Origin: Nocardioides iriomotensis
Lineage (GTDB): Bacteria; Actinomycetota; Actinomycetes; Propionibacteriales; Nocardioidaceae
Direction: 5' to 3'
Assembly (NCBI RefSeq): GCF_004168035.1
Contig: NZ_SDPU01000030.1
Span: 1 to 58,351, forward strand
Length of the DNA stretch: 58,351 nt
Part shown: in pieces, positions 1-58,351 of the stretch
How the letters are laid out: each line of letters starts with the position of its first letter
Numbering within the stretch: the stretch's first letter is position 1
Position numbers and translations under genes: made by a program
The notes under the pieces: model-generated
What the model saw: the letters and a program-made list of their open reading frames with translations, nothing else
What the model was told of the DNA's origin: nothing
The model's database searches: none

Positions 1-811
1 ACTGGAGCAGACGCAGGACGCCCTGCGGCGCCTGGTTGGCCTGGGCCAGCATCGCGGTGCCGGCCTGGGACAGGATCTGCGCGCGGGTGAAGCTGACCAT
101 CTCCGACGCCATGTCGGTGTCGCGGATCCGGCTCTCCGACGCCGAGAGGTTCTCCACCGCGACGTTGATGTTGTTGATGGTGTGCTCGAACCGGTTCTGG
201 ATCGCTCCCAGGTTCGCACGAGCCGAGGAGACCTTGGTGACCGCAGCCTGCACGGCGTCGCTCGCGTTCGCAGCCGTGATGTCAAGCGCGGTTGTGTCGG
301 TCGTGGGCTTGTAGGACAGGTCGACGGAGATGGTGTCCGCGCCGGCGTACCCGACCTGGAAGGAAACCGTGCCGGCCGGGGTCCCGGTGGCGTTGCCGAA
401 CAGGGCGACACCGTTGAACTTGGTGTTGGTCTCGATCCGGCCGACCTCAGTCTTGAGGGCGTCGAACTCCTGCTTCAGCGCCAGCTTGGACTCCGTGTTC
501 TGGGTGCCGTTGGCGTACTGAACTGACAGGTCGTTCATCCGCTGCAGCATCGAGTGCACCTCCGTGAGCGCACCCTCAGCGGTCTGGACGAGGCTGACAC
601 CGTCCTGGGCGTTGCGAGCCGCGACCTTGAGGCCACCAACCTGCGAGCGCAGGCCCTCGGAGATCGCGAGGCCGGCAGCGTCGTCGGCAGCGCGGTTGAT
701 GCGGAAGCCGCTGGACAGCTTCTCCAGGGACTTGGACATCTGGCCCTGGGTGACCGACAGGTTGCGGTACGAGTTGAAGGCGTCGATGTTCTGGTTGATG
801 CGAAGACCCAT
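1..811 (-). CDS. fliC: Flagellin (stop codon cut by window edge)
   Basis: Main filament subunit, exported by the flagellar type III system and polymerised on the hook-associated proteins. The 270 visible residues start MGLRINQNIDAFNSYR, the usual flagellin D0/D1 start, and end with the C-terminal D0 helix (SQAGTAMLAQANQ, then VLRLLQ). Only one base of the next codon is visible, so the stop is probably the next triplet. The conserved ends cover about residues 1-140 and 185-270, leaving a central domain of only about 45 residues, so this is a short flagellin like Bacillus Hag. AAGGAGG lies 8 nt before the ATG. Likely regulators are FliA (next gene) and CsrA/FliW; see the leader entry. Confidence 0.97.
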   Translation of the reverse strand, partial: MGLRINQNIDAFNSYRNLSVTQGQMSKSLEKLSSGFRINRAADDAAGLAISEGLRSQVGGLKVAARNAQDGVSLVQTAEGALTEVHSMLQRMNDLSVQYANGTQNTESKLALKQEFDALKTEVGRIETNTKFNGVALFGNATGTPAGTVSFQVGYAGADTISVDLSYKPTTDTTALDITAANASDAVQAAVTKVSSARANLGAIQNRFEHTINNINVAVENLSASESRIRDTDMASEMVSFTRAQILSQAGTAMLAQANQAPQGVLRLLQ

Positions 812-819
812 TTGATTTT

Positions 820-856
820 CCTCCTTGAAGCGGGTCGGCGGCTCCTCCATGAGCCG
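820..856 (-). promoter_or_regulatory. Flagellin leader: GGA-loop hairpin plus Shine-Dalgarno (putative CsrA sites)
   Basis: Read on the minus strand, CGGCTC-ATGGAG-GAGCCG (856 to 839) is a perfect 6-bp stem with a hexaloop holding ATGGA. The Shine-Dalgarno CAAGGAGGA follows (AAGGAGG at 826-820, 8 nt before the ATG). CsrA typically binds ANGGA in a hairpin loop together with a second GGA overlapping the ribosome-binding site, as in the Bacillus hag leader. Both halves are seen here, and fliW and csrA lie in the same locus. CsrA binding is an inference. Confidence 0.7.
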
Positions 857-964
857 CGCTGATGATGACTTCGGCCGGGTGGCCCCGGACCTGAAGGGAT
901 CTGAGTGGTTTTTTTGTCCGTTTCGCCCGATGCGCTCCTGGAGCAGCGCTCAGGCGGGGACGTC

Positions 965-1026
965 GTGGTCTCGACGGGCTCGACCAGCCGGGGTCGAGTG
1001 GTCTCGACAGACTCGACCAGCCGGGG
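965..1026. repeat. Two 29-bp direct repeats (GTGGTCTCGAC family)
   Basis: Two copies of a 29-mer (965-993 and 998-1026), beginning GTGGTCTCGAC and ending TCGACCAGCCGGGG, differ at two positions and are 4 bp apart. Each is itself roughly palindromic (TGGTC near the start, GACCA near the end). The second copy ends 1 bp before the fliA stop codon. A related, longer element lies at 42123-42173. They look like small dispersed intergenic repeats; they have no U-run, so they are not typical terminators. Confidence 0.7.
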
Positions 1027-1027
1027 G

Positions 1028-1921
1028 TCAGGCGGTCGCGACGACCTCGGAGGCCGTCTGTGTCAGCCGCGACGCGAACGAGCGGTGCCCGGCGACGGAG
1101 GCGTAGTAGGCCTCCTTGCGACGGGCGGCGCAGCCCGCCTTGGCCGGCTCCTGGTGGAGCTCGGTGTCGAGGTTCGCGGTGAGCGCACCGCGGAGCAGCT
1201 GGACGGCCTCGGCACGTAGCTGTGAGATGCGCGAGTCGGTGACCCCGAGCTCGGCGGCGATCTCGGCCATCGGGCGCTCGGCGAAGAAGTAGCCACGCAC
1301 GACGACCTGGAGCCGCTCGGGCAGCTGGTCGACGGCGTCGTGCAGGTAGGCCAGACGCTCACGGTCCTCGAGTACGTCGAGCGGCGTGGGCCCGGCGGAG
1401 GGCAGGAGGTCCTCGGCGGTGCCGTCCTCGAAGCCGTCCAGCGACATCACGGAGGCGCGGGAGAGGTCGTCCTGGTGGGCGGCGAGCTCGGAGGTGCCCA
1501 TGCCCAGGGCGGCGGCGACCTCGGCGTCGGTGGCGACGCGGCCGAGAGTGACGGCCAGGGTGTTGCGGGCCTCGTCGACCTGGCGGGCGCGGCGGCGGAC
1601 CGAGCGGGAGGCCCAGTCGAGGCTGCGCAGCTCGTCCACGATCGCACCGCGAATGCGGGTGGCGGCGTAGCTGGAGAACTTGACGCCACGGGCCGGGTCG
1701 TAGGCGGCGGCGGCCTGGGCCAGCGCCATCATGCCGGCGGACATCAGGTCCTCGCGGGCCACGTGGCCTGGGACGCGGGTGGCCATGTCACGGACGATGT
1801 GACCGACCAGGGGCAGGGTCTGGCGGACCAGCGCGTCGGTGTCGACCTCCTGGACGGAGCCAGTGACCTGGGAGTCACGGTCGAGCACGGCGGCCGGAGC
1901 GGCAGCGGCAGGGGAGTTCAT
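1028..1921 (-). CDS. fliA: FliA/WhiG-family sigma factor (sigma-28 type)
   Basis: Alternative sigma factor for late flagellar genes such as flagellin. The protein has about 297 residues from the ATG at 1921; a GTG three codons upstream is the alternative start. Region 2 includes FSSYAATRIRGAIVDELRSL, the hallmark of the FliA/WhiG/SigB class. Region 3 follows at about 110-175, and region 4 (LPERLQVVV, then MAEIAAELGVTDSRISQLR) ends near residue 258. A tail of about 40 residues after region 4 has no domain I recognise. The gene sits between flagellin and the divergent flgN operon. I found no classical TAAA-N15-GCCGATAA promoter in the window, so its target sequence here is unknown. Confidence 0.93.
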   Translation of the reverse strand: MNSPAAAAPAAVLDRDSQVTGSVQEVDTDALVRQTLPLVGHIVRDMATRVPGHVAREDLMSAGMMALAQAAAAYDPARGVKFSSYAATRIRGAIVDELRSLDWASRSVRRRARQVDEARNTLAVTLGRVATDAEVAAALGMGTSELAAHQDDLSRASVMSLDGFEDGTAEDLLPSAGPTPLDVLEDRERLAYLHDAVDQLPERLQVVVRGYFFAERPMAEIAAELGVTDSRISQLRAEAVQLLRGALTANLDTELHQEPAKAGCAARRKEAYYASVAGHRSFASRLTQTASEVVATA

Positions 1922-2223
1922 CGGGAGCACGACGAGGTTCTCGGTGTCCGGCGTGCCCCGCTTTACTGCAGCTTCAACTTTTAGTCCGTGTCGCTGGCTT
2001 AATGGTCGGGCGGAGTCACCCCCGGAGTAGTCCTAGTGGGCCATACGGGTCTCGGCCGTTCAGGAAACTGGACGGATTTCGGTGCCAGGAAATGCTCAGA
2101 GGCTCGCGCAGCGCGCCGATCGGTACTGGGTCGTCACCTGTCCCGGTCACCACGACGGGCTCGGAGCAGCAGGGGGCGTCGCAACTCTGTTCACCAGGAT
2201 CACCAGCCCGAAGGGCCTGCACC
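1922..2223. promoter_or_regulatory. Divergent fliA/flgN intergenic region
   Basis: This is the longest non-coding stretch in the window. It must hold the divergent promoters for fliA and the flgN operon. The part nearest fliA (about 1960-2005) is AT-rich by local standards. A small hairpin with a GGAAAC loop lies at 2056-2075 (separate entry). I see no confident -35/-10 pair and no RNA gene. Confidence 0.5.
2056..2075 (+). repeat. Hairpin CCGTTCA-GGAAAC-TGGACGG upstream of flgN
   Basis: A 7-bp stem (one G-U pair) closes a GGAAAC hexaloop about 150 bp before flgN. The inner part, CA-NGAAAC-TGGAC, recurs in the hairpin upstream of the EAL gene at 9717-9752. It could be a protein-binding site, an RNA element or a small dispersed repeat. 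Confidence 0.5.
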
Positions 2224-2715
2224 ATGTCGATGGAAGACCTCTCCTCGGTTCTCTGGCGCGAGCGTGAGCTTCTCGAGACCCTCCTGTACAAGCTGGAGGT
2301 CGAGCAGCTGGTTCTGGCCGGGGGACGTACCCACTGGCTGGCCACCGCCGCCCGCGAGGTCGAGCGCGTGCTCGACCGCATCCGGGAGATCGAGGTGCTG
2401 CGCGCCCTCGAGCTCGACGCCGTGGCCGAGCAGCTCGGCCTGGAGCCCAACCCGAGCCTCCACGAGATCGCCGCCGCCAGCGACGAGCCGTGGCGCAGCA
2501 TCTGGCTCGACCACCGCGAGGCCTTCACCACCGTCGCGACGGAGATCTCCGCGATGTCGGAGACCAACCGCGAGCTGCTGACCGCCGGCTACCACGCCGC
2601 GCAGGCCACCCTGCTCTCCCTCTCCGACGGCGCCGGCACGTACGGCGCCGACGGCGCGCTGGCCACGCCGACCGCGGCCACCCGCCGCGCCTCGCTCCTG
2701 GACCGGAGCATCTGA
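2224..2715 (+). CDS. flgN: FlgN-like flagellar export chaperone
   Basis: Predicted cytoplasmic chaperone that keeps FlgK and FlgL unfolded for export. The 163-residue product is almost entirely helical with heptad-like charged segments (LLETLLYKLEVEQL, then VERVLDRIREIEVL), typical of FlgN although sequence conservation is low. The call rests mainly on position: it is directly upstream of flgK with a 4-bp gap. I chose the ATG reading MSMEDLSSV; a second ATG two codons later is possible. The open frame continues upstream without conserved sequence. Confidence 0.8.
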   Translation: MSMEDLSSVLWRERELLETLLYKLEVEQLVLAGGRTHWLATAAREVERVLDRIREIEVLRALELDAVAEQLGLEPNPSLHEIAAASDEPWRSIWLDHREAFTTVATEISAMSETNRELLTAGYHAAQATLLSLSDGAGTYGADGALATPTAATRRASLLDRSI

Positions 2716-2719
2716 CGTC

Positions 2720-4090
2720 ATGTCCGGCACCTTCTCCTCCTTCAACACGGCACTGTCCGCGCTGCGCTACAACCGCGTCGCGATGGACGTGGCTAGCGGC
2801 AACGTCGCCAACGCCGGCACGGAGGGGTACGCCCGTCGCCAGGTCGTCGGTCAGGCGACCGGCGCCCCGGCCGTCCCCGCGATGTGGTCCCGCTGGGACC
2901 TCAACAGCGGCGACGGCGTCCAGCCCGGCGGCATCAAGCGCATGGTCGACCCGCTGCTCGACGCGCGGGCGCGGCTGGAGCACTCCGCGTCCTCGTTCCT
3001 GGACGCCCGGGTCGACTCGCTGAACCGCTTCGAGACCGCGCTGGCCGAGCCGGGCGAGAACGGCGTCGCCGCCGCGCTGGCGTCGTACCAGGCCGGCTGG
3101 CACGACGTCGCCAACAACCCCGGCGACTCCGCCGCCCGCGCCCAGCTCCTCGCCCGCGCCGAGACCCTGCGCGCCGCCATCTCCGGCCAGGACCGCGCGG
3201 TCCGCACCGAGTGGGCCGACCAGCGGTCGCGGCTCTCCGCCGCCGCCGAGGAGGTCAACCAGGTCGCAGCCGAGCTGGCCAAGGTCAACGACGGCCTGCG
3301 CAGCTCCTACGTCGCCGAGACCGACGCCGGCGTGCTGCTCGACCAGCGCGACCTGCTCACGATGCGGCTCGCCGAGCTCACCGGCAGCAAGATCACGATC
3401 AACCCGGACACCACCGTCGACGTCACGGTCGCGGGCCAGCCGCTGGTCACCGGCAACGTCGCCGCCGCGGTCACCGTCACCGGCGCGACCGAGCTGGCCG
3501 ACGCTGCCGCAAGCCCGGTGCAGCTCCTTGTGGGCGGTACGGCGGTGACGCTGACCGCCGGCGAGGTCGGCGGCATCCAGAGCGTGATGAACACCGACCT
3601 GCCCAACTACCTCACCAAGCTCGACGCGTTCGTCGCGCAGCTGGTCAGCGACACCAACACCCAGCACGCGCTCGGCAGGGACCTCGACGGCGACGCGGGC
3701 GCACCGTTCTTCGCGGGGACGACGGCCGCCACGCTGACCGTCGCGATCATCGACCCGAAGGACGTCGCGGCCGGCGACCCGACCAAGGGCAAGCTCGACG
3801 GCAGCAACGCCACCGCCCTGGCCGGCCTCGACATGGGCGGCCGGTCGTACCGCGAGCTGATCACGACCACCGGCGTCCTCATCTCCTCCGCGAACCGCGG
3901 GGCCGCCAACCAGTCGGTGCTGGTCTCCCAGGTCGACGCCTCCCGTGAGGCGCTGTCCGGCATCAGCATCGACGAGGAGATGGTCAACCTGCTCGCCGCC
4001 CAGCGCGGCTACGAAGGAGCGTCGCGGGTGCTCACCACGATCGACTCCGTCCTCGACACCCTGATCAACCGGACGGGCCTGCTGCGATGA
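2720..4090 (+). CDS. flgK: Flagellar hook-associated protein 1 FlgK
   Basis: Forms the first hook-filament junction ring. The 456-residue protein is near the short end of the family. It has the rod/hook N-terminal signature (GNVANAGTEGYARRQV, about residues 29-44) and the C-terminal helix (EEMVNLLAAQRGYEGASRVL). The middle, about 200-340, is the variable surface region, rich in threonine and valine. It is the second gene of flgN-flgK-flgL-fliW-csrA and overlaps flgL by 4 bases (ATGA), so the two are probably translationally coupled. Confidence 0.96.
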   Translation: MSGTFSSFNTALSALRYNRVAMDVASGNVANAGTEGYARRQVVGQATGAPAVPAMWSRWDLNSGDGVQPGGIKRMVDPLLDARARLEHSASSFLDARVDSLNRFETALAEPGENGVAAALASYQAGWHDVANNPGDSAARAQLLARAETLRAAISGQDRAVRTEWADQRSRLSAAAEEVNQVAAELAKVNDGLRSSYVAETDAGVLLDQRDLLTMRLAELTGSKITINPDTTVDVTVAGQPLVTGNVAAAVTVTGATELADAAASPVQLLVGGTAVTLTAGEVGGIQSVMNTDLPNYLTKLDAFVAQLVSDTNTQHALGRDLDGDAGAPFFAGTTAATLTVAIIDPKDVAAGDPTKGKLDGSNATALAGLDMGGRSYRELITTTGVLISSANRGAANQSVLVSQVDASREALSGISIDEEMVNLLAAQRGYEGASRVLTTIDSVLDTLINRTGLLR

Positions 4091-4977
4091 CGACGACACC
4101 ACGTGTGACCCAGCGACTGATGATGGAGCGCTCCCTCACCGCGCTCAACACCGGGATGGGCCGCCTGGCCCGGACCCAGGAGCAGCTGTCCACCGGCCGG
4201 CTGATCAACCGGCCGTCGGACTCACCGACGGGCACCAACGACGCGATGCGGCTGCGGGCCCAGATGTCCGCCGACACGCAGTACTCGCGCAATGCCTCCG
4301 ACGGGCTGGCCGCGCTCGGCCAGGCCGACAGCACCCTGCAGTCCATGAGCGACCAGGTCCGCCGGGCCCGCGAGCTCATCCTCCAGGGCAAGTCCACGGG
4401 CTCCGCCGGACCCGAGGCGCGCACCGCCCTCGCCACCGAGCTGACGCAGATCCGGGAGTCGCTGCTCACCATGGCCAACACCCAGCACATGGGCCGCTCG
4501 CTGTTCGGCGGTACGTCGGACAACCCGGTCGCCTACCAGCCCGACGGCTCGTTCGTCGGCGACGCCAACGAGGTCGACCGCACGGTCGGCCAGGGCATCA
4601 GCGTGAAGGTGAACGTCGCGGGCCCCGACGCCTTCGGCACCGGCGCGGACAACCTGTTCAACGTCCTCACCGGCGCGATCGGCAACCTGACCGGGGACCC
4701 CACCCAGCTCGGTGGCGACCTCGACAAGCTCGACGCCGTCGCGACCACGATGCGCACCGCGCTGGCCGACGTCGGCACCCGCTATGGTCGGGTCGAGACG
4801 GCGATGAGCACGCTCACCGACGCCAACCTCACCAGCACGGCGGCGCTCTCCGAGGTGGAGAACGTCGACATCGCCAAGGCGGTGGTCGACCTCCAGATGC
4901 AGGAGGTCGCCTACCAGGCAGCACTGGGCGCGACCGCCCGCGTGCTGCAGCCCTCGCTGCTGGACTTCCTGCGGTGA
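4087..4977 (+). CDS. flgL: Flagellar hook-associated protein 3 FlgL
   Basis: Second junction protein, placed between FlgK and the flagellin filament. Its 296 residues carry flagellin-like helical ends: an N-terminal LNTGMGRLARTQEQLSTGRL with NRPSDSPTGTNDAMRLR, and a C-terminal YQAALGATARVLQPSLLDFL. The residue 150-200 region is the short variable domain. The start ATG overlaps the flgK stop, and its own stop overlaps the fliW GTG, both by 4 bases. Length and order match hook-associated operons of other motile actinomycetes. Confidence 0.95.
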   Translation: MTTTPRVTQRLMMERSLTALNTGMGRLARTQEQLSTGRLINRPSDSPTGTNDAMRLRAQMSADTQYSRNASDGLAALGQADSTLQSMSDQVRRARELILQGKSTGSAGPEARTALATELTQIRESLLTMANTQHMGRSLFGGTSDNPVAYQPDGSFVGDANEVDRTVGQGISVKVNVAGPDAFGTGADNLFNVLTGAIGNLTGDPTQLGGDLDKLDAVATTMRTALADVGTRYGRVETAMSTLTDANLTSTAALSEVENVDIAKAVVDLQMQEVAYQAALGATARVLQPSLLDFLR

Positions 4978-5435
4978 CGGCCGTGGCAACCGTCGAGATG
5001 ACGACTTCGACGCAGACGACCCAGGAGGACGCGACCGTGTCTGGCGAGATCCCCGTGCTGGAGATGGTGCACCCGTTCGTCGGGTTCCCCGACCACACCC
5101 GGTTCGCGCTCGCCCGGCTCGACGACGAGGGCACGGTCTGCGACCTGCGCTCGGTCGACGACCCGGCCGTGAGCTTCGTGGTGGTCCCGCCGCACGTGTT
5201 CTTCGCCGACTACGGCCCGGAGGTCGACGACAGCACCGTCGCGATGCTCGGGGTCGAGAGCGAGGACGACCTGCTCACGCTGGTCGTGGTCACGCTCGGC
5301 GAGACGGCCGAGGACGCGACCGCCAACCTGCTCGCGCCGGTGCTGGTCAACCACCGCACCCGCAGGGCTGCGCAGGTCGTGCTGGACGACCTCGAGCTGC
5401 CGATCAAGGCTCCGCTCGCCGGCGCCTCGGCCTGA
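4974..5435 (+). CDS. fliW: Flagellar assembly factor FliW
   Basis: FliW is a small beta-barrel protein that binds flagellin and allosterically sequesters CsrA. When flagellin is exported, FliW is freed, traps CsrA and lets flagellin be translated. The 153-residue product shows the family core (PVLEMVHPFVGFPDHTRFAL, then VVPPHVFFADYGPEV and LLTLVVVTLGETAEDATANL). The GTG start overlaps flgL; the first 20-odd residues are poorly conserved, so initiation at the GTG near 5038 is possible. Adjacent csrA completes the partner-switch pair. Confidence 0.94.
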   Translation: MTAVATVEMTTSTQTTQEDATVSGEIPVLEMVHPFVGFPDHTRFALARLDDEGTVCDLRSVDDPAVSFVVVPPHVFFADYGPEVDDSTVAMLGVESEDDLLTLVVVTLGETAEDATANLLAPVLVNHRTRRAAQVVLDDLELPIKAPLAGASA

Positions 5436-5544
5436 CCCAGCCTGAACCTCGGGCGCGGCCGCTGCGGCGGTCCGCGCGCGCCGGCGCCTCCGGACGGGTA
5501 CCGTTACTGGCTCGCACCCCTGCCGCGCCCAGGAGGACCAACCC

Positions 5545-5820
5545 ATGCTGGTGCTGAGCCGTCGCCTCGGCGAGAGCGTCGTGATCGGCGACGACGTCGT
5601 GGTCACCGTGCTCGAGGTCCGCGGGGACGTGGTCCGGATCGGCGTCGACGCCCCGCGCAGCGTCCCGGTCCGCCGGCAGGAGCTCCTCGAGGAGGTCGCG
5701 GCGACCAACAAGCAGGCCGCCTCCCCGTCGCCGCAGGCCGTGGCGGACCTGTCCCGCCTGGTGGGCTCGCCGGCCACGCCGAAGCAGCCGCCGACGGAGC
5801 GACCGGGCCAGTCCTCGTAG
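5545..5820 (+). CDS. csrA: Carbon storage regulator CsrA
   Basis: RNA-binding translational repressor that recognises GGA motifs. It opens with the canonical MLVLSRRLGESVVIGDDVVV and has the RNA-contacting VPVRRQELLEEV segment at about residues 44-55. With 91 residues it is longer than usual; from about residue 60 a proline/serine-rich tail is added, which could affect FliW contact. AGGAGG is well placed before the ATG. CsrA is uncommon in actinobacteria outside flagellated lineages. The likely local target is the flagellin leader; a terminator follows. Confidence 0.95.
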   Translation: MLVLSRRLGESVVIGDDVVVTVLEVRGDVVRIGVDAPRSVPVRRQELLEEVAATNKQAASPSPQAVADLSRLVGSPATPKQPPTERPGQSS

Positions 5821-6010
5821 CCCGACCGGGTCACCCCGGTCTGCCGGAACGGTCGGACCTTTCCTCGACTGTCCGATTTGCACGTTTTGTACGTTGCGCT
5901 GAGCCTCGAAGAGGCGACCATGGTTCTACCGGCGGTCGCGAGGGGACACCTGACCGACGGGCCACCAGTGGGGGCACAAGGGTGGGGGGAATGGGGGACT
6001 CGGGAACACA

Positions 6011-6045
6011 GACGGGCCCGCTCGATCGAGTCGAGCGGGCCCGTC
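6011..6045. terminator. 15-bp perfect hairpin, bidirectional terminator
   Basis: GACGGGCCCGCTCGA, a 5-nt loop, then its exact complement. It lies between two converging transcripts (csrA operon and the histidine kinase), so it can stop both. No U-run follows, which is common for actinobacterial terminators. The remaining 5821-6010 shows nothing coding. Confidence 0.8.
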
Positions 6046-6058
6046 CTCCGTTGGTGGG

Positions 6059-6802
6059 TCAGCGCGGGAGGACGGCCGGTACGGCGACCCGGAACGCCGC
6101 GCCACCGAGGTGGGAGTCGCCGACGGCGATCGTGCCGCCGAGCGCTTCGGCGACGCGGGCGCACGTGGCAAGGCCGGTGCCGGTCGAGCCGGAGGCACCG
6201 GACCCGCGGGCCAGCGGCTCGAACACCCAGGAGCGCTTGTCGGCCGGCACACCCAGCCCGTCGTCGTGCACCTCGAGCCACCAGCCGGCGTCGTCGACCG
6301 TGCCGACGTCGACGACGACGTGCGGAGCGGGTCCCGCGTGGACGAGGGCGTTCTGGACAAGGTTCTGGACGAGCATCGCGAGCAGCGTCGGGTCCGAGTC
6401 GACGACCAGGGACGCTGGGGCCTCCACGGTCCCGCCGGCCTCACGGATGCGGGCCTCGAGGTCGCCGACGACCTGCCGCACGACGGCGGCGACGTCGACC
6501 GGCTCGGTGCGCGGCCGGAGGTCGAGGGTGGCGTAGGCGAGCACGTCGTCGACGGTCCTGCGCATCCGCTCCGCGGCGCCGAGCGCGGCCCGGACCGCGG
6601 CCAGCGTTCGCTCCGGGACATCCGGGTCGAGCAGGCCGTCCGCGAGCTGGAGCTGGCCGATGATCGCGCCCAGCGGGGAACGGAGGTCGTGCGCGACCCG
6701 GGCGGCGAAGGAGGCCAGGTCATCGTTGCTGCGCAGCAGCGCGCCGACCGCGTCGAGCAGCGCGTCCTCGCGCTCCCGGTCGGGGTCGGCCGGTGAGGTC
6801 AC
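6059..6802 (-). CDS. Cytoplasmic sensor histidine kinase
   Basis: A two-component kinase of 247 residues. It has a dimerisation/phosphoacceptor helix with ARVAHDLRSPLGAIIGQL (His38), an N-box LVQNLVQNALVH, and nucleotide-binding loops HDDGLGVP and GSTGTGLATC. It has no membrane segment, and only about 30 residues precede the H-box, so it lacks its own sensor domain and probably reads a partner protein. The GTG start overlaps the stop of the upstream receiver-deacetylase gene (GTGA), marking them as a coupled pair. Translation could run further upstream in the same frame, but that part has no kinase-like sequence. Confidence 0.9.
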   Translation of the reverse strand: MTSPADPDREREDALLDAVGALLRSNDDLASFAARVAHDLRSPLGAIIGQLQLADGLLDPDVPERTLAAVRAALGAAERMRRTVDDVLAYATLDLRPRTEPVDVAAVVRQVVGDLEARIREAGGTVEAPASLVVDSDPTLLAMLVQNLVQNALVHAGPAPHVVVDVGTVDDAGWWLEVHDDGLGVPADKRSWVFEPLARGSGASGSTGTGLATCARVAEALGGTIAVGDSHLGGAAFRVAVPAVLPR

Positions 6803-7818
6803 GAGCGCGCGGCCCGGGCGACGTCGCGGGTCACGACCAGCGGTTCGGCGTACCGCGTTCCTGCGAAGCGTCCCCAGTAGCGGGCGGTCGCGAGGACGAG
6901 CTCCGGGTCCATGTACCTCGCGTGGGACTGCGTCTCGTGGCAGCGGAGCGCCTCGAGCTTGAGGTCGATCGTGGCGGTCACGTCGGCGAAGCGCCCCGGT
7001 CGGTAGTCGACCGTCGCCGACGGGCTCTGGAAGCACAGCACCGTCGGCACGCCGCGGCTGGCGACGAGGCCGGCCCGGTGCACGGCCCGGTGGTCCTGGT
7101 GGGTGTCCTCGGCGGCGTGCAGGTAGACCACGTCGGGCTCGAGCTCCTTCACCACCGTCTCGATGACGCCGACCGTGGGCTGGCCGTCGCTGATGGCGGT
7201 GTCGGGGAGGTTCTCGTGGACGAGGGTCGCGCCCAGCACGTGAGCCGCGGCGGCGGCCTCGGCCGCGCGGGCGGTCGGGACGCCGCCGACCTCTCCTCCG
7301 GACAGGACCAGCATCGTCACCAAGTGGCCGGAGCGACCGTGTTGGGCGAGCGTGGCGCCCACGCCCAGCTCGGCGTCGTCGGGGTGCGCGGAGATCGCGA
7401 GCACCTTCAGCGGCGCGGCGGCCGCCAGCGCGGCACGGCGGCGGTCGACGAGCGTGCGCGCGACCTCGGCGAGCCGGCGCGGGTCGACCGGCTTGGCCAG
7501 GAACTCCGCGGCGCCCGACCGCAGCGCGGTGACCGCGTTGTCGAAGCTGGTGTGCCCGCTGAGCACCAGCACCGGCACCAGCGGATGCCGCGCGGTGACC
7601 TCGGCGGCGAGCGCGAGGCCGTTCATGCCCTGCGGGTCGAGGTCGATGTCGGTGACGACGAGGTCCAGGTCGGCCCGGGCCTGCGCGAGCCCGGTCTCGG
7701 CATCGGGCGCCTCGACCACGTCAGCACCGAGCAGGTGCCGCAACACGTCGACGACCAGCCGCCGCATGTCGGCGTCGTCCTCCACGACGAGCACGCGCGG
7801 CGCCCCGAGGTCGGCCAC
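6799..7818 (-). CDS. Response-regulator receiver fused to PIG-L/LmbE-family deacetylase
   Basis: Two domains in 339 residues. Residues 7-122 form a CheY-like receiver with the acidic pair VVEDDAD, phospho-acceptor Asp57 (VVTDIDL), and Lys109 in FLAKPVD. Residues 137-330 form a PIG-L domain with the zinc/catalytic HPDD motif (AISAHPDDAELGVGATL, 145-148) and a downstream EDTHQDHRAVH. PIG-L enzymes remove N-acetyl groups from GlcNAc-type substrates or sugar conjugates such as those in mycothiol synthesis. Here phosphorylation by the next-door kinase probably controls the enzyme directly, with no DNA-binding output. The GTG start has GGAGGAG before it. Substrate unknown. Confidence 0.92.
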   Translation of the reverse strand: MADLGAPRVLVVEDDADMRRLVVDVLRHLLGADVVEAPDAETGLAQARADLDLVVTDIDLDPQGMNGLALAAEVTARHPLVPVLVLSGHTSFDNAVTALRSGAAEFLAKPVDPRRLAEVARTLVDRRRAALAAAAPLKVLAISAHPDDAELGVGATLAQHGRSGHLVTMLVLSGGEVGGVPTARAAEAAAAAHVLGATLVHENLPDTAISDGQPTVGVIETVVKELEPDVVYLHAAEDTHQDHRAVHRAGLVASRGVPTVLCFQSPSATVDYRPGRFADVTATIDLKLEALRCHETQSHARYMDPELVLATARYWGRFAGTRYAEPLVVTRDVARAARS

Positions 7819-7914
7819 GGCGACTCCTCCCGCCTCTCGAAAGGTCTCCGAGCCGTCAGGGTATCGATTGCTTCAGCAGTAGCGCTCGCGCACCGACCTG
7901 GCAGTATCGCCACT

Positions 7915-8289
7915 GTGAGGTTCTTGATCTGGGTCACCGTCAACGCGCTCGCGCTGGCGGCCGCCACCGCCCTGCTCTCGGGGATGAGCGTGACCGGCGA
8001 CACCCGACAGGACCAGGTGATCACCCTGGTGCTCGTCGCGCTGATCTTCGGCGTCGTCAACGCGATCATCAGCCCCGTGGTCAAGCTGCTGTCGCTGCCG
8101 TTCATCATCCTGACGCTCGGCCTGCTGCTCTTCGTGATCAACGCCCTCATGCTGCTGCTCACCGAGTGGCTGGCCCAGGCGTTCGGCCTCGGCTTCCACG
8201 TCGACGGGTTCTGGACGGCCGTGCTCGGCGCCATCATCATCACGATCGCGACCTGGGTGCTCGAGCTGGTCCTGCCGGACAAGGGCTGA
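7915..8289 (+). CDS. Small four-helix membrane protein (Phage_holin_4_2 family)
   Basis: 124 residues with four predicted membrane helices (about 3-22, 34-58, 60-82, 96-118), matching the bacterial family often labelled phage holin family protein or membrane protein of unknown function. No phage gene is nearby, so a lysis role is unlikely. The GTG start is 7 nt after CAGTAT, so the transcript may be leaderless. It lies just upstream of the LMW-PTP gene (2-bp gap) and is probably co-transcribed with it. Function unknown. Confidence 0.8.
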   Translation: MRFLIWVTVNALALAAATALLSGMSVTGDTRQDQVITLVLVALIFGVVNAIISPVVKLLSLPFIILTLGLLLFVINALMLLLTEWLAQAFGLGFHVDGFWTAVLGAIIITIATWVLELVLPDKG

Positions 8290-8291
8290 CC

Positions 8292-8822
8292 GTGACGTCG
8301 CTGCCCCCACCACGGCCGGACGGGTCCGGTACGCCGTACCGGGTCGCCGTGGTCTGCCTCGGCAACATCTGCCGCTCCCCGATGGCCGACGTCGTGCTCA
8401 CCGACCGGGTGACCGACGCCGGCCTCGAGCGGGTCGTCGAGGTGGTCAGCGCCGGCACCGGCAACTGGCACGTCGGCAACCCGATGGACCGGCGGGCCGC
8501 CTCGCTGCTCACCGCGCACGGTTACGACGCGAGCCGGCACAGTGCGCAGCAGTTCGAGAAGACCTGGTTCACCGAGGCCGACGTCGTGCTGGCGATGGAC
8601 GCCGACAACCTCGCGGACCTCGAGGCGCTGCGGCCGGTCGACCACGACCAGGGCCGGCTGCTGATGTTCCGCGACTTCGACCCCCGCAGCGGCGGCGACC
8701 ACGACCGCGAGGTACCCGACCCCTACTACGGCGGCGACGACGGCTTCGAGGCCGTGCTCGCCATGGTCGAACGCACCAGCGACGCGATCGTCGCCGACCT
8801 GATCCGCGTGGTGGGCGGCTGA
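8292..8822 (+). CDS. Low-molecular-weight protein tyrosine phosphatase family
   Basis: Cytosolic phosphatase of 176 residues. The P-loop CLGNICRS gives the C-X5-R signature (Cys22, Arg28) and the general acid is Asp143 in DPYYGG. Members dephosphorylate tyrosine-phosphoproteins, but some act on ribulosamine-5-phosphates formed by protein glycation. The immediate downstream neighbour is a fructosamine-3-kinase-like gene (1-bp gap), which favours the deglycation role. GTG start, preceded by a poorly conserved leader of about 16 residues. Confidence 0.92.
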   Translation: MTSLPPPRPDGSGTPYRVAVVCLGNICRSPMADVVLTDRVTDAGLERVVEVVSAGTGNWHVGNPMDRRAASLLTAHGYDASRHSAQQFEKTWFTEADVVLAMDADNLADLEALRPVDHDQGRLLMFRDFDPRSGGDHDREVPDPYYGGDDGFEAVLAMVERTSDAIVADLIRVVGG

Positions 8823-8823
8823 C

Positions 8824-9699
8824 GTGGCGCGGATGGGCGCGATCGCGCAGCGCGCCGAGGCCCTCCTCGGTACGGCGGTCGCCGCGACGTCGCCGGTCGC
8901 CGGCGGCGACATCTGCACGTCCACCCGGCTGCGGCTCTCCGACGGCCGCAGCGCCCTGATGAAGACCCGGCCGCACGCCCCGGCCGACTTCTTCACCACC
9001 GAGGCGGCCGGGCTCCGCTGGCTCGGCGAGGCCACGGCCGGCGGAGGCGTCGACGTACCCGAGGTGCTCGCCGCCGAGGAGGACTGCCTCGTCCTGGCCT
9101 GGGTCGAGAGCACCCGGCCCACCCTCGAGGCGGCCGAGCGGTTCGGCCGGTCGCTGGCCGCCACGCACGCCGCCGGGAGCCCGGTGTTCGGCACCGAGTC
9201 CGGCGGCGACGGCTACATCGGGACCCTCCCGCTGCCGCAGCGCAGCGCGCCGACCTGGCCCGAGTTCTACGCCACCCGCCGGCTGCTCCCCTACCTCAAG
9301 CTCGGCCGCGACCGCGGCCACGTCAGCCCGGAGGACGCCGGCGCGGTCGAGTCGGTGGTCCGCCGGATCGTCGACCTCGCCGGCCCCGACGAGCCTCCCG
9401 CCCGGCTGCACGGCGACCTGTGGGGCGGCAACGTGCTCTGGTCCGGCGACAACCGGGTCTGGCTCATCGACCCCGCCGCCCACGGCGGCCACCGCGAGAC
9501 CGACCTCGCCATGCTGGCGCTGTTCGGCGTGCCCCAGCTGCCCCGGGTGCTCGACGCCTACGACGAGGCGGCTCCGCTCGCCGAGGGCTGGCACGACCGG
9601 GTCGCCCTGCACCAGCTCTTCCCGCTGCTCGTGCACGCCTGCCTCTTCGGCGGCGGCTACGGACCCCGCGCCGGCGAGGCCGCCCGGTCGCTCCTCTGA
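8824..9699 (+). CDS. Fructosamine/ketosamine-3-kinase family protein
   Basis: Predicted small-molecule/protein-sugar kinase of 291 residues with an aminoglycoside-kinase-like fold. The nucleotide lobe is at about 25-95, the catalytic HGDLWGGNVLW has His196 and Asp198, and the metal-binding segment is WLIDPAAHGGHRETDLAML. Family members phosphorylate the 3-hydroxyl of ketosamines on glycated proteins, which destabilises the adduct. Bacterial homologues often prefer ribulosamines or erythrulosamines and sit beside LMW-PTP genes, as here. GTG start, 1 bp after the phosphatase stop. Confidence 0.9.
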   Translation: MARMGAIAQRAEALLGTAVAATSPVAGGDICTSTRLRLSDGRSALMKTRPHAPADFFTTEAAGLRWLGEATAGGGVDVPEVLAAEEDCLVLAWVESTRPTLEAAERFGRSLAATHAAGSPVFGTESGGDGYIGTLPLPQRSAPTWPEFYATRRLLPYLKLGRDRGHVSPEDAGAVESVVRRIVDLAGPDEPPARLHGDLWGGNVLWSGDNRVWLIDPAAHGGHRETDLAMLALFGVPQLPRVLDAYDEAAPLAEGWHDRVALHQLFPLLVHACLFGGGYGPRAGEAARSLL

Positions 9700-9716
9700 A
9701 CCGTCCGCGACGCCGG

Positions 9717-9752
9717 CGGACCATCGGTCCACGAAACTGGACATTTGGTCCG
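9717..9752. repeat. Nested hairpin with CGAAAC loop upstream of the EAL gene
   Basis: Outer arms CGGACCA/TGGTCCG (7 bp) enclose an inner GTCCA-CGAAAC-TGGAC hairpin. The inner core shares CA-NGAAAC-TGGAC with the element upstream of flgN. It ends about 95 bp before the chosen EAL start. Role unknown; it could be regulatory, a terminator for the upstream operon, or a dispersed repeat. Confidence 0.55.
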
Positions 9753-9848
9753 AAAAGCGTCCGCACCGCCTCGGAAGTTGGGACCATGGTCGGGACCGAG
9801 GGAGCGCGCGACGTGCCTTCCCGCCCACCCGGAAGCAGGGGGCACCCG

Positions 9849-10886
9849 ATGTCCGTGCTCGCGCCGCGGTACGCCACCGACTGGGTGCGCATGCTCGCGC
9901 GGGCGCTGCGCGGCGAGGGCGTGGCGATCCACTTCCAGCCGATCGTCGACCTGGAGCGCGGCCAGGTCGTCGGCCACGAGGCGCTGCTGCGCTTCCCGGG
10001 CCACGCGGTCAACTCGCCCGCCGAGTGGGTCGACGCGGCGCACGCCCACGGCTGCGGCGCCGAGCTCGAGGCGCTCGCCATCCGGCTGGCGCTCGACGCG
10101 CGCCGCGAGCTGCCCGCCGGCACCTTCCTCTCCGTCAACGTCGCCCCCGCCGTGCTGCCGCACCCGGCGGTCCGGGACGCGTTCGCCGACGCCGCCGCCC
10201 TCGACGGCGTCGTCGTCGAGCTGACCGAGCACTCCCGCGTCGAGCACTACGGGGTCCTCGCGGCGGAGCTGGAGCGGCTGCGCTCCGCGGGCGGCGTCAT
10301 CGCCGTGGACGACACCGGCGCCGGGTACGCCGGCCTGCACCACTTGATCAGCGTGCGTCCCGAGATCATCAAGCTCGACCGCACCCTGGTCGCCGGCATC
10401 GACCGCGACCGGCCCCGCCGCGCGCTCGTCGAGATGTTCGGCGCCTTCGCCAACCGCTTCGACGCCTGGGTGCTCGCCGAGGGCGTCGAGACGACCGGCG
10501 AGCTCGGCACGCTCCGGCAGATCGGCGTACCGCTCGCCCAGGGCTACCTCCTCGGCCGGCCCACGCCCGGCTGGTCCGACGTCTCCGCCGAGGCCCGCGA
10601 CCACCTCCGCACGCTCCAGCGCGCGCGCACCGGTGACACGCTGCGGCTGCTGGTCGAGCCGGAGCCGCCGGTGCCCGGCACGTCCGACGCCACCGCAGCC
10701 GACCACCTGCTGCGGATCGACGTCGACACCCCCGTCGCCGAGGCCGCGCACCGCGCGCTCAACCGCGCCGCCGCGCAGCGCTGGGACCCCGTGCTCTGCC
10801 TCGACGGCCAGGGTCGTTTCGTGGGTGTCGTCCGCATGGAACGCCTCGTCGAGCAGCTCGCCGTCGCCGCCACGACGGGCTCCTGA
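9849..10886 (+). CDS. EAL-domain cyclic-di-GMP phosphodiesterase
   Basis: Predicted to hydrolyse c-di-GMP to pGpG, which normally favours motility. The EAL domain covers about residues 20-255 of 345, with the signature HEALLRFPG (Glu44-Ala-Leu), substrate/metal motifs [36 protein letters not shown] and LAEGVETT, and the loop [12 protein letters not shown]; the key acidic residues look intact. The last 90 or so residues ([20 protein letters not shown], then [10 protein letters not shown]) resemble a single CBS-like or regulatory unit. The ATG follows a G-rich ribosome site; an in-frame ATG at 9786 is the alternative. No GGDEF partner is in the window. Confidence 0.9.
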
Positions 10887-10888
10887 CT

Positions 10889-10907
10889 TCTCAGCGCCGA
10901 CTCAGGT
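10889..10907 (+). promoter_or_regulatory. MprA-type box upstream of mprA
   Basis: TCTCAGCG-CCG-ACTCAGGT: two 8-bp direct half-sites 11 bp apart, 19 bp overall, ending 20 bp before the mprA GTG. The same architecture and spacing precede pepD. Mycobacterial MprA is known to bind 19-bp boxes of two loosely conserved 8-bp repeats. CACAGT, 6 nt before the GTG, may be the -10. This suggests autoregulation. Confidence 0.75.
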
Positions 10908-10927
10908 CGGGGTGGCACAGTGGGGGC

Positions 10928-11641
10928 GTGCCGACCGGTTCCGAGTCCCTCGCGCGCGTGCTCGTCGTCGACGACGACCGCGCCGTCCGCGAGTCGCTGC
11001 GCCGCTCCCTCGAGTTCAACGGGTACGACGTCACGCTCGCCAGCGACGGAGCCGAGGCGCTGGCCAGCATCGCCGGCCGGACCCCCGACGCCCTGGTCAT
11101 CGACGTGATGATGCCGCGGCTCGACGGCATCGAGACGACCCGCGCGCTTCGTACCGCCGGCAACGACCTGCCGATCCTCGTGCTCACCGCCCGCGACTCC
11201 GTCGGCGACCGGGTCGAGGGTCTCGACGCCGGGGCCGACGACTACCTGACCAAGCCGTTCGCGCTCGAGGAGCTGCTCGCCCGGCTGCGCGCGCTGCTGC
11301 GCCGGGCGCACGCGCCCGAGGGCGAGGACGACCTCGACGACGCCCGGCTGTCGTTCTCCGACCTCACCCTCAACGTCGCCACCCGCGAGGTGCGCCGCGG
11401 CGACCGGCCGATCGAGCTGACCCGTACGGAGTTCGCGCTGCTCGAGATGTTCCTCAAGCGGCCGCGCCGCGTGCTGGAGCGGGCGTTCATCCTCGAGGAG
11501 GTGTGGGGCTACGACTTCCCCACCACCGCCAACTCCCTCGAGGTCTACGTCGGCTACCTGCGCCGCAAGACCGAGGCCGAGGGCGAGCCCCGGCTGATCC
11601 ACACCGTCCGCGGCGTCGGGTACGTCCTCAAGGAGACCTGA
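10928..11641 (+). CDS. mprA: OmpR-family response regulator (MprA-like)
   Basis: DNA-binding regulator of 237 residues. The receiver (9-122) has Asp59 as phospho-acceptor ([12 protein letters not shown]) and the conserved Lys in [13 protein letters not shown]. The winged helix (about 140-235) has [13 protein letters not shown] and [14 protein letters not shown]. It matches mycobacterial MprA, which responds to envelope stress. The start is GTG at a probably leaderless position, and the stop overlaps the kinase ATG by one base. The box upstream of both this gene and pepD suggests it activates itself and the protease. Confidence 0.93.
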
Positions 11642-13062
11642 TGGTGGTCCCCGGCCCCCGGTCGTGGCACTACCGGCGGTCGCTGGCCAGCCGCGTCACG
11701 CTGCTCGCCACCATGGCCGTCGGCCTCGCCGTCGCCGCGCTCGCCGTCGCGGCGTACGTCACCGTCCGGCACCAGCTCCTCGACACGCTCGACCACTCGC
11801 TGAAGAGCCGCGCGCTGGCCGCCGCGCAGTCGAGCGCGATCAACCGGCTCACCCGCGAGGAGGTGCCGTCCTGGGTCGTCGGTGCCGCCGACATCCGGAT
11901 CGGCACGATCAGCGCCTCCGGCGAGATCGACGGCACCCGGTCCCAGGGCGGCGCGCCGATCACGCTCGGCGGCCCCGAGCTCTCGGTCGCGCGGGGCGAG
12001 CAGACCTGGACCTGCCGCACGATCACCACCGCCGACGGCGACTTCCGGGTCGCGGCCGTGCCCAGCAACGAGCCGGGTGTCGCGCTGGTGCTCGCGCAGT
12101 CGCTGGAGAGCAACCACTACACGCTGGAGAAGCTCGGCTTCGTGCTGTTCGTCTTCGGCGCGCTCGGCGTGATCGCCGCGACGCTCGCGGGTTGGGCGGT
12201 CGCCCGCAACGGCCTGCGGCCGGTACGACGGCTGACCGCCAAGGCCGAGGAGATCGCCCGCACCGAGCAGCTCGACCCGATCGAGGTCGAGGGGAACGAC
12301 GAGATCGCCCGGCTCGCCTCGGCGTTCAACGCCATGCTGGCCGCGCTGTCCGCCTCCCGCGACCGGCAGCGCCAGCTCGTCGCCGACGCCGGGCACGAGC
12401 TGCGCACCCCGCTCACCTCGCTGCGCACCAACCTCGACCTGCTCGCCCAGGCCGACCAGCGCGGCGGCCTGTCGCCGGAGTCCCGCGTCGAGCTGATGGA
12501 CGACGTGCGCTTCCAGATCGCCGAGCTCACCAACCTGATCGGCGACCTCACCGAGCTCGCCCGCGAGGACAGCACGCCGGCCGCCGTCGAACCGGTCGAC
12601 CTGGCCGACGTCGTGACCCGGGCCGTCGAGCGGGTGCGCCGCCGGGCGTCGAGCCTGCACTTCGACGTGCACGCCCAGTCGTGGTGGGTCACCGGCGAGG
12701 CGCCCGCGCTCGAACGCGCCGTCACCAACCTCCTCGACAACGCGGCGAAGTGGAGCCCGCCGCTCGGCGCCGTCACGGTCACCCTCGACCACGGCGTGCT
12801 GCGGGTCGCCGACCAGGGCCACGGCATCACCGACGAGGACCTGCCGCACGTGTTCGACCGCTTCTACCGGTCGAAGGAGTCACGCACCCTGCCCGGCTCC
12901 GGGCTCGGCCTCGCGATCGTCCGGCAGATCGCCGAACGGCACGGTGGGTCGGTCCGCGCGGGCCGCGCCGAGCCCGAGGGCGGGGCGGCGTTCTGGCTGT
13001 CGCTCCCGGGCTCGACGACCGCGCCCGACAGCGCGCCGAGCGACGTCGTCACCACGCCCTGA
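11641..13062 (+). CDS. mprB: Membrane sensor histidine kinase (MprB-like)
   Basis: Sensor partner of MprA, 473 residues. Membrane helices at about 16-42 and 165-188 flank an extracytoplasmic domain of about 120 residues. A HAMP linker follows, then the H-box DAGHELRTPLTSL with His252, N-box VTNLLDNAAKWS and ATP loops VADQGHGI and GSGLGLAIV. In mycobacteria this kinase senses unfolded extracytoplasmic proteins or detergent stress. The downstream PepD-like protease, with the same upstream box, supports the same role here. Confidence 0.93.
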   Translation: MVVPGPRSWHYRRSLASRVTLLATMAVGLAVAALAVAAYVTVRHQLLDTLDHSLKSRALAAAQSSAINRLTREEVPSWVVGAADIRIGTISASGEIDGTRSQGGAPITLGGPELSVARGEQTWTCRTITTADGDFRVAAVPSNEPGVALVLAQSLESNHYTLEKLGFVLFVFGALGVIAATLAGWAVARNGLRPVRRLTAKAEEIARTEQLDPIEVEGNDEIARLASAFNAMLAALSASRDRQRQLVADAGHELRTPLTSLRTNLDLLAQADQRGGLSPESRVELMDDVRFQIAELTNLIGDLTELAREDSTPAAVEPVDLADVVTRAVERVRRRASSLHFDVHAQSWWVTGEAPALERAVTNLLDNAAKWSPPLGAVTVTLDHGVLRVADQGHGITDEDLPHVFDRFYRSKESRTLPGSGLGLAIVRQIAERHGGSVRAGRAEPEGGAAFWLSLPGSTTAPDSAPSDVVTTP

Positions 13063-13121
13063 CCGCCGTACCCCGGGTGGATCGACGCTGGTTGTGACAT
13101 CAAACCAACGTCAAAGCCGCC

Positions 13122-13140
13122 TCTCAGCGCGGATTCAGGT
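13122..13140 (+). promoter_or_regulatory. MprA-type box upstream of pepD
   Basis: TCTCAGCG-CGG-ATTCAGGT: the same 8+3+8 layout as the mprA box, 16 of 19 positions identical, and again ending exactly 20 bp before the start codon. CATCCT, 6 nt before the ATG, is a candidate -10. It supports MprA control of the protease. Confidence 0.75.
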
Positions 13141-13160
13141 CGGCTCGTCATCCTCGAACC

Positions 13161-14489
13161 ATGACCGAGACCCCCCGCCCGCAGCCGGGCCCCGACGCCG
13201 GACCCGAGACCGGCGACACGCTCCAGATGCAGTCTCCCCCGCAGGGGCCGGACACGACCACCCATCGGTACGAGCTCCCGGGGTTTGCCGCGCCGCCGGC
13301 GCGGGGAGGTTCTCGCCCGACCAAGGGAGTCGTCGCGGGGATCCTCGCGGCTTCTCTCGTCGTCGGAGGACTCGCCGGGCTGGCTGGCGCCGCCGGGTAC
13401 TCCGCCGTGGACGACCTCGCCGGAGGTGGCGCGCAGCAGGCGCCATCTTCGGCGGGGAACACCCGCACCGCGATCACCGGCTCCACCGGCTCCACGGACT
13501 CGGCCGGGTCCACCGGTTCCACCGCGGCCGACGGCTCCGTCGAGAAGGTCGCCGCCTCCGTCCTCCCGTCGGTCGTGAAGATCAACGTGACCGGGCAGCA
13601 GGGCGCCGGCTCCGGCTCCGGCATCATCCTGAGCGCGGACGGTGAGATCCTCACCAACAACCACGTCGTCGAGGTGGCCGGCGACGGCGGCACCATCTCG
13701 GTGAACTTCAACGACGGCAGCACCGCCAAGGCCGAGGTCGTCGGCACCGACCCGCTCACCGACATCGCGGTGATCAAGGCCGAGGGCGTCTCCGGTCTCA
13801 CCCCCGCCACCATCGGCAGCTCCGGACAGCTCGCCGTCGGCGAGAACGTCGTCGCGATCGGCTCCCCCTTCGGCCTCGAGGCCACGGTGACGTCCGGCAT
13901 CGTCAGCGCGCTCAACCGACCGGTGTCCGCCGGCGAGACGGGCGGCACCGACACGACGTACCCGGCCGTCCAGACCGACGCCGCCATCAACCCCGGCAAC
14001 TCGGGAGGCCCGCTGGTCAACATGCGCGGCGACGTGGTCGGCATCAACTCGTCGATCCGTACGGCGTCCTCCGGGATGACCGGGAGCGAGGCCGGCTCCA
14101 TCGGGCTCGGCTTCGCGATCCCGATCGACAAGGTGATGCCGATCGTCGACCAGCTCCGCAACGGCGAGACGCCCACCCACGCCCGGCTCGGTGTCTCCGT
14201 GGCCGACGCGTCCAGCAACGACGGCCTGCTCACCGGCGCCGGCGTGCAGTCGGTGTCCGGCGGCTCGGCGGCCGAGGCGGCCGGCCTGGAGCGCGGCGAC
14301 GTCATCACCAAGGTCGACAACCAGGTGATCTCCGACAGCGAGTCGCTCGTCGCCACCATCCGCGGCTACCGCCCCGGCGACCAGGTCACGCTCACCGTGG
14401 TGCGCGGCAGCGGCAACGACACCAGCAACACCAAGCCGATCACCCTGCACGCGGCCCTCGACAGCGACGGCGGCCAGGCCGCCAGCTGA
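13161..14489 (+). CDS. pepD: HtrA/DegP-type membrane serine protease (PepD-like)
   Basis: Envelope quality-control protease of 442 residues. It has a cytoplasmic proline-rich N-terminus (1-52), one membrane helix (about 54-80), a Gly/Ser/Thr-rich linker with GSTGS repeats, a trypsin-like domain with His168 (TNNHVVE), Asp201 (LTDIAVI) and Ser281 (NPGNSGGPL), and a PDZ domain (about 335-425). It lies after mprAB as in mycobacteria and carries its own box-containing promoter rather than sharing the mprAB transcript. Tandem hairpins follow the stop. Confidence 0.95.
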   Translation: MTETPRPQPGPDAGPETGDTLQMQSPPQGPDTTTHRYELPGFAAPPARGGSRPTKGVVAGILAASLVVGGLAGLAGAAGYSAVDDLAGGGAQQAPSSAGNTRTAITGSTGSTDSAGSTGSTAADGSVEKVAASVLPSVVKINVTGQQGAGSGSGIILSADGEILTNNHVVEVAGDGGTISVNFNDGSTAKAEVVGTDPLTDIAVIKAEGVSGLTPATIGSSGQLAVGENVVAIGSPFGLEATVTSGIVSALNRPVSAGETGGTDTTYPAVQTDAAINPGNSGGPLVNMRGDVVGINSSIRTASSGMTGSEAGSIGLGFAIPIDKVMPIVDQLRNGETPTHARLGVSVADASSNDGLLTGAGVQSVSGGSAAEAAGLERGDVITKVDNQVISDSESLVATIRGYRPGDQVTLTVVRGSGNDTSNTKPITLHAALDSDGGQAAS

Positions 14490-14492
14490 TCC

Positions 14493-14537
14493 GCGAGGAG
14501 TCAGTTTTCAGGACCCCCACCAGGACTGACTCCTCGC
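14493..14537. terminator. 13-bp hairpin after pepD
   Basis: GCGAGGAGTCAGT and its exact complement enclose a 19-nt loop. It starts 3 bp after the pepD stop, between converging genes. The loop side contains a GAAAACTGA string (minus strand), recalling other hairpins in the window. Confidence 0.75.
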
Positions 14538-14547
14538 CATCTCGGCC

Positions 14548-14584
14548 GGCCGGTCCTCGCGCGATCCCCGCGCGAGGGCCGGCC
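14548..14584. terminator. 16-bp GC-rich hairpin between pepD and pabB
   Basis: GGCCGGTCCTCGCGCG pairs with its complement through a 5-nt loop, with one G-U pair. Placed 11 bp after the previous hairpin and about 50 bp past the pabB stop, it makes a tandem barrier serving both strands. Confidence 0.75.
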
Positions 14585-14632
14585 GCTGTGCGTCGGCGTG
14601 TGGGGTGCCACGAGGCGGAAGAAGCCGACCCC

Positions 14633-15892
14633 TCACGGAATCAGGGGGGCGCGGAGCCGGGCGGCCTTCCAGCGGGTCTCGGCCCACTCCTCGTCGCCGT
14701 CGGAGCGCACCGTGATGCCGCCGCCGGTCCCCCACGTGTAGGCCCACTCTCCGCCGTCCCGGTCGCTCGTGCGGCGGGCGACCAGGCTCCGGATCACCAC
14801 ACCGAGGTCGGCGCGGCCGTCGCCGGAGATCCAGCCGAACGCCCCGGCGTACACCCCGCGCGGCGACTCCTCGACCCGGTCGATGATCTCCATCGTCCGC
14901 AGCTTCGGCGCGCCTGTCATCGACCCCGCCGGGAACAGCGCCCGCAGCGCCTCGACGGTCGTGACGTCGTCGCGGAGATGTCCTCGGACGGTCGAGACGA
15001 GCTGGTGGACGGACGGGTACGACTCGACCTGCATCAGCGCGGGCACCTCGACCGAGCCCGGCTCGCACACGATCGAGAGGTCGTTGCGGAGCAGGTCGAC
15101 GATCATCAGGTTCTCGGCCCGGAACTTCGGGTCGGCCGCGAGCCGCGTCGCCTGCTCCGCGTCGTCGGCCGCGTCCGTCCCGCGCGGAGTGGTGCCCTTG
15201 ATCGGCTTGGTCTCGAGCCACCGCTGGCGGTCGACGACGGCGTACCGCTCGGGGCTCGAGCTCAGCAGCGCGACGTCACCGTGGCGCAGGAAGCCGGCGT
15301 ACGGCGCCGGGTTGGCGGCGCGCAGCGCGAGGTACGCCGTCACCGGGTCGACCGACGACGCCCGCTCCTCCCGGTAGGTCAGGTTGACCTCGTAGGAGTT
15401 GCCGGCGTGCAGCTCCTCCTGGACGGCGGCGAACGCCTCGGCGTACCAGCCGGGCGTCGGCTCGTCGCCCGCGTCGACCGCACCGGTGGGTTCCGCCGTC
15501 AGCTGGTGCTCGATCACGAGCGGGTCGCGCACGCGCATCCACACCGCGTCCGGTACGTCGGCCGCGGGGCGCGCCGGGAGGTCGGGCCGCGACGCGTAGC
15601 CGAGGTAGCCCACCCACGACACGTCCGGGGCGCCACCGTCCCGGGCGATCTCCCCGGCCAGGACCGTGAAGACGTCGTCGCCGACCACGACGGACCGGCC
15701 GCGCTGGTGCCGCCGCACCTCGCGGGCCCCGGCGTCGTAGGTGAGGGACACGTCGTCCTCGTCGAGGAAGCCGAGCAGCGACCGGTGCCCGGACCACGGG
15801 CGGGCGCCGCCGCCGTCGAGCCAGAACATCCGGTCGTGCGTGGCGGCGCCGGCGAGGAAGGCCTCGACCGGGTCGGTGTGCTCGGCAGTCAC
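14633..15892 (-). CDS. pabB: Aminodeoxychorismate synthase component I (PabB)
   Basis: Converts chorismate plus ammonia to 4-amino-4-deoxychorismate for folate. The 419-residue protein has the chorismate-enzyme core in its C-terminal two thirds. The decisive motif is KPIKGTTPRG with Lys232; PabB enzymes have PIKGT where TrpE has PIAGT. Other core strings are SYPSVHQLVSTVRG and AGSMTGAPKLRTMEIIDRVE. The GTG start overlaps the pabA stop (GTGA), fitting a 1:1 complex. The rarer alternative, anthranilate synthase, is disfavoured by the lysine. Confidence 0.93.
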   Translation of the reverse strand: MTAEHTDPVEAFLAGAATHDRMFWLDGGGARPWSGHRSLLGFLDEDDVSLTYDAGAREVRRHQRGRSVVVGDDVFTVLAGEIARDGGAPDVSWVGYLGYASRPDLPARPAADVPDAVWMRVRDPLVIEHQLTAEPTGAVDAGDEPTPGWYAEAFAAVQEELHAGNSYEVNLTYREERASSVDPVTAYLALRAANPAPYAGFLRHGDVALLSSSPERYAVVDRQRWLETKPIKGTTPRGTDAADDAEQATRLAADPKFRAENLMIVDLLRNDLSIVCEPGSVEVPALMQVESYPSVHQLVSTVRGHLRDDVTTVEALRALFPAGSMTGAPKLRTMEIIDRVEESPRGVYAGAFGWISGDGRADLGVVIRSLVARRTSDRDGGEWAYTWGTGGGITVRSDGDEEWAETRWKAARLRAPLIP

Positions 15893-16470
15893 GACAGCTC
15901 CAGGAAGTTCGCGACCAGCGCGGCGCCGTGCTCGGTCAGCACCGACTCGGGGTGGAACTGCACGCCCCACAAGGGTTTCGCGCGATGGGCCACGCCCATG
16001 ACGACCGGCCCGTCCGGGCCGTCGCACCAGGCGTTCTCGGCCAGCACGCCGGGCACCTCGAGCGCGGCGAGCGAGTGGTAGCGCACCGCGTCGAACGGCG
16101 ACGGCAGGCCGGCGAACGCTCCGGTCCCGTCGTGGCGCACCGCCGCGACGTCGCCGTGGGCGGGGGTCGCGCGGCCGACCCGACCGCCGTACGCGGAGAC
16201 CAGGCCCTGCATCCCGAGGCACACCCCGAGCACCGGCACGGTCGCCTCGAGCAGCAGCCGGCGGCCGACCGAGAAGTCCCGCGCGTCGTCGGGGGTGCCG
16301 GGCCCGGGTGAGAGGACGAGGTGGGTCCAGCCGCCGGCGAGGACGGCGTCGGCGGTGACGTCGTCGTGCTCGACCACGTCCGGTACGGCGCCCGCGACCT
16401 GGGCGACCAGGTGGACGAGGTTCCAGGTGTACGAGTCGTGGTGGTCCACCACGAGCACGCGCCTGGTCAC
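15889..16470 (-). CDS. pabA: Glutamine amidotransferase component PabA/TrpG
   Basis: Class I glutamine amidotransferase that feeds ammonia to PabB. 193 residues: LVVDHHDSYTWNLVH at the start, the oxyanion segment LSPGPGTPDDA, nucleophile Cys84 in GVCLGMQG, and the His/Glu pair in FHPESVLTEHG. The GTG reading VTRRVLVVD is chosen because it fits the family length; the frame opens 12 codons earlier. It lies 7 bp after the PhzE-like gene. PabA proteins can also serve TrpE, but the gene is coupled to pabB. Confidence 0.92.
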   Translation of the reverse strand: MTRRVLVVDHHDSYTWNLVHLVAQVAGAVPDVVEHDDVTADAVLAGGWTHLVLSPGPGTPDDARDFSVGRRLLLEATVPVLGVCLGMQGLVSAYGGRVGRATPAHGDVAAVRHDGTGAFAGLPSPFDAVRYHSLAALEVPGVLAENAWCDGPDGPVVMGVAHRAKPLWGVQFHPESVLTEHGAALVANFLELS

Positions 16471-16477
16471 CTGCAGA

Positions 16478-18433
16478 TCATGCCAACAGGTCGCGCACGA
16501 GGTCATGCAGAAGGTCGTAGCCGCGCTCCGTGAGGATCGACTCGGCGTGGAACTGGATGCCGCGGAAGTGCGGGCCGCGCACGACGTGCACGTCTCCGGT
16601 GTCCGGGTCGGTCTCGACGCTCACCCCGTCGGGCAGCGACGTGGCGCCGTCCACGCCGCCGACCCGCCCGACGAACGTGTTGTAGAAGCCGACCCGTTCG
16701 GCCCGGCCGTCGATCTCGACCGTGGACTGGGTGCCCTGGAAGACGATGTCCTTGAACGTCAACGGGATGCCCAGGTGGTGGCAGAGCGCCTGGTGGCCGA
16801 GGCACACCGCGAGGAACGGCCGGCCCTGCTCCATCAGCTCCGCGACGGCCGCGCGCAGGCGCACCATCTTGGGGTCGTCGTCGTCGCGCGGGTCGCCCGG
16901 CCCCGGACCCACCACGACCAGGTCGTAGCCGTCGAGCGCCCCGGCGGCGTACTCCTCGTGCCGGACCACGTCGCTGGACATGCCGAGCACGGACAGGACG
17001 TGCCGCAGCATGTTCACGAAGTCGTCCTCGCCGTCGAGGATGACCACCCGCTTGCCGCGCAGCCGCGGGTCCGGCGGGGCGCCCGCCTGGTCGGTCAGCC
17101 AGAACGTCGACAGCCTCCGGTTGCGCGCGTTGAGCGCGACCAGGACGTCCTCGTCGTTGACCAGCTGCGCGACGTCGGCGGACGGGGTCGGCGCGGCCGG
17201 GCGCAGCCCGAAGGCGCTGAGGATGCCGCCGGCCTTCGCGTGCGTCTCGGCGACCTCGTACGCCGGGTCGGAGTCACGCACCAGCGTCGCGCCGGCCGTC
17301 ACGGTGAGCCGGCCGTCGAGGTCGACGTCGGCGGTGCGGATCACGATCGGGCTGTCGACGACCGGGTAGCCCTCGGGGTCGCGCCCGAAGATCGCCAGCG
17401 CGGCGCCGTAGTAGCCGCGGCCACCGGGCTCGTACTGCTTGATCAGCCGGCAGGCGTTCTCGACGGGGCTGCCGGTCACGGTCGCGGCGTACATCGTGTC
17501 GCGGAGCACCTCGCGCACGTCGCGGCGGGTGCGGCCGGCCAGGAGGTACTCGGTGTGCACCAGGTGCGACATCGGCTTGAGGAACGGACCGAGCACCTGG
17601 CCGCCCTCGTGGCAGATGTCGCACATCATCTTGAGCTCCTCGTCGACCACCATGAAGAGCTCGTAGATCTCCTTCTCGTCCTTGAGGAACGACAGGAGGT
17701 TGCGCTTGAGGTCGGGCGTGGGCTCGCCGTCGGCCGCGGCGACCGGCGAGGTGGGCAGCCGGAACGTGCCGCTGATCGGGTTCATCCGGACGTCCCCGCC
17801 GTCGGGGCCGCCGTGCACGCTGACGTGCCGCTCGGGGCTGGCGCCGACGAGGTAGCGGTCGCCGGTGAAGAAGCAGAACGTCCAGTACGACCCGCGCTCG
17901 CGCTCCAGCAGCCGGCGGAACACCGTCAGCGCGACGTCGGCGCTCCAGTCGGCGAGCACCGCGCGGTAGTGCCGGCCGATCACGAGGTTGGCGCCCTCGC
18001 CGCAGCCGATCTCGTCGCCGATGATCGCGGCGACGATCTTGGCGTAGGCGTCGTCGTCGATCTCGAAGCCGCCGCGGTCGGTGAACTCGACGGGTACGTC
18101 GGGCAACATCGCGAGCGCGTCGGCGACCGTGCACTCGAACTCGTCCTCGACGTCCACCACGACCAGCGGCGTGCCGTCGTCGTGCGCCTCGAAGCGGCGC
18201 TCGGCGACCTGCCGGAACGGGACGGCCACGAGGCGGTCGCACCGGCGTCCCGGCGCCGGCACGCCCTGCTCGAGCGGGATGTCCGCGATGCTCTCGGCCA
18301 CCCAGCGGCGGCCGCCGACGAGGCCGACGGTGTCGCGGTCGCCCACGCGGGTGGAGCGGCGGATGATCGCCCACGCCTCGTGCCCCATGATCGCGTCGAG
18401 CGCGGCCCGGGCGGGGGTGGTGGCGTCGTCCAT
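16478..18433 (-). CDS. PhzE-type fused chorismate-utilising enzyme with glutamine amidotransferase domain
   Basis: 651 residues with a chorismate-binding domain (about 1-430) and a C-terminal GATase (about 455-650; Cys544 in AVCLGHQAL, then FHAESILTERG). The NPISGTFR motif, KMMCDICHEGGQ and MYAATVTGSPVENACRLI match phenazine PhzE (2-amino-2-deoxyisochorismate synthase) and related anthranilate-synthase-like enzymes better than TrpE or PabB. It heads an operon with pabA and pabB. Product could be ADIC or anthranilate; no phzD, phzF or phzG is in the window. TAGGCT ends 7 nt before the ATG, so the mRNA may be leaderless. Confidence 0.85.
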   Translation of the reverse strand: MDDATTPARAALDAIMGHEAWAIIRRSTRVGDRDTVGLVGGRRWVAESIADIPLEQGVPAPGRRCDRLVAVPFRQVAERRFEAHDDGTPLVVVDVEDEFECTVADALAMLPDVPVEFTDRGGFEIDDDAYAKIVAAIIGDEIGCGEGANLVIGRHYRAVLADWSADVALTVFRRLLERERGSYWTFCFFTGDRYLVGASPERHVSVHGGPDGGDVRMNPISGTFRLPTSPVAAADGEPTPDLKRNLLSFLKDEKEIYELFMVVDEELKMMCDICHEGGQVLGPFLKPMSHLVHTEYLLAGRTRRDVREVLRDTMYAATVTGSPVENACRLIKQYEPGGRGYYGAALAIFGRDPEGYPVVDSPIVIRTADVDLDGRLTVTAGATLVRDSDPAYEVAETHAKAGGILSAFGLRPAAPTPSADVAQLVNDEDVLVALNARNRRLSTFWLTDQAGAPPDPRLRGKRVVILDGEDDFVNMLRHVLSVLGMSSDVVRHEEYAAGALDGYDLVVVGPGPGDPRDDDDPKMVRLRAAVAELMEQGRPFLAVCLGHQALCHHLGIPLTFKDIVFQGTQSTVEIDGRAERVGFYNTFVGRVGGVDGATSLPDGVSVETDPDTGDVHVVRGPHFRGIQFHAESILTERGYDLLHDLVRDLLA

Positions 18434-18530
18434 GGCCGGAAGCCTACGGGTCCTCGGCCGCACCGACCCGGCCCGTATCACCGCGGAAACTCGCGGGCGC
18501 GGCGGGCGTCCGCGGCCTAGCGTCGTGGTC
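18434..18530. promoter_or_regulatory. Divergent leaderless-type promoters
   Basis: Two -10 hexamers face outward: TAGGCT (minus strand, 18446-18441) is 7 nt before the PhzE-like ATG, and TAGCGT (18518-18523) is 7 nt before the GTG at 18531. A CCGCG-GAAACT-CGCGG hairpin sits between them at 18481-18496. No ribosome-binding site can fit, so both transcripts are probably leaderless. Confidence 0.6.
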
Positions 18531-19112
18531 GTGACCGACGTGAGGAAGGAGCTGGCCCGCGACCTGGAGGAGCAGTTCGCGGTCGTCCGCACGCACGCGG
18601 ACTGGCCGGACCCGTGGCCGGACCGGCAGGTGCCGGACGAGGCGTACTCGCGGGTGACCGAGCCGGAGCGCTGGCTGATCGGTCGGGACCGGGGCGAGGC
18701 CTGGGCGCGGGCGCTGGTGACGGTCGGGCTGGCCGCGCGCAGCGACGAGGCGGAGGGGATCCGGCTGGTCCCGGGTGCACCCGGTGCCCTCACGATGTTG
18801 CTGGTCCCGCACCCGGCGGCGCTCGAGGTGCGCGCCGGCGACCCACCCGTGGCGGCGCTCGAGGTCGACTGCTACTGCGACGCCTGCGACTCCGGGTCGT
18901 CGGACTTCCTGCGCGAGATCGACGACGCCGTGTGGCACGTGATCGAGGGCGGCTTCGTCCGGATCGACCTCGGCGGCGCGGCGATCACCACTCACCGCGA
19001 CGGGTGGAGCAGCAGCGGGGTGCTGGGTCACGGCGAGACCGAGCGGCTGATCGCGGACGCCCGCGTCGGCCGCAGCCGCTATCCCGTCGTCAGCGGGACT
19101 GCGTGGTGGTGA
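18531..19112 (+). CDS. Conserved hypothetical protein (DUF6226-like)
   Basis: 193 residues, no signal peptide or membrane helix. A cysteine-containing segment CYCDACDSGSSDFLREIDDA at about residues 118-137 is the most distinctive part and recalls DUF6226 proteins of actinomycetes; that assignment is from memory of the motif. The N-terminal half is rich in charged residues and tryptophan. GTG chosen because TAGCGT precedes it by 7 nt. Its 3' end overlaps the end of the converging helD gene by 23 bp. Function unknown. Confidence 0.75.
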   Translation: MTDVRKELARDLEEQFAVVRTHADWPDPWPDRQVPDEAYSRVTEPERWLIGRDRGEAWARALVTVGLAARSDEAEGIRLVPGAPGALTMLLVPHPAALEVRAGDPPVAALEVDCYCDACDSGSSDFLREIDDAVWHVIEGGFVRIDLGGAAITTHRDGWSSSGVLGHGETERLIADARVGRSRYPVVSGTAWW

Positions 19113-21291
19113 CCGTCAGCATCCGCTGCGTGGCCCGGGTGTAGACGACGTACAGCGTGGCGCGGCCGGTCGCCGACTCGCGCTCGATCTCCTCGGGCTG
19201 CACGACGAGGATTCCGTCGAACTCCAGGCCCTTGGTGTCGAGACCGGTCAGCACCGCGATCCGTGCCTCGTGGCGCGCGTCGCCGCGGGTGTCGTCGGCG
19301 TGCTCGGTCCACGACTCCAGCCACCCGGCGACCTCGGCCCGGCGCTCGACCGGGACCACGACCGCGACCGTGCCCTCGACGGCGCCGGACAGCTCGGAGA
19401 GAGCCTTGCGCACGCCGTCGTGCAGGTCGTCGACGTCCCGCTCCTCCGGCCCGACGCCGGTCGACCGGACCGCCTGCGGCAGGTCGGCGTGGAGGCCCAC
19501 GCGCTCGGCGTACCGCGCGGCGAAGTCGTAGACCTCCTTGCTGTTGCGGTAGTTGGTCGACAGGTGGAACTCGTGGCGAGGCTTGTCGCCGAGCGCCTCC
19601 TCGCGGGCCCGGGCGGCGTGGGCGGGCACCGGCCAGGACGACTGCGCCGGGTCGCCGACGATGGTCCAGGTCGCCATCCGGCCGCGGCGGCCGACCATGC
19701 GCCACTGCATCGGGGTGAGGTCCTGCGCCTCGTCGACGAGCACGTGGGCGTAGCCGTCGTCCTCGGTGCGGGTGGTCGAGGCCGGTCCGCGGGAGAACTC
19801 ACGGTCGGTGATCGTGGTGAGCTCGGGCATGTTCTCGTCGACGAGGTGCGCGAGCGGGTCGTCCTCGTGGGGCTTCTCGGGGGCGTCGCCGAGCAGGTAG
19901 CGCAGCTCGTCGAGCAGCGCGACGTCCTCGACCGACCAGTCTCGGTCGTCGCGGCCGGTCCACGAGGCGGTGAGCAGCGCCCGGTCCTCCGGGGACAGCA
20001 CCCCCTCGCCGACCCGGCCGAGCAGCTCCTCGTCACGCAGCCAGCGCAGCACGTGGGTCGCGTCGAGCGCCGGCCACCAGGTCAGCGCGAACTCCACGAA
20101 CGCCCGGTCGCCCAGCATGGTGTCGACGAACTCGTCCTTGCCGCGCGCCCGGCCGCGCTCGCCGGTGACCTGGCGCCACAGCGCGTCGAGCAGGGTCGAG
20201 GCCACGCGCGGGAGCTGGCGGTTGCGCTTGCCCTGCGACAGCAGCTGGCGGCGCAGCTGGTTGAGGTCGCGGCCGCTCAGCGTGAGCCGGTCGTCGCGGT
20301 AGAACACGCTGAACTCGTGTGGAGCGCCCGGCACGGCCTGCCGCGACAGCCGTCGCATCAGCTCGGCCATCCGGGCGGCACCCTTCACGTCGGCCACGGC
20401 CGGGGCGTCGTGGCGGCCGGACCGCACGCCGTCGACGACCTCGCCCAGCGAGCGCAGTGCGACGGCGGTCTCACCCAGCGACGGCAGCACCCGCTCGATG
20501 TAGCGCATGAACACGCCCGACGGCCCGACGACGAGCACGCCGCCGGTCTCGTAGCGGCGACGGTCGGAGTAGAGGAGGTACGCCGCGCGGTGCAGCGCGA
20601 CGACGGTCTTGCCGGTGCCGGGACCGCCGCTGATCGTGACGACGCCCTTGCTGGGCGCGCGGATCGCCTTGTCCTGCTCGGCCTGGATCGTCGCGACGAT
20701 GGAGTGCATCGTGCGGTCGCGGGCGCGGGAGAGCTGGGCCATCAGGGCGCCCTCGCCGACGATCGGCAGGTCGCCGGCGCCGTCGGCCTCGGGGTCGAGC
20801 AGGTCGTCCTCGACGGCGGTGACGCGGGCACCGGCGCAGCGCAGCACGCGGCGTCGTACGACGCCCTGCGGGTCGGCGGCGGTGGCCTGGTAGAAGACAG
20901 CGGCCGCGGGCGCACGCCAGTCGATCAGGAGCGAGTCGCGGTTCTCGTCGCGCAGGCCGATGCGGCCGATGTAGCGCGGTCCGTCGGCGCGCACCTTGGT
21001 CTCGTCGAGGTCGAGCCGGCCGAAGACCAGGCCCTCGTGAGCGGCGTTCAGCGTGGCGATCCGCTTGGCCGCCTGGAACACCATCGCGTCGCGCTCGACG
21101 AGGCCACCGTCGTGGCCGAGCGTGCCGCGACCGTGGCCCTCGCGGGCCAGGGCCTCGGCGTTCCTCGTCGACGTCTCCAGCTGGCGGTAGACGCGGTCGA
21201 CGAACGCCTGCTCGTGGGCGATCTCGCGCTCCGCCTCGTCGACGTCGCCGTCGACGGGAGGAGCGATCTGGTCGACAGACCCGTGGTTCAC
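19090..21291 (-). CDS. helD: HelD-type UvrD-like ATPase (RNA polymerase recycling factor)
   Basis: 733-residue superfamily 1 helicase-like motor. The N-terminal 70 or so residues form a charged helical arm (EREIAHEQAFVDRVYRQLE), as in HelD proteins that pry stalled RNA polymerase off DNA. ATPase motifs are GGPGTGKTVV, VLVDEAQDLTPMQW, TNYRNSKEVYDFA, LTGLDTKGLEFDGILVV and VVYTRATQRML. The start is the GTG with AGGGGA upstream; the open frame extends 20 codons further. TAGACT at 21364-21359 is a candidate -10. Actinobacterial HelD can also confer tolerance to rifamycins. It is a single-gene unit. Confidence 0.9.
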   Translation of the reverse strand: MNHGSVDQIAPPVDGDVDEAEREIAHEQAFVDRVYRQLETSTRNAEALAREGHGRGTLGHDGGLVERDAMVFQAAKRIATLNAAHEGLVFGRLDLDETKVRADGPRYIGRIGLRDENRDSLLIDWRAPAAAVFYQATAADPQGVVRRRVLRCAGARVTAVEDDLLDPEADGAGDLPIVGEGALMAQLSRARDRTMHSIVATIQAEQDKAIRAPSKGVVTISGGPGTGKTVVALHRAAYLLYSDRRRYETGGVLVVGPSGVFMRYIERVLPSLGETAVALRSLGEVVDGVRSGRHDAPAVADVKGAARMAELMRRLSRQAVPGAPHEFSVFYRDDRLTLSGRDLNQLRRQLLSQGKRNRQLPRVASTLLDALWRQVTGERGRARGKDEFVDTMLGDRAFVEFALTWWPALDATHVLRWLRDEELLGRVGEGVLSPEDRALLTASWTGRDDRDWSVEDVALLDELRYLLGDAPEKPHEDDPLAHLVDENMPELTTITDREFSRGPASTTRTEDDGYAHVLVDEAQDLTPMQWRMVGRRGRMATWTIVGDPAQSSWPVPAHAARAREEALGDKPRHEFHLSTNYRNSKEVYDFAARYAERVGLHADLPQAVRSTGVGPEERDVDDLHDGVRKALSELSGAVEGTVAVVVPVERRAEVAGWLESWTEHADDTRGDARHEARIAVLTGLDTKGLEFDGILVVQPEEIERESATGRATLYVVYTRATQRMLTVTTTQSR

Positions 21292-21414
21292 GCTTCCCCT
21301 GGTTGTGCTCGTGTGTGCCTCGATACCCGAACGTCGTGCGGATTCGGGCAAGAGCGAGAGTCTACCCGCGGCCCCGGCGATGATTCGCGGGGTTTCCAGG
21401 GATTCGTCCGTGAG
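21292..21414. promoter_or_regulatory. helD upstream region
   Basis: Short spacer that must contain the helD promoter; TAGACT (minus strand) is the best -10 candidate, with no clear -35. The stretch 21380-21412 contains TGATTCGCGG and GATTCGTCCG, strings that recur in the palindromic elements inside the carboxylase operon genes. Confidence 0.4.
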
Positions 21415-21873
21415 TCAACGACCCGTGCGGGTCGACGCCCGGGCGGCCTCGTAGCGTGCGATGAGCTCCGCGGGCGGTACCCGGCGGACGACCTCGCCGA
21501 TCACGTCGAGCGGCACCTGCTCGAGCCGGGTGAACCGCACGCAGGACTTGCCCATGTCGAGCCTCAGCCCGCGCTCGGCGTACTGCGCGCGGAACCAGGC
21601 CTCGAGCTCCGCGTCGCCGTACACCGACATCAGGTAGAGCGCCATGTGGCGCTTCTGGGAGGCGAGGCCGGCGAGCGCCAGCGGCTGGCCGTTGTAGGTG
21701 TCGGGGTAGACGTCGAGTGGGATGCCCCAGCCGATCATCCCGTAGCCCATCGACTCCTCGTAGCCCTCGGGCAGGTGCTCGTTGACGACGTCGCGGATCG
21801 TGCTGATCGCCTCGCGACGGTTGTCCGGCAGCTCGTCGAGGTACTCCTCGACCAGGGACGCGTCCGACCTCAT
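21415..21873 (-). CDS. DUF1801-family protein
   Basis: 152 residues of the YdhG/YjbR-like small alpha/beta fold. Typical strings are LVEEYLDELPDNRREAISTI, YEESMGYGMIGWGIPL and ASQKRHMALYLMSVYG, and a C-terminal GKSCVRFTRLEQVPLDVIGE. No enzymatic activity is established for this family. The ATG is chosen because GATACT lies exactly 7 nt upstream, consistent with a leaderless start; the longer open frame lacks conserved sequence. Divergent from the small membrane protein gene. Confidence 0.85.
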   Translation of the reverse strand: MRSDASLVEEYLDELPDNRREAISTIRDVVNEHLPEGYEESMGYGMIGWGIPLDVYPDTYNGQPLALAGLASQKRHMALYLMSVYGDAELEAWFRAQYAERGLRLDMGKSCVRFTRLEQVPLDVIGEVVRRVPPAELIARYEAARASTRTGR

Positions 21874-21955
21874 GCGCGTCAGTATCGCGCCCGGGACCGA
21901 CTGCTGGGATAGCCTTCCCGCACCATCCGGTGATCGGTCGCGAAGGGGGCGGGCC
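21874..21955. promoter_or_regulatory. Divergent promoters for DUF1801 and SPFH operons
   Basis: GATACT on the minus strand (21886-21881) sits 7 nt from the DUF1801 ATG. TAGCCT (21910-21915) on the plus strand is a candidate -10 for the small membrane protein gene, which also has a GAAGGGGG ribosome site. Confidence 0.5.
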
Positions 21956-22216
21956 ATGACGCCGATCTTTCTCGTGCTGCTGCTCGTGGTCGCCGCCGTC
22001 GCCGGTGTCGCGGGCTACGCGCTCGGCCGGGGTGCGGCCGGGCAGGCGACGGTCGACGCCGAGGCGGTCGAGGCGGTACGCCGCGAGGTGCTCGGACTGC
22101 GCGCGCTCGTCGGCCGGATCAAGGACACCGCCTGGGACCACCGCGAGCTCGACAGCACGCTCGCCACGATCATCGTCGACGAGATCCGCACCTACGAACG
22201 AAAAGAGCTCGAGTGA
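21956..22216 (+). CDS. Small single-span membrane protein
   Basis: 86 residues. A single hydrophobic helix (about 4-26, ending in GYALGRGAAG) is followed by a charged, probably coiled-coil segment (DAEAVEAVRREVLGLRALV) and an acidic/basic tail. It overlaps the next gene, an SPFH-domain protein, by 4 bases, so the two probably form a membrane complex. I do not recognise a named family. ATG preceded by a strong G-rich ribosome site. Confidence 0.8.
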   Translation: MTPIFLVLLLVVAAVAGVAGYALGRGAAGQATVDAEAVEAVRREVLGLRALVGRIKDTAWDHRELDSTLATIIVDEIRTYERKELE

Positions 22217-23181
22217 GCGTCAACCTGCCCAAGGTGAGGTCCGGCGCGAAGAGCGCGGCCCGGGTGGTCGTCACCGGAATCGGCGTCATCGTGGCAGCCC
22301 TGATCGTGCTGCTGTTCGTGCGGCCGTCGACGGCGTCGACCGGGCCGGACCAGGTCGCGCTGCACTACAAGGGCGGCGCCTTCTCCAGCAAGCGGTTCTC
22401 CGACTGCATCGCGCCCTCCAACCGCGTCTTCGACGGTCCGGGCGACTCGCACTTCGCGTACCCGTCGTCGCAGACCAACTTCGTCTTCGACGCCGACCCC
22501 GGCAGCGACGGCCGGCAGATCACGTTCGTCACCCGCGACGGCATCGAGATGGCGGTCGAGGGCGTCACCAACTTCCTGCTCAACACCGCTTGCGAGCCGA
22601 TCAGGATCGGTGAGTCGCGGTACACCGGCGGCACACTGCAGCGCTTCCACGAGCTGATCGGCAACCGCTACCAGGCGTACATGACCGAGGACGGGCAGCG
22701 CTCGGACGGCTGGCGGCAGATGCTCAACGTCTACATCGCGCGTCCGCTCGACACCGCGATCGACCGGGCCGGCCAGAACTACACCTACACCGAGCTCTAC
22801 ACCGACCCGACCAAGAAGGCCGACTGGGAGCAGGACGTGCTCGACCAGCTGCCCACGCTCGTCAACCGGCAGACCGACGGCGACACGGAGTTCTTCCTCA
22901 ACTTCGCGATCACGCTGCAGAAGCCGGAGCCGCCGCAGGCGATCAAGGACGCCCTGGTCAAGCAGCAGGAGGCGGTGGCGAAGGCGAAGGCCGCCGAGGC
23001 CGAGGCGTCCGCCCGCGAGGCCGCTGCCGAGGCGCAGATCGCCGTGGAGCGCGCCGAGGCCGCGAAGATCAACGAGCGGATCAAGGTGCTCGGCCGCGAG
23101 GGCTACCTCAAGCAGTACTCCATCGACCACGGCCTGAACCCGTACCAGCCGTCGACCAACGGGATCATCACCGGCAACTGA
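22213..23181 (+). CDS. SPFH/band-7 domain membrane protein
   Basis: 322 residues with one N-terminal membrane helix (about 17-38), then a band-7-like beta/alpha domain (about 45-225, FVTRDGIEMAVEGVTNFLL). A long Ala/Glu/Lys coiled coil follows at about 250-300 (VKQQEAVAKAKAAEAEASAR), typical of flotillin/prohibitin-like proteins that build ring scaffolds. The C-terminus is a short proline/asparagine-rich tail. Co-transcribed with the small membrane protein. Likely role: membrane organisation; partner unknown. Confidence 0.85.
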   Translation: MSVNLPKVRSGAKSAARVVVTGIGVIVAALIVLLFVRPSTASTGPDQVALHYKGGAFSSKRFSDCIAPSNRVFDGPGDSHFAYPSSQTNFVFDADPGSDGRQITFVTRDGIEMAVEGVTNFLLNTACEPIRIGESRYTGGTLQRFHELIGNRYQAYMTEDGQRSDGWRQMLNVYIARPLDTAIDRAGQNYTYTELYTDPTKKADWEQDVLDQLPTLVNRQTDGDTEFFLNFAITLQKPEPPQAIKDALVKQQEAVAKAKAAEAEASAREAAAEAQIAVERAEAAKINERIKVLGREGYLKQYSIDHGLNPYQPSTNGIITGN

Positions 23182-23323
23182 CGCCCGGTCCGACCCGGCT
23201 GACGGGACTGCTTGTTGCCAGTCGGGACGATCCGCGAAATTTCGGCCCGCTTGGTCCGGTTTTCCCGTTACGTTCCCCACGCCGCGCAGACACTCTGCGC
23301 CTGGACACAAGGGGGAAACCTTC
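23182..23323. promoter_or_regulatory. Upstream region of the secreted Ig-like protein gene
   Basis: 142-bp spacer with more A/T than its surroundings, including a perfect CGAAATTTCG palindrome at about 23235-23244 and a TTACGTT string that could be a -10. AAGGGGGAAA lies before the ATG of the next gene. No RNA gene seen. Confidence 0.4.
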
Positions 23324-24604
23324 ATGACGCGTGCTCGCACGCTGGTGGGACGCACCACCGCCCTGCTCCTGATCACCTCGGGAGCCGTCATGGTCGGCAG
23401 CACCACGGCCCACGCCGCCGACGGCACCATCACCGGCACCATCACGGCTGCGAACCGGCCCATCACGTACGGCTACGCGGACCTGTACAAGTGGGACGCG
23501 GTCGGCAAGCGCTTTGCGTACGTCACGTATGACTTCATCTCGGCGGCGTCGCCCGACAAGACGTTCAGCTTCACCGTCGCCCCGGGCAAGTACGCCGTCG
23601 AGGTCTACGGCTCACGCCTACCGGACAACTCTGTCGGGGACGCCTGGGCGCTCCCGGAGACCCTCAGCCACGCCGGCGTCATCGAGGTGACGGACGGCGG
23701 CACGGTCCGGGCCGACGTGTCCTACCCGACCATGTACACCGTCAGCGGGACGGTGTCGGGAGCGCGCGCCGGCGAGAGCGAGGCGAGGCTGCTGCGCTGG
23801 GAGCCGAGCCACAACAGCTTCGAGTACTTCGAGTGGGACGACACGCGCTACAACGGGAGCTACTCGTTCGATCACGTCCCGGCGGGCACCTACACGATGG
23901 AGTTCGAGCGCCCCGACGGCACGGCCATGGGCGAGGAGAAGTGGCTGGGCGGCAACGCGGCCATGCCCACCGCGCCCAGCGGGTCCGGGGTGTTTTCCGT
24001 CGGTAGCAGCGACCTCGTGAAGAACTTCAACTTCGACGGCCCGGCGCCGGCACCCGTGGCCACGACCGCGCCGGCCATCCCGGCGACGGCCGCGGTCGGC
24101 GTGCCGATCACCGCCACGCCGGGTGCCTGGACCGAGACGCCCAGCCTGGCCTTCCAGTGGCTGCGCAACGGCGTCGCCATCCCGGGCGCCACGAGTACGA
24201 CGTACGTCCCGACCGTGGCCGACGCCGGAGGCACGCTGGCCTTCACGGTGGCGGCCACCCAGGCCTACACGGCCACCGGCAACGCTCGCACCGGTGACGC
24301 CGCGGTCGCCAAGCTGGTCTCGGCCGTGACTGCCAAGGCCAAGAAGAAGGTCGAGCTGGGCAAGAAGGCCAAGCTCAAGGTCGGCGTCTCGGTCCCCGGC
24401 GTGGCCTCGCCGACGGGCATGGTGAAGGTGTTCGAGGGCAAGGACAAGGTCGCCAAGGGCGTGCTCGACACCACGGACGGCGGCAAGCTGACCATCAAGG
24501 TGAAGAACCTCGAGCTCGGCAAGCACAAGCTCAAGGTCGAGTACCTCGGCAACACCGTGACCAACGGCGCGACGGACAAGGTGAAGGTCAAGGTCGTCCG
24601 CTGA
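23324..24604 (+). CDS. Secreted multi-domain Ig-like protein
   Basis: 426 residues, exported by Sec: basic start, hydrophobic core (TTALLLITSGAVMVGS) and signal-peptidase site after AHA near residue 32. Two related beta-sandwich units resembling carboxypeptidase regulatory domains follow (about 33-115 and 124-225; both contain GTIT/GTVS strands and a SFxxxPAGxY-type hairpin). Then come an Ig-like domain (about 245-330, AFQWLRNGVAIPGAT) and a strikingly lysine-rich Ig-like C-terminus (AKAKKKVELGKKAKLKVGVS). No anchor is seen, so it is released or binds the wall electrostatically. Function unknown. Confidence 0.85.
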   Translation: MTRARTLVGRTTALLLITSGAVMVGSTTAHAADGTITGTITAANRPITYGYADLYKWDAVGKRFAYVTYDFISAASPDKTFSFTVAPGKYAVEVYGSRLPDNSVGDAWALPETLSHAGVIEVTDGGTVRADVSYPTMYTVSGTVSGARAGESEARLLRWEPSHNSFEYFEWDDTRYNGSYSFDHVPAGTYTMEFERPDGTAMGEEKWLGGNAAMPTAPSGSGVFSVGSSDLVKNFNFDGPAPAPVATTAPAIPATAAVGVPITATPGAWTETPSLAFQWLRNGVAIPGATSTTYVPTVADAGGTLAFTVAATQAYTATGNARTGDAAVAKLVSAVTAKAKKKVELGKKAKLKVGVSVPGVASPTGMVKVFEGKDKVAKGVLDTTDGGKLTIKVKNLELGKHKLKVEYLGNTVTNGATDKVKVKVVR

Positions 24605-24614
24605 CCTGAGCACA

Positions 24615-24678
24615 GATACCGATATCGGTAGTCCGGCAGCGACCCAGGGGTCACGCTCGGGCTACCGATGTCGGTGTC
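24615..24678. terminator. Bidirectional terminator between converging genes
   Basis: GATACCGATATCGGTAG pairs with CTACCGATGTCGGTGTC across a 30-nt loop, with two wobble pairs. The left arm contains its own 12-bp palindrome ACCGATATCGGT. It lies between the secreted-protein gene and the reverse acyl-CoA operon. Confidence 0.7.
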
Positions 24679-24686
24679 GGGGGCGG

Positions 24687-25436
24687 TTACTTCTTGGCGC
24701 GGTTGAGGAACGCCAGCATCGCCTGCTTGGCCTCGTCCGACCCGAACAGCCGGGCGGACAGCGCGGCCAGGTCGGCGCCCTGCTCGTCGATGCGCTGCAC
24801 GAGATGCCGGCCGACGAGCTGCTTGGTCTCGCGGAGGCCCTGCGGGTTGCCCTTCGCGAGCGATGCGCACACCTCGGCGACACGGGCGTCGAGACCGTCC
24901 TCGGGCACCGCCTCGGTGACCAGGCCGGTCGCCGCGGCCGCCGTACCGTCGAAGACCTCGCCGCCCAGGAACGTCAGCGCCACCGAGCGGTCGGTCATCC
25001 GTGGCACGACGGTGAGCGAGATCGCGGCGGGGGTGAGGCCGAGGCGCACCTCGGTGAAGGCGTACGTCGCGTCGGCGGCGCTGATCGCGATGTCGGAGGC
25101 GGCGACGATCCCGATGCCGCCCGCGCGGACGTTGCCGTGCACGCGGGTCACGACCGGCTTGGCCAGCGTGACGATGCGGCGCTGGAGGTCGACCAGCACA
25201 CCGGCCGCCTTCTCCATGCCCTCGCCGGCGGCCTCGGACAGGTCGGCGCCGGAGCAGAACGTGCGGCCCTCGGCCCGGACCAGCACCACCTTGACGTCCG
25301 GGTCGTCCTCGGCGCGGCCGAGCCCGTCGTACAGCTCGCCGACGAGCTGCCGGGACAGCGCGTTGCGGTTGTGCGGCGAGTCAAGTGTCAGCGTCGCCAC
25401 GCCGTCGGCGGCGGCGTAGTGGACCAGCTCCGTCAC
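24687..25436 (-). CDS. Enoyl-CoA hydratase/isomerase family (methylglutaconyl-/isohexenylglutaconyl-CoA hydratase type)
   Basis: Crotonase-fold enzyme of 249 residues and last gene of the reverse operon. The oxyanion-hole strings are CSGADLSEA and RAGGIGIVAASDIAI. The segment FTEVRLGLTPAAIS resembles LiuC/AtuE-type hydratases that act after a biotin carboxylase in leucine or acyclic-terpene catabolism, and here the carboxylase subunits are in the same operon. GTG start, 15 bp after the acyl-CoA dehydrogenase stop. Confidence 0.85.
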   Translation of the reverse strand: MTELVHYAAADGVATLTLDSPHNRNALSRQLVGELYDGLGRAEDDPDVKVVLVRAEGRTFCSGADLSEAAGEGMEKAAGVLVDLQRRIVTLAKPVVTRVHGNVRAGGIGIVAASDIAISAADATYAFTEVRLGLTPAAISLTVVPRMTDRSVALTFLGGEVFDGTAAAATGLVTEAVPEDGLDARVAEVCASLAKGNPQGLRETKQLVGRHLVQRIDEQGADLAALSARLFGSDEAKQAMLAFLNRAKK

Positions 25437-25451
25437 AGCGGCTCCCTGTGC

Positions 25452-26618
25452 TCAGTAGGACTTGGGCAGGCCCAGCGAGTGCATGCCCACGAAGTTCAGG
25501 ATCATCTCGCGCGACACCGGCGCGATCCGGCCGGCGCGGGCCGCGACGAGGAGTCCGGCGACACCGTACTCCTGGGTGATCCCGTTGCCGCCGTGTGCCT
25601 GGACGGCCCGGTCGGCGGCGTCGCAGGCGGCCTCGGCGGCGGCGTACTTCGCCATGTTCGCGGCCTCGCCCGCGCCCATGTCGTCGCCGGCGTCGTACAG
25701 CGCGGCCGCCTTCTGGGTCATCAGCCGGGCGAGCTCGATCTCGATCTTGGACTCGGCGAGCGGGTGCGCCAGACCCTGGTGGCTGCCGATCGGGGCGCCG
25801 AAGACCTCGCGCTCCTTGACGTAGGCGACCGCCTTGTCGAGCGCGAACCTCGCGAGCCCCGTCGAGAACGACGCGGCCATGATCCGCTCCGGGTTGAGCC
25901 CGGCGAAGAGCTGCACCAGCCCGGCGTCCTCGTCGCCCACGAGCGCGTCGGCGGGCAGCCGCACGTCGTCGATGAACACCGAGAACTGCTGTTCGGGGCT
26001 GACGATCTCCATCGGGATCGGGGAGTACTCGAAGCCGTCGGCATCGGTCGGCACCACGAACAGGCAGGGCTTGAGCTTGCCGGTGCGGGCGTCCTCGGTG
26101 CGCGCGACGACGAGGACGTGGGCCGCCTCGTCGACGCCGGAGATGTAGATCTTGCGGCCGTTGAGCACCCAGCCGTCCGCGTCACGACGCGCGGTGGTGG
26201 TGATGTTGTGCGAGTTGGTGCCGGCGTCGGGCTCGGTGATCGCGAAGGCCATCGTCTGCGTGCCGTCGGCGATGCCGGGCAGCCAGCGCCGCTTCTGCTC
26301 GTCGGTGCCGAACCGGCTGATCACGGTGCCGCAGATCGCCGGCGACACGACCATCATCAGCAGCGGGCAGCCCTGCGCGGCGAGCTCCTCGCACACCGCG
26401 GCGACGTCGCCGATGCCGCCCCCGCCCCCGCCGTACTCCTCGGGGATGTTGATCCCGAGGTAGCCGTGCTTCCCGATCTCCAGCCACAGGTCGGTGGTCT
26501 TGCCGCCGGACCGTGCCTGCTGCACGAAGTAGTCGCGGCCGTAGCCGCCGGCGAGCTTCCTCACCGCCGCCCGCAGCGCCAGGCGCTCCTCGGACTCGGT
26601 GAACGCGGTCTCGGTCAT
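25452..26618 (-). CDS. Acyl-CoA dehydrogenase
   Basis: FAD enzyme of 388 residues introducing a double bond into an acyl-CoA. Core strings are FAITEPDAGTNSHNIT, LNGRKIYISG and the C-terminal QAHGGNGITQEYGV. At the usual MCAD catalytic-Glu position the sequence (GRIAPVSREMIL) lacks the expected Glu, while LNPERIMAA matches the helix-G Glu used by isovaleryl-CoA dehydrogenase, which suggests a branched substrate (inferred by eye). ATG preceded by GGAGGAAGC; overlaps the upstream carboxylase alpha stop (ATGA). Confidence 0.88.
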   Translation of the reverse strand: MTETAFTESEERLALRAAVRKLAGGYGRDYFVQQARSGGKTTDLWLEIGKHGYLGINIPEEYGGGGGGIGDVAAVCEELAAQGCPLLMMVVSPAICGTVISRFGTDEQKRRWLPGIADGTQTMAFAITEPDAGTNSHNITTTARRDADGWVLNGRKIYISGVDEAAHVLVVARTEDARTGKLKPCLFVVPTDADGFEYSPIPMEIVSPEQQFSVFIDDVRLPADALVGDEDAGLVQLFAGLNPERIMAASFSTGLARFALDKAVAYVKEREVFGAPIGSHQGLAHPLAESKIEIELARLMTQKAAALYDAGDDMGAGEAANMAKYAAAEAACDAADRAVQAHGGNGITQEYGVAGLLVAARAGRIAPVSREMILNFVGMHSLGLPKSY

Positions 26619-28516
26619 GCTTCCTCCTGCTGGACGACGGCGAGCACGTCTCCGGCGGCGACCTGCGCGCCGACGGAGACGGGGATCTCGGTGACCGTGC
26701 CGGCGTGCGGCGCGGACACGGTGTGCTGCATCTTCATCGCCTCGAGCACGAGCACCACCGCGCCCGCGGCGACCTCGGCTCCCGGCTCGACGGCGATCGA
26801 CACGACGGACCCGGGCATCGGCGCGAGCAGCGAGCCGCTGGCGACCTGGTCGGCCGGGTCCACGAACCTCGGGGTACGGCGGAGCGCGACGTGCCCGGCG
26901 GCGGAGTCGACGTCGACGGCCTGCTCCGAGACGGCGACCTCGCACCGGTGGCGCACGCCGTCGCGCTCCACGACGACTTCGGTCTGGGACGCGTTGACGG
27001 CACGCATCGTGCCGTCGGCGGAGACGTACCCGTCGCGGCCGCCGTACCAGCCGACCTCGACGTCGTCGTCACGGTGCGTGAAGCGGGAGGTCTGCGGGGC
27101 GGACACGACGTTTCGCCATGCCGTCGGGACGCCTCGCTGGACCGGCCGGGCGGCGGCCTGCGTCTCGGCGAGCGCGACCGCGGCGGCGAACGCGCTGACG
27201 TCCAGGTCGACCTCCGCCGCCGCCAGCATCCCGTGCCGGTCGAGGAAGTCGGTGCTCACGTCACCGGCCCGGAACGCCTCGGACCGGAGCACGCGCAGCA
27301 GCAGGTCGCGGTTGGTCGTCACACCGTGGATCCGCGCGTTGGTGAGCGCGCTGACCAGCAGCCGGATCGCCGCGTCACGGGTCGGCGCGTGAGCGACCAC
27401 CTTCGCCAGCATCGCGTCGTAGTGGGTCGACACCGTGCTGCCCGCGGCGTACCCGGCGTCCACCCGCAGCCCCGGCAGGTCCGGCACCTCGAACGCGGTC
27501 AGCACGCCGCTCTGCGGTTGCCACTCCCGCTGCGGGTCCTCGGCGTACAAGCGCACCTCGACGGCGTGTCCCTCCGTGGTGGAGGCTCCCATGGTCCAGG
27601 AGTGCTCCGCCTCGCCGATCTGCAGCGCGACGAGGTCGATCGAGTGCACCAGCTCGGTGACCGGGTGCTCGACCTGGAGCCGGGTGTTCATCTCCAGGAA
27701 CCAGAACCGCTCCGTGTCCGGGTCGTAGAGGAATTCGACCGTGCCGGCGCCGCGGTAGGCGACCGCCTCGGCGGCGGCGCGGGCGGCCTCGTGCAGCGCG
27801 GTCCGGACCTCGTCACGCAGGCGCGGTGCAGGCGTCTCCTCGACGATCTTTTGGTGGCGGCGCTGCACCGAGCAGTCCCGCTCACCGTGGACGGAGGTGC
27901 CGACGACCTGCACCTCGACGTGCCGTCCGTGCTCGACGTAGGTCTCCACGAAGACGGTGCCGTCGCCGAACGCCGACGCCGCCTCGTCCGACGCGGCCCG
28001 GACCTCGTCTGCCAGCCGGTCGAGCGTGCGCACGATCCGCATGCCGCGGCCACCGCCGCCGGCGGCGGCCTTCACGAGGACCGGCAGGTCCGCCTCGGTC
28101 ACCGCGGCAGGGTCGAGGTCCGTGAGGACGGGGACCCCGGCGTCGGCCATCAGCTTCTTGGCCGAGACCTTGTCGCCCATCTGCTCGATGGACTCCGGCG
28201 TCGGCCCGACCCAGGTCAGGCCGGCGGCGATCACGGCCCGGGCGAAGTCGGCGTTCTCCGAGAGGAAGCCGTAGCCGGGGTGGACGGCGTCGGCGCCGGC
28301 CGCCTCCGCCGCCGCGACCAGCAGGTCGGCGCGGAGGTAGGTGTCGCTCGGGCTGTCGCCCGGGAGGCGTACGGCGACGTCGGCCTCGACGACGTACGGC
28401 AGCCTGGCGTCGGCGTCGGAGTGCACGGCGACGGTCGAGATGCCGAGCCGGCGGCAGGTCGCGAACACGCGCGAGGCGATCTCGGCACGGTTCGCGACGA
28501 GCAAGGTCTGGATCAT
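26615..28516 (-). CDS. Acyl-CoA carboxylase alpha subunit (biotin carboxylase plus biotin carrier)
   Basis: 633 residues. The biotin carboxylase part (1-450) shows VANRAEIASRVFATCRRLGI, the glycine-rich ATP loop KAAAGGGGRGMRIVR and the catalytic EMNTRLQVEHPVTE. The C-terminal carrier domain has the biotinyl-lysine motif LEAMKMQHTVSAPH. It charges biotin with CO2 for transfer by the beta subunit encoded 4 bp upstream. The set resembles methylcrotonyl- or geranyl-CoA carboxylase operons. The substrate cannot be fixed from this subunit alone. Confidence 0.93.
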   Translation of the reverse strand: MIQTLLVANRAEIASRVFATCRRLGISTVAVHSDADARLPYVVEADVAVRLPGDSPSDTYLRADLLVAAAEAAGADAVHPGYGFLSENADFARAVIAAGLTWVGPTPESIEQMGDKVSAKKLMADAGVPVLTDLDPAAVTEADLPVLVKAAAGGGGRGMRIVRTLDRLADEVRAASDEAASAFGDGTVFVETYVEHGRHVEVQVVGTSVHGERDCSVQRRHQKIVEETPAPRLRDEVRTALHEAARAAAEAVAYRGAGTVEFLYDPDTERFWFLEMNTRLQVEHPVTELVHSIDLVALQIGEAEHSWTMGASTTEGHAVEVRLYAEDPQREWQPQSGVLTAFEVPDLPGLRVDAGYAAGSTVSTHYDAMLAKVVAHAPTRDAAIRLLVSALTNARIHGVTTNRDLLLRVLRSEAFRAGDVSTDFLDRHGMLAAAEVDLDVSAFAAAVALAETQAAARPVQRGVPTAWRNVVSAPQTSRFTHRDDDVEVGWYGGRDGYVSADGTMRAVNASQTEVVVERDGVRHRCEVAVSEQAVDVDSAAGHVALRRTPRFVDPADQVASGSLLAPMPGSVVSIAVEPGAEVAAGAVVLVLEAMKMQHTVSAPHAGTVTEIPVSVGAQVAAGDVLAVVQQEEA

Positions 28517-28520
28517 CCGG

Positions 28521-30152
28521 TCACATCCTGAAGACGCCGAAGCGGTCGGTGCCCTCGATCGGGGCGTTCTCGATCACGGACAGGCAGATGCCGAGCACGG
28601 TGCGGGTGTCGCGCGGGTCGATGACGCCGTCGTCGTAGACCATCCCGGACAGGAAGAACGGCAGGCTCTGCTCCTCGACGGACTGCTCGATGAACGCACG
28701 CATCTGCGCGTCGCCGTCCTCGTCGTACGGCTGGCCCTTCGCCTCCGCGGCCTGCCGCGCGACGATCGACAGGACACCGGCGAGCTGCGCGGGACCCATC
28801 ACGGCGGACTTGGCGGACGGCCAGGTGAACAGGAACCGTGGGTCGTAGGCGCGGCCGCACATGCCGTAGTTCCCGGCGCCGTACGACGCGCCCATCATGA
28901 TCGACAGGTGCGGCACGGTGCTGTTGCTGACCGCGTTGATCATCATCGCGCCGTGCTTGATGATGCCGCCCTGCTCGTACTCCGCGCCGACCATGTAGCC
29001 GGTGGTGTTGTGCAGGAACAGCAGCGGTACGTCGATCTGGTTGGCGAGCTGGATGAACTGGGCCGCCTTCTGCGACTCCTCGCTGAACAGCACGCCCTGC
29101 GCGTTGGCGAGGATGCCGATCTGTCGGCCGTGCAGCCGCGCCCAGCCGGTCACGAGCGACGGGCCGTACAGGGGCTTGAACTCGTCGAACGCGACCTCGT
29201 TGCCCGGACCCGCGCCGTCACAGATCCGCGCGATCACCTCGCGCGGGTCGAACGGCTCCTTGAGGTCCGCGGGCACGAGGTCGAGCAGGTCCTCGGGATC
29301 GGCGTCCGGCTCCGCCCAACCCCGATTCGTCCGCGAAACTGCGTCCGTCCCACGCGGAGCGACCGCGGACGAATCGGGGTGGGGCTTGCGGTGGTGGAGC
29401 CGCGCCACGACGCGCCGCCCGATCCGGATCGCGTCGTGCTCGTCGACGGCGAGGTAGTCGGCGAGACCCGAGGTGCGCGCGTGCATCTCGGCGCCGCCGA
29501 GCGACTCGTCGTCGGACTCCTCGCCGGTCGCCATCTTCACCAGCGGCGGGCCGCCGAGGAAGACCTTGGCGCCCTCCTTGACCATGACGACGTAGTCGCT
29601 CATCCCGGGGACGTACGCGCCGCCGGCCGTCGAGTTGCCGAAGACCAGCGCGACGGTCGGCGTCTTGGCCGCCGAGGCCCGGGTCAGGCCGCGGAACATC
29701 CCGCCACCCGGGATGAAGATCTCCTTCTGCGTCGGCAGGTCGGCGCCGCCGGACTCGACGAGGTTGACCGTGGGGAGGCGGTTCTCGCGGGCGATCTGGG
29801 CGGCGCGCTGCACCTTCTTCAGCGTCCACGGGTTGCTCGCGCCGCCGCGCACGGTCGGGTCGTTGGCGATCACCATGCATTCGACGCCGGACACGACACC
29901 CAGGCCCGTGACGACCGACGCGCCGACGGCGAAGTCGCTGCCCCAGCCGGCCAGCGGCGAGAGCTCGAGGAACGCCGAGCCCTCGTCGAGGAGCAGCTCG
30001 ATGCGTTCGCGGGCGGTGAGCTTGCCGCGCCTGCGGTGGCGTTCGACGTACTTCTCGCCACCGCCGGCCACGGCCTTGGCGTGCTCGGCGTCGAGGGCGG
30101 TCAGCTTCTCGAGCATCGCGTCCCGGTTGGTCGGGCCTGTCGTGACCGTCAT
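28521..30152 (-). CDS. Acyl-CoA carboxylase beta (carboxyltransferase) subunit with in-frame palindrome
   Basis: 543 residues of the AccD/MCCase/GCCase beta type: ERIELLLDEGSAFLELSPLA, NLVESGGADLPTQKEIF, the first oxyanion region FGNSTAGGAYVPGMSDYVVM, and the second half NTTGYMVGAEYEQGGIIKHG with GASYGAGNYGMCGRAYDPRF. The match is closest to methylcrotonyl/geranyl-CoA carboxylases. Between the two halves (about residues 257-283) a 70-bp palindromic element is read in frame, adding a loop with HPDSSAV, then SRTNRGW. Starts at ATG overlapping the upstream gene (ATGA). Confidence 0.92.
   Translation of the reverse strand: MTVTTGPTNRDAMLEKLTALDAEHAKAVAGGGEKYVERHRRRGKLTARERIELLLDEGSAFLELSPLAGWGSDFAVGASVVTGLGVVSGVECMVIANDPTVRGGASNPWTLKKVQRAAQIARENRLPTVNLVESGGADLPTQKEIFIPGGGMFRGLTRASAAKTPTVALVFGNSTAGGAYVPGMSDYVVMVKEGAKVFLGGPPLVKMATGEESDDESLGGAEMHARTSGLADYLAVDEHDAIRIGRRVVARLHHRKPHPDSSAVAPRGTDAVSRTNRGWAEPDADPEDLLDLVPADLKEPFDPREVIARICDGAGPGNEVAFDEFKPLYGPSLVTGWARLHGRQIGILANAQGVLFSEESQKAAQFIQLANQIDVPLLFLHNTTGYMVGAEYEQGGIIKHGAMMINAVSNSTVPHLSIMMGASYGAGNYGMCGRAYDPRFLFTWPSAKSAVMGPAQLAGVLSIVARQAAEAKGQPYDEDGDAQMRAFIEQSVEEQSLPFFLSGMVYDDGVIDPRDTRTVLGICLSVIENAPIEGTDRFGVFRM
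29315..29384. repeat. 70-bp palindromic element inserted in frame in the carboxylase beta gene
   Basis: Arms of 21 bp (29315-29335, CCCAACCCCGATTCGTCCGCG split as 10+11, and 29364-29384) are complementary except for one base and enclose 28 nt. The reading frame stays open through it. It falls in the surface linker between the N- and C-domains of the subunit, where an extra loop would be tolerated. Confidence 0.85.
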
Positions 30153-31312
30153 GGGGCGTACCCCAGCAGCCGGGCGTTCAGGTCGGTGAGCACCTCGGTG
30201 GCTCCTCCTCCGATTCCGAGGATCCGGGCGTCGCGGTAGTGCCGCTCCACCTCGGTCCCGTGCATGTAGCCGGTGCCGCCGAAGAGCTGCACGGCCTGGC
30301 TGACGACCCACTCGGCGCACGCGACGGCTGTCGCCTTCGCGTGCAGCGCCTCGACGAGCACGTCGTCGCCGGCGACGTACCGGCGGGCGACCTCGCGCGT
30401 GTAGGTGCGCGCGACGTCGACCTGCCGGTGCATCTCGACGAGCCGGTGTCGGACGACCTGGTTGGCGACGAGCGGGCGGCCGAACGTCTCGCGCTCGCGG
30501 GAGTACGCCGCCGCGAGGTCGAGCGAGCGCTGCGCGATGCCGTAGCCGTGCGCGGCCAGCGCGAGCCGCTCGACGACGAAGGCGTCGGCGATCTGCGCGA
30601 AGCCGGCGTTCTCCGCACCGACCAGGTTCGCGACGGGCACCCGCGCACCGGTGAACGACAGCTCGGCCGTGTCGGAGCAGTGCCAGCCCAGCTTCGACAG
30701 CGAGCGGGTCACCTCGAAGCCGGGCGTGCCCTTCTCGACCACCAGCAGGCTGATGCCGGCGTGGCCGGGCCCGCCGGTGCGCACGGCCGTGGTCACGAAG
30801 TCCGCACGCACGCCCGAGGTGATGAACGTCTTCGCGCCGTCGACGACGTAGTGGTCGCCGTCGCGCCGGGCCGTGGTGCGCAGCCGCGCGACGTCGGACC
30901 CGCCGCCCGGCTCGGTGATCGCCAGCGCGCCGATCGTCTCGCCGGCCAGCGTCGGCCGGACGAACCGGTCCACCTGATCCGGGTTGCCGGACGCGACGAG
31001 GTGGGGCAGCGCGATGCCGCTGGTGAACAGCGCGGCGAGCAGGCCGCTCGACGCGCCGGCGTCGGTGAACGCCTCCGACACGGCAAGGGCGTCGAGGAAC
31101 GTCCCGCCACTGCCGCCCAGGTCCTCCGGCACACCGAGGCCGAGCAGGCCGAGCTTCGCGGCCTTCGCGTGCAGCTCGCGCGGCACCTCGCCCGCGTCCT
31201 CCCAGTCCTGCAGGTTCGGCACGACCTCGCCGCGCACGAACGCCCGCGCGGTCTCGCGCAGCGCCTCCTGCTCGTCGGTCCAGAAACCGCCTCGGGTGGT
31301 CGAGACCGTCAC
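30149..31312 (-). CDS. Acyl-CoA dehydrogenase
   Basis: 387 residues, the second dehydrogenase of the operon. Core strings are ALAITEPGGGSDVARLRTTA, VDGAKTFITSGVRADF and FGGTGYMHGTEVERHYRDAR. The C-terminal GIGGGATEVL lacks the MCAD-type Glu, whereas FVVERLALAAHG places a Glu where isovaleryl-CoA dehydrogenase has its helix-G base. An Atu-type citronellyl-CoA or a Liu-type isovaleryl-CoA role is plausible. GTG start overlapping the AtuA-like stop; the upstream open frame lacks conserved sequence. Confidence 0.88.
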   Translation of the reverse strand: MTVSTTRGGFWTDEQEALRETARAFVRGEVVPNLQDWEDAGEVPRELHAKAAKLGLLGLGVPEDLGGSGGTFLDALAVSEAFTDAGASSGLLAALFTSGIALPHLVASGNPDQVDRFVRPTLAGETIGALAITEPGGGSDVARLRTTARRDGDHYVVDGAKTFITSGVRADFVTTAVRTGGPGHAGISLLVVEKGTPGFEVTRSLSKLGWHCSDTAELSFTGARVPVANLVGAENAGFAQIADAFVVERLALAAHGYGIAQRSLDLAAAYSRERETFGRPLVANQVVRHRLVEMHRQVDVARTYTREVARRYVAGDDVLVEALHAKATAVACAEWVVSQAVQLFGGTGYMHGTEVERHYRDARILGIGGGATEVLTDLNARLLGYAP

Positions 31313-33078
31313 AGCAGCACCTCCGGTACGTCGACGTGCCGCGCGCGCACCCATTCCCCGAGCGCCTTCGCCTGCGGGTCGAACCGGCCGGACGCGGCCA
31401 CGCCGTCGCCGAGCAGGCCGTGCAGCACGACGTTGACGCCGCCGAGGTTCGGCAGCGGGTGCACCTCGACGTCGAGGTCGGCGGCCTCGGGCACGAGCCG
31501 GCGTACCGCGTCCGTCGTGATCGTCGAGATCAGCCAGGCCACCCGGTCGGGCCGTGCCTGCGCGTCGCGGGCCCAGAGCCCGAGGTTGGCGTCGCCGCCC
31601 TTGTCGCCGGAGCGCGCGTGCGCGACCAGGCCGAGAGGGACGCGCCGGGTGGGACCGTCGAGCTTCGCGACCGGCGTCGACGGGGACTCGCGAGAGGCCA
31701 GTTCGCGCACGACACGCCGCGAATCACGGTGGGGAAGTGGCCTCTCGCGCGAGGTGGTCAGGAGGTGGGCATGCGAGGCGGGGGCGGAGGGGCCGGTGGC
31801 GGGGATGAACGCGGGGCGGTAGACCCCGTAGGGCGTGGCGGGGGCGGGCGGGGCGGTGAGCGTGAAGCCCGGGTACGAGCCCAGCGCGAGCTCGACGAGC
31901 GGGGCGGTGAACGCCTTGCCGACCTTGTTCGGGTCGGGGTCGCGGACCGTGACGCGCAGCCGGGAGGACGCGGCCTCCTCGGTGGCGGGGTCGTCGTGGT
32001 CGGTGCGGGCGAGGGTCCACTCGACCTCGGCGGGACGGCCGGGGCCGGCGTCGAGCGCGGCCTCGAGCTGGGCGCGGACCCAGGCCGCCTTCTGCTCGAC
32101 GTCGAGACCGACGAGGACCAGCTCGGCGGCGTTGCGGTGACCGCCGAGGAAGTTCAGGCAGACCTTGAGCGTGTCGGGCGGGGCGGACCCGCGGACCCCG
32201 TCGATGCGCACCCGGTCGGGACCGTCGTCGGAGAGCCGGACGCTGTCGAGGTGGGTGGTGACGTCGGGGCCGAGGTAGCGAGGCGTCTGGATCTCGTACA
32301 TCAGCTGCGCGGTGACGGTGTCGACCGTGACCGCGCCGCCGGTGCCGTCCTGCTTGGTGATCACCGACGACCCGTCGGCCTCGAGCTCGGCGAGCGGGAA
32401 CCCCAGGCTCCGGCTGGTCGAGCCTGACGAGACCAGGTCGAGGAAGCCCGAGAAGTTGCCGCCGGTCGCCTGCGTGCCGCACTCGATCACGTGACCCGCG
32501 ACGGTCGCTCCGGCCAGGGCGTCATGGTCCTCGGGACGCGCGGGGTCCCAGTCGTAGACGGCCATCCCGGCGCCGACCACGAGCGACGCGTCGGTGACCC
32601 GACCGGTGACCACGACGTCCGCGCCCTGCCGCAGCGCGTCGGCGATGCCGGCGGCGCCGAGGTAGGCGTTGGCGGTGAGCGGCTTCCCGAACCGCTCGTC
32701 GAGCAGGCCGAGCTCGTCGATCCGGTCCCGGACGTCGTCGCCGTCGACGTACGCCACCGACGCGTCGAGCCCGAGACCGCGGGCGACCTCGACCAGCTTC
32801 TCGCCGAGGCCGCGCGGGTTGAGGCCGCCGGCGTTGCTGACGATCCGCACGCCCCGCTCCAGCGCGAGGCCGAGGCAGTCCTCGGCCTGCCGCACGAACG
32901 TCCGGGCGTAGCCGAGCGACGGGTCCTTGAGCTGGTCCTTGCCGAGGATCAGCATGGTCAGCTCGGCGAGGTAGTCGCCGGTCAGCACGTCGAGGCGCGG
33001 CGAGCCCTCCAGCATCTCCCGCATCGCGGAGAGCCGGTCGCCGTAGAAGCCGCTGGCGTTGCCGATCCGCAGGGTCAT
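31309..33078 (-). CDS. AtuA-family acyclic terpene utilisation-like protein with in-frame palindrome
   Basis: 589 residues. The N-terminal domain (1-440; RIGNASGFYGDRLSAMREML, IVSNAGGLNPRGLGEKLVE, CGTQATGGNFSGFLDL) is the AtuA/DUF1446 family. The C-terminal 100 residues (GLVAHARSGDKGGDANLGLW) are the small AtuA-associated domain. AtuA is needed for citronellol/geraniol use in Pseudomonas but its reaction is not established. A palindromic element (31689-31749) is translated in the linker between the domains. Flanked by coupled overlaps on both sides. Confidence 0.88.
   Translation of the reverse strand: MTLRIGNASGFYGDRLSAMREMLEGSPRLDVLTGDYLAELTMLILGKDQLKDPSLGYARTFVRQAEDCLGLALERGVRIVSNAGGLNPRGLGEKLVEVARGLGLDASVAYVDGDDVRDRIDELGLLDERFGKPLTANAYLGAAGIADALRQGADVVVTGRVTDASLVVGAGMAVYDWDPARPEDHDALAGATVAGHVIECGTQATGGNFSGFLDLVSSGSTSRSLGFPLAELEADGSSVITKQDGTGGAVTVDTVTAQLMYEIQTPRYLGPDVTTHLDSVRLSDDGPDRVRIDGVRGSAPPDTLKVCLNFLGGHRNAAELVLVGLDVEQKAAWVRAQLEAALDAGPGRPAEVEWTLARTDHDDPATEEAASSRLRVTVRDPDPNKVGKAFTAPLVELALGSYPGFTLTAPPAPATPYGVYRPAFIPATGPSAPASHAHLLTTSRERPLPHRDSRRVVRELASRESPSTPVAKLDGPTRRVPLGLVAHARSGDKGGDANLGLWARDAQARPDRVAWLISTITTDAVRRLVPEAADLDVEVHPLPNLGGVNVVLHGLLGDGVAASGRFDPQAKALGEWVRARHVDVPEVLL
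31689..31749. repeat. 61-bp palindromic element inserted in frame in the AtuA-like gene
   Basis: 16-bp arms CGCGAGAGGCCAGTTC (31689-31704) and GAAGTGGCCTCTCGCG (31734-31749) are complementary except at one base. They encode part of the linker peptide RERPLPHRDSRRVVRELASR. The interior contains TGATTCGCGG and CGCGAACTGG (minus strand), related to strings in the element in the carboxylase beta gene. Confidence 0.8.
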
Positions 33079-33872
33079 GACGCGCGCGGCTCCCGTCCGT
33101 CGCCGGCCGGGCCGGCGAACGCCTGCGCGACGTCGAGCCACCGGTCGGCGTCGGGGCCTGTGGCAACCAGGTCGGTGTCGGCGCGGTGCACGCGCTGGGT
33201 GACGAGCAGCGCGAAGTCGTACGCCGAACCGCGGACGCTCTGGTCTGCGTCGGCCGGACCGTCCTCGTGGAGATCGCCGCTCGGGAGGACGAGCGAGACG
33301 TGGATCGGGTCGGCCGGCGCGTCGAGGCCGCGCCCGGCGAACGCGTAGCCACGGGTGCGGATGCCGAGGTGCACCACGTGCCGCACCCGGTCGTCCCGGT
33401 CGAACGTGACGCCCAGCGCGTCGGCGACGTCGCGCGCGTGCGCCCAGGTCTCCATGAACCGGGCGGTGGCCATCGAGGTGGGGCTCATCGGCGGGCCGTA
33501 CCAGGGGATCCGCTCCCCCGTCGGGTAGTCGCGCAGCGCCTTGACCAGCGCGGACCGGGACGCCCGCCAGCGCGCAAGGACCTCCAGGCCCGGGGCCGCG
33601 GCGCCCTCGGCGGCGGCCGTGTCGACGTGCCCGTCGGGGTCGGCGATCGCCTCCAGCACCGCGGCGTCCCAGGCCTGCTTGTCCGTCGCCGCCTTCAGCG
33701 CCACCTCGTCGGTCCAGGCGAGGTGCGCGACCTGGTGCGCGACGTCCCAGCCGGCGGCCGGGGTCGGCTTCCGCCAGCCGGTCTCGTCGTCGGGAAGGTT
33801 CGCCACCAGCGCGTCGAGCTGCGCGCACTCGGCGTCGAGGTCGGTGAGGACGAGGTCGGCGGTGCTGGTCAT
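33075..33872 (-). CDS. TIGR03084-family (mycothiol-dependent isomerase-like) protein
   Basis: 265 residues. The N-terminal half has the DinB/maleylpyruvate-isomerase-like metal-site helix WDVAHQVAHLAWTDEVAL, with WYGPPMSPTSMATARFMETW and the later histidines of AHARDVADAL as further candidate ligands. The C-terminal half is a lipid-carrier-like alpha/beta domain. TIGR03084 proteins are actinobacterial, uncharacterised, and commonly sit beside AtuA-like genes. The ATG reading MTSTADLVLTDL is chosen; it overlaps the TetR stop (ATGA) and its own stop overlaps the AtuA-like start. Confidence 0.85.
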   Translation of the reverse strand: MTSTADLVLTDLDAECAQLDALVANLPDDETGWRKPTPAAGWDVAHQVAHLAWTDEVALKAATDKQAWDAAVLEAIADPDGHVDTAAAEGAAAPGLEVLARWRASRSALVKALRDYPTGERIPWYGPPMSPTSMATARFMETWAHARDVADALGVTFDRDDRVRHVVHLGIRTRGYAFAGRGLDAPADPIHVSLVLPSGDLHEDGPADADQSVRGSAYDFALLVTQRVHRADTDLVATGPDADRWLDVAQAFAGPAGDGREPRAS

Positions 33873-34507
33873 GGGCGGTCGGCTCCTGCCTGGAAGCGGT
33901 CGTCGAGGACGCGGGCCCACTCGTCGAGGATCCGCGCGCGGCGCCGGGTGTCGTCGGTGATCGTGGTGGCGAGGCCGAGGCCGCGGACCAGGTCGAGGGT
34001 GGCCTGCACGAGCTCACGCACCCCGGGCCGCGCCTCGTCGACGCCGAGCAGCTCGACGGCCCACCGGTGCGTCTCCCGGCCGATCCGCTGCTCGAGCGGG
34101 CCGACCGCCTCGTGCAGCTCGGGGTCGGTGCGTGCCGCGACCCACAGCTCGAGCGCCGCGGTGAACACGGGGCTGGTGAAGTGGTCGGCCAGCACCCCGA
34201 GCACCGCGCGGGTACGGCGGTCGCCGGACGGCAGCGCGGCGGCGGCCTCCCGCAGCTCCACGCCGCGCACGTCGGCGAGGTGCTCGACCGCCGCGAGCAC
34301 GAGGGCGCTCTTGCTCGGGAAGTGGTGCAGCTGCGCCCCGCGGCTCACGCCGGCCCTCTCGGACACCAGCGTGGTCGACGTACCGCTCCAGCCGCGCTCC
34401 ACCAGGCACTCGACGGTCGCGTCGAGGAGGCGCTGCCGCATCACGCGGGTGCGCTCCTCCTGCGGCACGCGGGTGCGCGCGCTCCGCTCGGACTGCTCGA
34501 CGCTCAC
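33869..34507 (-). CDS. TetR-family repressor, first gene of the Atu/Liu-like operon
   Basis: 212 residues. HTH: TSTTLVSERAGVSRGAQLHH with HFPSKSALVLAAVEHLAD; the ligand domain follows (about 75-200), ending in DRFQAGADRP. Coupled to the next gene by ATGA, so the operon is probably self-repressed through the AGTCA-AGCC-TGACT site overlapping its -35. The GTG start is 6 nt after CACGAT on the minus strand, suggesting a leaderless mRNA. The likely inducer is a branched acyl-CoA (inference from the operon, comparable to AtuR). Confidence 0.9.
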   Translation of the reverse strand: MSVEQSERSARTRVPQEERTRVMRQRLLDATVECLVERGWSGTSTTLVSERAGVSRGAQLHHFPSKSALVLAAVEHLADVRGVELREAAAALPSGDRRTRAVLGVLADHFTSPVFTAALELWVAARTDPELHEAVGPLEQRIGRETHRWAVELLGVDEARPGVRELVQATLDLVRGLGLATTITDDTRRRARILDEWARVLDDRFQAGADRP

Positions 34508-34513
34508 GCCGCC

Positions 34514-34551
34514 ATCGTGACGTCGACCGGAACAAACAGTCAAGCCTGACT
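34514..34551 (-). promoter_or_regulatory. Promoter and TetR operator of the Atu/Liu-like operon
   Basis: On the minus strand: TTGACT (34543-34538), 18-nt spacer, CACGAT (34519-34514), then 6 nt to the GTG. An inverted repeat AGTCA-AGCC-TGACT (34538-34551) covers the -35, the expected place for repression by the TetR protein encoded next. Confidence 0.65.
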
Positions 34552-34594
34552 TTTTCTGCTGAGACGACGGGGCGGCGAGTGGCAGGATGAGCGC

Positions 34595-35092
34595 GTGTCC
34601 AGGGGGTTCCGGCAAGCCACGCGCGACGACGTCGTGGCCCTGCGCGACCTCGAGCGCACGGCGAACCTCGCCGCGCTCGGGCACGTCTTCCCGCCCGACC
34701 GTTTCCCGTTCCCCGACGACGCCGTCCTCGCGCGCTGGCAGATCGTGCTCGAGGACCCGGACGTCACCGTGCTCGTAACCGAGGACGAGGAGGGCGACAA
34801 GGACCTCGTCGCGTACGCGGCGTACGACTCCACGACGCTGCGCCACCTCGCCGTCCACCCCGACCACTGGGGCGAAGGGCTCGCGTCCGACGCGATCGAG
34901 ACCGCGCTGAACGCCATGGACCTGCGTGGCAGCACCATCGCGTCGCTGTGGTGCCTGGAGGAGAACCACCGGGCCCGCCGGCTCTACGAGTACCTCGGGT
35001 GGCGCCCGGAGCGCGACCGACGGGAGGCGCCGTGGCCGCCGCACCCGACCGAGATGCGCTACACGCGGCTGATCATCGCGTCGGGCCGATGA
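34595..35092 (+). CDS. GNAT-family N-acetyltransferase
   Basis: 165 residues with the GNAT fold: LRHLAVHPDHWGEGLASDAI (motif A with the pantetheine-binding Q/RxxGxG-like loop) and WCLEENHRARRLYEYLGWRP near the C-terminus. Substrate unknown. GTG start 6 nt after CAGGAT. Overlaps the downstream MFS gene by 4 bases, so they form a two-gene unit; an acetyltransferase paired with a drug-type exporter would fit self-protection against a small amine, which is speculative. Confidence 0.88.
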   Translation: MSRGFRQATRDDVVALRDLERTANLAALGHVFPPDRFPFPDDAVLARWQIVLEDPDVTVLVTEDEEGDKDLVAYAAYDSTTLRHLAVHPDHWGEGLASDAIETALNAMDLRGSTIASLWCLEENHRARRLYEYLGWRPERDRREAPWPPHPTEMRYTRLIIASGR

Positions 35093-36516
35093 GCCCGACC
35101 CGCACGGCCTGCCAGGGCACGGGCGAACCCTTCGTCCGTGCAGGTACGGCGGCCGGACGGTGGGTGCTGCTCGCCGCCGTGCTCGCCTCGGGGATGGCGT
35201 TCCTCGACGGCTCGGTCGTCAACGTCGCCCTGCCCCGGATCGGCGACGATCTCGGCGCCGACGTCGCCGAGCTGCAGTGGGTGGTCAACGCCTACCTGCT
35301 CACCCTGGCCTCGCTGATCCTCGTCGGCGGCGGCCTCGGCGACCGCTACGGCCGGCGCCGGGTCTTCCTCGTCGGCATCGCCTGGTTCGGCGTCGCGTCC
35401 CTGCTCTGCGCGGCGGCCCAGACCGCTGACCAGCTGGTGCTGGCCCGGCTCGTGCAGGGCATCGGCGGCGCGCTCCTCACCCCGGGCAGCCTGGCGATCA
35501 TCCAGGGCTCGTTCCGGCCGCAGGACCGCGGCAAGGCGATCGGCCAGTGGGCCGGGCTGGGCGGCGTCGCCGCGGCGGTCGGCCCGCCGCTCGGGGGCTG
35601 GGTCATCGAGGTGGCGAGCTGGCGCTGGATCTTCCTCGCCAACGTCCCCCTCGCGCTGGCGATCATCGTGATCGGCCTCCGGCACGTCCCGGAGAGCCTC
35701 GACCCGGACGCGCCGCGCGGGTACGACGTGGCCGGATCGGTCCTCGGCGTGCTCGCCCTCGGTGGCGTCACCTACGCGCTGATCGAGGTCAGCTCGCCGT
35801 TCGCCGTGCCGTTCGGCGTCGTCGGCGTCCTCGCGCTGGTGGCGTTCCTGCTGGTCGAGGCGCGCAGCCCGCACCCGTTGATGCCGCTGCACCTGTTCCG
35901 CTCGCGCACGTTCAGCGTCGCCAACGCGATGACGGTGCTCGTGTACGGAGCGCTCGGGGCGATGTCGTTCTTCCTCGTGCTGCAGCTGCAGGTCGTGGTC
36001 GGCTACGCGCCCTGGCAGGCCGGTCTCGCGACGCTGCCGATGACGCTGGTGATGCTGGCCGGCTCCTCGCGCTCGGGCGCGCTGGCGGCGCGGATCGGGC
36101 CGTGGCTGCAGATGTCGGTCGGCCCGGCGCTGTGCGGCGTCGGCGCGTTCCTGCTGGTGCCGGTCGGCGTCGGCAGCTCCTACTGGCTCGACGTGCTACC
36201 CGGCCTCACCGTCTTCTCCGTCGGCCTCACCTCCCTGGTGGCGCCGCTGACCACCAGCGTGATGGCGGCGGCGCCGGACCGGTTCAGCGGCGTGGCCAGC
36301 GGGATCAACAACGCGGTCGCCCGGACCGGATCGCTGCTCGCGGTCGCCGCGCTGCCGGCCCTGGTCGGGCTGGCGGGCGCGGACTACGCGCGGCCGGACG
36401 TGTTCGACGCCGGCTACGAGCGCGCCCTGACCATCTGCGGCGTGCTGCTGCTGGTGGGCGGCGCGGTCAGCTTCGTCGGGCTGCCGCGGCGGCCGCCTTC
36501 CGCCGCAGGGCGCTGA
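35089..36516 (+). CDS. DHA2-type (14-TMS) MFS exporter
   Basis: 475 residues, EmrB/QacA-like proton antiporter. Strings: SGMAFLDGSVVNVALPRIGD (motif D1), GGGLGDRYGRRRVFLVGIAW (motif A), LARLVQGIGGALLTPGSLAI and GVAAAVGPPLGGWVIE (motif C region). About 14 hydrophobic helices. The ATG overlaps the GNAT stop. Its last 50 bp overlap the end of the converging monooxygenase gene. Substrate not predictable; the QacA-specific acidic residue in helix 10 was not checked. Confidence 0.92.
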   Translation: MSPTRTACQGTGEPFVRAGTAAGRWVLLAAVLASGMAFLDGSVVNVALPRIGDDLGADVAELQWVVNAYLLTLASLILVGGGLGDRYGRRRVFLVGIAWFGVASLLCAAAQTADQLVLARLVQGIGGALLTPGSLAIIQGSFRPQDRGKAIGQWAGLGGVAAAVGPPLGGWVIEVASWRWIFLANVPLALAIIVIGLRHVPESLDPDAPRGYDVAGSVLGVLALGGVTYALIEVSSPFAVPFGVVGVLALVAFLLVEARSPHPLMPLHLFRSRTFSVANAMTVLVYGALGAMSFFLVLQLQVVVGYAPWQAGLATLPMTLVMLAGSSRSGALAARIGPWLQMSVGPALCGVGAFLLVPVGVGSSYWLDVLPGLTVFSVGLTSLVAPLTTSVMAAAPDRFSGVASGINNAVARTGSLLAVAALPALVGLAGADYARPDVFDAGYERALTICGVLLLVGGAVSFVGLPRRPPSAAGR

Positions 36517-37882
36517 GCCTCCCGCGTGCGCCCGTCGGCTCACCGGCGACCCGGGCCCGGCCGGCCCGACGCTCGCGGACGAGCTCGGCCCGGTACTTGT
36601 GGAAGTCGACCTGGATCGTGTGCCGCTTCGACGCGACGTAGCGCTTGCGCAGCGCCTCGTCGTACTCACGGATCTGCCGCCGCATGTCGTCGTACGACGG
36701 GAGCGCCGCCTCCCCGGTGACCAGGTCGGCGACCCAGTGCGACTGCGCCTCGGCCAGCGGCATGATCGCGCCGAGCGGCTGGATCAGTCCGACGAAGTAG
36801 AGGCCGGGGTGGTCGGGGTCGACGACGCGGCGGTACAGGTCGACGTGGTTGTCGCCGGCCCGGACGACCCGGTCGTCGAGGAACGGGAAACTGACCTTGT
36901 AGCCGGTGCAGTAGACGACGACGTCCACCTCGTAGGCCGACCCGTCGACGAAGAAGACCTTGGACCCCTCGAAGCGGTCGATGTTGGGCAGCACCGTGAT
37001 GTCGCCGTGGCCGAGCCGGGTGAGCAGGTCGTCGCTGACGGTGGGGTGCGCGTGCAGCACGCGGTGGTCGGGCCGCGGCAGGCCGTAGTCGGTCAGCCGG
37101 CCTTGAGTCACCCGCAGCAGCGCCCCCATCGCGGTCTGCTGCACCAGCGTCGGCGTGCGGGCGATGACCCCGTCGGTGAGGTGGTCGGTCGGCACGCCGA
37201 ACACGAACTTCGGGACGATGTGCGCGCCGCGGCGCATGGTGAGGTAGGTGCGCTCGGCGACCCGCGAGGACTCGACCGCGATGTCGGTGGCGGAGTTGCC
37301 AATGCCCAGCACCAGCACGCGCTTGCCCTCGAGCAGGTCGGGCGTCTTGTAGTAGTGGGCGTGGATCTGCGTGCCGGGGAAGTCCTCGGCGCCCGGGAAC
37401 GACGGCTCCGGCCAGCGCGGGTCCCAGTGGTGCCCGTTCGCGACGACCACGTGCCGGTAGCGGCTGGTCTCGGGCTCGTCGGGCTCCCCGTGCTCGTTGC
37501 GGCCGCGCACGGTCACGTCGTACCCGTCGCGCCCGTCGCCGACCGGCTCCACCTTGACCACCTCGGTGCGGAACCGGATGTGCTCGCGGAGGCCGAAGTG
37601 GTCGACGAAGTCGTCGAAGTACTGCGCGATCTGCCAGTGGCTCGGGTACTCCGGCAGGTCCTCGGGCATCGGGTAGGCGGCGTACTCCATCAGCTGCCGC
37701 GAGGTGTTGATGTGCAGGGACCTGTACGCCGACGAGAGGCCGTTGTCGTTGCCGTAGCGCCAGTTGCCGCCGACCTCGCTGCCGAGCTCGAAGACGTCCA
37801 CCTCCACCCCGCGCTCGAGCAGGACCTGCGCCGCCGAGATCCCCGACGACCCGGCACCGATGACGCAGACGCGGGAAGACAT
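36467..37882 (-). CDS. Flavin-containing monooxygenase
   Basis: 471 residues using FAD and NADPH. FAD-binding VIGAGSSGISAAQVL (6-20), the FMO/BVMO-type fingerprint FPGTQIHAHYY (F-x-G-x3-H-x3-Y), NADPH-binding VLGIGNSATDIAVES, and a second ATG-type loop VDVVVYCTGYKVSFPFL. Reactions in this family are N- or S-oxygenation or Baeyer-Villiger oxidation of ketones; sequence alone does not say which. The ATG lies 7 nt after CAAGGT. Basic C-terminal tail (RKAAAAAARRS) is unusual. Divergent from an acetoacetate-decarboxylase-like gene across one operator. Confidence 0.9.
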   Translation of the reverse strand: MSSRVCVIGAGSSGISAAQVLLERGVEVDVFELGSEVGGNWRYGNDNGLSSAYRSLHINTSRQLMEYAAYPMPEDLPEYPSHWQIAQYFDDFVDHFGLREHIRFRTEVVKVEPVGDGRDGYDVTVRGRNEHGEPDEPETSRYRHVVVANGHHWDPRWPEPSFPGAEDFPGTQIHAHYYKTPDLLEGKRVLVLGIGNSATDIAVESSRVAERTYLTMRRGAHIVPKFVFGVPTDHLTDGVIARTPTLVQQTAMGALLRVTQGRLTDYGLPRPDHRVLHAHPTVSDDLLTRLGHGDITVLPNIDRFEGSKVFFVDGSAYEVDVVVYCTGYKVSFPFLDDRVVRAGDNHVDLYRRVVDPDHPGLYFVGLIQPLGAIMPLAEAQSHWVADLVTGEAALPSYDDMRRQIREYDEALRKRYVASKRHTIQVDFHKYRAELVRERRAGRARVAGEPTGARGRLSALRRKAAAAAARRS

Positions 37883-37889
37883 GGGCTCC

Positions 37890-37922
37890 ACCTTGGCAGA
37901 ACACGTTCTGGTGTTGAAGGGT
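37890..37922. promoter_or_regulatory. Divergent overlapping promoters with KstR-like operator
   Basis: CAGAAC-AC-GTTCTG (37897-37910) is a perfect 6+2+6 palindrome. It matches the AACnnGTT core known for KstR/TetR sites in actinobacteria, with outer C/G instead of T/A. Plus strand: TTGGCA (37893-37898), N18, AAGGGT (37917-37922), 6 nt to GTG 37929. Minus strand: TTCAAC (37918-37913), N17, CAAGGT (37895-37890), 7 nt to ATG 37882. One site can thus control both genes. Confidence 0.65.
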
Positions 37923-37928
37923 GGCGGC

Positions 37929-38513
37929 GTGGCTTTTCCCTCCCCGCCGTGGCACCTGTCCGCGCAGATGTGGCTGTCGGTCTTCCGCGTTCCGGGCGGC
38001 GCCGGCGTCGAGCCGGGCGTGTACGGCGCCGCGTTCGTCTCCTACGAACCACCGGGCGTGCTGAGCTACCGCGAGCTGCTCGTCGCGCGCCTGCTCGACA
38101 CCCGCCGGCGCCGGGTGCGGATCACCGACATCTGGGTCGACAACGAGACCTCGCGCGAGGGCGGCCGGGTGCTGTGGGCGATCCCGAAGGAGCTGGCCGA
38201 GCTCGACCTGGAGGAGACCCGGGTCGGCCCGACGTCGCACACCGCGCTGGCGGCGCGGGTCGACGGCGCGGCCGTCGCGTCGGCAGAGTTCGCGGCGGCG
38301 CCGGGCGCGGCCCTGCTGCGGGCCCCGTTCTCCGCGACGATCTCGCAGGAGCGCGACGGCGCAGAGGTGCTCACGTCGTGGCGCGGGTCCGCGAAATCCC
38401 TTCCTGCACTCGGCTTCTGGGACTTCGACCCGACCGGGCCGCTCGCGTTCCTGCACGGCCGGCGGCCGCTGGTGTCGTTCCGGCTGACCGACGTGCGGAT
38501 GGTGTTCGGCTGA
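37929..38513 (+). CDS. Acetoacetate decarboxylase-like protein
   Basis: 194 residues from the chosen GTG, which has a promoter-like AAGGGT 6 nt upstream; GTG 37911 and ATG 37881 are in-frame alternatives that would place the operator inside the gene. Strings such as FPSPPWHLSAQMWLSVFRV, ITDIWVDNETSREGGRVLWA and IPKELAEL fit the ADC superfamily. The Lys in IPKELAEL corresponds to the usual Schiff-base region, but I cannot confirm the catalytic lysine by eye. Many members are not decarboxylases. Paired with the monooxygenase, it may process a ketone or keto-acid. Confidence 0.8.
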   Translation: MAFPSPPWHLSAQMWLSVFRVPGGAGVEPGVYGAAFVSYEPPGVLSYRELLVARLLDTRRRRVRITDIWVDNETSREGGRVLWAIPKELAELDLEETRVGPTSHTALAARVDGAAVASAEFAAAPGAALLRAPFSATISQERDGAEVLTSWRGSAKSLPALGFWDFDPTGPLAFLHGRRPLVSFRLTDVRMVFG

Positions 38514-38516
38514 GTC

Positions 38517-39137
38517 CTACCGGACGACCTCGTACTCCACGTGCGTGGCGTGCGGGGAGTCCCACACCTGCACCTTGCGGAGCGTGAGGTCCGAGGTGAA
38601 CCCGTCGAACAGCCGCTTGCCGCCGCCGAGCACGACCGGCGCGGTGGAGATGACGAGCCGGTCGACGACCCCGGCGTCGAGCGCCTGCCGGACCAGCGAC
38701 CCGCCGCCCATCACGTTGACGTACTTGTCGCCCGCGGCCTCGGTGGCCTGGGCGAGCGCCGCCTCGAAGCTCGGCACGAACCGGAAGCCGGCGCTGGGAT
38801 CGGGCTGGTCGTCCACTCGGCTGGTGACGACGAAGAGCGGGATCTCCCACGGGTTGCTGCCGCCCCAGGCCTCGGCCGACTCGTAGGTGTTGCGGCCGCA
38901 GATGACCGCGCCCTGGCGGTTGCCGAACGCGCCGAGGAACTCTTCGTCGGCACCGTCCGCCTCGCCGACGGTCTCGCCGGCAGCGTCCTGCTCATAAGTC
39001 CAGGGACCGCCGAAGACCCAGTAGTGCAGCCGTTCGCCGCCCTTGCCCAGCCCGCAGCCGGGCCCGTCGTCGGGGCCGGCGAAGTAGCCGTCGACGGAGA
39101 CGGTCAGTCCGGCTGCGACGGTCGCCTTGCTGGTCAT
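38517..39137 (-). CDS. Dihydrofolate-reductase/RibD C-domain family protein
   Basis: 206 residues, NADPH-dependent reductase fold: LTVSVDGYFAGPDDGPG at the start, AVICGRNTYESAEAWGG in the cofactor region, and the NADPH loop YVNVMGGGSLVRQALDAGVV. This family is widespread in actinomycetes with mostly unknown substrates; it is not the housekeeping DHFR or complete RibD. AGGAGG lies close before the ATG. Single gene, converging with the acetoacetate-decarboxylase-like gene (3-bp gap). Confidence 0.85.
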   Translation of the reverse strand: MTSKATVAAGLTVSVDGYFAGPDDGPGCGLGKGGERLHYWVFGGPWTYEQDAAGETVGEADGADEEFLGAFGNRQGAVICGRNTYESAEAWGGSNPWEIPLFVVTSRVDDQPDPSAGFRFVPSFEAALAQATEAAGDKYVNVMGGGSLVRQALDAGVVDRLVISTAPVVLGGGKRLFDGFTSDLTLRKVQVWDSPHATHVEYEVVR

Positions 39138-39197
39138 GAGGTCCTCCTGGGTGGTCGGTCACTCGTACCGACTCGGACCCGCCCGGGAACTCATCGG

Positions 39198-39938
39198 TCA
39201 GGCGAGGAAGCCGCGCAGCAGGGAGGCCGAGCCCGCCAGGTGCTCCTCCATCGCGGCGGCGGCGTCGCCGACCACCCCGGCCAGGATCGCGCTGACGACC
39301 GCCTCGTGCTGCTCGTTGGAGTGCGCGATGTTGCGCGGCAGCAGCGGGATGTCGTCGAGGAAGTGGTTCACCGCCATCCGGTTGTCCGCGACCAGCGGGA
39401 CCAACGACCGCACGCCGGACAGCTCGGCGATCGTGAGGTGCAGCCGCGAGTCGAGCCGCCGGTAGTCCTCCGGCCCGGCCTGGCTGGTCTCCCGCAGCGC
39501 GGTCCAGAGCCGCTCCCGCTCGGGTGCGCTGAGCGTGCGCTGAGCGGCGAGGCGGCAGGCGCCCACCTCCAGCACCTCGCGCAGCGCGAGCGCGTCCTCG
39601 AGGTCGGCCGCGTCGGGCGGCTCCTCGTGGCCCCCGGCCACGACGGCCGCCGGACCGGTGGGCAGCTCGTCGACGACGAACGTTCCGCCGTACCGCCCGC
39701 GCCGCGAGAGCAGGTACCCCGCGTCGGCGAGTGAGCGGATCGCGTCGCGGACGGTGTCGCGGCTGACCGAGAACCGCAGCGCGAGCTCGCGCTCCGACGG
39801 GAGCTGCTCCCCCGGCGCGACGACGCCGAGCCGGATCGTCTGCAGGAGCCGCTGCACGGTCTCCTCGAACGCGTTTCCGGGCCGGACCGGCCGGAAGAAC
39901 GTCTGCTCGATGCGGTCTGTCATGGGTCGGACCGTCAC
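39198..39938 (-). CDS. GntR/FadR-family transcriptional regulator
   Basis: 246 residues. Winged helix (about 22-90): LPSERELALRFSVSRDTVRD and AIRSLADAGYLLSRRGRYGG. The FadR-type all-helical effector domain follows (about 100-240), with candidate metal-binding residues in RRLDSRLHLTIAEL and HSNEQHEAVVSAIL. The GTG overlaps the SDR stop (GTGA); ATG at 39923 is the alternative. As last gene of the glutamylation operon it probably regulates that operon; candidate half-sites are TTGGAGA in the permease/ligase intergenic region. Confidence 0.88.
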   Translation of the reverse strand: MTVRPMTDRIEQTFFRPVRPGNAFEETVQRLLQTIRLGVVAPGEQLPSERELALRFSVSRDTVRDAIRSLADAGYLLSRRGRYGGTFVVDELPTGPAAVVAGGHEEPPDAADLEDALALREVLEVGACRLAAQRTLSAPERERLWTALRETSQAGPEDYRRLDSRLHLTIAELSGVRSLVPLVADNRMAVNHFLDDIPLLPRNIAHSNEQHEAVVSAILAGVVGDAAAAMEEHLAGSASLLRGFLA

Positions 39939-40726
39939 AGCGGCGTCACGTACGCCGCGTGGATGCCGCCGTCGACGATGAAGCTGGAGGCGGTGATGAA
40001 CGACGCGTCGTCGCTGGCGAGGAACGCCACCGCCGCCGCGAGCTCCTCGGGCTCAGCGAACCGGCCGACCGGCACGTGCACGAGCCGCCGGGCGGCTCGC
40101 TCGGGGTCCTTGGCGAAGAGCTCGCGCAACAGCGGGGTGTTGACCGGGCCGGGGCAGAGCGCGTTGACCCGGATGCCCTGCCGGGCGTACTGCACGCCGA
40201 GCTCGCGGGACATCGCGAGCACGCCGCCCTTGGACGCGGTGTAGGAGATCTGCGACGTGGCGGAGCCCATCACGGCGACGAACGAGGCGGTGTTGATGAT
40301 CGAGCCGCGGCCCTGCGGGACCATGTGCCGCAGGGCGGCCTTGCAGCACAGGAAGACCGAGGTCAGGTTGACCTGCTGCACGCGGTCCCAGGCCTCGATG
40401 CCGGTGTCCTCGATGAGGTCGTCCTCCGGCGGGGAGATGCCCGCGTTGTTGAACGCGATGTCGAGCCGGCCGTGCTCGCGGGCGACGCCGTCGAACAACG
40501 CATCGACCTGCTCCTGGCTGGCGACGTCGACGGCGACGAACGAGCCGCCCACCTCATCGGCCGCGGCCTTGCCGGTGGTCGGGTCGAGGTCGGCGACGAC
40601 GACGTGCGCGCCCTCGGCCGCCAGGCGGTGCGCGGAAGCGAGGCCGATGCCGCTCGCGCCGCCGGTGACGACGGCGACGCGGCCGGCCAGGCGCTGGGTG
40701 AGGTCGACGGTGGGCAGGCTGGTCAT
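39935..40726 (-). CDS. Short-chain dehydrogenase/reductase (predicted alcohol dehydrogenase of the operon)
   Basis: 263 residues. NAD(P) motif VTGGASGIGLASAHRL, an Asp at the end of beta-2 (VVVADLDP) favouring NAD, NNAGISPP, catalytic Ser in INTASFVAVMG and YTASKGG for Tyr/Lys. In the gamma-glutamylation cluster, an SDR could oxidise the hydroxyl of gamma-glutamylethanolamide to the aldehyde, the step before the aldehyde dehydrogenase. Coupled to both neighbours by 4-base overlaps. Confidence 0.88.
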   Translation of the reverse strand: MTSLPTVDLTQRLAGRVAVVTGGASGIGLASAHRLAAEGAHVVVADLDPTTGKAAADEVGGSFVAVDVASQEQVDALFDGVAREHGRLDIAFNNAGISPPEDDLIEDTGIEAWDRVQQVNLTSVFLCCKAALRHMVPQGRGSIINTASFVAVMGSATSQISYTASKGGVLAMSRELGVQYARQGIRVNALCPGPVNTPLLRELFAKDPERAARRLVHVPVGRFAEPEELAAAVAFLASDDASFITASSFIVDGGIHAAYVTPL

Positions 40727-42099
40727 GACGGGGACTCCGTGCTGTCGATGGCGAGGAAGACGTTCTTGGTCTCCGTGAACTGGAGCGGCGCGTCGGGACC
40801 GAGCTCGCGGCCGATGCCGGACTGCTTGAAGCCGCCGAAAGGCGTCGAGTAGCGCACCGAGGAGTGCGAGTTGACCGACAGGTTGCCGGCCTCGACCGCG
40901 CGCGAGACCCGGACGGCGCGGGAGAGGTCACGGGTCCAGATCGAGCCGGACAGGCCGTACGCCGAGTCGTTGGCCAGCGTGATCGCGTCGGCCTCGTCGT
41001 CGAACGGCAGGACCGCGACGACCGGCCCGAACACCTCCTCGCGCACCACCGCGTCGTCGCGCGACGGGGTCAGCACGGTCGGCGGGAACCACCAGCCGGG
41101 TCCGTCGGGCGCCGTACCCCGGAAGGCGACGGGTGCGTCGTCGGGCACGTAGGAGGCGACCTTCTCCCGGTGCGCCTCGGAGACGAGCGGGCCCATCTCG
41201 GTGCCTTCGTCGTTGGGGTCGCCGACCGCGACGCCGGACACGGCCGGCTCGAAGAGCTCCATGAACCGGTCGTAGACGCTGCGCTGCACGAGGATCCGGC
41301 TGCGGGCGCAGCAGTCCTGGCCGGCGTTGTCGAAGATGCCGTACGGCGCGGAGGCGGCCGCCTGCTCGAGGTCGCTGTCGGCGAAGACGATGTTGGCGCT
41401 CTTGCCGCCCAGCTCGAGCGTCACGCGCTTGACGTGTGCGGCGGCGCGGGCCATCACCCGGGTGCCGGTCTCGGTGGACCCGGTGAACACGATCTTGCGC
41501 ACGTCGGGGTGGTCGACGAGCGCCTCGCCGACGACGGAGCCCTTGCCGGGCAGCACCTGGAACAGGCCGGCGGGCAGGCCGGCCTCGGCGCCGAGCTCGG
41601 CGATCCGCATCGCGGTCAGCGGCGTCCACTCGGCCGGCTTCACGAGCACGGCGTTGCCGGCGGCGAGCGCGGGACCGAGCCCCCAGCCGAGGATCGGCAT
41701 CGGGAAGTTCCAGGGCGTGATGATGCCGACCACGCCCATCGGCTCCTCGAAGGTGATGTCGAGGCCACCGGCGACAGGGATCTGCTTGCCCAGCAGGCGT
41801 TCCGGCGCCGCGGAGTAGTAGGTCAGCACGTCGCGCACGTTGCCCGCCTCCCAGCGGGCCTGGCCGATCGGGTGGCCGGCGTTGGCGACCTCGAGCGCGG
41901 CGAGCTCCTCGACGTGCGCGTCGACGTGGGCGGCGAAGTCGCGGAGCGCGCCGGCGCGGTCGGCGGGGGCGAGCGCCGCCCACGTCCGCTGGGCCGCCTG
42001 GGCCTTCGCGACGGCGGCGTCGACCTCCTCCGCCTCCAGCTCCTCGACCGTGGTCACCACCGACTCGTCGGCGGGGTTGACCACCTCGAACACGCTCAC
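40723..42099 (-). CDS. Aldehyde dehydrogenase (PuuC-like context)
   Basis: 458 residues, NAD(P)-dependent. Motifs: GIITPWNFPMPILGWGLGPA, cofactor FTGSTETGTRVM, catalytic Glu in VTLELGGKSANIV and nucleophile Cys263 in DNAGQDCCARS. The final third has EEVFGPVVAVLPFDDEADAI. In the pathway proposed here it would oxidise gamma-glutamyl-aminoaldehyde to the acid. GTG chosen (VSVFEVVNPADES) with AAGGAG about 15 nt upstream; it overlaps the PuuD-like stop. Confidence 0.92.
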   Translation of the reverse strand: MSVFEVVNPADESVVTTVEELEAEEVDAAVAKAQAAQRTWAALAPADRAGALRDFAAHVDAHVEELAALEVANAGHPIGQARWEAGNVRDVLTYYSAAPERLLGKQIPVAGGLDITFEEPMGVVGIITPWNFPMPILGWGLGPALAAGNAVLVKPAEWTPLTAMRIAELGAEAGLPAGLFQVLPGKGSVVGEALVDHPDVRKIVFTGSTETGTRVMARAAAHVKRVTLELGGKSANIVFADSDLEQAAASAPYGIFDNAGQDCCARSRILVQRSVYDRFMELFEPAVSGVAVGDPNDEGTEMGPLVSEAHREKVASYVPDDAPVAFRGTAPDGPGWWFPPTVLTPSRDDAVVREEVFGPVVAVLPFDDEADAITLANDSAYGLSGSIWTRDLSRAVRVSRAVEAGNLSVNSHSSVRYSTPFGGFKQSGIGRELGPDAPLQFTETKNVFLAIDSTESPS

Positions 42100-42890
42100 G
42101 ATGCTTCTCTCTCCTTGTCGTCGTGGTCTCGACCGGGCGGTTCCTGAGCCTGTCGATCGGCTCGACCACCCGGCGCGGCCGCTTCGGTCAGCGCGTGGAA
42201 GAGCCGCACGTCGTCGAGGGTCTCCTCCGGGTGCCACTGCACCGCCAGCACGAACCGCTCCCCCGGCAGCTCGACCGCCTCCACGATGCCGTCCTCGGCG
42301 TGCCCGCTCGCCACCAGGTCCGGTGCGAGCTTCGCGATGGCCTGGTGGTGGTAGCAGGACGCGCCGGCCTCCTCGCCGAGGATCGACGCGAGCCGGCTGC
42401 CGGGCACCGTGCGCACGGTGCGGCCGGCGAACTTCCCGAGGCCGGCCCGGTGGTCGTCGGCACCACCCATGGCGTCGGGCAGGTGCTGCTCGAGCGTGCC
42501 GCCCAGCGCGACGTTGAGCACCTGGGCGCCTCGGCAGATGCCGAGCACGGGCATCCCGCGGTCGAGGGCGCCGCGGAGCAGCCCGAGCTCCCAGGCGTCG
42601 CGCTCGGTGCGCGGCTCGTCGGCCTCGGCGTGCGGCTGCTCGCCGTACAGCCGGGCGTCGACGTCCTTGCCGCCGGTGAGCACGAGCGCGTCGACCCGGT
42701 CGAGAACGGCGTCGACGGCTGCCGCGCTGACCGGCTGCGGCGGCAGCAGGGTCGCAACCGCGCCGACGCGGGTCACGGACTCGACGTACTGGTACTGGAG
42801 GTACGCCGCGGGCACGTCCCACACGCCCTGCTGCGCCCGCTCGACGTACGTCGTCAGCCCGACGACGACAGGGCGGTCAGAAGCGCTCAA
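42096..42890 (-). CDS. PuuD-type gamma-glutamyl hydrolase (class I glutamine amidotransferase-like)
   Basis: 264 residues. Class I GATase-like peptidase: LVLTGGKDVDARLYGEQPH, nucleophile Cys119 in GICRGAQVLNV, and His/Glu in VQWHPEETLDD. PuuD relatives release glutamate from gamma-glutamyl-GABA and similar amides. The start is a TTG overlapping the ligase gene by 14 bp, with no better in-frame codon. The C-terminal 25 or so residues (GGRADRQAQEPPGRDHDD) are encoded by a dispersed repeat and are probably non-functional. Confidence 0.88.
   Translation of the reverse strand: MSASDRPVVVGLTTYVERAQQGVWDVPAAYLQYQYVESVTRVGAVATLLPPQPVSAAAVDAVLDRVDALVLTGGKDVDARLYGEQPHAEADEPRTERDAWELGLLRGALDRGMPVLGICRGAQVLNVALGGTLEQHLPDAMGGADDHRAGLGKFAGRTVRTVPGSRLASILGEEAGASCYHHQAIAKLAPDLVASGHAEDGIVEAVELPGERFVLAVQWHPEETLDDVRLFHALTEAAAPGGRADRQAQEPPGRDHDDKEREAS
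42123..42173. repeat. Dispersed GTGGTCTCGAC-family repeat at the 3' end of the puuD-like gene
   Basis: Begins GTGGTCTCGAC and ends GGCTCGACCACCCGG, an imperfect inverted repeat, with an insert of about 24 nt relative to the copies at 965-1026. It lies wholly inside the coding sequence and supplies the last residues of the protein. Confidence 0.65.
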
Positions 42891-44247
42891 AGCCGCGCAC
42901 CCTCTCCCAGTCGGTCACCGCGGCGTCGAACGCCTGGAGCTCGACGCGGGCGTGGTTGAGGTAGTGGTCGACGACGTCGTCGCCGAACGCCTTCCGCGCG
43001 AGAGCCGAGTCGTCGAACAGGTCGCGAGCGTCGCGCAGCGTGGTCGGCAGCCGGTCGACACCGGAGACGTAGGCGTTGCCGGGCTGCGGGTCCTCGAGCG
43101 ACAGCTCGTTGTCGATGCCGTCGAGCCCGGCGGCGATCAGCGCGGCCACGGCGAGGTAGGGGTTCACGTCGCCACCGGGGACGCGGTTCTCCATGCGCAT
43201 CGAGTGCCCGTGCCCGACGACGCGCACCGCACACGTGCGGTTGTCCATGCCCCAGGCGATCGCGGTCGGCGCGAAGCTGCCGTCGACGAAGCGCTTGTAG
43301 GAGTTGACCTGCGGCGCGAACATCATCGTCAGCTCGCGCATGTGGGCGAGCTGGCCGGCGACGAACTGCTGGAACAGCGTGGACATGCCGTGCGGCTGGT
43401 CCTCGTCGGCGAACACCGCGCTGCCGTCGTCGCCGCGCAGCGAGATGTGGATGTGGCAGCTGTTGCCCTCGCGCTCGTCGAACTTCGCCATGAACGAGAC
43501 GCTCTTGCCGTGCTGGTCGGCGATCTCCTTGGCGCCGTTCTTGTAGATCGTGTGGTTGTCGCAGGTGACCATCGCGTGGTCGTAGCGGAACGCGATCTCC
43601 TGCTGGCCGAGGTTGCACTCGCCCTTGGAGCCCTCGCAGTACATCCCGGCGCCCTCCATGCCGCGGCGGATCTCGCGCAGCAGCGGCTCCATGCGGGTGG
43701 ACGCGAGCATGGCGTAGTCGATGTTGTAGTCGCTCGCCGCGCGCAGCCCGTCGTACCCCTTGGCGAAGGCCTCGCGGAAGCTGTCGTCGAAGACCACGAA
43801 CTCCAGCTCGGTGCCGACGTACGGGACCAGCCCGCGCTCGGCGAGGCGCTCGACCTGGCGGGCCAGGATCTGCCGTGGCGAGGCGACGACCGGGCTGCCG
43901 TCGTCCCAGCCGAGGTCGGCGGTGACCATCGCGGTGCCCGGCAGCCACGGCAGGCGGCGCAGCGTCGCGAGGTCGGGCGTCATCACCATGTCGCCGTAGC
44001 CCTTCTCCCACGCCGACATCGCGTAGCCGGAGACGGTGTTCATCTCGACGTCGACGGCGAGGAGGTAGTTGCAGCACTCGGCGCCGTGCGCGAGCACCTC
44101 CTCGAGGAACAGCCGGGACGACACCCGCTTGCCGACGAGCCGGCCCTGCATGTCGGCGAAGGCGACGATGACGGTGTCGATCTCGTCCTGGGCGATCAGG
44201 GCCTTCAGCTCCTCGACCGTGAGGTTGCCGGCGCGGGGTGTGCTCAT
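42877..44247 (-). CDS. Glutamine-synthetase-like gamma-glutamylamide ligase (PuuA/GlnA4 type)
   Basis: 456 residues with the GlnA fold: VGTELEFVVFDDSF, GQQEIAFRYDHAMVTCDN, KFDEREGNSCHIHISL and RMENRVPGGDVNPYLAVAA. These are conserved in ligases that couple glutamate to amines rather than ammonia, and the downstream puuD, aldehyde dehydrogenase and SDR genes support that. Streptomyces GlnA4 does this with ethanolamine. AGGAGG lies before the ATG. First gene of the reverse operon, divergent from the amine-type permease. Confidence 0.88.
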   Translation of the reverse strand: MSTPRAGNLTVEELKALIAQDEIDTVIVAFADMQGRLVGKRVSSRLFLEEVLAHGAECCNYLLAVDVEMNTVSGYAMSAWEKGYGDMVMTPDLATLRRLPWLPGTAMVTADLGWDDGSPVVASPRQILARQVERLAERGLVPYVGTELEFVVFDDSFREAFAKGYDGLRAASDYNIDYAMLASTRMEPLLREIRRGMEGAGMYCEGSKGECNLGQQEIAFRYDHAMVTCDNHTIYKNGAKEIADQHGKSVSFMAKFDEREGNSCHIHISLRGDDGSAVFADEDQPHGMSTLFQQFVAGQLAHMRELTMMFAPQVNSYKRFVDGSFAPTAIAWGMDNRTCAVRVVGHGHSMRMENRVPGGDVNPYLAVAALIAAGLDGIDNELSLEDPQPGNAYVSGVDRLPTTLRDARDLFDDSALARKAFGDDVVDHYLNHARVELQAFDAAVTDWERVRGFERF

Positions 44248-44475
44248 CGGACCTCCTGCGGGGCTCCGGGTGGGAGCCGATCCGTCGCTAACTGGGGCAG
44301 AGTCAACCATTGGAGACTTTGTACGTCGACGCTCGGGTCAGTTCCCGGGCTCCACTTGTGGGGGAAGATGGCCTGCTCGACATCTCCAAAGGTATAGCCC
44401 TCCTGCCTTTGATCGGTCTAGGCTCCGGCGCAGGCGGCTTGTCACGCCGCACGACTCAGGTGAGGAGCGACTCCG
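44248..44475. promoter_or_regulatory. Ligase/permease divergent regulatory region
   Basis: Two inverted TTGGAGA boxes (44310-44316 plus strand, 44383-44389 as TCTCCAA) lie 66 nt apart and are candidate operator half-sites for the GntR regulator. TAGGCT at 44419-44424 is a plausible -10 for the permease; TTGACT (minus strand, 44306-44301) is a plausible -35 for the ligase operon. A GGTGAGGAG ribosome site precedes the permease. Confidence 0.45.
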
Positions 44476-46029
44476 ATGAGCAAGGAATCCCTCAACGTCT
44501 CGGGTGTGCAGTACAGCCACGCCGCCGACGACTACTTCGAGAAGCGGCAGCTCCAGCGGGCCGCCGGCTTCTGGGGGTTGTGGGGCATCGGTGTCGCCGC
44601 CGTCATCTCGGGCGACTTCTCCGGGTGGAACCTCGGCATCGGCGAGGCGGGCTGGGGCGGCCTCGCCGTCGCCAGCGTGGTCATCGTCATCATGTACTTC
44701 GGCATGCTGTTCTCCATCGGTGAGATGTCGGCGGCGATGCCGCACACCGGTGGCGCCTACTCCTTCGCCCGCGCGGCGATGGGGCCGTGGGGCGGCTTCG
44801 TCACCGGGCTCGCCGAGACGATCGAGTACGTCTTCACCACCGGCGTGATCGTGCTCTTCTCCGCCGGCTACCTCAACGCGGTCACCGACGAGCTGGTCGG
44901 CCTCGACCTGAGCGACGGCCAGATGTGGATCTGGTGGATCGTCCTCTACGCGATCTTCGTCGGGCTGAACGCCGCCGGAGCCGAGATCTCCTTCAAGTTC
45001 GCGATCGTCGTGTCGATCCTCTCCATCGGCATCCTCGTGCTGTTCGGTGTCCTGGCGTTCGCCAACGGCGCCGTCGACTTCGGCCAGCTCCTGGACATCG
45101 AGCCCGAGGCGGGCAACAGCACGTTCCTGCCGTTCGGCTGGGCCGGGGTGCTCTACGCGCTGCCGTTCGCGATGTGGTTCTTCCTCGGCATCGAGGAGCT
45201 GCCGCTGGCCGCCGAGGAGGCGCACGACCCGCAGCGCGACATTCCGCGCGCCGGGATCATCGGCCTGCTCACGCTGGTCGGCTGCGGCGCGCTGGTGTTC
45301 TTCCTGAACCCCGCCGTGACCGGCTCCGCCGCACTGGGCGGCTCGGGCGAGCCGCTGCTCGACGGCTTCCGGGAGTTCCTCTCCGCCGACCTGGCGGCGC
45401 TGCTCTCGCTGTTCGCGCTGATCGGCCTGCTGGCCTCGCTGCAGGGCATCATGTTCGCCTACGGCCGCAACATGTACTCCCTGAGCCGCGCCGGCTACTA
45501 CCCGAAGTTCCTGTCGGTCACCGGCGCCCGCCGTACCCCCTGGGTGTCGCTGCTCGCCGGCGCCGTCTTCGGCTTCGTGGTGCTGCTGGTCGTCGACTTC
45601 CTCGCCCGGCGCGGTGGCCAGCTCGCCGAGAACGCCAACGCGATCGTGCTGAACATCGCGGTGTGGGGCGCGGTGCTCGCCTACCTGCTGCAGATGGTGT
45701 CGTTCGTCCTGCTCCGGCGGAAGTTCCCGACGGCCCGCCGCCCGTACGTGAGCCCGACCGGCGTCGCCGGCGCCGTGGTGGCCGGGGTGATCGCCGCGAT
45801 CACGTTCATCGGCGTCTTCATCAACCCCGACTTCCGTCCGGCGATCATCGCGATCGCGGTGGTGTACGCGATCGGCCTGCTGCTGTTCGGCTTCGTCGGC
45901 CGGCACCGGCTGGTGCTCTCGCCCGAGGAGGAGTACGCCGTCACCGGCGGCCTGCACGGCTACGACCCCGACAAGGAGGGCCTCGGCGGCACGATCGAGG
46001 ACGAGATCCTCAAGGGCCACACGGAGTAG
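44476..46029 (+). CDS. APC-superfamily permease, ethanolamine/amino-acid type
   Basis: 517 residues, about 12 membrane helices. The opening GFWGLWGIGVAAVISGDFSG and GGAYSFARAAMGPWGGFVTG match the ethanolamine permease branch; LPFAMWFFLGIEELPLAAEE and FAYGRNMYSLSRAGYYPKFL are also typical. It would import the amine that the divergent ligase glutamylates. The acidic C-terminus is cytoplasmic. Monocistronic and followed by a short tandem-repeat array. Confidence 0.9.
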   Translation: MSKESLNVSGVQYSHAADDYFEKRQLQRAAGFWGLWGIGVAAVISGDFSGWNLGIGEAGWGGLAVASVVIVIMYFGMLFSIGEMSAAMPHTGGAYSFARAAMGPWGGFVTGLAETIEYVFTTGVIVLFSAGYLNAVTDELVGLDLSDGQMWIWWIVLYAIFVGLNAAGAEISFKFAIVVSILSIGILVLFGVLAFANGAVDFGQLLDIEPEAGNSTFLPFGWAGVLYALPFAMWFFLGIEELPLAAEEAHDPQRDIPRAGIIGLLTLVGCGALVFFLNPAVTGSAALGGSGEPLLDGFREFLSADLAALLSLFALIGLLASLQGIMFAYGRNMYSLSRAGYYPKFLSVTGARRTPWVSLLAGAVFGFVVLLVVDFLARRGGQLAENANAIVLNIAVWGAVLAYLLQMVSFVLLRRKFPTARRPYVSPTGVAGAVVAGVIAAITFIGVFINPDFRPAIIAIAVVYAIGLLLFGFVGRHRLVLSPEEEYAVTGGLHGYDPDKEGLGGTIEDEILKGHTE

Positions 46030-46034
46030 TCCCG

Positions 46035-46122
46035 GCGGGAGGTTCGAGCCGGTTCGGCGACGCAGCGCGGGAGGTTCGAGCCGGTCGGCGACGCAGCGCG
46101 GGAGGTTCGAGCCGGGTCGGCG
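46035..46122. repeat. Tandem array, 2.8 copies of a 31-32 bp unit
   Basis: Units start GCGGGAGGTTCGAGCCGG at 46035, 46067 and 46098; copies differ by one T and a few 3' bases. The array fills the whole gap between the permease stop and the VOC-protein stop. The GGTTCGAGCC core is near-palindromic and could act as a terminator-like element. Confidence 0.8.
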
Positions 46123-46506
46123 TCAGGAGCCGGGCGGGCTCTCCCACAGGCCGAGGACGTTGCCCTCGGAGTCCCGGAAGACGGCCGAGAAGCCCATGTC
46201 GCCGACGGGGGTCCGGCCGAGGACCGTGCTGCCGCCGAGGTCGGCGATCCGGGCCAGCGCGGTGTCGATGTCGGGGACGTCGAGCACCACGTTGGGCGCC
46301 GGCAACGCCTCGCTGCGCTCGGCCATCCCGCCGTTGATGAAGCCGGGCTCGGTCGGTCCGGTCTCCGTGGCCGGGCCGGTCGAGACCATCGTGTAGTCCA
46401 TGCCGGGCACCTCGGCGAGGTCCCAGCCGAAGGCCTCCTGGTAGAAGGTCCTGGCGCGCTCCCCGTCGTCGAACGGGATCTCGAAGTGAACGACGCGTCC
46501 GCTCAT
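46123..46506 (-). CDS. VOC-family (glyoxalase-like) protein
   Basis: 127 residues, one VOC unit: VVHFEIPFDDGERARTFYQE at the start and VFRDSEGNVLGLWESPPG at the end, the usual positions of metal ligands (His in VVHFEI and Glu in LGLWES). Actinobacterial homologues are common and mostly uncharacterised. GATAGT lies 6 nt before the ATG, but the 7-bp gap to the SDR gene also allows co-transcription. Confidence 0.87.
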   Translation of the reverse strand: MSGRVVHFEIPFDDGERARTFYQEAFGWDLAEVPGMDYTMVSTGPATETGPTEPGFINGGMAERSEALPAPNVVLDVPDIDTALARIADLGGSTVLGRTPVGDMGFSAVFRDSEGNVLGLWESPPGS

Positions 46507-46513
46507 GGCCGGA

Positions 46514-47263
46514 CTATCCCATGAAGCGGCGGGCCAGCGGCAGGGGCAGATGACGTAGCGCGAACCCGACCGGCACCCACGGCCAGGCGGGCACCTGCGC
46601 GCGCGGCTTCTCCTTCTCGACGGCGTCCACGATCGCGGCGACGCCCTTCTCCGTCGAGACGATGAACGGGACGCGCCGGACCCGCTCGTTCATCTCCGAG
46701 CGGATGTAGCCGGGGTAGATCACCGACACCTTGATCCGCGAGCCGTACATCTCGGCGCGGACGCCCTCGGCCAGGTGCGCGACGCCGGCCTTGGTGGCGG
46801 CGTACGTCGTGCCGTTCTTGGGCAGGCCGCGCGCCGCGGACATCGAGGAGATCATCACGAGATGCCCGAACCCCTGGGCACGGAACGCCTCCAGGGCCGC
46901 CTCGGTCTGGGCCAGCGCGCCGACGAAGTTGGTGACGGCGGTGGCGCGGTTGGCCTCGAAGCCACCGGTGCCGAGCGGGGCGCCCTTGCCGAGACCGGCG
47001 TTGACGACGACGCGGTCGAGCGTGCCGAAGTCCGCGCGGAACGCCCGGAACACCTCGAACACCGCGTCGTGGTCGTCGACGTCCAGCGCGCGCACCTCGA
47101 CCCGGACGTCCGGGTGGGCCGCGGCGATCTCCGCCTTGAGCTCGTCGAGCCGTTCGGTACGGCGGGCGCAGAGCGCGAGGTCGTGGCCGCGCGCCGCGAG
47201 CTGGCGGGCCATCTCGGCGCCGAGGCCCGAGGACGCGCCGGTGATCAGGGTCGTCTTCGCCAT
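46514..47263 (-). CDS. Short-chain dehydrogenase/reductase
   Basis: 249 residues, classical SDR: LITGASSGLGAEMARQL, VVNAGLGKGAP, Ser in MISSMSAARGLP and YAATKAG. A basic pair after beta-2 (ALCARRTERLDELKAEI) favours NADPH. The C-terminal PWVPVGFALRHLPLPLARRF is hydrophobic and proline-rich and may contact the membrane. It closes the reverse acyl-CoA cluster, 8 bp after the histidine phosphatase; possibly a hydroxyacyl or keto-acyl reductase. Confidence 0.87.
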   Translation of the reverse strand: MAKTTLITGASSGLGAEMARQLAARGHDLALCARRTERLDELKAEIAAAHPDVRVEVRALDVDDHDAVFEVFRAFRADFGTLDRVVVNAGLGKGAPLGTGGFEANRATAVTNFVGALAQTEAALEAFRAQGFGHLVMISSMSAARGLPKNGTTYAATKAGVAHLAEGVRAEMYGSRIKVSVIYPGYIRSEMNERVRRVPFIVSTEKGVAAIVDAVEKEKPRAQVPAWPWVPVGFALRHLPLPLARRFMG

Positions 47264-47271
47264 GGGAGGTC

Positions 47272-47931
47272 CTAGCGGTAGGTGAGGAGGCTCGGCTCGG
47301 CCTCCAGGTGGCTGTGGTCGTTGAAAGTCACGAGGGAGGCGCCGCGGCGGCCGTGGACCACCTTGGTGACCGAGGAGTTCACGACGACGCGGGAGAGCCG
47401 CGCCCAGACGGGCACGCCGCCGTCGAGCAGCGACGCGGTGACCCAGGACACCGGCCCGCCGGAGGTGAACACGACAGCGGTTCCGGACGCGTCGACCCGG
47501 GCGAGCGCACGGGCCAGGGCCGCGTCGATCCGGGAGCAGAACGTCGGGAAGTCCTCGTGGTAGTCCGCGTCGTGCTCGCCCGACGCCCACCGGGAGATGA
47601 GGTCGTCGGCGCGGGCAACGCGTTGCTCGTAGGTCTCGCCGGGGACGAAGGCGAAGTCGGGCATCCCGGCGATCGTGGTGACGTGGTCGAACTCGTCCCA
47701 GCCGTCGTCCTCCTCGACGGCCGCGGTCCAGCCGGCGGCCTCGATCGTGGCGTCGGCGGTCTCGCGGTGCCGGCGCAGCGCCCCGCGCACGACGAGGTCG
47801 GGCCGGACCCCGCGCGCGGCCAGCGCCCGGCCCAACGCGCGTCCCTGCGCGTGCCCGGTGTCGGAGAGCACGTCGTAGTCGTCGGCCTCGAACGACGCCT
47901 GGCCGTGCCGGACCAGCAACAGCACACCCAT
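47272..47931 (-). CDS. Histidine phosphatase (phosphoglycerate-mutase-like)
   Basis: 219 residues. RHG motif LLVRHGQASFEADDYDVLSD gives the phospho-accepting His; GALRRHRETADATIEAAG supplies the second Arg/His/Glu set; TSGGPVSWVTASLL is the C-terminal loop where many members have a second His, here not obvious. Members act on diverse phosphoesters. The neighbouring kinase-like gene (1-base overlap) raises the possibility that it acts on the phospho-acyl-CoA or removes a dead-end phosphate. Confidence 0.87.
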   Translation of the reverse strand: MGVLLLVRHGQASFEADDYDVLSDTGHAQGRALGRALAARGVRPDLVVRGALRRHRETADATIEAAGWTAAVEEDDGWDEFDHVTTIAGMPDFAFVPGETYEQRVARADDLISRWASGEHDADYHEDFPTFCSRIDAALARALARVDASGTAVVFTSGGPVSWVTASLLDGGVPVWARLSRVVVNSSVTKVVHGRRGASLVTFNDHSHLEAEPSLLTYR

Positions 47932-49022
47932 CAGCCGCCCGCCTCCTGGACGAGCCGCGTGCAGCGGGTGTCGAGGTAGCGGACCACCTGCAGGAACTCG
48001 CCGTACGCCGGGTTGGTGGTCTGCCCGTGGTGGAAGCGGTAGTAGATCTGCTGGGCGATCACCGCCAGCCGGAAGAGCCCGAACACCTCGTAGAAGCGCC
48101 ACCGCTCCGGCGGCACCTCGTGACCGGTGCGCGCGGCGTAGCCGGCCACCATCTCCGCACGCGTGAGCATGCCCGGGAGGTGGCTGGGCTGGCGGCGGAT
48201 GGCGAGGTACGCCGGTTCGTCGTCGGCCTGGATCCAGTAGGCCATCGCGCCGCCGAGGTCCATCAGCGGGTCGCCGAGGGTGGCCATCTCCCAGTCGAGG
48301 ACGCCGGTGATGCGGGCGGCACCGGTGCCGAGCCCGTCGAGCACCACGTTGTCGAGGCGGTAGTCGTTGTGGATCACGGTCGTCGCGACGTCGGCCGGCT
48401 GCTGCGCGTCGAGCCACGCCATCACGGCCTCGAGGTCGCCGACGTCGTCGGTGCGGGCGCGCCGGTAGCGCTCGGACCAGCCGCCGACCTGGCGGGCGAC
48501 GTACCCCTCGCCCTTGCCGAGGTCGTCGAGACCGGCGGCGTGCACGTCGACCTGGTGCAGCTCGGCGAGCACGTCGAGGAAGGTCTCGCACAGGGCGCGG
48601 GCGGCCGCCTCGTCCAGCGCGACGTCACGCGGCAGGTCGGCGCGGACGATCGTGCCGGGCAACCGCTCCATGACGTAGAAGTCCGAGCCGATGACGGCCT
48701 CGTCCTGGCAGAACGCGACCATCGCGGGGACGTAGGGGAAGACCGGGGCGAGCCGGGACTGGATGGTGTGCTCGCGGCCCATGTCGTGGGCGCCCTTGGC
48801 CTTCACGCCCGCCGGCGGGCGGCGCAGGATCAGCGAGCGCCCGCTCGGCCAGTCGAGCCGGTAGGTGAGGTTGGAGGCACCGCCGGCGAACTGCGTGACG
48901 TCCGGGGTGCCGTCGAGCCCGGTCGCGTCGTCGGCGTGCTCACGCAGCCACGAGGCCACCGCGTCGACGTCGAAGGCGTCCTCGTCCCTGACCGCACCGG
49001 CCGGGTTGTGCTCGGTCGTCAT
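47931..49022 (-). CDS. APH-fold kinase, ACAD10/LvaA-like
   Basis: 363 residues. Aminoglycoside-phosphotransferase fold: nucleotide lobe FAGGASNLTYRLDWPSGRSL with RRPP, catalytic VIHNDYRLDNVVLD and metal-binding GVLDWEMATLGDPLMDLGGA. This subfamily forms the N-terminal part of ACAD10/11 and includes LvaA of levulinate metabolism, which phosphorylates 4-hydroxyacyl-CoAs. Flanked by an ACAD11-like dehydrogenase in the same operon. Not an antibiotic-resistance gene by context. ATG overlaps the SDR stop. Confidence 0.88.
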   Translation of the reverse strand: MTTEHNPAGAVRDEDAFDVDAVASWLREHADDATGLDGTPDVTQFAGGASNLTYRLDWPSGRSLILRRPPAGVKAKGAHDMGREHTIQSRLAPVFPYVPAMVAFCQDEAVIGSDFYVMERLPGTIVRADLPRDVALDEAAARALCETFLDVLAELHQVDVHAAGLDDLGKGEGYVARQVGGWSERYRRARTDDVGDLEAVMAWLDAQQPADVATTVIHNDYRLDNVVLDGLGTGAARITGVLDWEMATLGDPLMDLGGAMAYWIQADDEPAYLAIRRQPSHLPGMLTRAEMVAGYAARTGHEVPPERWRFYEVFGLFRLAVIAQQIYYRFHHGQTTNPAYGEFLQVVRYLDTRCTRLVQEAGG

Positions 49023-49774
49023 GCCTTTCTCTCCTTGAGCCGCGCGGCGGTCCGCCGCATCTCGGCGTCGTAGGCCGCCCGGTCGTGCTGCTTGAGGGCG
49101 ACCGCCTGGCGGGCGGGCTCGTCCGGGACCACGAGGTCCGCTCCCTCATCGATGCCCCGCAGCACCGCGGCGGCGATGTCGTCGGCGGTGATCGGCGACT
49201 GCTCGACGAGCTGCGCGACCTTGGCGGCGACGTCGGTGTCGGAGCCGGCGCCGTGCCGCATCAGGTCGGTGCGGAAGTACGACGGGCACACGGCGGTGCA
49301 GCCCACGCCGTACGGCGCCAGCTCGTGCGACAGCGTCTCGGAGAACGCGACGACCGCGGCCTTGACGGCGTTGTAGGAGCCCATGCCGGGCGGGTGCACG
49401 AGCCCCGCCAGCGAGGCGATGTTGACGATCCGGCCGCTGCCCTGCCGCTTGAGCAGCGGCGCGAAGGCGCGGCTGCCGCGAACGACGCCGAGCAGGTTCA
49501 CGTCGACGAGCCGCTGCCACTCCTCGATCGTGCAGACGTCGACCCGACCGCCGCCGGCGATGCCGGCGTTGTTGACCAGCACGTCCAGACCGCCCCAGTC
49601 GCCTTCGACGCGCTCGAGGGCGACCGCCCAGTCGGCGTCGTGGGTGACGTCGAGGGCGAGGCCGCCCTCGGGCGGCGTGCGGTCGGTGGCCAGCACGTCG
49701 TCGCCGCGGGCTCGGAAGGCCGCGGTGAGTGCCGCGCCGAGCCCGGAGGCGGCGCCGGTGACGAGGACCCTCAT
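49019..49774 (-). CDS. Short-chain dehydrogenase/reductase
   Basis: 251 residues: LVTGAASGLGAALTAAFRAR, VLATDRTPPEGGLALDV (Asp after beta-2, NAD-like), NNAGIAGGG, Ser in VNIASLAGLVHPPG and YNAVKAA. The C-terminal PARQAVALKQHDRAAYDAEM is a long charged helix. Position between dehydrogenase and kinase genes corresponds to the LvaD slot of lva-type operons, where an SDR handles a hydroxyacyl/ketoacyl-CoA. Coupled to both neighbours by ATGA overlaps. Confidence 0.87.
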   Translation of the reverse strand: MRVLVTGAASGLGAALTAAFRARGDDVLATDRTPPEGGLALDVTHDADWAVALERVEGDWGGLDVLVNNAGIAGGGRVDVCTIEEWQRLVDVNLLGVVRGSRAFAPLLKRQGSGRIVNIASLAGLVHPPGMGSYNAVKAAVVAFSETLSHELAPYGVGCTAVCPSYFRTDLMRHGAGSDTDVAAKVAQLVEQSPITADDIAAAVLRGIDEGADLVVPDEPARQAVALKQHDRAAYDAEMRRTAARLKERKA

Positions 49775-51021
49775 CGGTACTTCGCGAGCTCGAGCTTCGC
49801 CACGACGCCGCGGTGCACCTCGTCGGGACCGTCGGCGAGCCGCAGGGTGCGGGCGCTGGTCCAGGCCGCGGCGAGCGGGAAGTCGTCGGAGACGCCGCCG
49901 GCGCCGTGCAGCTGGATCGCCATGTCGATCACCTGCTGGGCCATCAGCGGGACCGCGACCTTGATCTGGCTGACCTCCGAGAGCGCGGCGCGGCTGCCCT
50001 GGGTGTCGAGCTTCCAGGCGGCGTGCAGGACCAGCAGCCGGGCCTGGTCGATGGCGATCCGGGCGTCGGCGATGCGCTCGGCGTTGCCGCCGAGCTTGGC
50101 GAGCGGGCGGCCGAACGCGACCCGCTCGGTCGCCCGGCGGCAGGCCAGCTCGAGGGCCTGCTCGGCGAGGCCGATCAGGCGCATGCAGTGGTGCACGCGG
50201 CCGGGCCCGAGCCGGCCCTGCGCGATCTCGAAGGCACGGCCTGGGCCGAGCAGGATGTTGCTCGCCGGGACCCGGACGTCGTCGAAGGAGATCTCGGCGT
50301 GGCCGAGCGGCTCGTCGTACAGCCCCATGGCCGTGAGCCGGCGCTCGATCGTGACGCCCGGGGTGTCGCGCGGCACGAGCACCATCGTGTGCCGGCTGTG
50401 CCGATCGGCGTCGGGGTCCGTCAGGCCCATGAACACGAAGATCTTGCAGTCGGGGTTGCCCGCACCGGTCGACCACCACTTGCGGCCGTTGACCACGACC
50501 TCGTCGCCGTCGAGCACCGCCGTCGCGGCCATGTTGGTGGCGTCGGAGGAGGCGACGTCGGGCTCGGTCATCGTGAACGCCGACCGGATCCGCCCGTCCA
50601 GCAGCGGCTCGAGCCACCGCTCGCGCTGCTCGGGGGTGCCGTACTTGAGCAGCACCTCCATGTTGCCGGTGTCGGGCGCGTTGCAGTTGAGGACGAGCGG
50701 CGCGATGAACGACCGGCCGGTCTCCTCCGCGACCGAGGCGTAGTCGACGTTGCTCAGGCCGGTGCCGCCGTCGGTGCCGAACCGCTCGGCGTAGTCGCCC
50801 TCGTGACCGGCCGGGAGGAAGAGGTTCCAGAGGCCCTGCGCCCGGGCCTTGGTCTTGAGCTCATCGAGCACCGGCAGCGGCTGCCACGGGTCGCCGCCGG
50901 ACTCGCGGAGCCGCGTGATCTCGCGGTGGTAGTCGTGCTCGATCGGCGCGATCTCGGTGTCGACGAAGGTGCGGACGCGCGCGGCGAGGTCGGCGGCCCG
51001 GGGCGAGGGGCTGAAGTCCAT
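49771..51021 (-). CDS. Acyl-CoA dehydrogenase, ACAD10/11-like
   Basis: 416 residues. SAFTMTEPDVASSDATNMAA, VNGRKWWSTGAGNPDCKIFV and LHGAGGVSDDFPLAAAWTSA match the ACAD10/11/LvaC branch. The position of the usual catalytic Glu reads ADGPDEVHRG, with Asp in place of Glu, and helix G (LGPGRVHH) also lacks Glu, consistent with an atypical reaction such as removal of a 4-phosphate. TAGGGT is 7 nt before the ATG with TTGAGC 17 bp further, so probably leaderless and repressed at the palindrome. Confidence 0.88.
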   Translation of the reverse strand: MDFSPSPRAADLAARVRTFVDTEIAPIEHDYHREITRLRESGGDPWQPLPVLDELKTKARAQGLWNLFLPAGHEGDYAERFGTDGGTGLSNVDYASVAEETGRSFIAPLVLNCNAPDTGNMEVLLKYGTPEQRERWLEPLLDGRIRSAFTMTEPDVASSDATNMAATAVLDGDEVVVNGRKWWSTGAGNPDCKIFVFMGLTDPDADRHSRHTMVLVPRDTPGVTIERRLTAMGLYDEPLGHAEISFDDVRVPASNILLGPGRAFEIAQGRLGPGRVHHCMRLIGLAEQALELACRRATERVAFGRPLAKLGGNAERIADARIAIDQARLLVLHAAWKLDTQGSRAALSEVSQIKVAVPLMAQQVIDMAIQLHGAGGVSDDFPLAAAWTSARTLRLADGPDEVHRGVVAKLELAKYR

Positions 51022-51025
51022 GCGG

Positions 51026-51059
51026 TTGACCCTAGAGCCTTGTTGAGCAATGCTCAACA
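51026..51059. promoter_or_regulatory. Divergent promoters with 19-bp perfect TetR operator
   Basis: TGTTGAGCA-A-TGCTCAACA (51041-51059) has 9-bp perfect arms. Minus strand: TTGAGC (51057-51052), N17, TAGGGT (51034-51029), 7 nt to ATG 51021. Plus strand: TTGACC (51026-51031), N17, AATGCT (51049-51054), 7 nt to GTG 51062. The operator overlaps the core of both promoters. Confidence 0.8.
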
Positions 51060-51061
51060 GC

Positions 51062-51652
51062 GTGACGGTCGGGACGACGAGGACACGGATGTCGCGAGAC
51101 GACCGTCGTCGCCAGCTGCTCGGCATCGGACTGTCCAAGCTGGTCGAGAAGCCGATCCAGGACCTGTCCCTCGACGAGGTCGCCGCCGAGGCCGGGATCT
51201 CGCGCGGGCTGCTGTTCCACTACTTCCCGACCAAGCGTGACTTCCACCGCGCGTGCATCGAGGCCGCCGGCCGGCGCATCCTGCGCAACACGCGGGCCGA
51301 CGACGCACTCGCCCCCGACGCCCAGGTGGCGGAGATGGTGCGGCTGTTCGTCGAGCAGATCGACCGGCGCCGCGACTTCTACCTGTCCCTCGTGCACGGC
51401 ACCGGGTCCGCGGACGTGTCGCTGGTCGAGGTGTACGACGCGATCTGGGCGGAGGCCACCGACCGGGTGGTCGCCGCGCTCGGCGTCGCGCCGGAGCAGG
51501 CGCGGGTGGTGCACGCCTGGTGGGCGTACGTCGAGGACCACGCCCTGACCTGGTCGGCAGAGCCGCCGGCCCGCCGTACGACGTCCGAGGCGGCGCTGGT
51601 CGCGCACTGCACCGACGCCCTCGCCGCGCTCCTCGCGGTCGGCCGTCGCTAG
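51062..51652 (+). CDS. TetR-family repressor
   Basis: 196 residues. HTH: LSLDEVAAEAGISRGLLFHY with FPTKRDFHRACIEAAG; the ligand domain follows, with VHAWWAYVEDHALTWSAEPP near the C-terminus. GTG is chosen because AATGCT ends 7 nt before it; an ATG at 51050 would lie inside the operator and the ATG at 51089 starts just before the HTH. Divergent from the ACAD/kinase operon and most likely its autoregulated repressor, with an acyl-CoA effector. Confidence 0.9.
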   Translation: MTVGTTRTRMSRDDRRRQLLGIGLSKLVEKPIQDLSLDEVAAEAGISRGLLFHYFPTKRDFHRACIEAAGRRILRNTRADDALAPDAQVAEMVRLFVEQIDRRRDFYLSLVHGTGSADVSLVEVYDAIWAEATDRVVAALGVAPEQARVVHAWWAYVEDHALTWSAEPPARRTTSEAALVAHCTDALAALLAVGRR

Positions 51653-51662
51653 GGTCGAAGGC

Positions 51663-52190
51663 ATGTCTCCCGCTCCCCGCCTCGCCGTGCTCGCCGGACT
51701 GCTCCTGTCCCTGACCGCCTGCGGGGGTGGCGACGACGAGGCCGCCTCGAAGGCGATCTCCGACTCGATCATGAAGGAGCAGGAGGGCGCGCAGCAGAGC
51801 GTGTTCACGATGAAGCGCGAGGAGGCCGACTGCATCGGCGAGGGCTTCGTCGACGAGATCGGCGTCGACAAGCTGAAGGAGTACAAGTTCCTCGACGAGA
51901 ACCTCAAGGCCAAGCCGATGACCAACGTCGTGATGGAGCCCGACGACGCCGAGGCGGCCACGGACGTGCTGTTCGAGTGCGCCGACGTCCCGGCCCTGAT
52001 GAACGAGGCGCTGGCCTCCGGGGGTCAGATGGACGAGAAGACGAAGGCCTGCCTCGACAAGGTGCTGACCGAGGACAAGCTGAAGTCGATGTTCACGCTG
52101 ATGTTCAGCGGCGAGCAGGAGAAGGCCAACCAGGAGGTCATCCAGCCGCTCACGGAGTGCGCGACCGCCGGCCTTCAGCCGCAGGACTAG
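51663..52190 (+). CDS. Putative lipoprotein
   Basis: 175 residues. Type II signal peptide: basic start, hydrophobic LAVLAGLLLSLTAC with lipobox LTAC (Cys20), then GGGDDE. The mature part is acidic with repeated Lys/Glu helices and a few conserved-looking cysteines (EEADCIGEGF, LFECADVP, TKACLDKVL, TECATAG), which may form disulfides outside the membrane. No known family recognised. TAGGGT, overlapping the tetR stop, ends 7 nt before the ATG. Confidence 0.85.
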   Translation: MSPAPRLAVLAGLLLSLTACGGGDDEAASKAISDSIMKEQEGAQQSVFTMKREEADCIGEGFVDEIGVDKLKEYKFLDENLKAKPMTNVVMEPDDAEAATDVLFECADVPALMNEALASGGQMDEKTKACLDKVLTEDKLKSMFTLMFSGEQEKANQEVIQPLTECATAGLQPQD

Positions 52191-52206
52191 CCGGGACTGA
52201 CCGGGG

Positions 52207-53778
52207 CTAGCTGGCGACCGTCGCGACGACCCGGCTTCGGGTCTCGGGGTCGGCCCACGCGTTCGACGTGGAGATCAGCTTGCGTGTCGAGAACAGCACG
52301 AACGGGACCGAGAGCAGCAGCGACCAGTACCACGGGGCGAAGGTCGCGACCCCGAAGACCATCCCGGTGAGCGTGGTCGAGAAAGCCAGGCGCGCCGAGT
52401 AGCCGACCATCACGACCGGCGGGGCCGGGGTCGCGCGGGCGCTGCGCAGGTCGACGGCGAACGGCGCCTTCACCGACCACCGCAGCGCGGTCGCGACCAC
52501 CTGGATCGTCACGACGATCCCGCAGCAGACCACCGCGAGCACCCGGGACAGGGTCGGCTCACCCGCGCGCACCGCACCCATCAGCAGCGTGAGGGTGGTG
52601 ACGAGGAGGAGCACCTCCATCAGCACCACCGCGCGGGACGCGAACCCGAGCCGGGGCGAGACCGGCACGCTGTCGCGCCAGAGCGCTCCGCGGCCGTCGA
52701 GGCACCAGGCGTTGACGCCGAAGAGCAGTGCACCGCCGGACGCGACCAGCCCGGGCAGGATGCTGAGCATCAGCCAGTCCAGGCCGCCGGCGAGGGCGAC
52801 CAGCCCCGGCAGAAGGGCCAGCACCGCGAGACCGCGGCGCAGCGGCACGGACCGCCAGATCGCCACGCGGTCGGTGCGCAGCAGCGCGACGAAGTCGGAG
52901 GTGGGGTTGCCCCTCGCCTCCCGGACGGAGCTCTCCTCGCGCAGCTCGTCGCGCGCGGGTCGGCGCACCACCGCTCCGGCCGCGATCGCACCCAGGGAGA
53001 CCGCCACGAGGGTGATCGCGAGCAGGGCAGCCACGACCTGGAGCCACGGCCAGACCTGCGCGTCAGCGCCGTACAGGACGCCGAACAGGATCCGTACGGT
53101 CGGGCTCTTGTCGAGGACCTTGACCAGGTTGTCGGTGACGATGAGCAGGCCGAGGCCGAGGGCCAGCGCGATCGTGATCAGCCGCACGGTGAGGACACCG
53201 CGGTAGCCACGACGGATCCACTCGATGGTCCAGGCCGCTACCTGGGCGATCGCGGTCGCCGCGGCGAGCCAGATGAGCGTGGGCGCCAGGGCGAGCGGCA
53301 GCGTCCAGCGGGGGCCGACGACGTACGCCGTCGCGCCCAGCAGGGTCCACGCCTGGACGATCCAGGCGATGTTGAGCGGCGCCATGAGCAGCGCGCCGAG
53401 GTGGTCGGTGGTCGCGCTGACCGGGTACGCGACGCCCTGCTCGCGCGGGAGCAGCTCGCGCCCGCCCCCGGAGGCGGCGGCGGAGATCATGGCGATGACG
53501 AGGACGCCGACGTAGCCGGAGGGCAGCAGGAGCAGCACGTCGGACCGGCGCTCGTCACCCTCGGGCAGGAACGCCGGGAACCACGCGGCGACGACGGTCA
53601 GCGCCAGCATGGTCGAGGTGACCAGGACCAGCGCGGTGCGCGACCGGCCGCGCACGGACGCGGCCCGGAAGCGCAGCAGCGGGCCGACGTCGCCGACGGC
53701 ACGGCGCTGCTCGCGCAGCCATGACGTGCGGCGGCTCGCGGAGGGCGGCGCCTCAGTCGAGGAGACTGCGGTAGGCAC
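52207..53778 (-). CDS. ABC transporter permease (large, multi-span)
   Basis: 523 residues, roughly 10-12 hydrophobic helices in two halves (for example VLVIAMISAAASGGG, LAPTLIWLAAATAIAQVAAW, LLAITLVAVSLGAIAAGAVV and AVVLMEVLLLVTTLTLLMGA), separated by a cytoplasmic region around RDELREESSVREARG. No substrate-binding motif is seen. GTG 53778 is chosen for its spacing from GGAGGAAGG; it overlaps the ATPase end by 26 bp. Forms an exporter-like pair with the ATPase; substrate unknown. Confidence 0.85.
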   Translation of the reverse strand: MPTAVSSTEAPPSASRRTSWLREQRRAVGDVGPLLRFRAASVRGRSRTALVLVTSTMLALTVVAAWFPAFLPEGDERRSDVLLLLPSGYVGVLVIAMISAAASGGGRELLPREQGVAYPVSATTDHLGALLMAPLNIAWIVQAWTLLGATAYVVGPRWTLPLALAPTLIWLAAATAIAQVAAWTIEWIRRGYRGVLTVRLITIALALGLGLLIVTDNLVKVLDKSPTVRILFGVLYGADAQVWPWLQVVAALLAITLVAVSLGAIAAGAVVRRPARDELREESSVREARGNPTSDFVALLRTDRVAIWRSVPLRRGLAVLALLPGLVALAGGLDWLMLSILPGLVASGGALLFGVNAWCLDGRGALWRDSVPVSPRLGFASRAVVLMEVLLLVTTLTLLMGAVRAGEPTLSRVLAVVCCGIVVTIQVVATALRWSVKAPFAVDLRSARATPAPPVVMVGYSARLAFSTTLTGMVFGVATFAPWYWSLLLSVPFVLFSTRKLISTSNAWADPETRSRVVATVAS

Positions 53779-54478
53779 GCGCACCTTCCTCCCCGGACAT
53801 CTGGGCGGCGGGAAGCTGCGCCACGGCCTGGCCGCCGCGCAGGACGTAGGTGTCCTGGCACGCCTCGACCGCGAGCTCGCGCAGGTGGGTGGAGACGAGG
53901 ACGGCGGCACCCTCGGCGCGCGCGTCGGCGATGACCTCCATCGTCGCCTCGACACCGAGCGGGTCGACGCCGTCGAAGGGCTCGTCGAGGAGCAGGACCT
54001 TGGGCTTGTGGAACGCGGCGAGGATCACCGACATGCGGCGGCCCATGCCGTGGGAGAAGCCGGCGGTGACGCGGTGCGTGGCGGCGCCGAGGTCGAAGCG
54101 CTCGAGCATGTCGCGGGCGCGGGCCTCCCAGCCGACCTCCATGCGGCGCAGCCGGGCGGCGAGCTGGAGGTGCTCCCACGGCGTCGCGCGCGGAACGAGG
54201 CCGCCGACGTCGGGGCAGTAGCCGGTGAGCCGCTTCACCGCGAGGGTGTCCTGCCGGATGTCGAGCCCGGCGACGCGCACCAGGCCTCCGGTCGGCGGGA
54301 TGACACCGGCGAGCACGCGCATCGTGGTCGACTTGCCGGCGCCGTTGCGGCCGAGGAGGGCGGTCGCCGTACCGGCGGGGACGGACAGGTCGATGCCCTG
54401 GACGGCGTCCACGGGCCCGAAGCGGACCCAGAGGGCGTCGACGTCGACGAGGGGGGCGGTGCTGCTCACCTGGCTCAT
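53753..54478 (-). CDS. ABC transporter ATP-binding protein
   Basis: 241 residues. Walker A GRNGAGKSTTMRVLAG, Q-loop region GYCPDVGG, signature TAGFSHGMGRRMS (a variant of LSGGQ seen in ABC-2 type exporters), Walker B VLLLDEPFDGVDPLG and H-loop LVSTHLRE. ATP hydrolysis drives the membrane partner encoded just downstream. Alone with its permease, no regulator nearby. Confidence 0.92.
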   Translation of the reverse strand: MSQVSSTAPLVDVDALWVRFGPVDAVQGIDLSVPAGTATALLGRNGAGKSTTMRVLAGVIPPTGGLVRVAGLDIRQDTLAVKRLTGYCPDVGGLVPRATPWEHLQLAARLRRMEVGWEARARDMLERFDLGAATHRVTAGFSHGMGRRMSVILAAFHKPKVLLLDEPFDGVDPLGVEATMEVIADARAEGAAVLVSTHLRELAVEACQDTYVLRGGQAVAQLPAAQMSGEEGARAYRSLLD

Positions 54479-54519
54479 TGTCCCTGTTGCGTTACTGCCG
54501 CGCCCCGGATTCGCGGGAA

Positions 54520-56958
54520 TCAGGAGCCGTCCGGCACGCGGAGGGCGAGGATCGCCATGTCGTCGCGGTGCGCGCCCGGCACGAAGTCCAGGACCAGGCG
54601 GAGCACCCGGTCGGCGACCGCCTGGGCCGGCCAGCCGGCGGCCGCCACGAGCTCGGCCTCCATCACGCCCTCCTCGCCGAGCATCCGGGTGCCGTCGCGA
54701 CGCTCCAGCACGCCGTCGGTGACGGCGACGAGGAGGTCGCCGCGGCGCAGCTCGAGGTGGTCCTCGGCGTACGCCACCCGCTCCTCGACGCCGAGCAGCG
54801 ACTGCGGGCGGCCGACCTGCTCGACCCGCCCGTCGCGCACCAGGAACGGCGGCGGGTGCCCGGCGACGACCAGGTCGAGCCGGGCCCGGCCGTCGCGCAC
54901 CGGCTCGATCACGCCGCAGACGAGGGTGAGGAACCGCGCCCGCTCCCCCTCGTCGAGGATGGCGGAGTTGAGCCGCTCCAGGGTCACGCCCGTCGGGAAG
55001 CCGGCCAGCGCGAGCGCGCGGATCGTGTGCCGGGCCAGCCCGGTGACGGCCGCGGCCTCGGCGCCGGTGCCGCAGACGTCGCCGACCACCCAGCACCAGC
55101 GGCCGTCGCCGAGCGGGAACAGGTCGTAGAAGTCGCCGCCGGCGGTGGCGCTCTCCCCCGCCGGCTCGTAGACCACGCCGACGTCGATCCCTGGCGGGAC
55201 CTCGATCGACGGGGGCAGCAGGCTGCGCTGCAGCGCCTGGCCGGACGCCTGCAGCTCGCCGTGCGCGCGGGCGTTGTCGATCGCCATCGCCGCCCGGCGG
55301 GCCAGCGACTCGGCCACCTGGAGGATCTCGCCGGTCAGCGGCGCGGCGTCGGGCCGGCCGAGGGTCAGCCAGCCGATCTCGCGCCCACGCACCGTCAGGG
55401 GAAGGGTCTGCAACGGTCCCCGGAGCGCCTCCTCGCGGGAGCTCTGGAGCTTCTCGGCCTCGGTCACCTCCAGCACCTCGCGCAGCAGACCGACCTGCAG
55501 CTCGTCCTCGTGCCAGACCTGTGCCAGCGCGAGATGACCCCGCTCGTCGCGGAGGTGGATCGCGCACCAGGACGCCAGCTGGGGTACGACGACCTGCCCG
55601 GCCAGCGCCATCGTCATCTCCTGGTCCAGGGAGCCGGCGAGCAGCACGCCCGCCTCGTCGATCAGCCCGAGCCAGTGCCGCCGCTCCAGGTTCGCGGCGC
55701 GCAGCCGCGCCCGGTCGGTGGCCATCGCCAGCGAGGCGGCGGCCCGGACCAGCAGCGCCGCCTGCCCGTCGTCGGGGCCCGCCGGGTGCGCCAGGCCCGC
55801 GCCGAGCGCGCCGACCACGCGACCCTCCACCACCACGGGCACGACCAGCAGCGAGCGGCAGCGGGTGCCCTCAAGGAGGGGCACCTCCCCCTCGGCGAGG
55901 TCGAGCTCGACCAGCGGCAGCCGGGGGTCGGACCGGTTCAGGGTCCCGCGCGCGTCGCGGTCCGTCCGGAGCCCGCGCAGCCGGGCGTCGAGGCCGCTCA
56001 CAGCCACGATCTCGAGCTCGGTGTCGAAGTCGCGGGCGAGCAGCAGGTACGTCGCGTCGGCCCCGACCACGTCGCGGCAGCGCTCGACCGCGAGGTCGAG
56101 GTAGTCGTCGAGCCCGAGCTGGGTCAGCGCCTCGTCCCGCAGCCCGACCGGGTCGGAGGCGGCCGCCGAGGCGGGGGCCGCCGCGCGCTGGAGCAGCCCG
56201 CGCTGCTCGGCCGGCACGAGCAGCAGCACCGAGCCGTCCCGGCCGAGCACGACGTGCTGGGCCGCGTAGACGGGCCGCACGCCGCCGCGCTTGGTCCGGA
56301 GCCCGAGCTCGCCCTGCCAGTGCTCCGTCTCCGACGGCCCGTCGGGCCCGGACCCTGTCCCGTCGACCAGCTCGCGCCAGGACTCCCCGACGACGTCCGT
56401 GGCGGTCCAGCCCAGCAGCCGGGCGGCGTCGTCGTTCCAGCCGCGCACCAGGCCGGACGCCGTCAGCTCCACGACCGCGACGAGCACGCCACCCGCGCCG
56501 TCGACCTCGGCGACCCCGGCGACCTCGGTGAGGCCGGCGAGCTCCGCGGGCGCCGGACCCGGGAGCGGCGCCCGGTCGAACTCGACCCAGACCCGTTTCG
56601 CGGTGTCCGTGTAGGCGACCCCCCAGGACGAGGAGACGGCCCCGGTGATCATCAGGCCGCGGCCGTGCTCGGCGTCGTCGACGGCGCGCGCCACGGTGGG
56701 GGCGAGGGTCCGGCTCGGGTGCAGGTCCTGCACCTCCAGCCGCAGCCGGGAGTCGTCGAAAAGCAGCCGCACCTCGACGGTCGTGCCGGCGTGCAGCACG
56801 GCGTTGGTGACCAGCTCGCTGGTCACCAGGATGGCGCGGTCGGCCAGGTCGGCCGCACCCCACGCCTCGAGCTCGCGCCGGACGAACCAGCGTGCCTCGG
56901 GCACCGAACGCTCGTCCGACGGGAACCCTCGGATGCTCTCCCTCGCTGTGCTCGGCAT
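54520..56958 (-). CDS. HATPase-PAS-GAF-PP2C (RsbW/RsbU-like) signalling protein
   Basis: 812 residues. Domain order: RsbW-like HATPase (about 15-128; VTSELVTNAVLHAG, RGLMITG), PAS (about 155-255; GLVRGWNDDAARLLGW), two GAF-like domains (about 275-420 and 430-585) and a SpoIIE-type PP2C phosphatase (about 600-812; GGDFYDLFPL, VVGDVCGTGAEAAAVTG, AGHPPPFLV, HRDDMAIL, with metal Asp residues intact). It could both phosphorylate and dephosphorylate STAS-type anti-anti-sigma factors; none is encoded in the window. AGGAG before the ATG. Confidence 0.9.
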   Translation of the reverse strand: MPSTARESIRGFPSDERSVPEARWFVRRELEAWGAADLADRAILVTSELVTNAVLHAGTTVEVRLLFDDSRLRLEVQDLHPSRTLAPTVARAVDDAEHGRGLMITGAVSSSWGVAYTDTAKRVWVEFDRAPLPGPAPAELAGLTEVAGVAEVDGAGGVLVAVVELTASGLVRGWNDDAARLLGWTATDVVGESWRELVDGTGSGPDGPSETEHWQGELGLRTKRGGVRPVYAAQHVVLGRDGSVLLLVPAEQRGLLQRAAAPASAAASDPVGLRDEALTQLGLDDYLDLAVERCRDVVGADATYLLLARDFDTELEIVAVSGLDARLRGLRTDRDARGTLNRSDPRLPLVELDLAEGEVPLLEGTRCRSLLVVPVVVEGRVVGALGAGLAHPAGPDDGQAALLVRAAASLAMATDRARLRAANLERRHWLGLIDEAGVLLAGSLDQEMTMALAGQVVVPQLASWCAIHLRDERGHLALAQVWHEDELQVGLLREVLEVTEAEKLQSSREEALRGPLQTLPLTVRGREIGWLTLGRPDAAPLTGEILQVAESLARRAAMAIDNARAHGELQASGQALQRSLLPPSIEVPPGIDVGVVYEPAGESATAGGDFYDLFPLGDGRWCWVVGDVCGTGAEAAAVTGLARHTIRALALAGFPTGVTLERLNSAILDEGERARFLTLVCGVIEPVRDGRARLDLVVAGHPPPFLVRDGRVEQVGRPQSLLGVEERVAYAEDHLELRRGDLLVAVTDGVLERRDGTRMLGEEGVMEAELVAAAGWPAQAVADRVLRLVLDFVPGAHRDDMAILALRVPDGS

Positions 56959-57055
56959 CGAGGCTCCTGCTTCTCATTTCCCCGCCGAGGTCATGGTGAC
57001 AGACTGCAGCGGGGCCGTGTGTCACGGATCACACCCTTCGAGGAGGGGCGGCGCG
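56959..57055. promoter_or_regulatory. Divergent spacer between the two signalling genes
   Basis: 97 bp holding both ribosome sites (AGCAGGAG on the minus side, GAGGAGGGG on the plus side). No confident -35/-10 pair or operator palindrome seen. Confidence 0.4.
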
Positions 57056-58351
57056 ATGCCACCTGCAGCAACCACGACACGGACGGGGAGGACGACGAGG
57101 GCTCGGGCACCCCGCGTCGTGAGCGAGGAAGTACAGCTTCGGCGACTGCTGGAGGCGCTGACCGCGATGCGCGACGGCAACTTCCGCCGACGGCTCACCC
57201 CGGCCTCCGACGGGGTCCTGGGCGAGCTGGCCCTGGTCTACAACGACATCGCCGACCGCCAGCAGCACCTGGCGTCCGAGCTCGCGCGGGTACGGCGGGC
57301 GGCGGGACGCGACGGGCGGCACGACGAGCGACTGCAGCAGGGCCACGGCGAGGGCGCCTGGGCCGCTTCGGTCGAGGCCGCCAACGGGCTGGTCGCCGAC
57401 CTGGTCCGCCCCACCGGGGAGCTGGCCCGGGTCGTCTCGGCCGTCGCCCAGGGCGACCTGACCCAGCGCATGGACGTGGGCAACGTCGGACAGCCGCTGC
57501 GCGGTGAGCCGCTCCGCCTCGCGCGCAGCGTGAACCTGCTGGTCGGGCGGCTCTCGTCGATCGCCGACGAGATCACGCGGGTGACCCGCGAGGTCGGCAC
57601 CGAGGGCAAGCTCGGCGGCCAGGCCAAGATCCGTGGTGCCGACGGCAGCTGGCGCGACCTGATCGACGCGGTGAACACGATGTCCTCCCGGCTGACCGAC
57701 CAGGTCCGCGACATCGCGCTGGTCACGACCGCGGTCGCCAACGGCGACCTCTCCCGGACGGTCACGGTCGAGGTGTCCGGCGAGATGGAGCAGCTCAAGG
57801 TCACCGTCGACCGGATGGTCGACCAGCTCTCGTCGTTCGCCGACGAGGTCACCCGCGTCGCCCGCGACGTCGGCACCGAGGGCCGCCTCGGCGGCCAGGC
57901 GGTCGTACCCGGGGTCGCCGGCACCTGGCGCGACCTCACCGACTCGGTGAACCTCATGGCGTCGAACCTGACCAGCCAGGTGCGAGGCATCTCCTTCGTC
58001 GCCCAGGCGGTGGCGCGCGGCGACCTGACCCAGCAGATCACCGTCACCGCGCGCGGCGAGGTGGCCGAGCTCGCCGAGACGCTCAACTCGATGACCGCGA
58101 CGCTGCAGACCTTCGCCGACGAGGTCACCCGCGTCGCCCGCGAGGTCGGCACCGAGGGCATCCTCGGCGGCCAGGCCGCCGTACCCGGTGTCTCCGGCAC
58201 CTGGCGCGACCTCACCGACTCGGTGAACTTCATGGCCGACAACCTGACCAACCAGGTGCGCGACATCGCCCAGGTCACCACCGCGGTCGCGCGGGGCGAC
58301 CTCAGCCAGAAGATCACCGTCGACGTGCGCGGCGAGCTCGCCGAGCTCAAG
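57056..58351 (+). CDS. Poly-HAMP sensor protein, probably hybrid histidine kinase (3' end beyond window)
   Basis: 432 codons visible with no stop. After a basic N-terminus (TTTRTGRTTRARAPR) and an acidic helical segment, tandem HAMP units of 92 residues appear; each contains FADEVTRVAREVGTEG, LGGQA, GTWRDLTDSVN and VARGDLTQ-like strings. Repeats start near residues 168, 260 and 352. Such arrays occur in soluble group III histidine kinases that combine poly-HAMP with GAF, HisKA and REC domains; the catalytic part would be to the right. No membrane helix is seen. Divergent from the HATPase-PP2C gene. Confidence 0.85.
   Translation, partial: MPPAATTTRTGRTTRARAPRVVSEEVQLRRLLEALTAMRDGNFRRRLTPASDGVLGELALVYNDIADRQQHLASELARVRRAAGRDGRHDERLQQGHGEGAWAASVEAANGLVADLVRPTGELARVVSAVAQGDLTQRMDVGNVGQPLRGEPLRLARSVNLLVGRLSSIADEITRVTREVGTEGKLGGQAKIRGADGSWRDLIDAVNTMSSRLTDQVRDIALVTTAVANGDLSRTVTVEVSGEMEQLKVTVDRMVDQLSSFADEVTRVARDVGTEGRLGGQAVVPGVAGTWRDLTDSVNLMASNLTSQVRGISFVAQAVARGDLTQQITVTARGEVAELAETLNSMTATLQTFADEVTRVAREVGTEGILGGQAAVPGVSGTWRDLTDSVNFMADNLTNQVRDIAQVTTAVARGDLSQKITVDVRGELAELK

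Follow-up and report, generated by a model that had tools for sequence, protein, structure and literature searches.

The flagellin leader of Nocardioides iriomotensis as a probable two-site target of a CsrA-FliW switch that may also act on the flbD-motA-motB-fliL operon

The flagellin leader of Nocardioides iriomotensis is probably a two-site CsrA target that is released by FliW, and the same CsrA most likely also acts on the leader of the flbD-motA-motB-fliL operon; we put the probability of this reading at about 85 %. We observed the sequences themselves, their conservation and covariation among relatives, the gene neighbourhood and the residues of CsrA. Read from these, a CsrA-FliW-flagellin switch of the type found in Bacillus and Campylobacter appears well supported here. 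By comparison among relatives, the claim for the flagellin leader as a predicted target is strong, and the claim for the flbD leader, considered within the family (Nocardioidaceae), seems almost as strong where the sequence feature is concerned and weaker with regard to function.

The window, by which we mean the whole analysed stretch of 58,351 nucleotides, begins at the first position of its contig (G000:C24:1) and holds the following features.

Positions 2 to 811, minus strand: flagellin gene (fliC/hag type; Pfam Flagellin_N and Flagellin_C), truncated at its 3' end where the contig begins.
Positions 819 to 826, minus strand: Shine-Dalgarno sequence AAGGAGGA, putative CsrA site 2, enclosed by no more than a weak hairpin of 3 bp.
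Positions 838 to 857, minus strand: leader hairpin SL1 of 7 bp, putative CsrA site 1, conserved and covarying in relatives.
Positions 845 to 850, minus strand: hexaloop AUGGAG of SL1; the commonest loops in relatives are ACGGAC and ACGGAU.
Positions 870 to 894, minus strand: sigma28 (FliA)-like promoter (TCAGGTC-spacer-GCCGAA), immediately preceding the hairpin.
Positions 1028 to 1930, minus strand: flagellar sigma factor gene (Sigma70_r2/r3/r4 domains), of FliA type by position.
Positions 2224 to 2715, plus strand: flgN (Pfam FlgN).
Positions 2720 to 4090, plus strand: flgK (Pfam FlgK_D1).
Positions 4087 to 4977, plus strand: flgL, by its Flagellin_N/C domains and its position after flgK.
Positions 4974 to 5435, plus strand: fliW, encoding the CsrA antagonist (Pfam FliW, E 3.8e-33; PDB 5dmb_A, E 6.2e-17), exact start uncertain.
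Positions 5545 to 5820, plus strand: csrA, encoding 91 aa with R44, V51 and N55 (Pfam CsrA, E 3.7e-23; PDB 5dmb_D and 1t3o).

The order flgN-flgK-flgL-fliW-csrA thus runs along the plus strand, and the FliA-type sigma factor gene lies upstream of the flagellin gene and on the same strand. An earlier note on this DNA had proposed a switch of the Bacillus hag design with fliW and csrA encoded some 4 kb away in the flagellar operon; the distances from the leader are 4.1 and 4.7 kb, respectively, and the design as a whole is borne out, as far as analogy goes, by the conservation and covariation of the leader, the presence of FliW and the residues of CsrA described below. Both csrA and fliW are present near the flagellar genes, and only one CsrA match was found in the genome.

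The flagellin AUG is at 811-809. Upstream of it, the arms of SL1 at 857-851 and 844-838 (GCGGCTC/GAGCCGC) form seven of seven pairs around the loop AUGGAG at 850-845, so that the perfect hairpin with ATGGA in its loop, as read by the earlier note, was confirmed. GGA triplets occur in the leader at 848-846 (in the loop), 845-843, 824-822 and 821-819, with 21 nt from the loop GGA to the first GGA of the Shine-Dalgarno sequence. The second GGA does overlap the Shine-Dalgarno sequence as had been claimed, but the gap from hairpin to Shine-Dalgarno sequence is 11 nt instead of the 12 nt given, and the location of 820 to 856 was correct except for one base missing at each end. The loop of the window ends in G, which is rare among the loops of relatives.

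The AUG of the loop (850-848) shares its reading frame with the one at 811, no stop codon intervenes, and it could in principle be the true flagellin start, in which case the hairpin would be coding and its GGA incidental. We find this scarcely credible: AUG is present in only 11 of 113 hairpin loops among the leaders, the start at 811 is preceded by the Shine-Dalgarno sequence at 826-819, and the protein read from 811 matches the flagellin N terminus.

The fold energy of the window's leader was unexceptional (z = 0.05, with 103 of 200 shuffles folding equally well), and the flbD leader of the same genome likewise folded no better than shuffles, its best predicted fold being one without the Shine-Dalgarno hairpin. 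Energy therefore carried no signal for either leader and was left out of the evidence; the case for the hairpin is made by comparison. Rfam returned a lone match on the opposite strand (15.3 bits against a gathering score of 49.5), and a further Rfam scan was empty.

We collected 115 distinct flagellin leaders from the family and the rest of the class and scored them by a strict criterion, an ANGGAN hexaloop on at least four contiguous pairs. Such a hairpin was present in 99 leaders, and the corresponding rates were 0.8 % for dinucleotide shuffles (n = 5,750) and 0.6 % for random windows (n = 40,000); these counts, like all others reported here, are inflated by the relatedness of the genomes. 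The earlier note had named absence of the hairpin from closely related flagellin genes as evidence that would count against its proposal, and 80 of the 84 family leaders carried it, together with 19 of the 31 from elsewhere in the class; 12 of the 16 leaders that missed the criterion were among these 31. A looser, score-based criterion was passed by 113 of the 115 leaders and also by 10 % of shuffles. The two remaining leaders (L124 and L145) lacked the ANGGAN hairpin although CsrA was present in both genomes, and the genome of L124 holds three further flagellin copies, all with the hairpin.

An alignment (A1) was made from 103 of the 113 leaders that passed the looser criterion, ten having been excluded by hand for odd spacing, near-duplication or an unclear start, and it omits both hairpin-less leaders. 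Within A1, 92.1 % of pair cells were paired and 106 cells were compensatory on both sides, with both-side changes at five of the six pairs. The covariation score was 0.442; shuffles scored 0.138 and controls with a slid partner no more than 0.090. RNAalifold, given no structure, returned exactly the SL1 hairpin. The GGA-loop hairpin of the flagellin leader is conserved by covariation.

Beyond the class, where we examined 33 of the 37 flagellated genomes of a draw from the phylum, 21 of the 43 distinct leaders, from 17 of the 33 genomes, had the strict hairpin and the other 22 did not, as compared with 0.5 % of resampled sequences; the stem was often unrelated in sequence, around AAGGAU or ACGGAU. 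A relaxed GGA-hairpin criterion with loops of 5-8 nt was dropped outside the class, 25 % of resampled sequences passing it. At the Shine-Dalgarno sequence, a small hairpin with a GGA loop and a stem of 4 bp or more was present in 32 of the 84 family leaders against 7 % of controls (3 bp in the window). A sigma28-like pattern, written after inspecting the leaders, had hits in 32 of 86 and in 8 of 39 regions upstream of flagellin genes, with resampled controls below 0.7 %. For the hairpin counts outside the class, the Shine-Dalgarno hairpins and the promoters, the controls were Markov-resampled sequences and not exact shuffles.

A few loci differed from the common arrangement. Four tandem flagellin-like matches are present at L068 (G020), two with the full hairpin, one with a degenerate hairpin and a fourth, about 49 % identical, in which none was seen. 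In four flagellin leaders of family f54 (L224, L225, L229 and L230) the strict upstream hairpin was missing and a 3-bp GGA hexaloop stood at the Shine-Dalgarno sequence, and the flbD leaders of two of these genomes (L395 and L397) carried the strict hairpin.

The occurrence of CsrA followed that of flagellin. Among 245 family genomes, flagellin was found in 83 and CsrA in 85; 81 had both, two flagellin only, four CsrA only and 158 neither. CsrA was also found in 29 of 30 flagellin genomes drawn from the class (10 of the 30 being family genomes) and in 39 of 40 drawn from the phylum, one of them by a partial match. FliW was present in 50 of 50 loci, which had been selected to reach from flagellin as far as csrA; tblastn detected csrA in 49 of them, and the fiftieth genome was positive by Pfam. 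The four flagellin genomes with no CsrA match (G014, G244, G267 and G696) neither support nor refute the switch, because all four assemblies are fragmented; the contig of G244 ends short of the expected position of csrA. In the draws from family, class and phylum we found no flagellated genome that securely lacks CsrA. As for the genomes with CsrA only, a flagellin start is present at a contig end in G062, and the 14-17 kb examined around csrA in G112, G142 and G099 held none of the remaining cluster genes.

These distributions also bear on whether the hairpin is kept for some other reason, such as protection of the 5' end or recognition by a different protein, with CsrA making no use of it. 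The hairpin starts close to the likely transcript start, which is a usual site of stabilising stems, and three of the draft genomes with no CsrA match (G014, G244 and G267) still carry it. A stabilising stem, however, needs no fixed GGA loop, and here the stem sequence varies freely while the ANGGAN loop is kept; moreover, flagellin is accompanied by csrA and fliW in the proportions given above. We therefore regard this explanation as quite improbable and prefer a CsrA site.

Several divergent or short CsrA copies were met in these searches. Those of G112 (L192, 57 aa) and G142 (L191, 58 aa) end approximately where the FliW-contact region would be and are possibly relics after flagellar loss. 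Divergent homologues at L188 (contig C94 of G509, where it is a second CsrA copy) and L183 (G343) had no cluster gene in the surrounding 12 kb.

The CsrA of the window has R44, implicated in RNA binding, and V51 and N55, implicated in FliW binding. According to the available text of PMC7829508, these three residues matter for RNA and FliW binding elsewhere, V51 and N55 being needed for FliW binding in Campylobacter and N55 also in Bacillus. V42, R44 and N55 were invariant across 12 hand-picked CsrA proteins. Among 123 distinct relatives, R44 was present in 112 and N55 in 99, counted by raw position, which insertions and short copies disturb; by the same count residue 51 was L in 67, I in 31 and V in 17, with V or I in 48. 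The protein aligns to the FliW-bound CsrA 5dmb_D and to Bacillus 1t3o past the core domain, up to residue 69-70. Its C-terminal tail, described as unusually long in the earlier note, proved long but ordinary: 63 of the 123 proteins have 77-81 aa and 16 have at least 91 aa, the length of the window's CsrA. The tail is an ordinary FliW-type extension with a short species-specific end, and a search of solved structures with the tail by itself yielded nothing of use.

Upstream of csrA itself, TANNNT was found 4-8 nt before the start in 60 of 122 distinct regions, as compared with 2.8 % of shuffles, which suggests that these csrA messages may be leaderless; the csrA of the window differs in having a Shine-Dalgarno sequence. 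We considered autoregulation of csrA and rejected it as a candidate, the lone R1 match before the window's csrA (R1 being the covariance model described next) being weak (15.6 bits, E 0.11); by eye, no such hairpin was spotted in the 50 of 123 csrA upstream regions that were inspected.

A covariance model (R1) was built from flagellin leaders and run on 149 family genomes. Its 47 matches with E < 1e-5 were without exception at flagellin starts; each of the 46 genomes that have a flagellin gene contributed to them, and the 103 others had none, their best match reaching an E value of 1.4e-4. As the matches are mostly the model's own training sequences, the informative part of the scan is that no other strong place was found, and not the recovery of these leaders. 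In the genome of the window, the flagellin leader, a member of the model, scored 41.5 bits, followed by a match of 20.1 bits (E 0.037). A weak match about 12.5 kb from flagellin in G033 was rejected; it lacks a GGA loop and stands before a gene of hook type. Three weaker matches about 13 kb from flagellin lay before the FlbD gene, and this is how the flbD leader was found.

FlbD was present in 80 of 241 family genomes, and its leader was examined in 73 of the 80 (73 distinct sequences; seven left out). The ANGGAN motif was in place in all 73 leaders and stood on at least four contiguous pairs in 68. The Shine-Dalgarno GGA lay in the loop of a second hairpin, typically GCAC-AAGGAUG-GUGC, in 67 of 73 (68 under slightly wider limits), as compared with 3.4 % of resampled sequences, and a sigma28-like promoter preceded flbD in 61 of 73 against 0.3 % of controls. 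An alignment of 69 of the 73 leaders (A2, from which four with long spacers were excluded) gave a covariation score of 0.244 against 0.062 for shuffles, carried by the first hairpin; four pairs changed on both sides, a number reached by 358 of 500 shuffles. The stem of the Shine-Dalgarno hairpin is nearly invariant and hardly covaries, and because it hardly varies its covariation says little.

In the genome of the window, the flbD copy is on another contig (C22:36500-41500, L330) and is followed by motA, motB and fliL. A model of the flbD leader (R2) scored it, as a member of the model, at 55 bits, the next match reaching 23.2 bits (E 0.066); we claim no third target in this genome from the R1 and R2 scans. 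Scanning 84,980 genomes (species) with a flbD-leader pattern returned 17 stretches, all before flbD: 16 plainly so, and in the remaining one (L420) a FlbD frame follows without the usual start codon. They belong to Nocardioides, to Nocardioidaceae and, in one case, to a genome labelled Actinomycetota, and some are identical or near-identical. Outside the family, FlbD was found in 32 of 32 hand-picked flagellated genomes and the flbD hairpin in 8 of 29 loci, one of them doubtful, with one more by model R2 (L379); these 29 came from 34 flbD matches, and at least three (L377, L379 and L387) were probably read from a wrong start. The gene order recurs in published genomes: swrD-motA-ompA-fliL of Actinosynnema pretiosum is read as one operon in the available text of PMC9019756, and the gene table of Kineococcus lists flbD, motA, motB and fliL consecutively (PMC2587704).

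It could be that CsrA acts on the flagellin leader only and that the likeness of the flbD leader has some other role, perhaps in translational coupling or as an accessory to the promoter. The patchy occurrence of the flbD hairpin outside the family would fit this, as would the target described for Bacillus, which in the text available is hag. Within the family, however, the flbD leader has the same ANGGAN hexaloop, a covarying stem, the sigma28-like promoter and the GGA loop at the Shine-Dalgarno sequence in the proportions given above, and we consider restriction to flagellin unlikely. Control of both leaders by CsrA remains our preferred reading.

By analogy with Bacillus and Campylobacter, we propose that a CsrA dimer would place one RNA-binding surface on the GGA of the hexaloop and the other on the GGA of the Shine-Dalgarno sequence, and that this two-site hold on the flagellin leader would block the ribosome and repress translation. 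FliW, encoded next to csrA, would bind either flagellin or CsrA. Once flagellin is exported through the finished hook, free FliW would take CsrA off the leader and flagellin would be made. The leader of flbD-motA-motB-fliL would be held by the same CsrA, and synthesis of the stator, MotA and MotB included, would be freed by the same FliW signal. A wider version, to which we give slightly better than even odds, is that in motile members of the family CsrA acts as a switch specifically for motility and has two conserved targets, flagellin and flbD-motA-motB-fliL, with flagellin export working through FliW to free the translation of filament and stator together. In this version the flagellin message, being abundant, may also titrate CsrA to the benefit of the stator operon, much as the flaA leader favours other mRNAs in Campylobacter. 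If the FlbD/motor stator operon is indeed the second target, as seems likely, filament growth would be tied to motor power via one RNA-binding protein, and the filament and its rotary motor may be under the control of a single switch.

The earlier note had called the system little documented in high-GC Gram-positives, and this stands in part. The idea has forerunners. In 2008 the flagellin Shine-Dalgarno sequence of Kineococcus was matched to BS2 and CsrA control was proposed, with csrA noted next to flagellar genes in three further actinobacteria (PMC2587704); a term search of that paper found FliW, BS1 and stem-loop all missing and 'hairpin' in other contexts only. FliW control of CsrA was proposed for Actinobacteria in 2015 from gene distribution (PMC4682653, as far as its text was available), and the accessible part of a study of actinobacterial flagella has CsrA and FliW among its search proteins (PMC10746217). 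As far as we found, the proposals for actinobacteria had been drawn from the distribution of genes and a single Shine-Dalgarno match. Neither PMC2587704 nor the available text of PMC4682653 describes the leader hairpin, its covariation or flbD as a CsrA target, and in the literature searched, mostly outside subscription journals and partly in excerpt, we found no description of an actinobacterial hairpin or of CsrA control of flbD. The comparisons reported here provide base-pair-level evidence suggesting that the flagellar checkpoint of Bacillus and Campylobacter extends to actinobacterial flagellin, and the new part is the leader of flbD-motA-motB-fliL, which lies outside the window.

The flagellin leader resembles that of Bacillus subtilis hag, which, in the text available of PMC7652899 and PMC6529632, has two CsrA sites, one of them on the Shine-Dalgarno sequence, and a protein antagonist, FliW, that contacts the extended C terminus of CsrA. 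The system described here differs in that a second operon, flbD-motA-motB-fliL, has the same type of leader and is a predicted further target. The leader is also like that of Campylobacter jejuni flaA, to which CsrA binding was measured; as described in the available text of PMC4894983, that leader is short and forms two ANGGA stem-loops, of which the second lies at the ribosome site; its GGA motifs are 21 nt apart, and compensatory changes conserve it. In contrast to flaA, the second loop of the window is weak, at 3 bp. Other flagellar mRNAs are lower-affinity CsrA targets in Campylobacter according to the same text, and where the second target there is flaG, flaB or flgI, the one proposed here is the stator operon.
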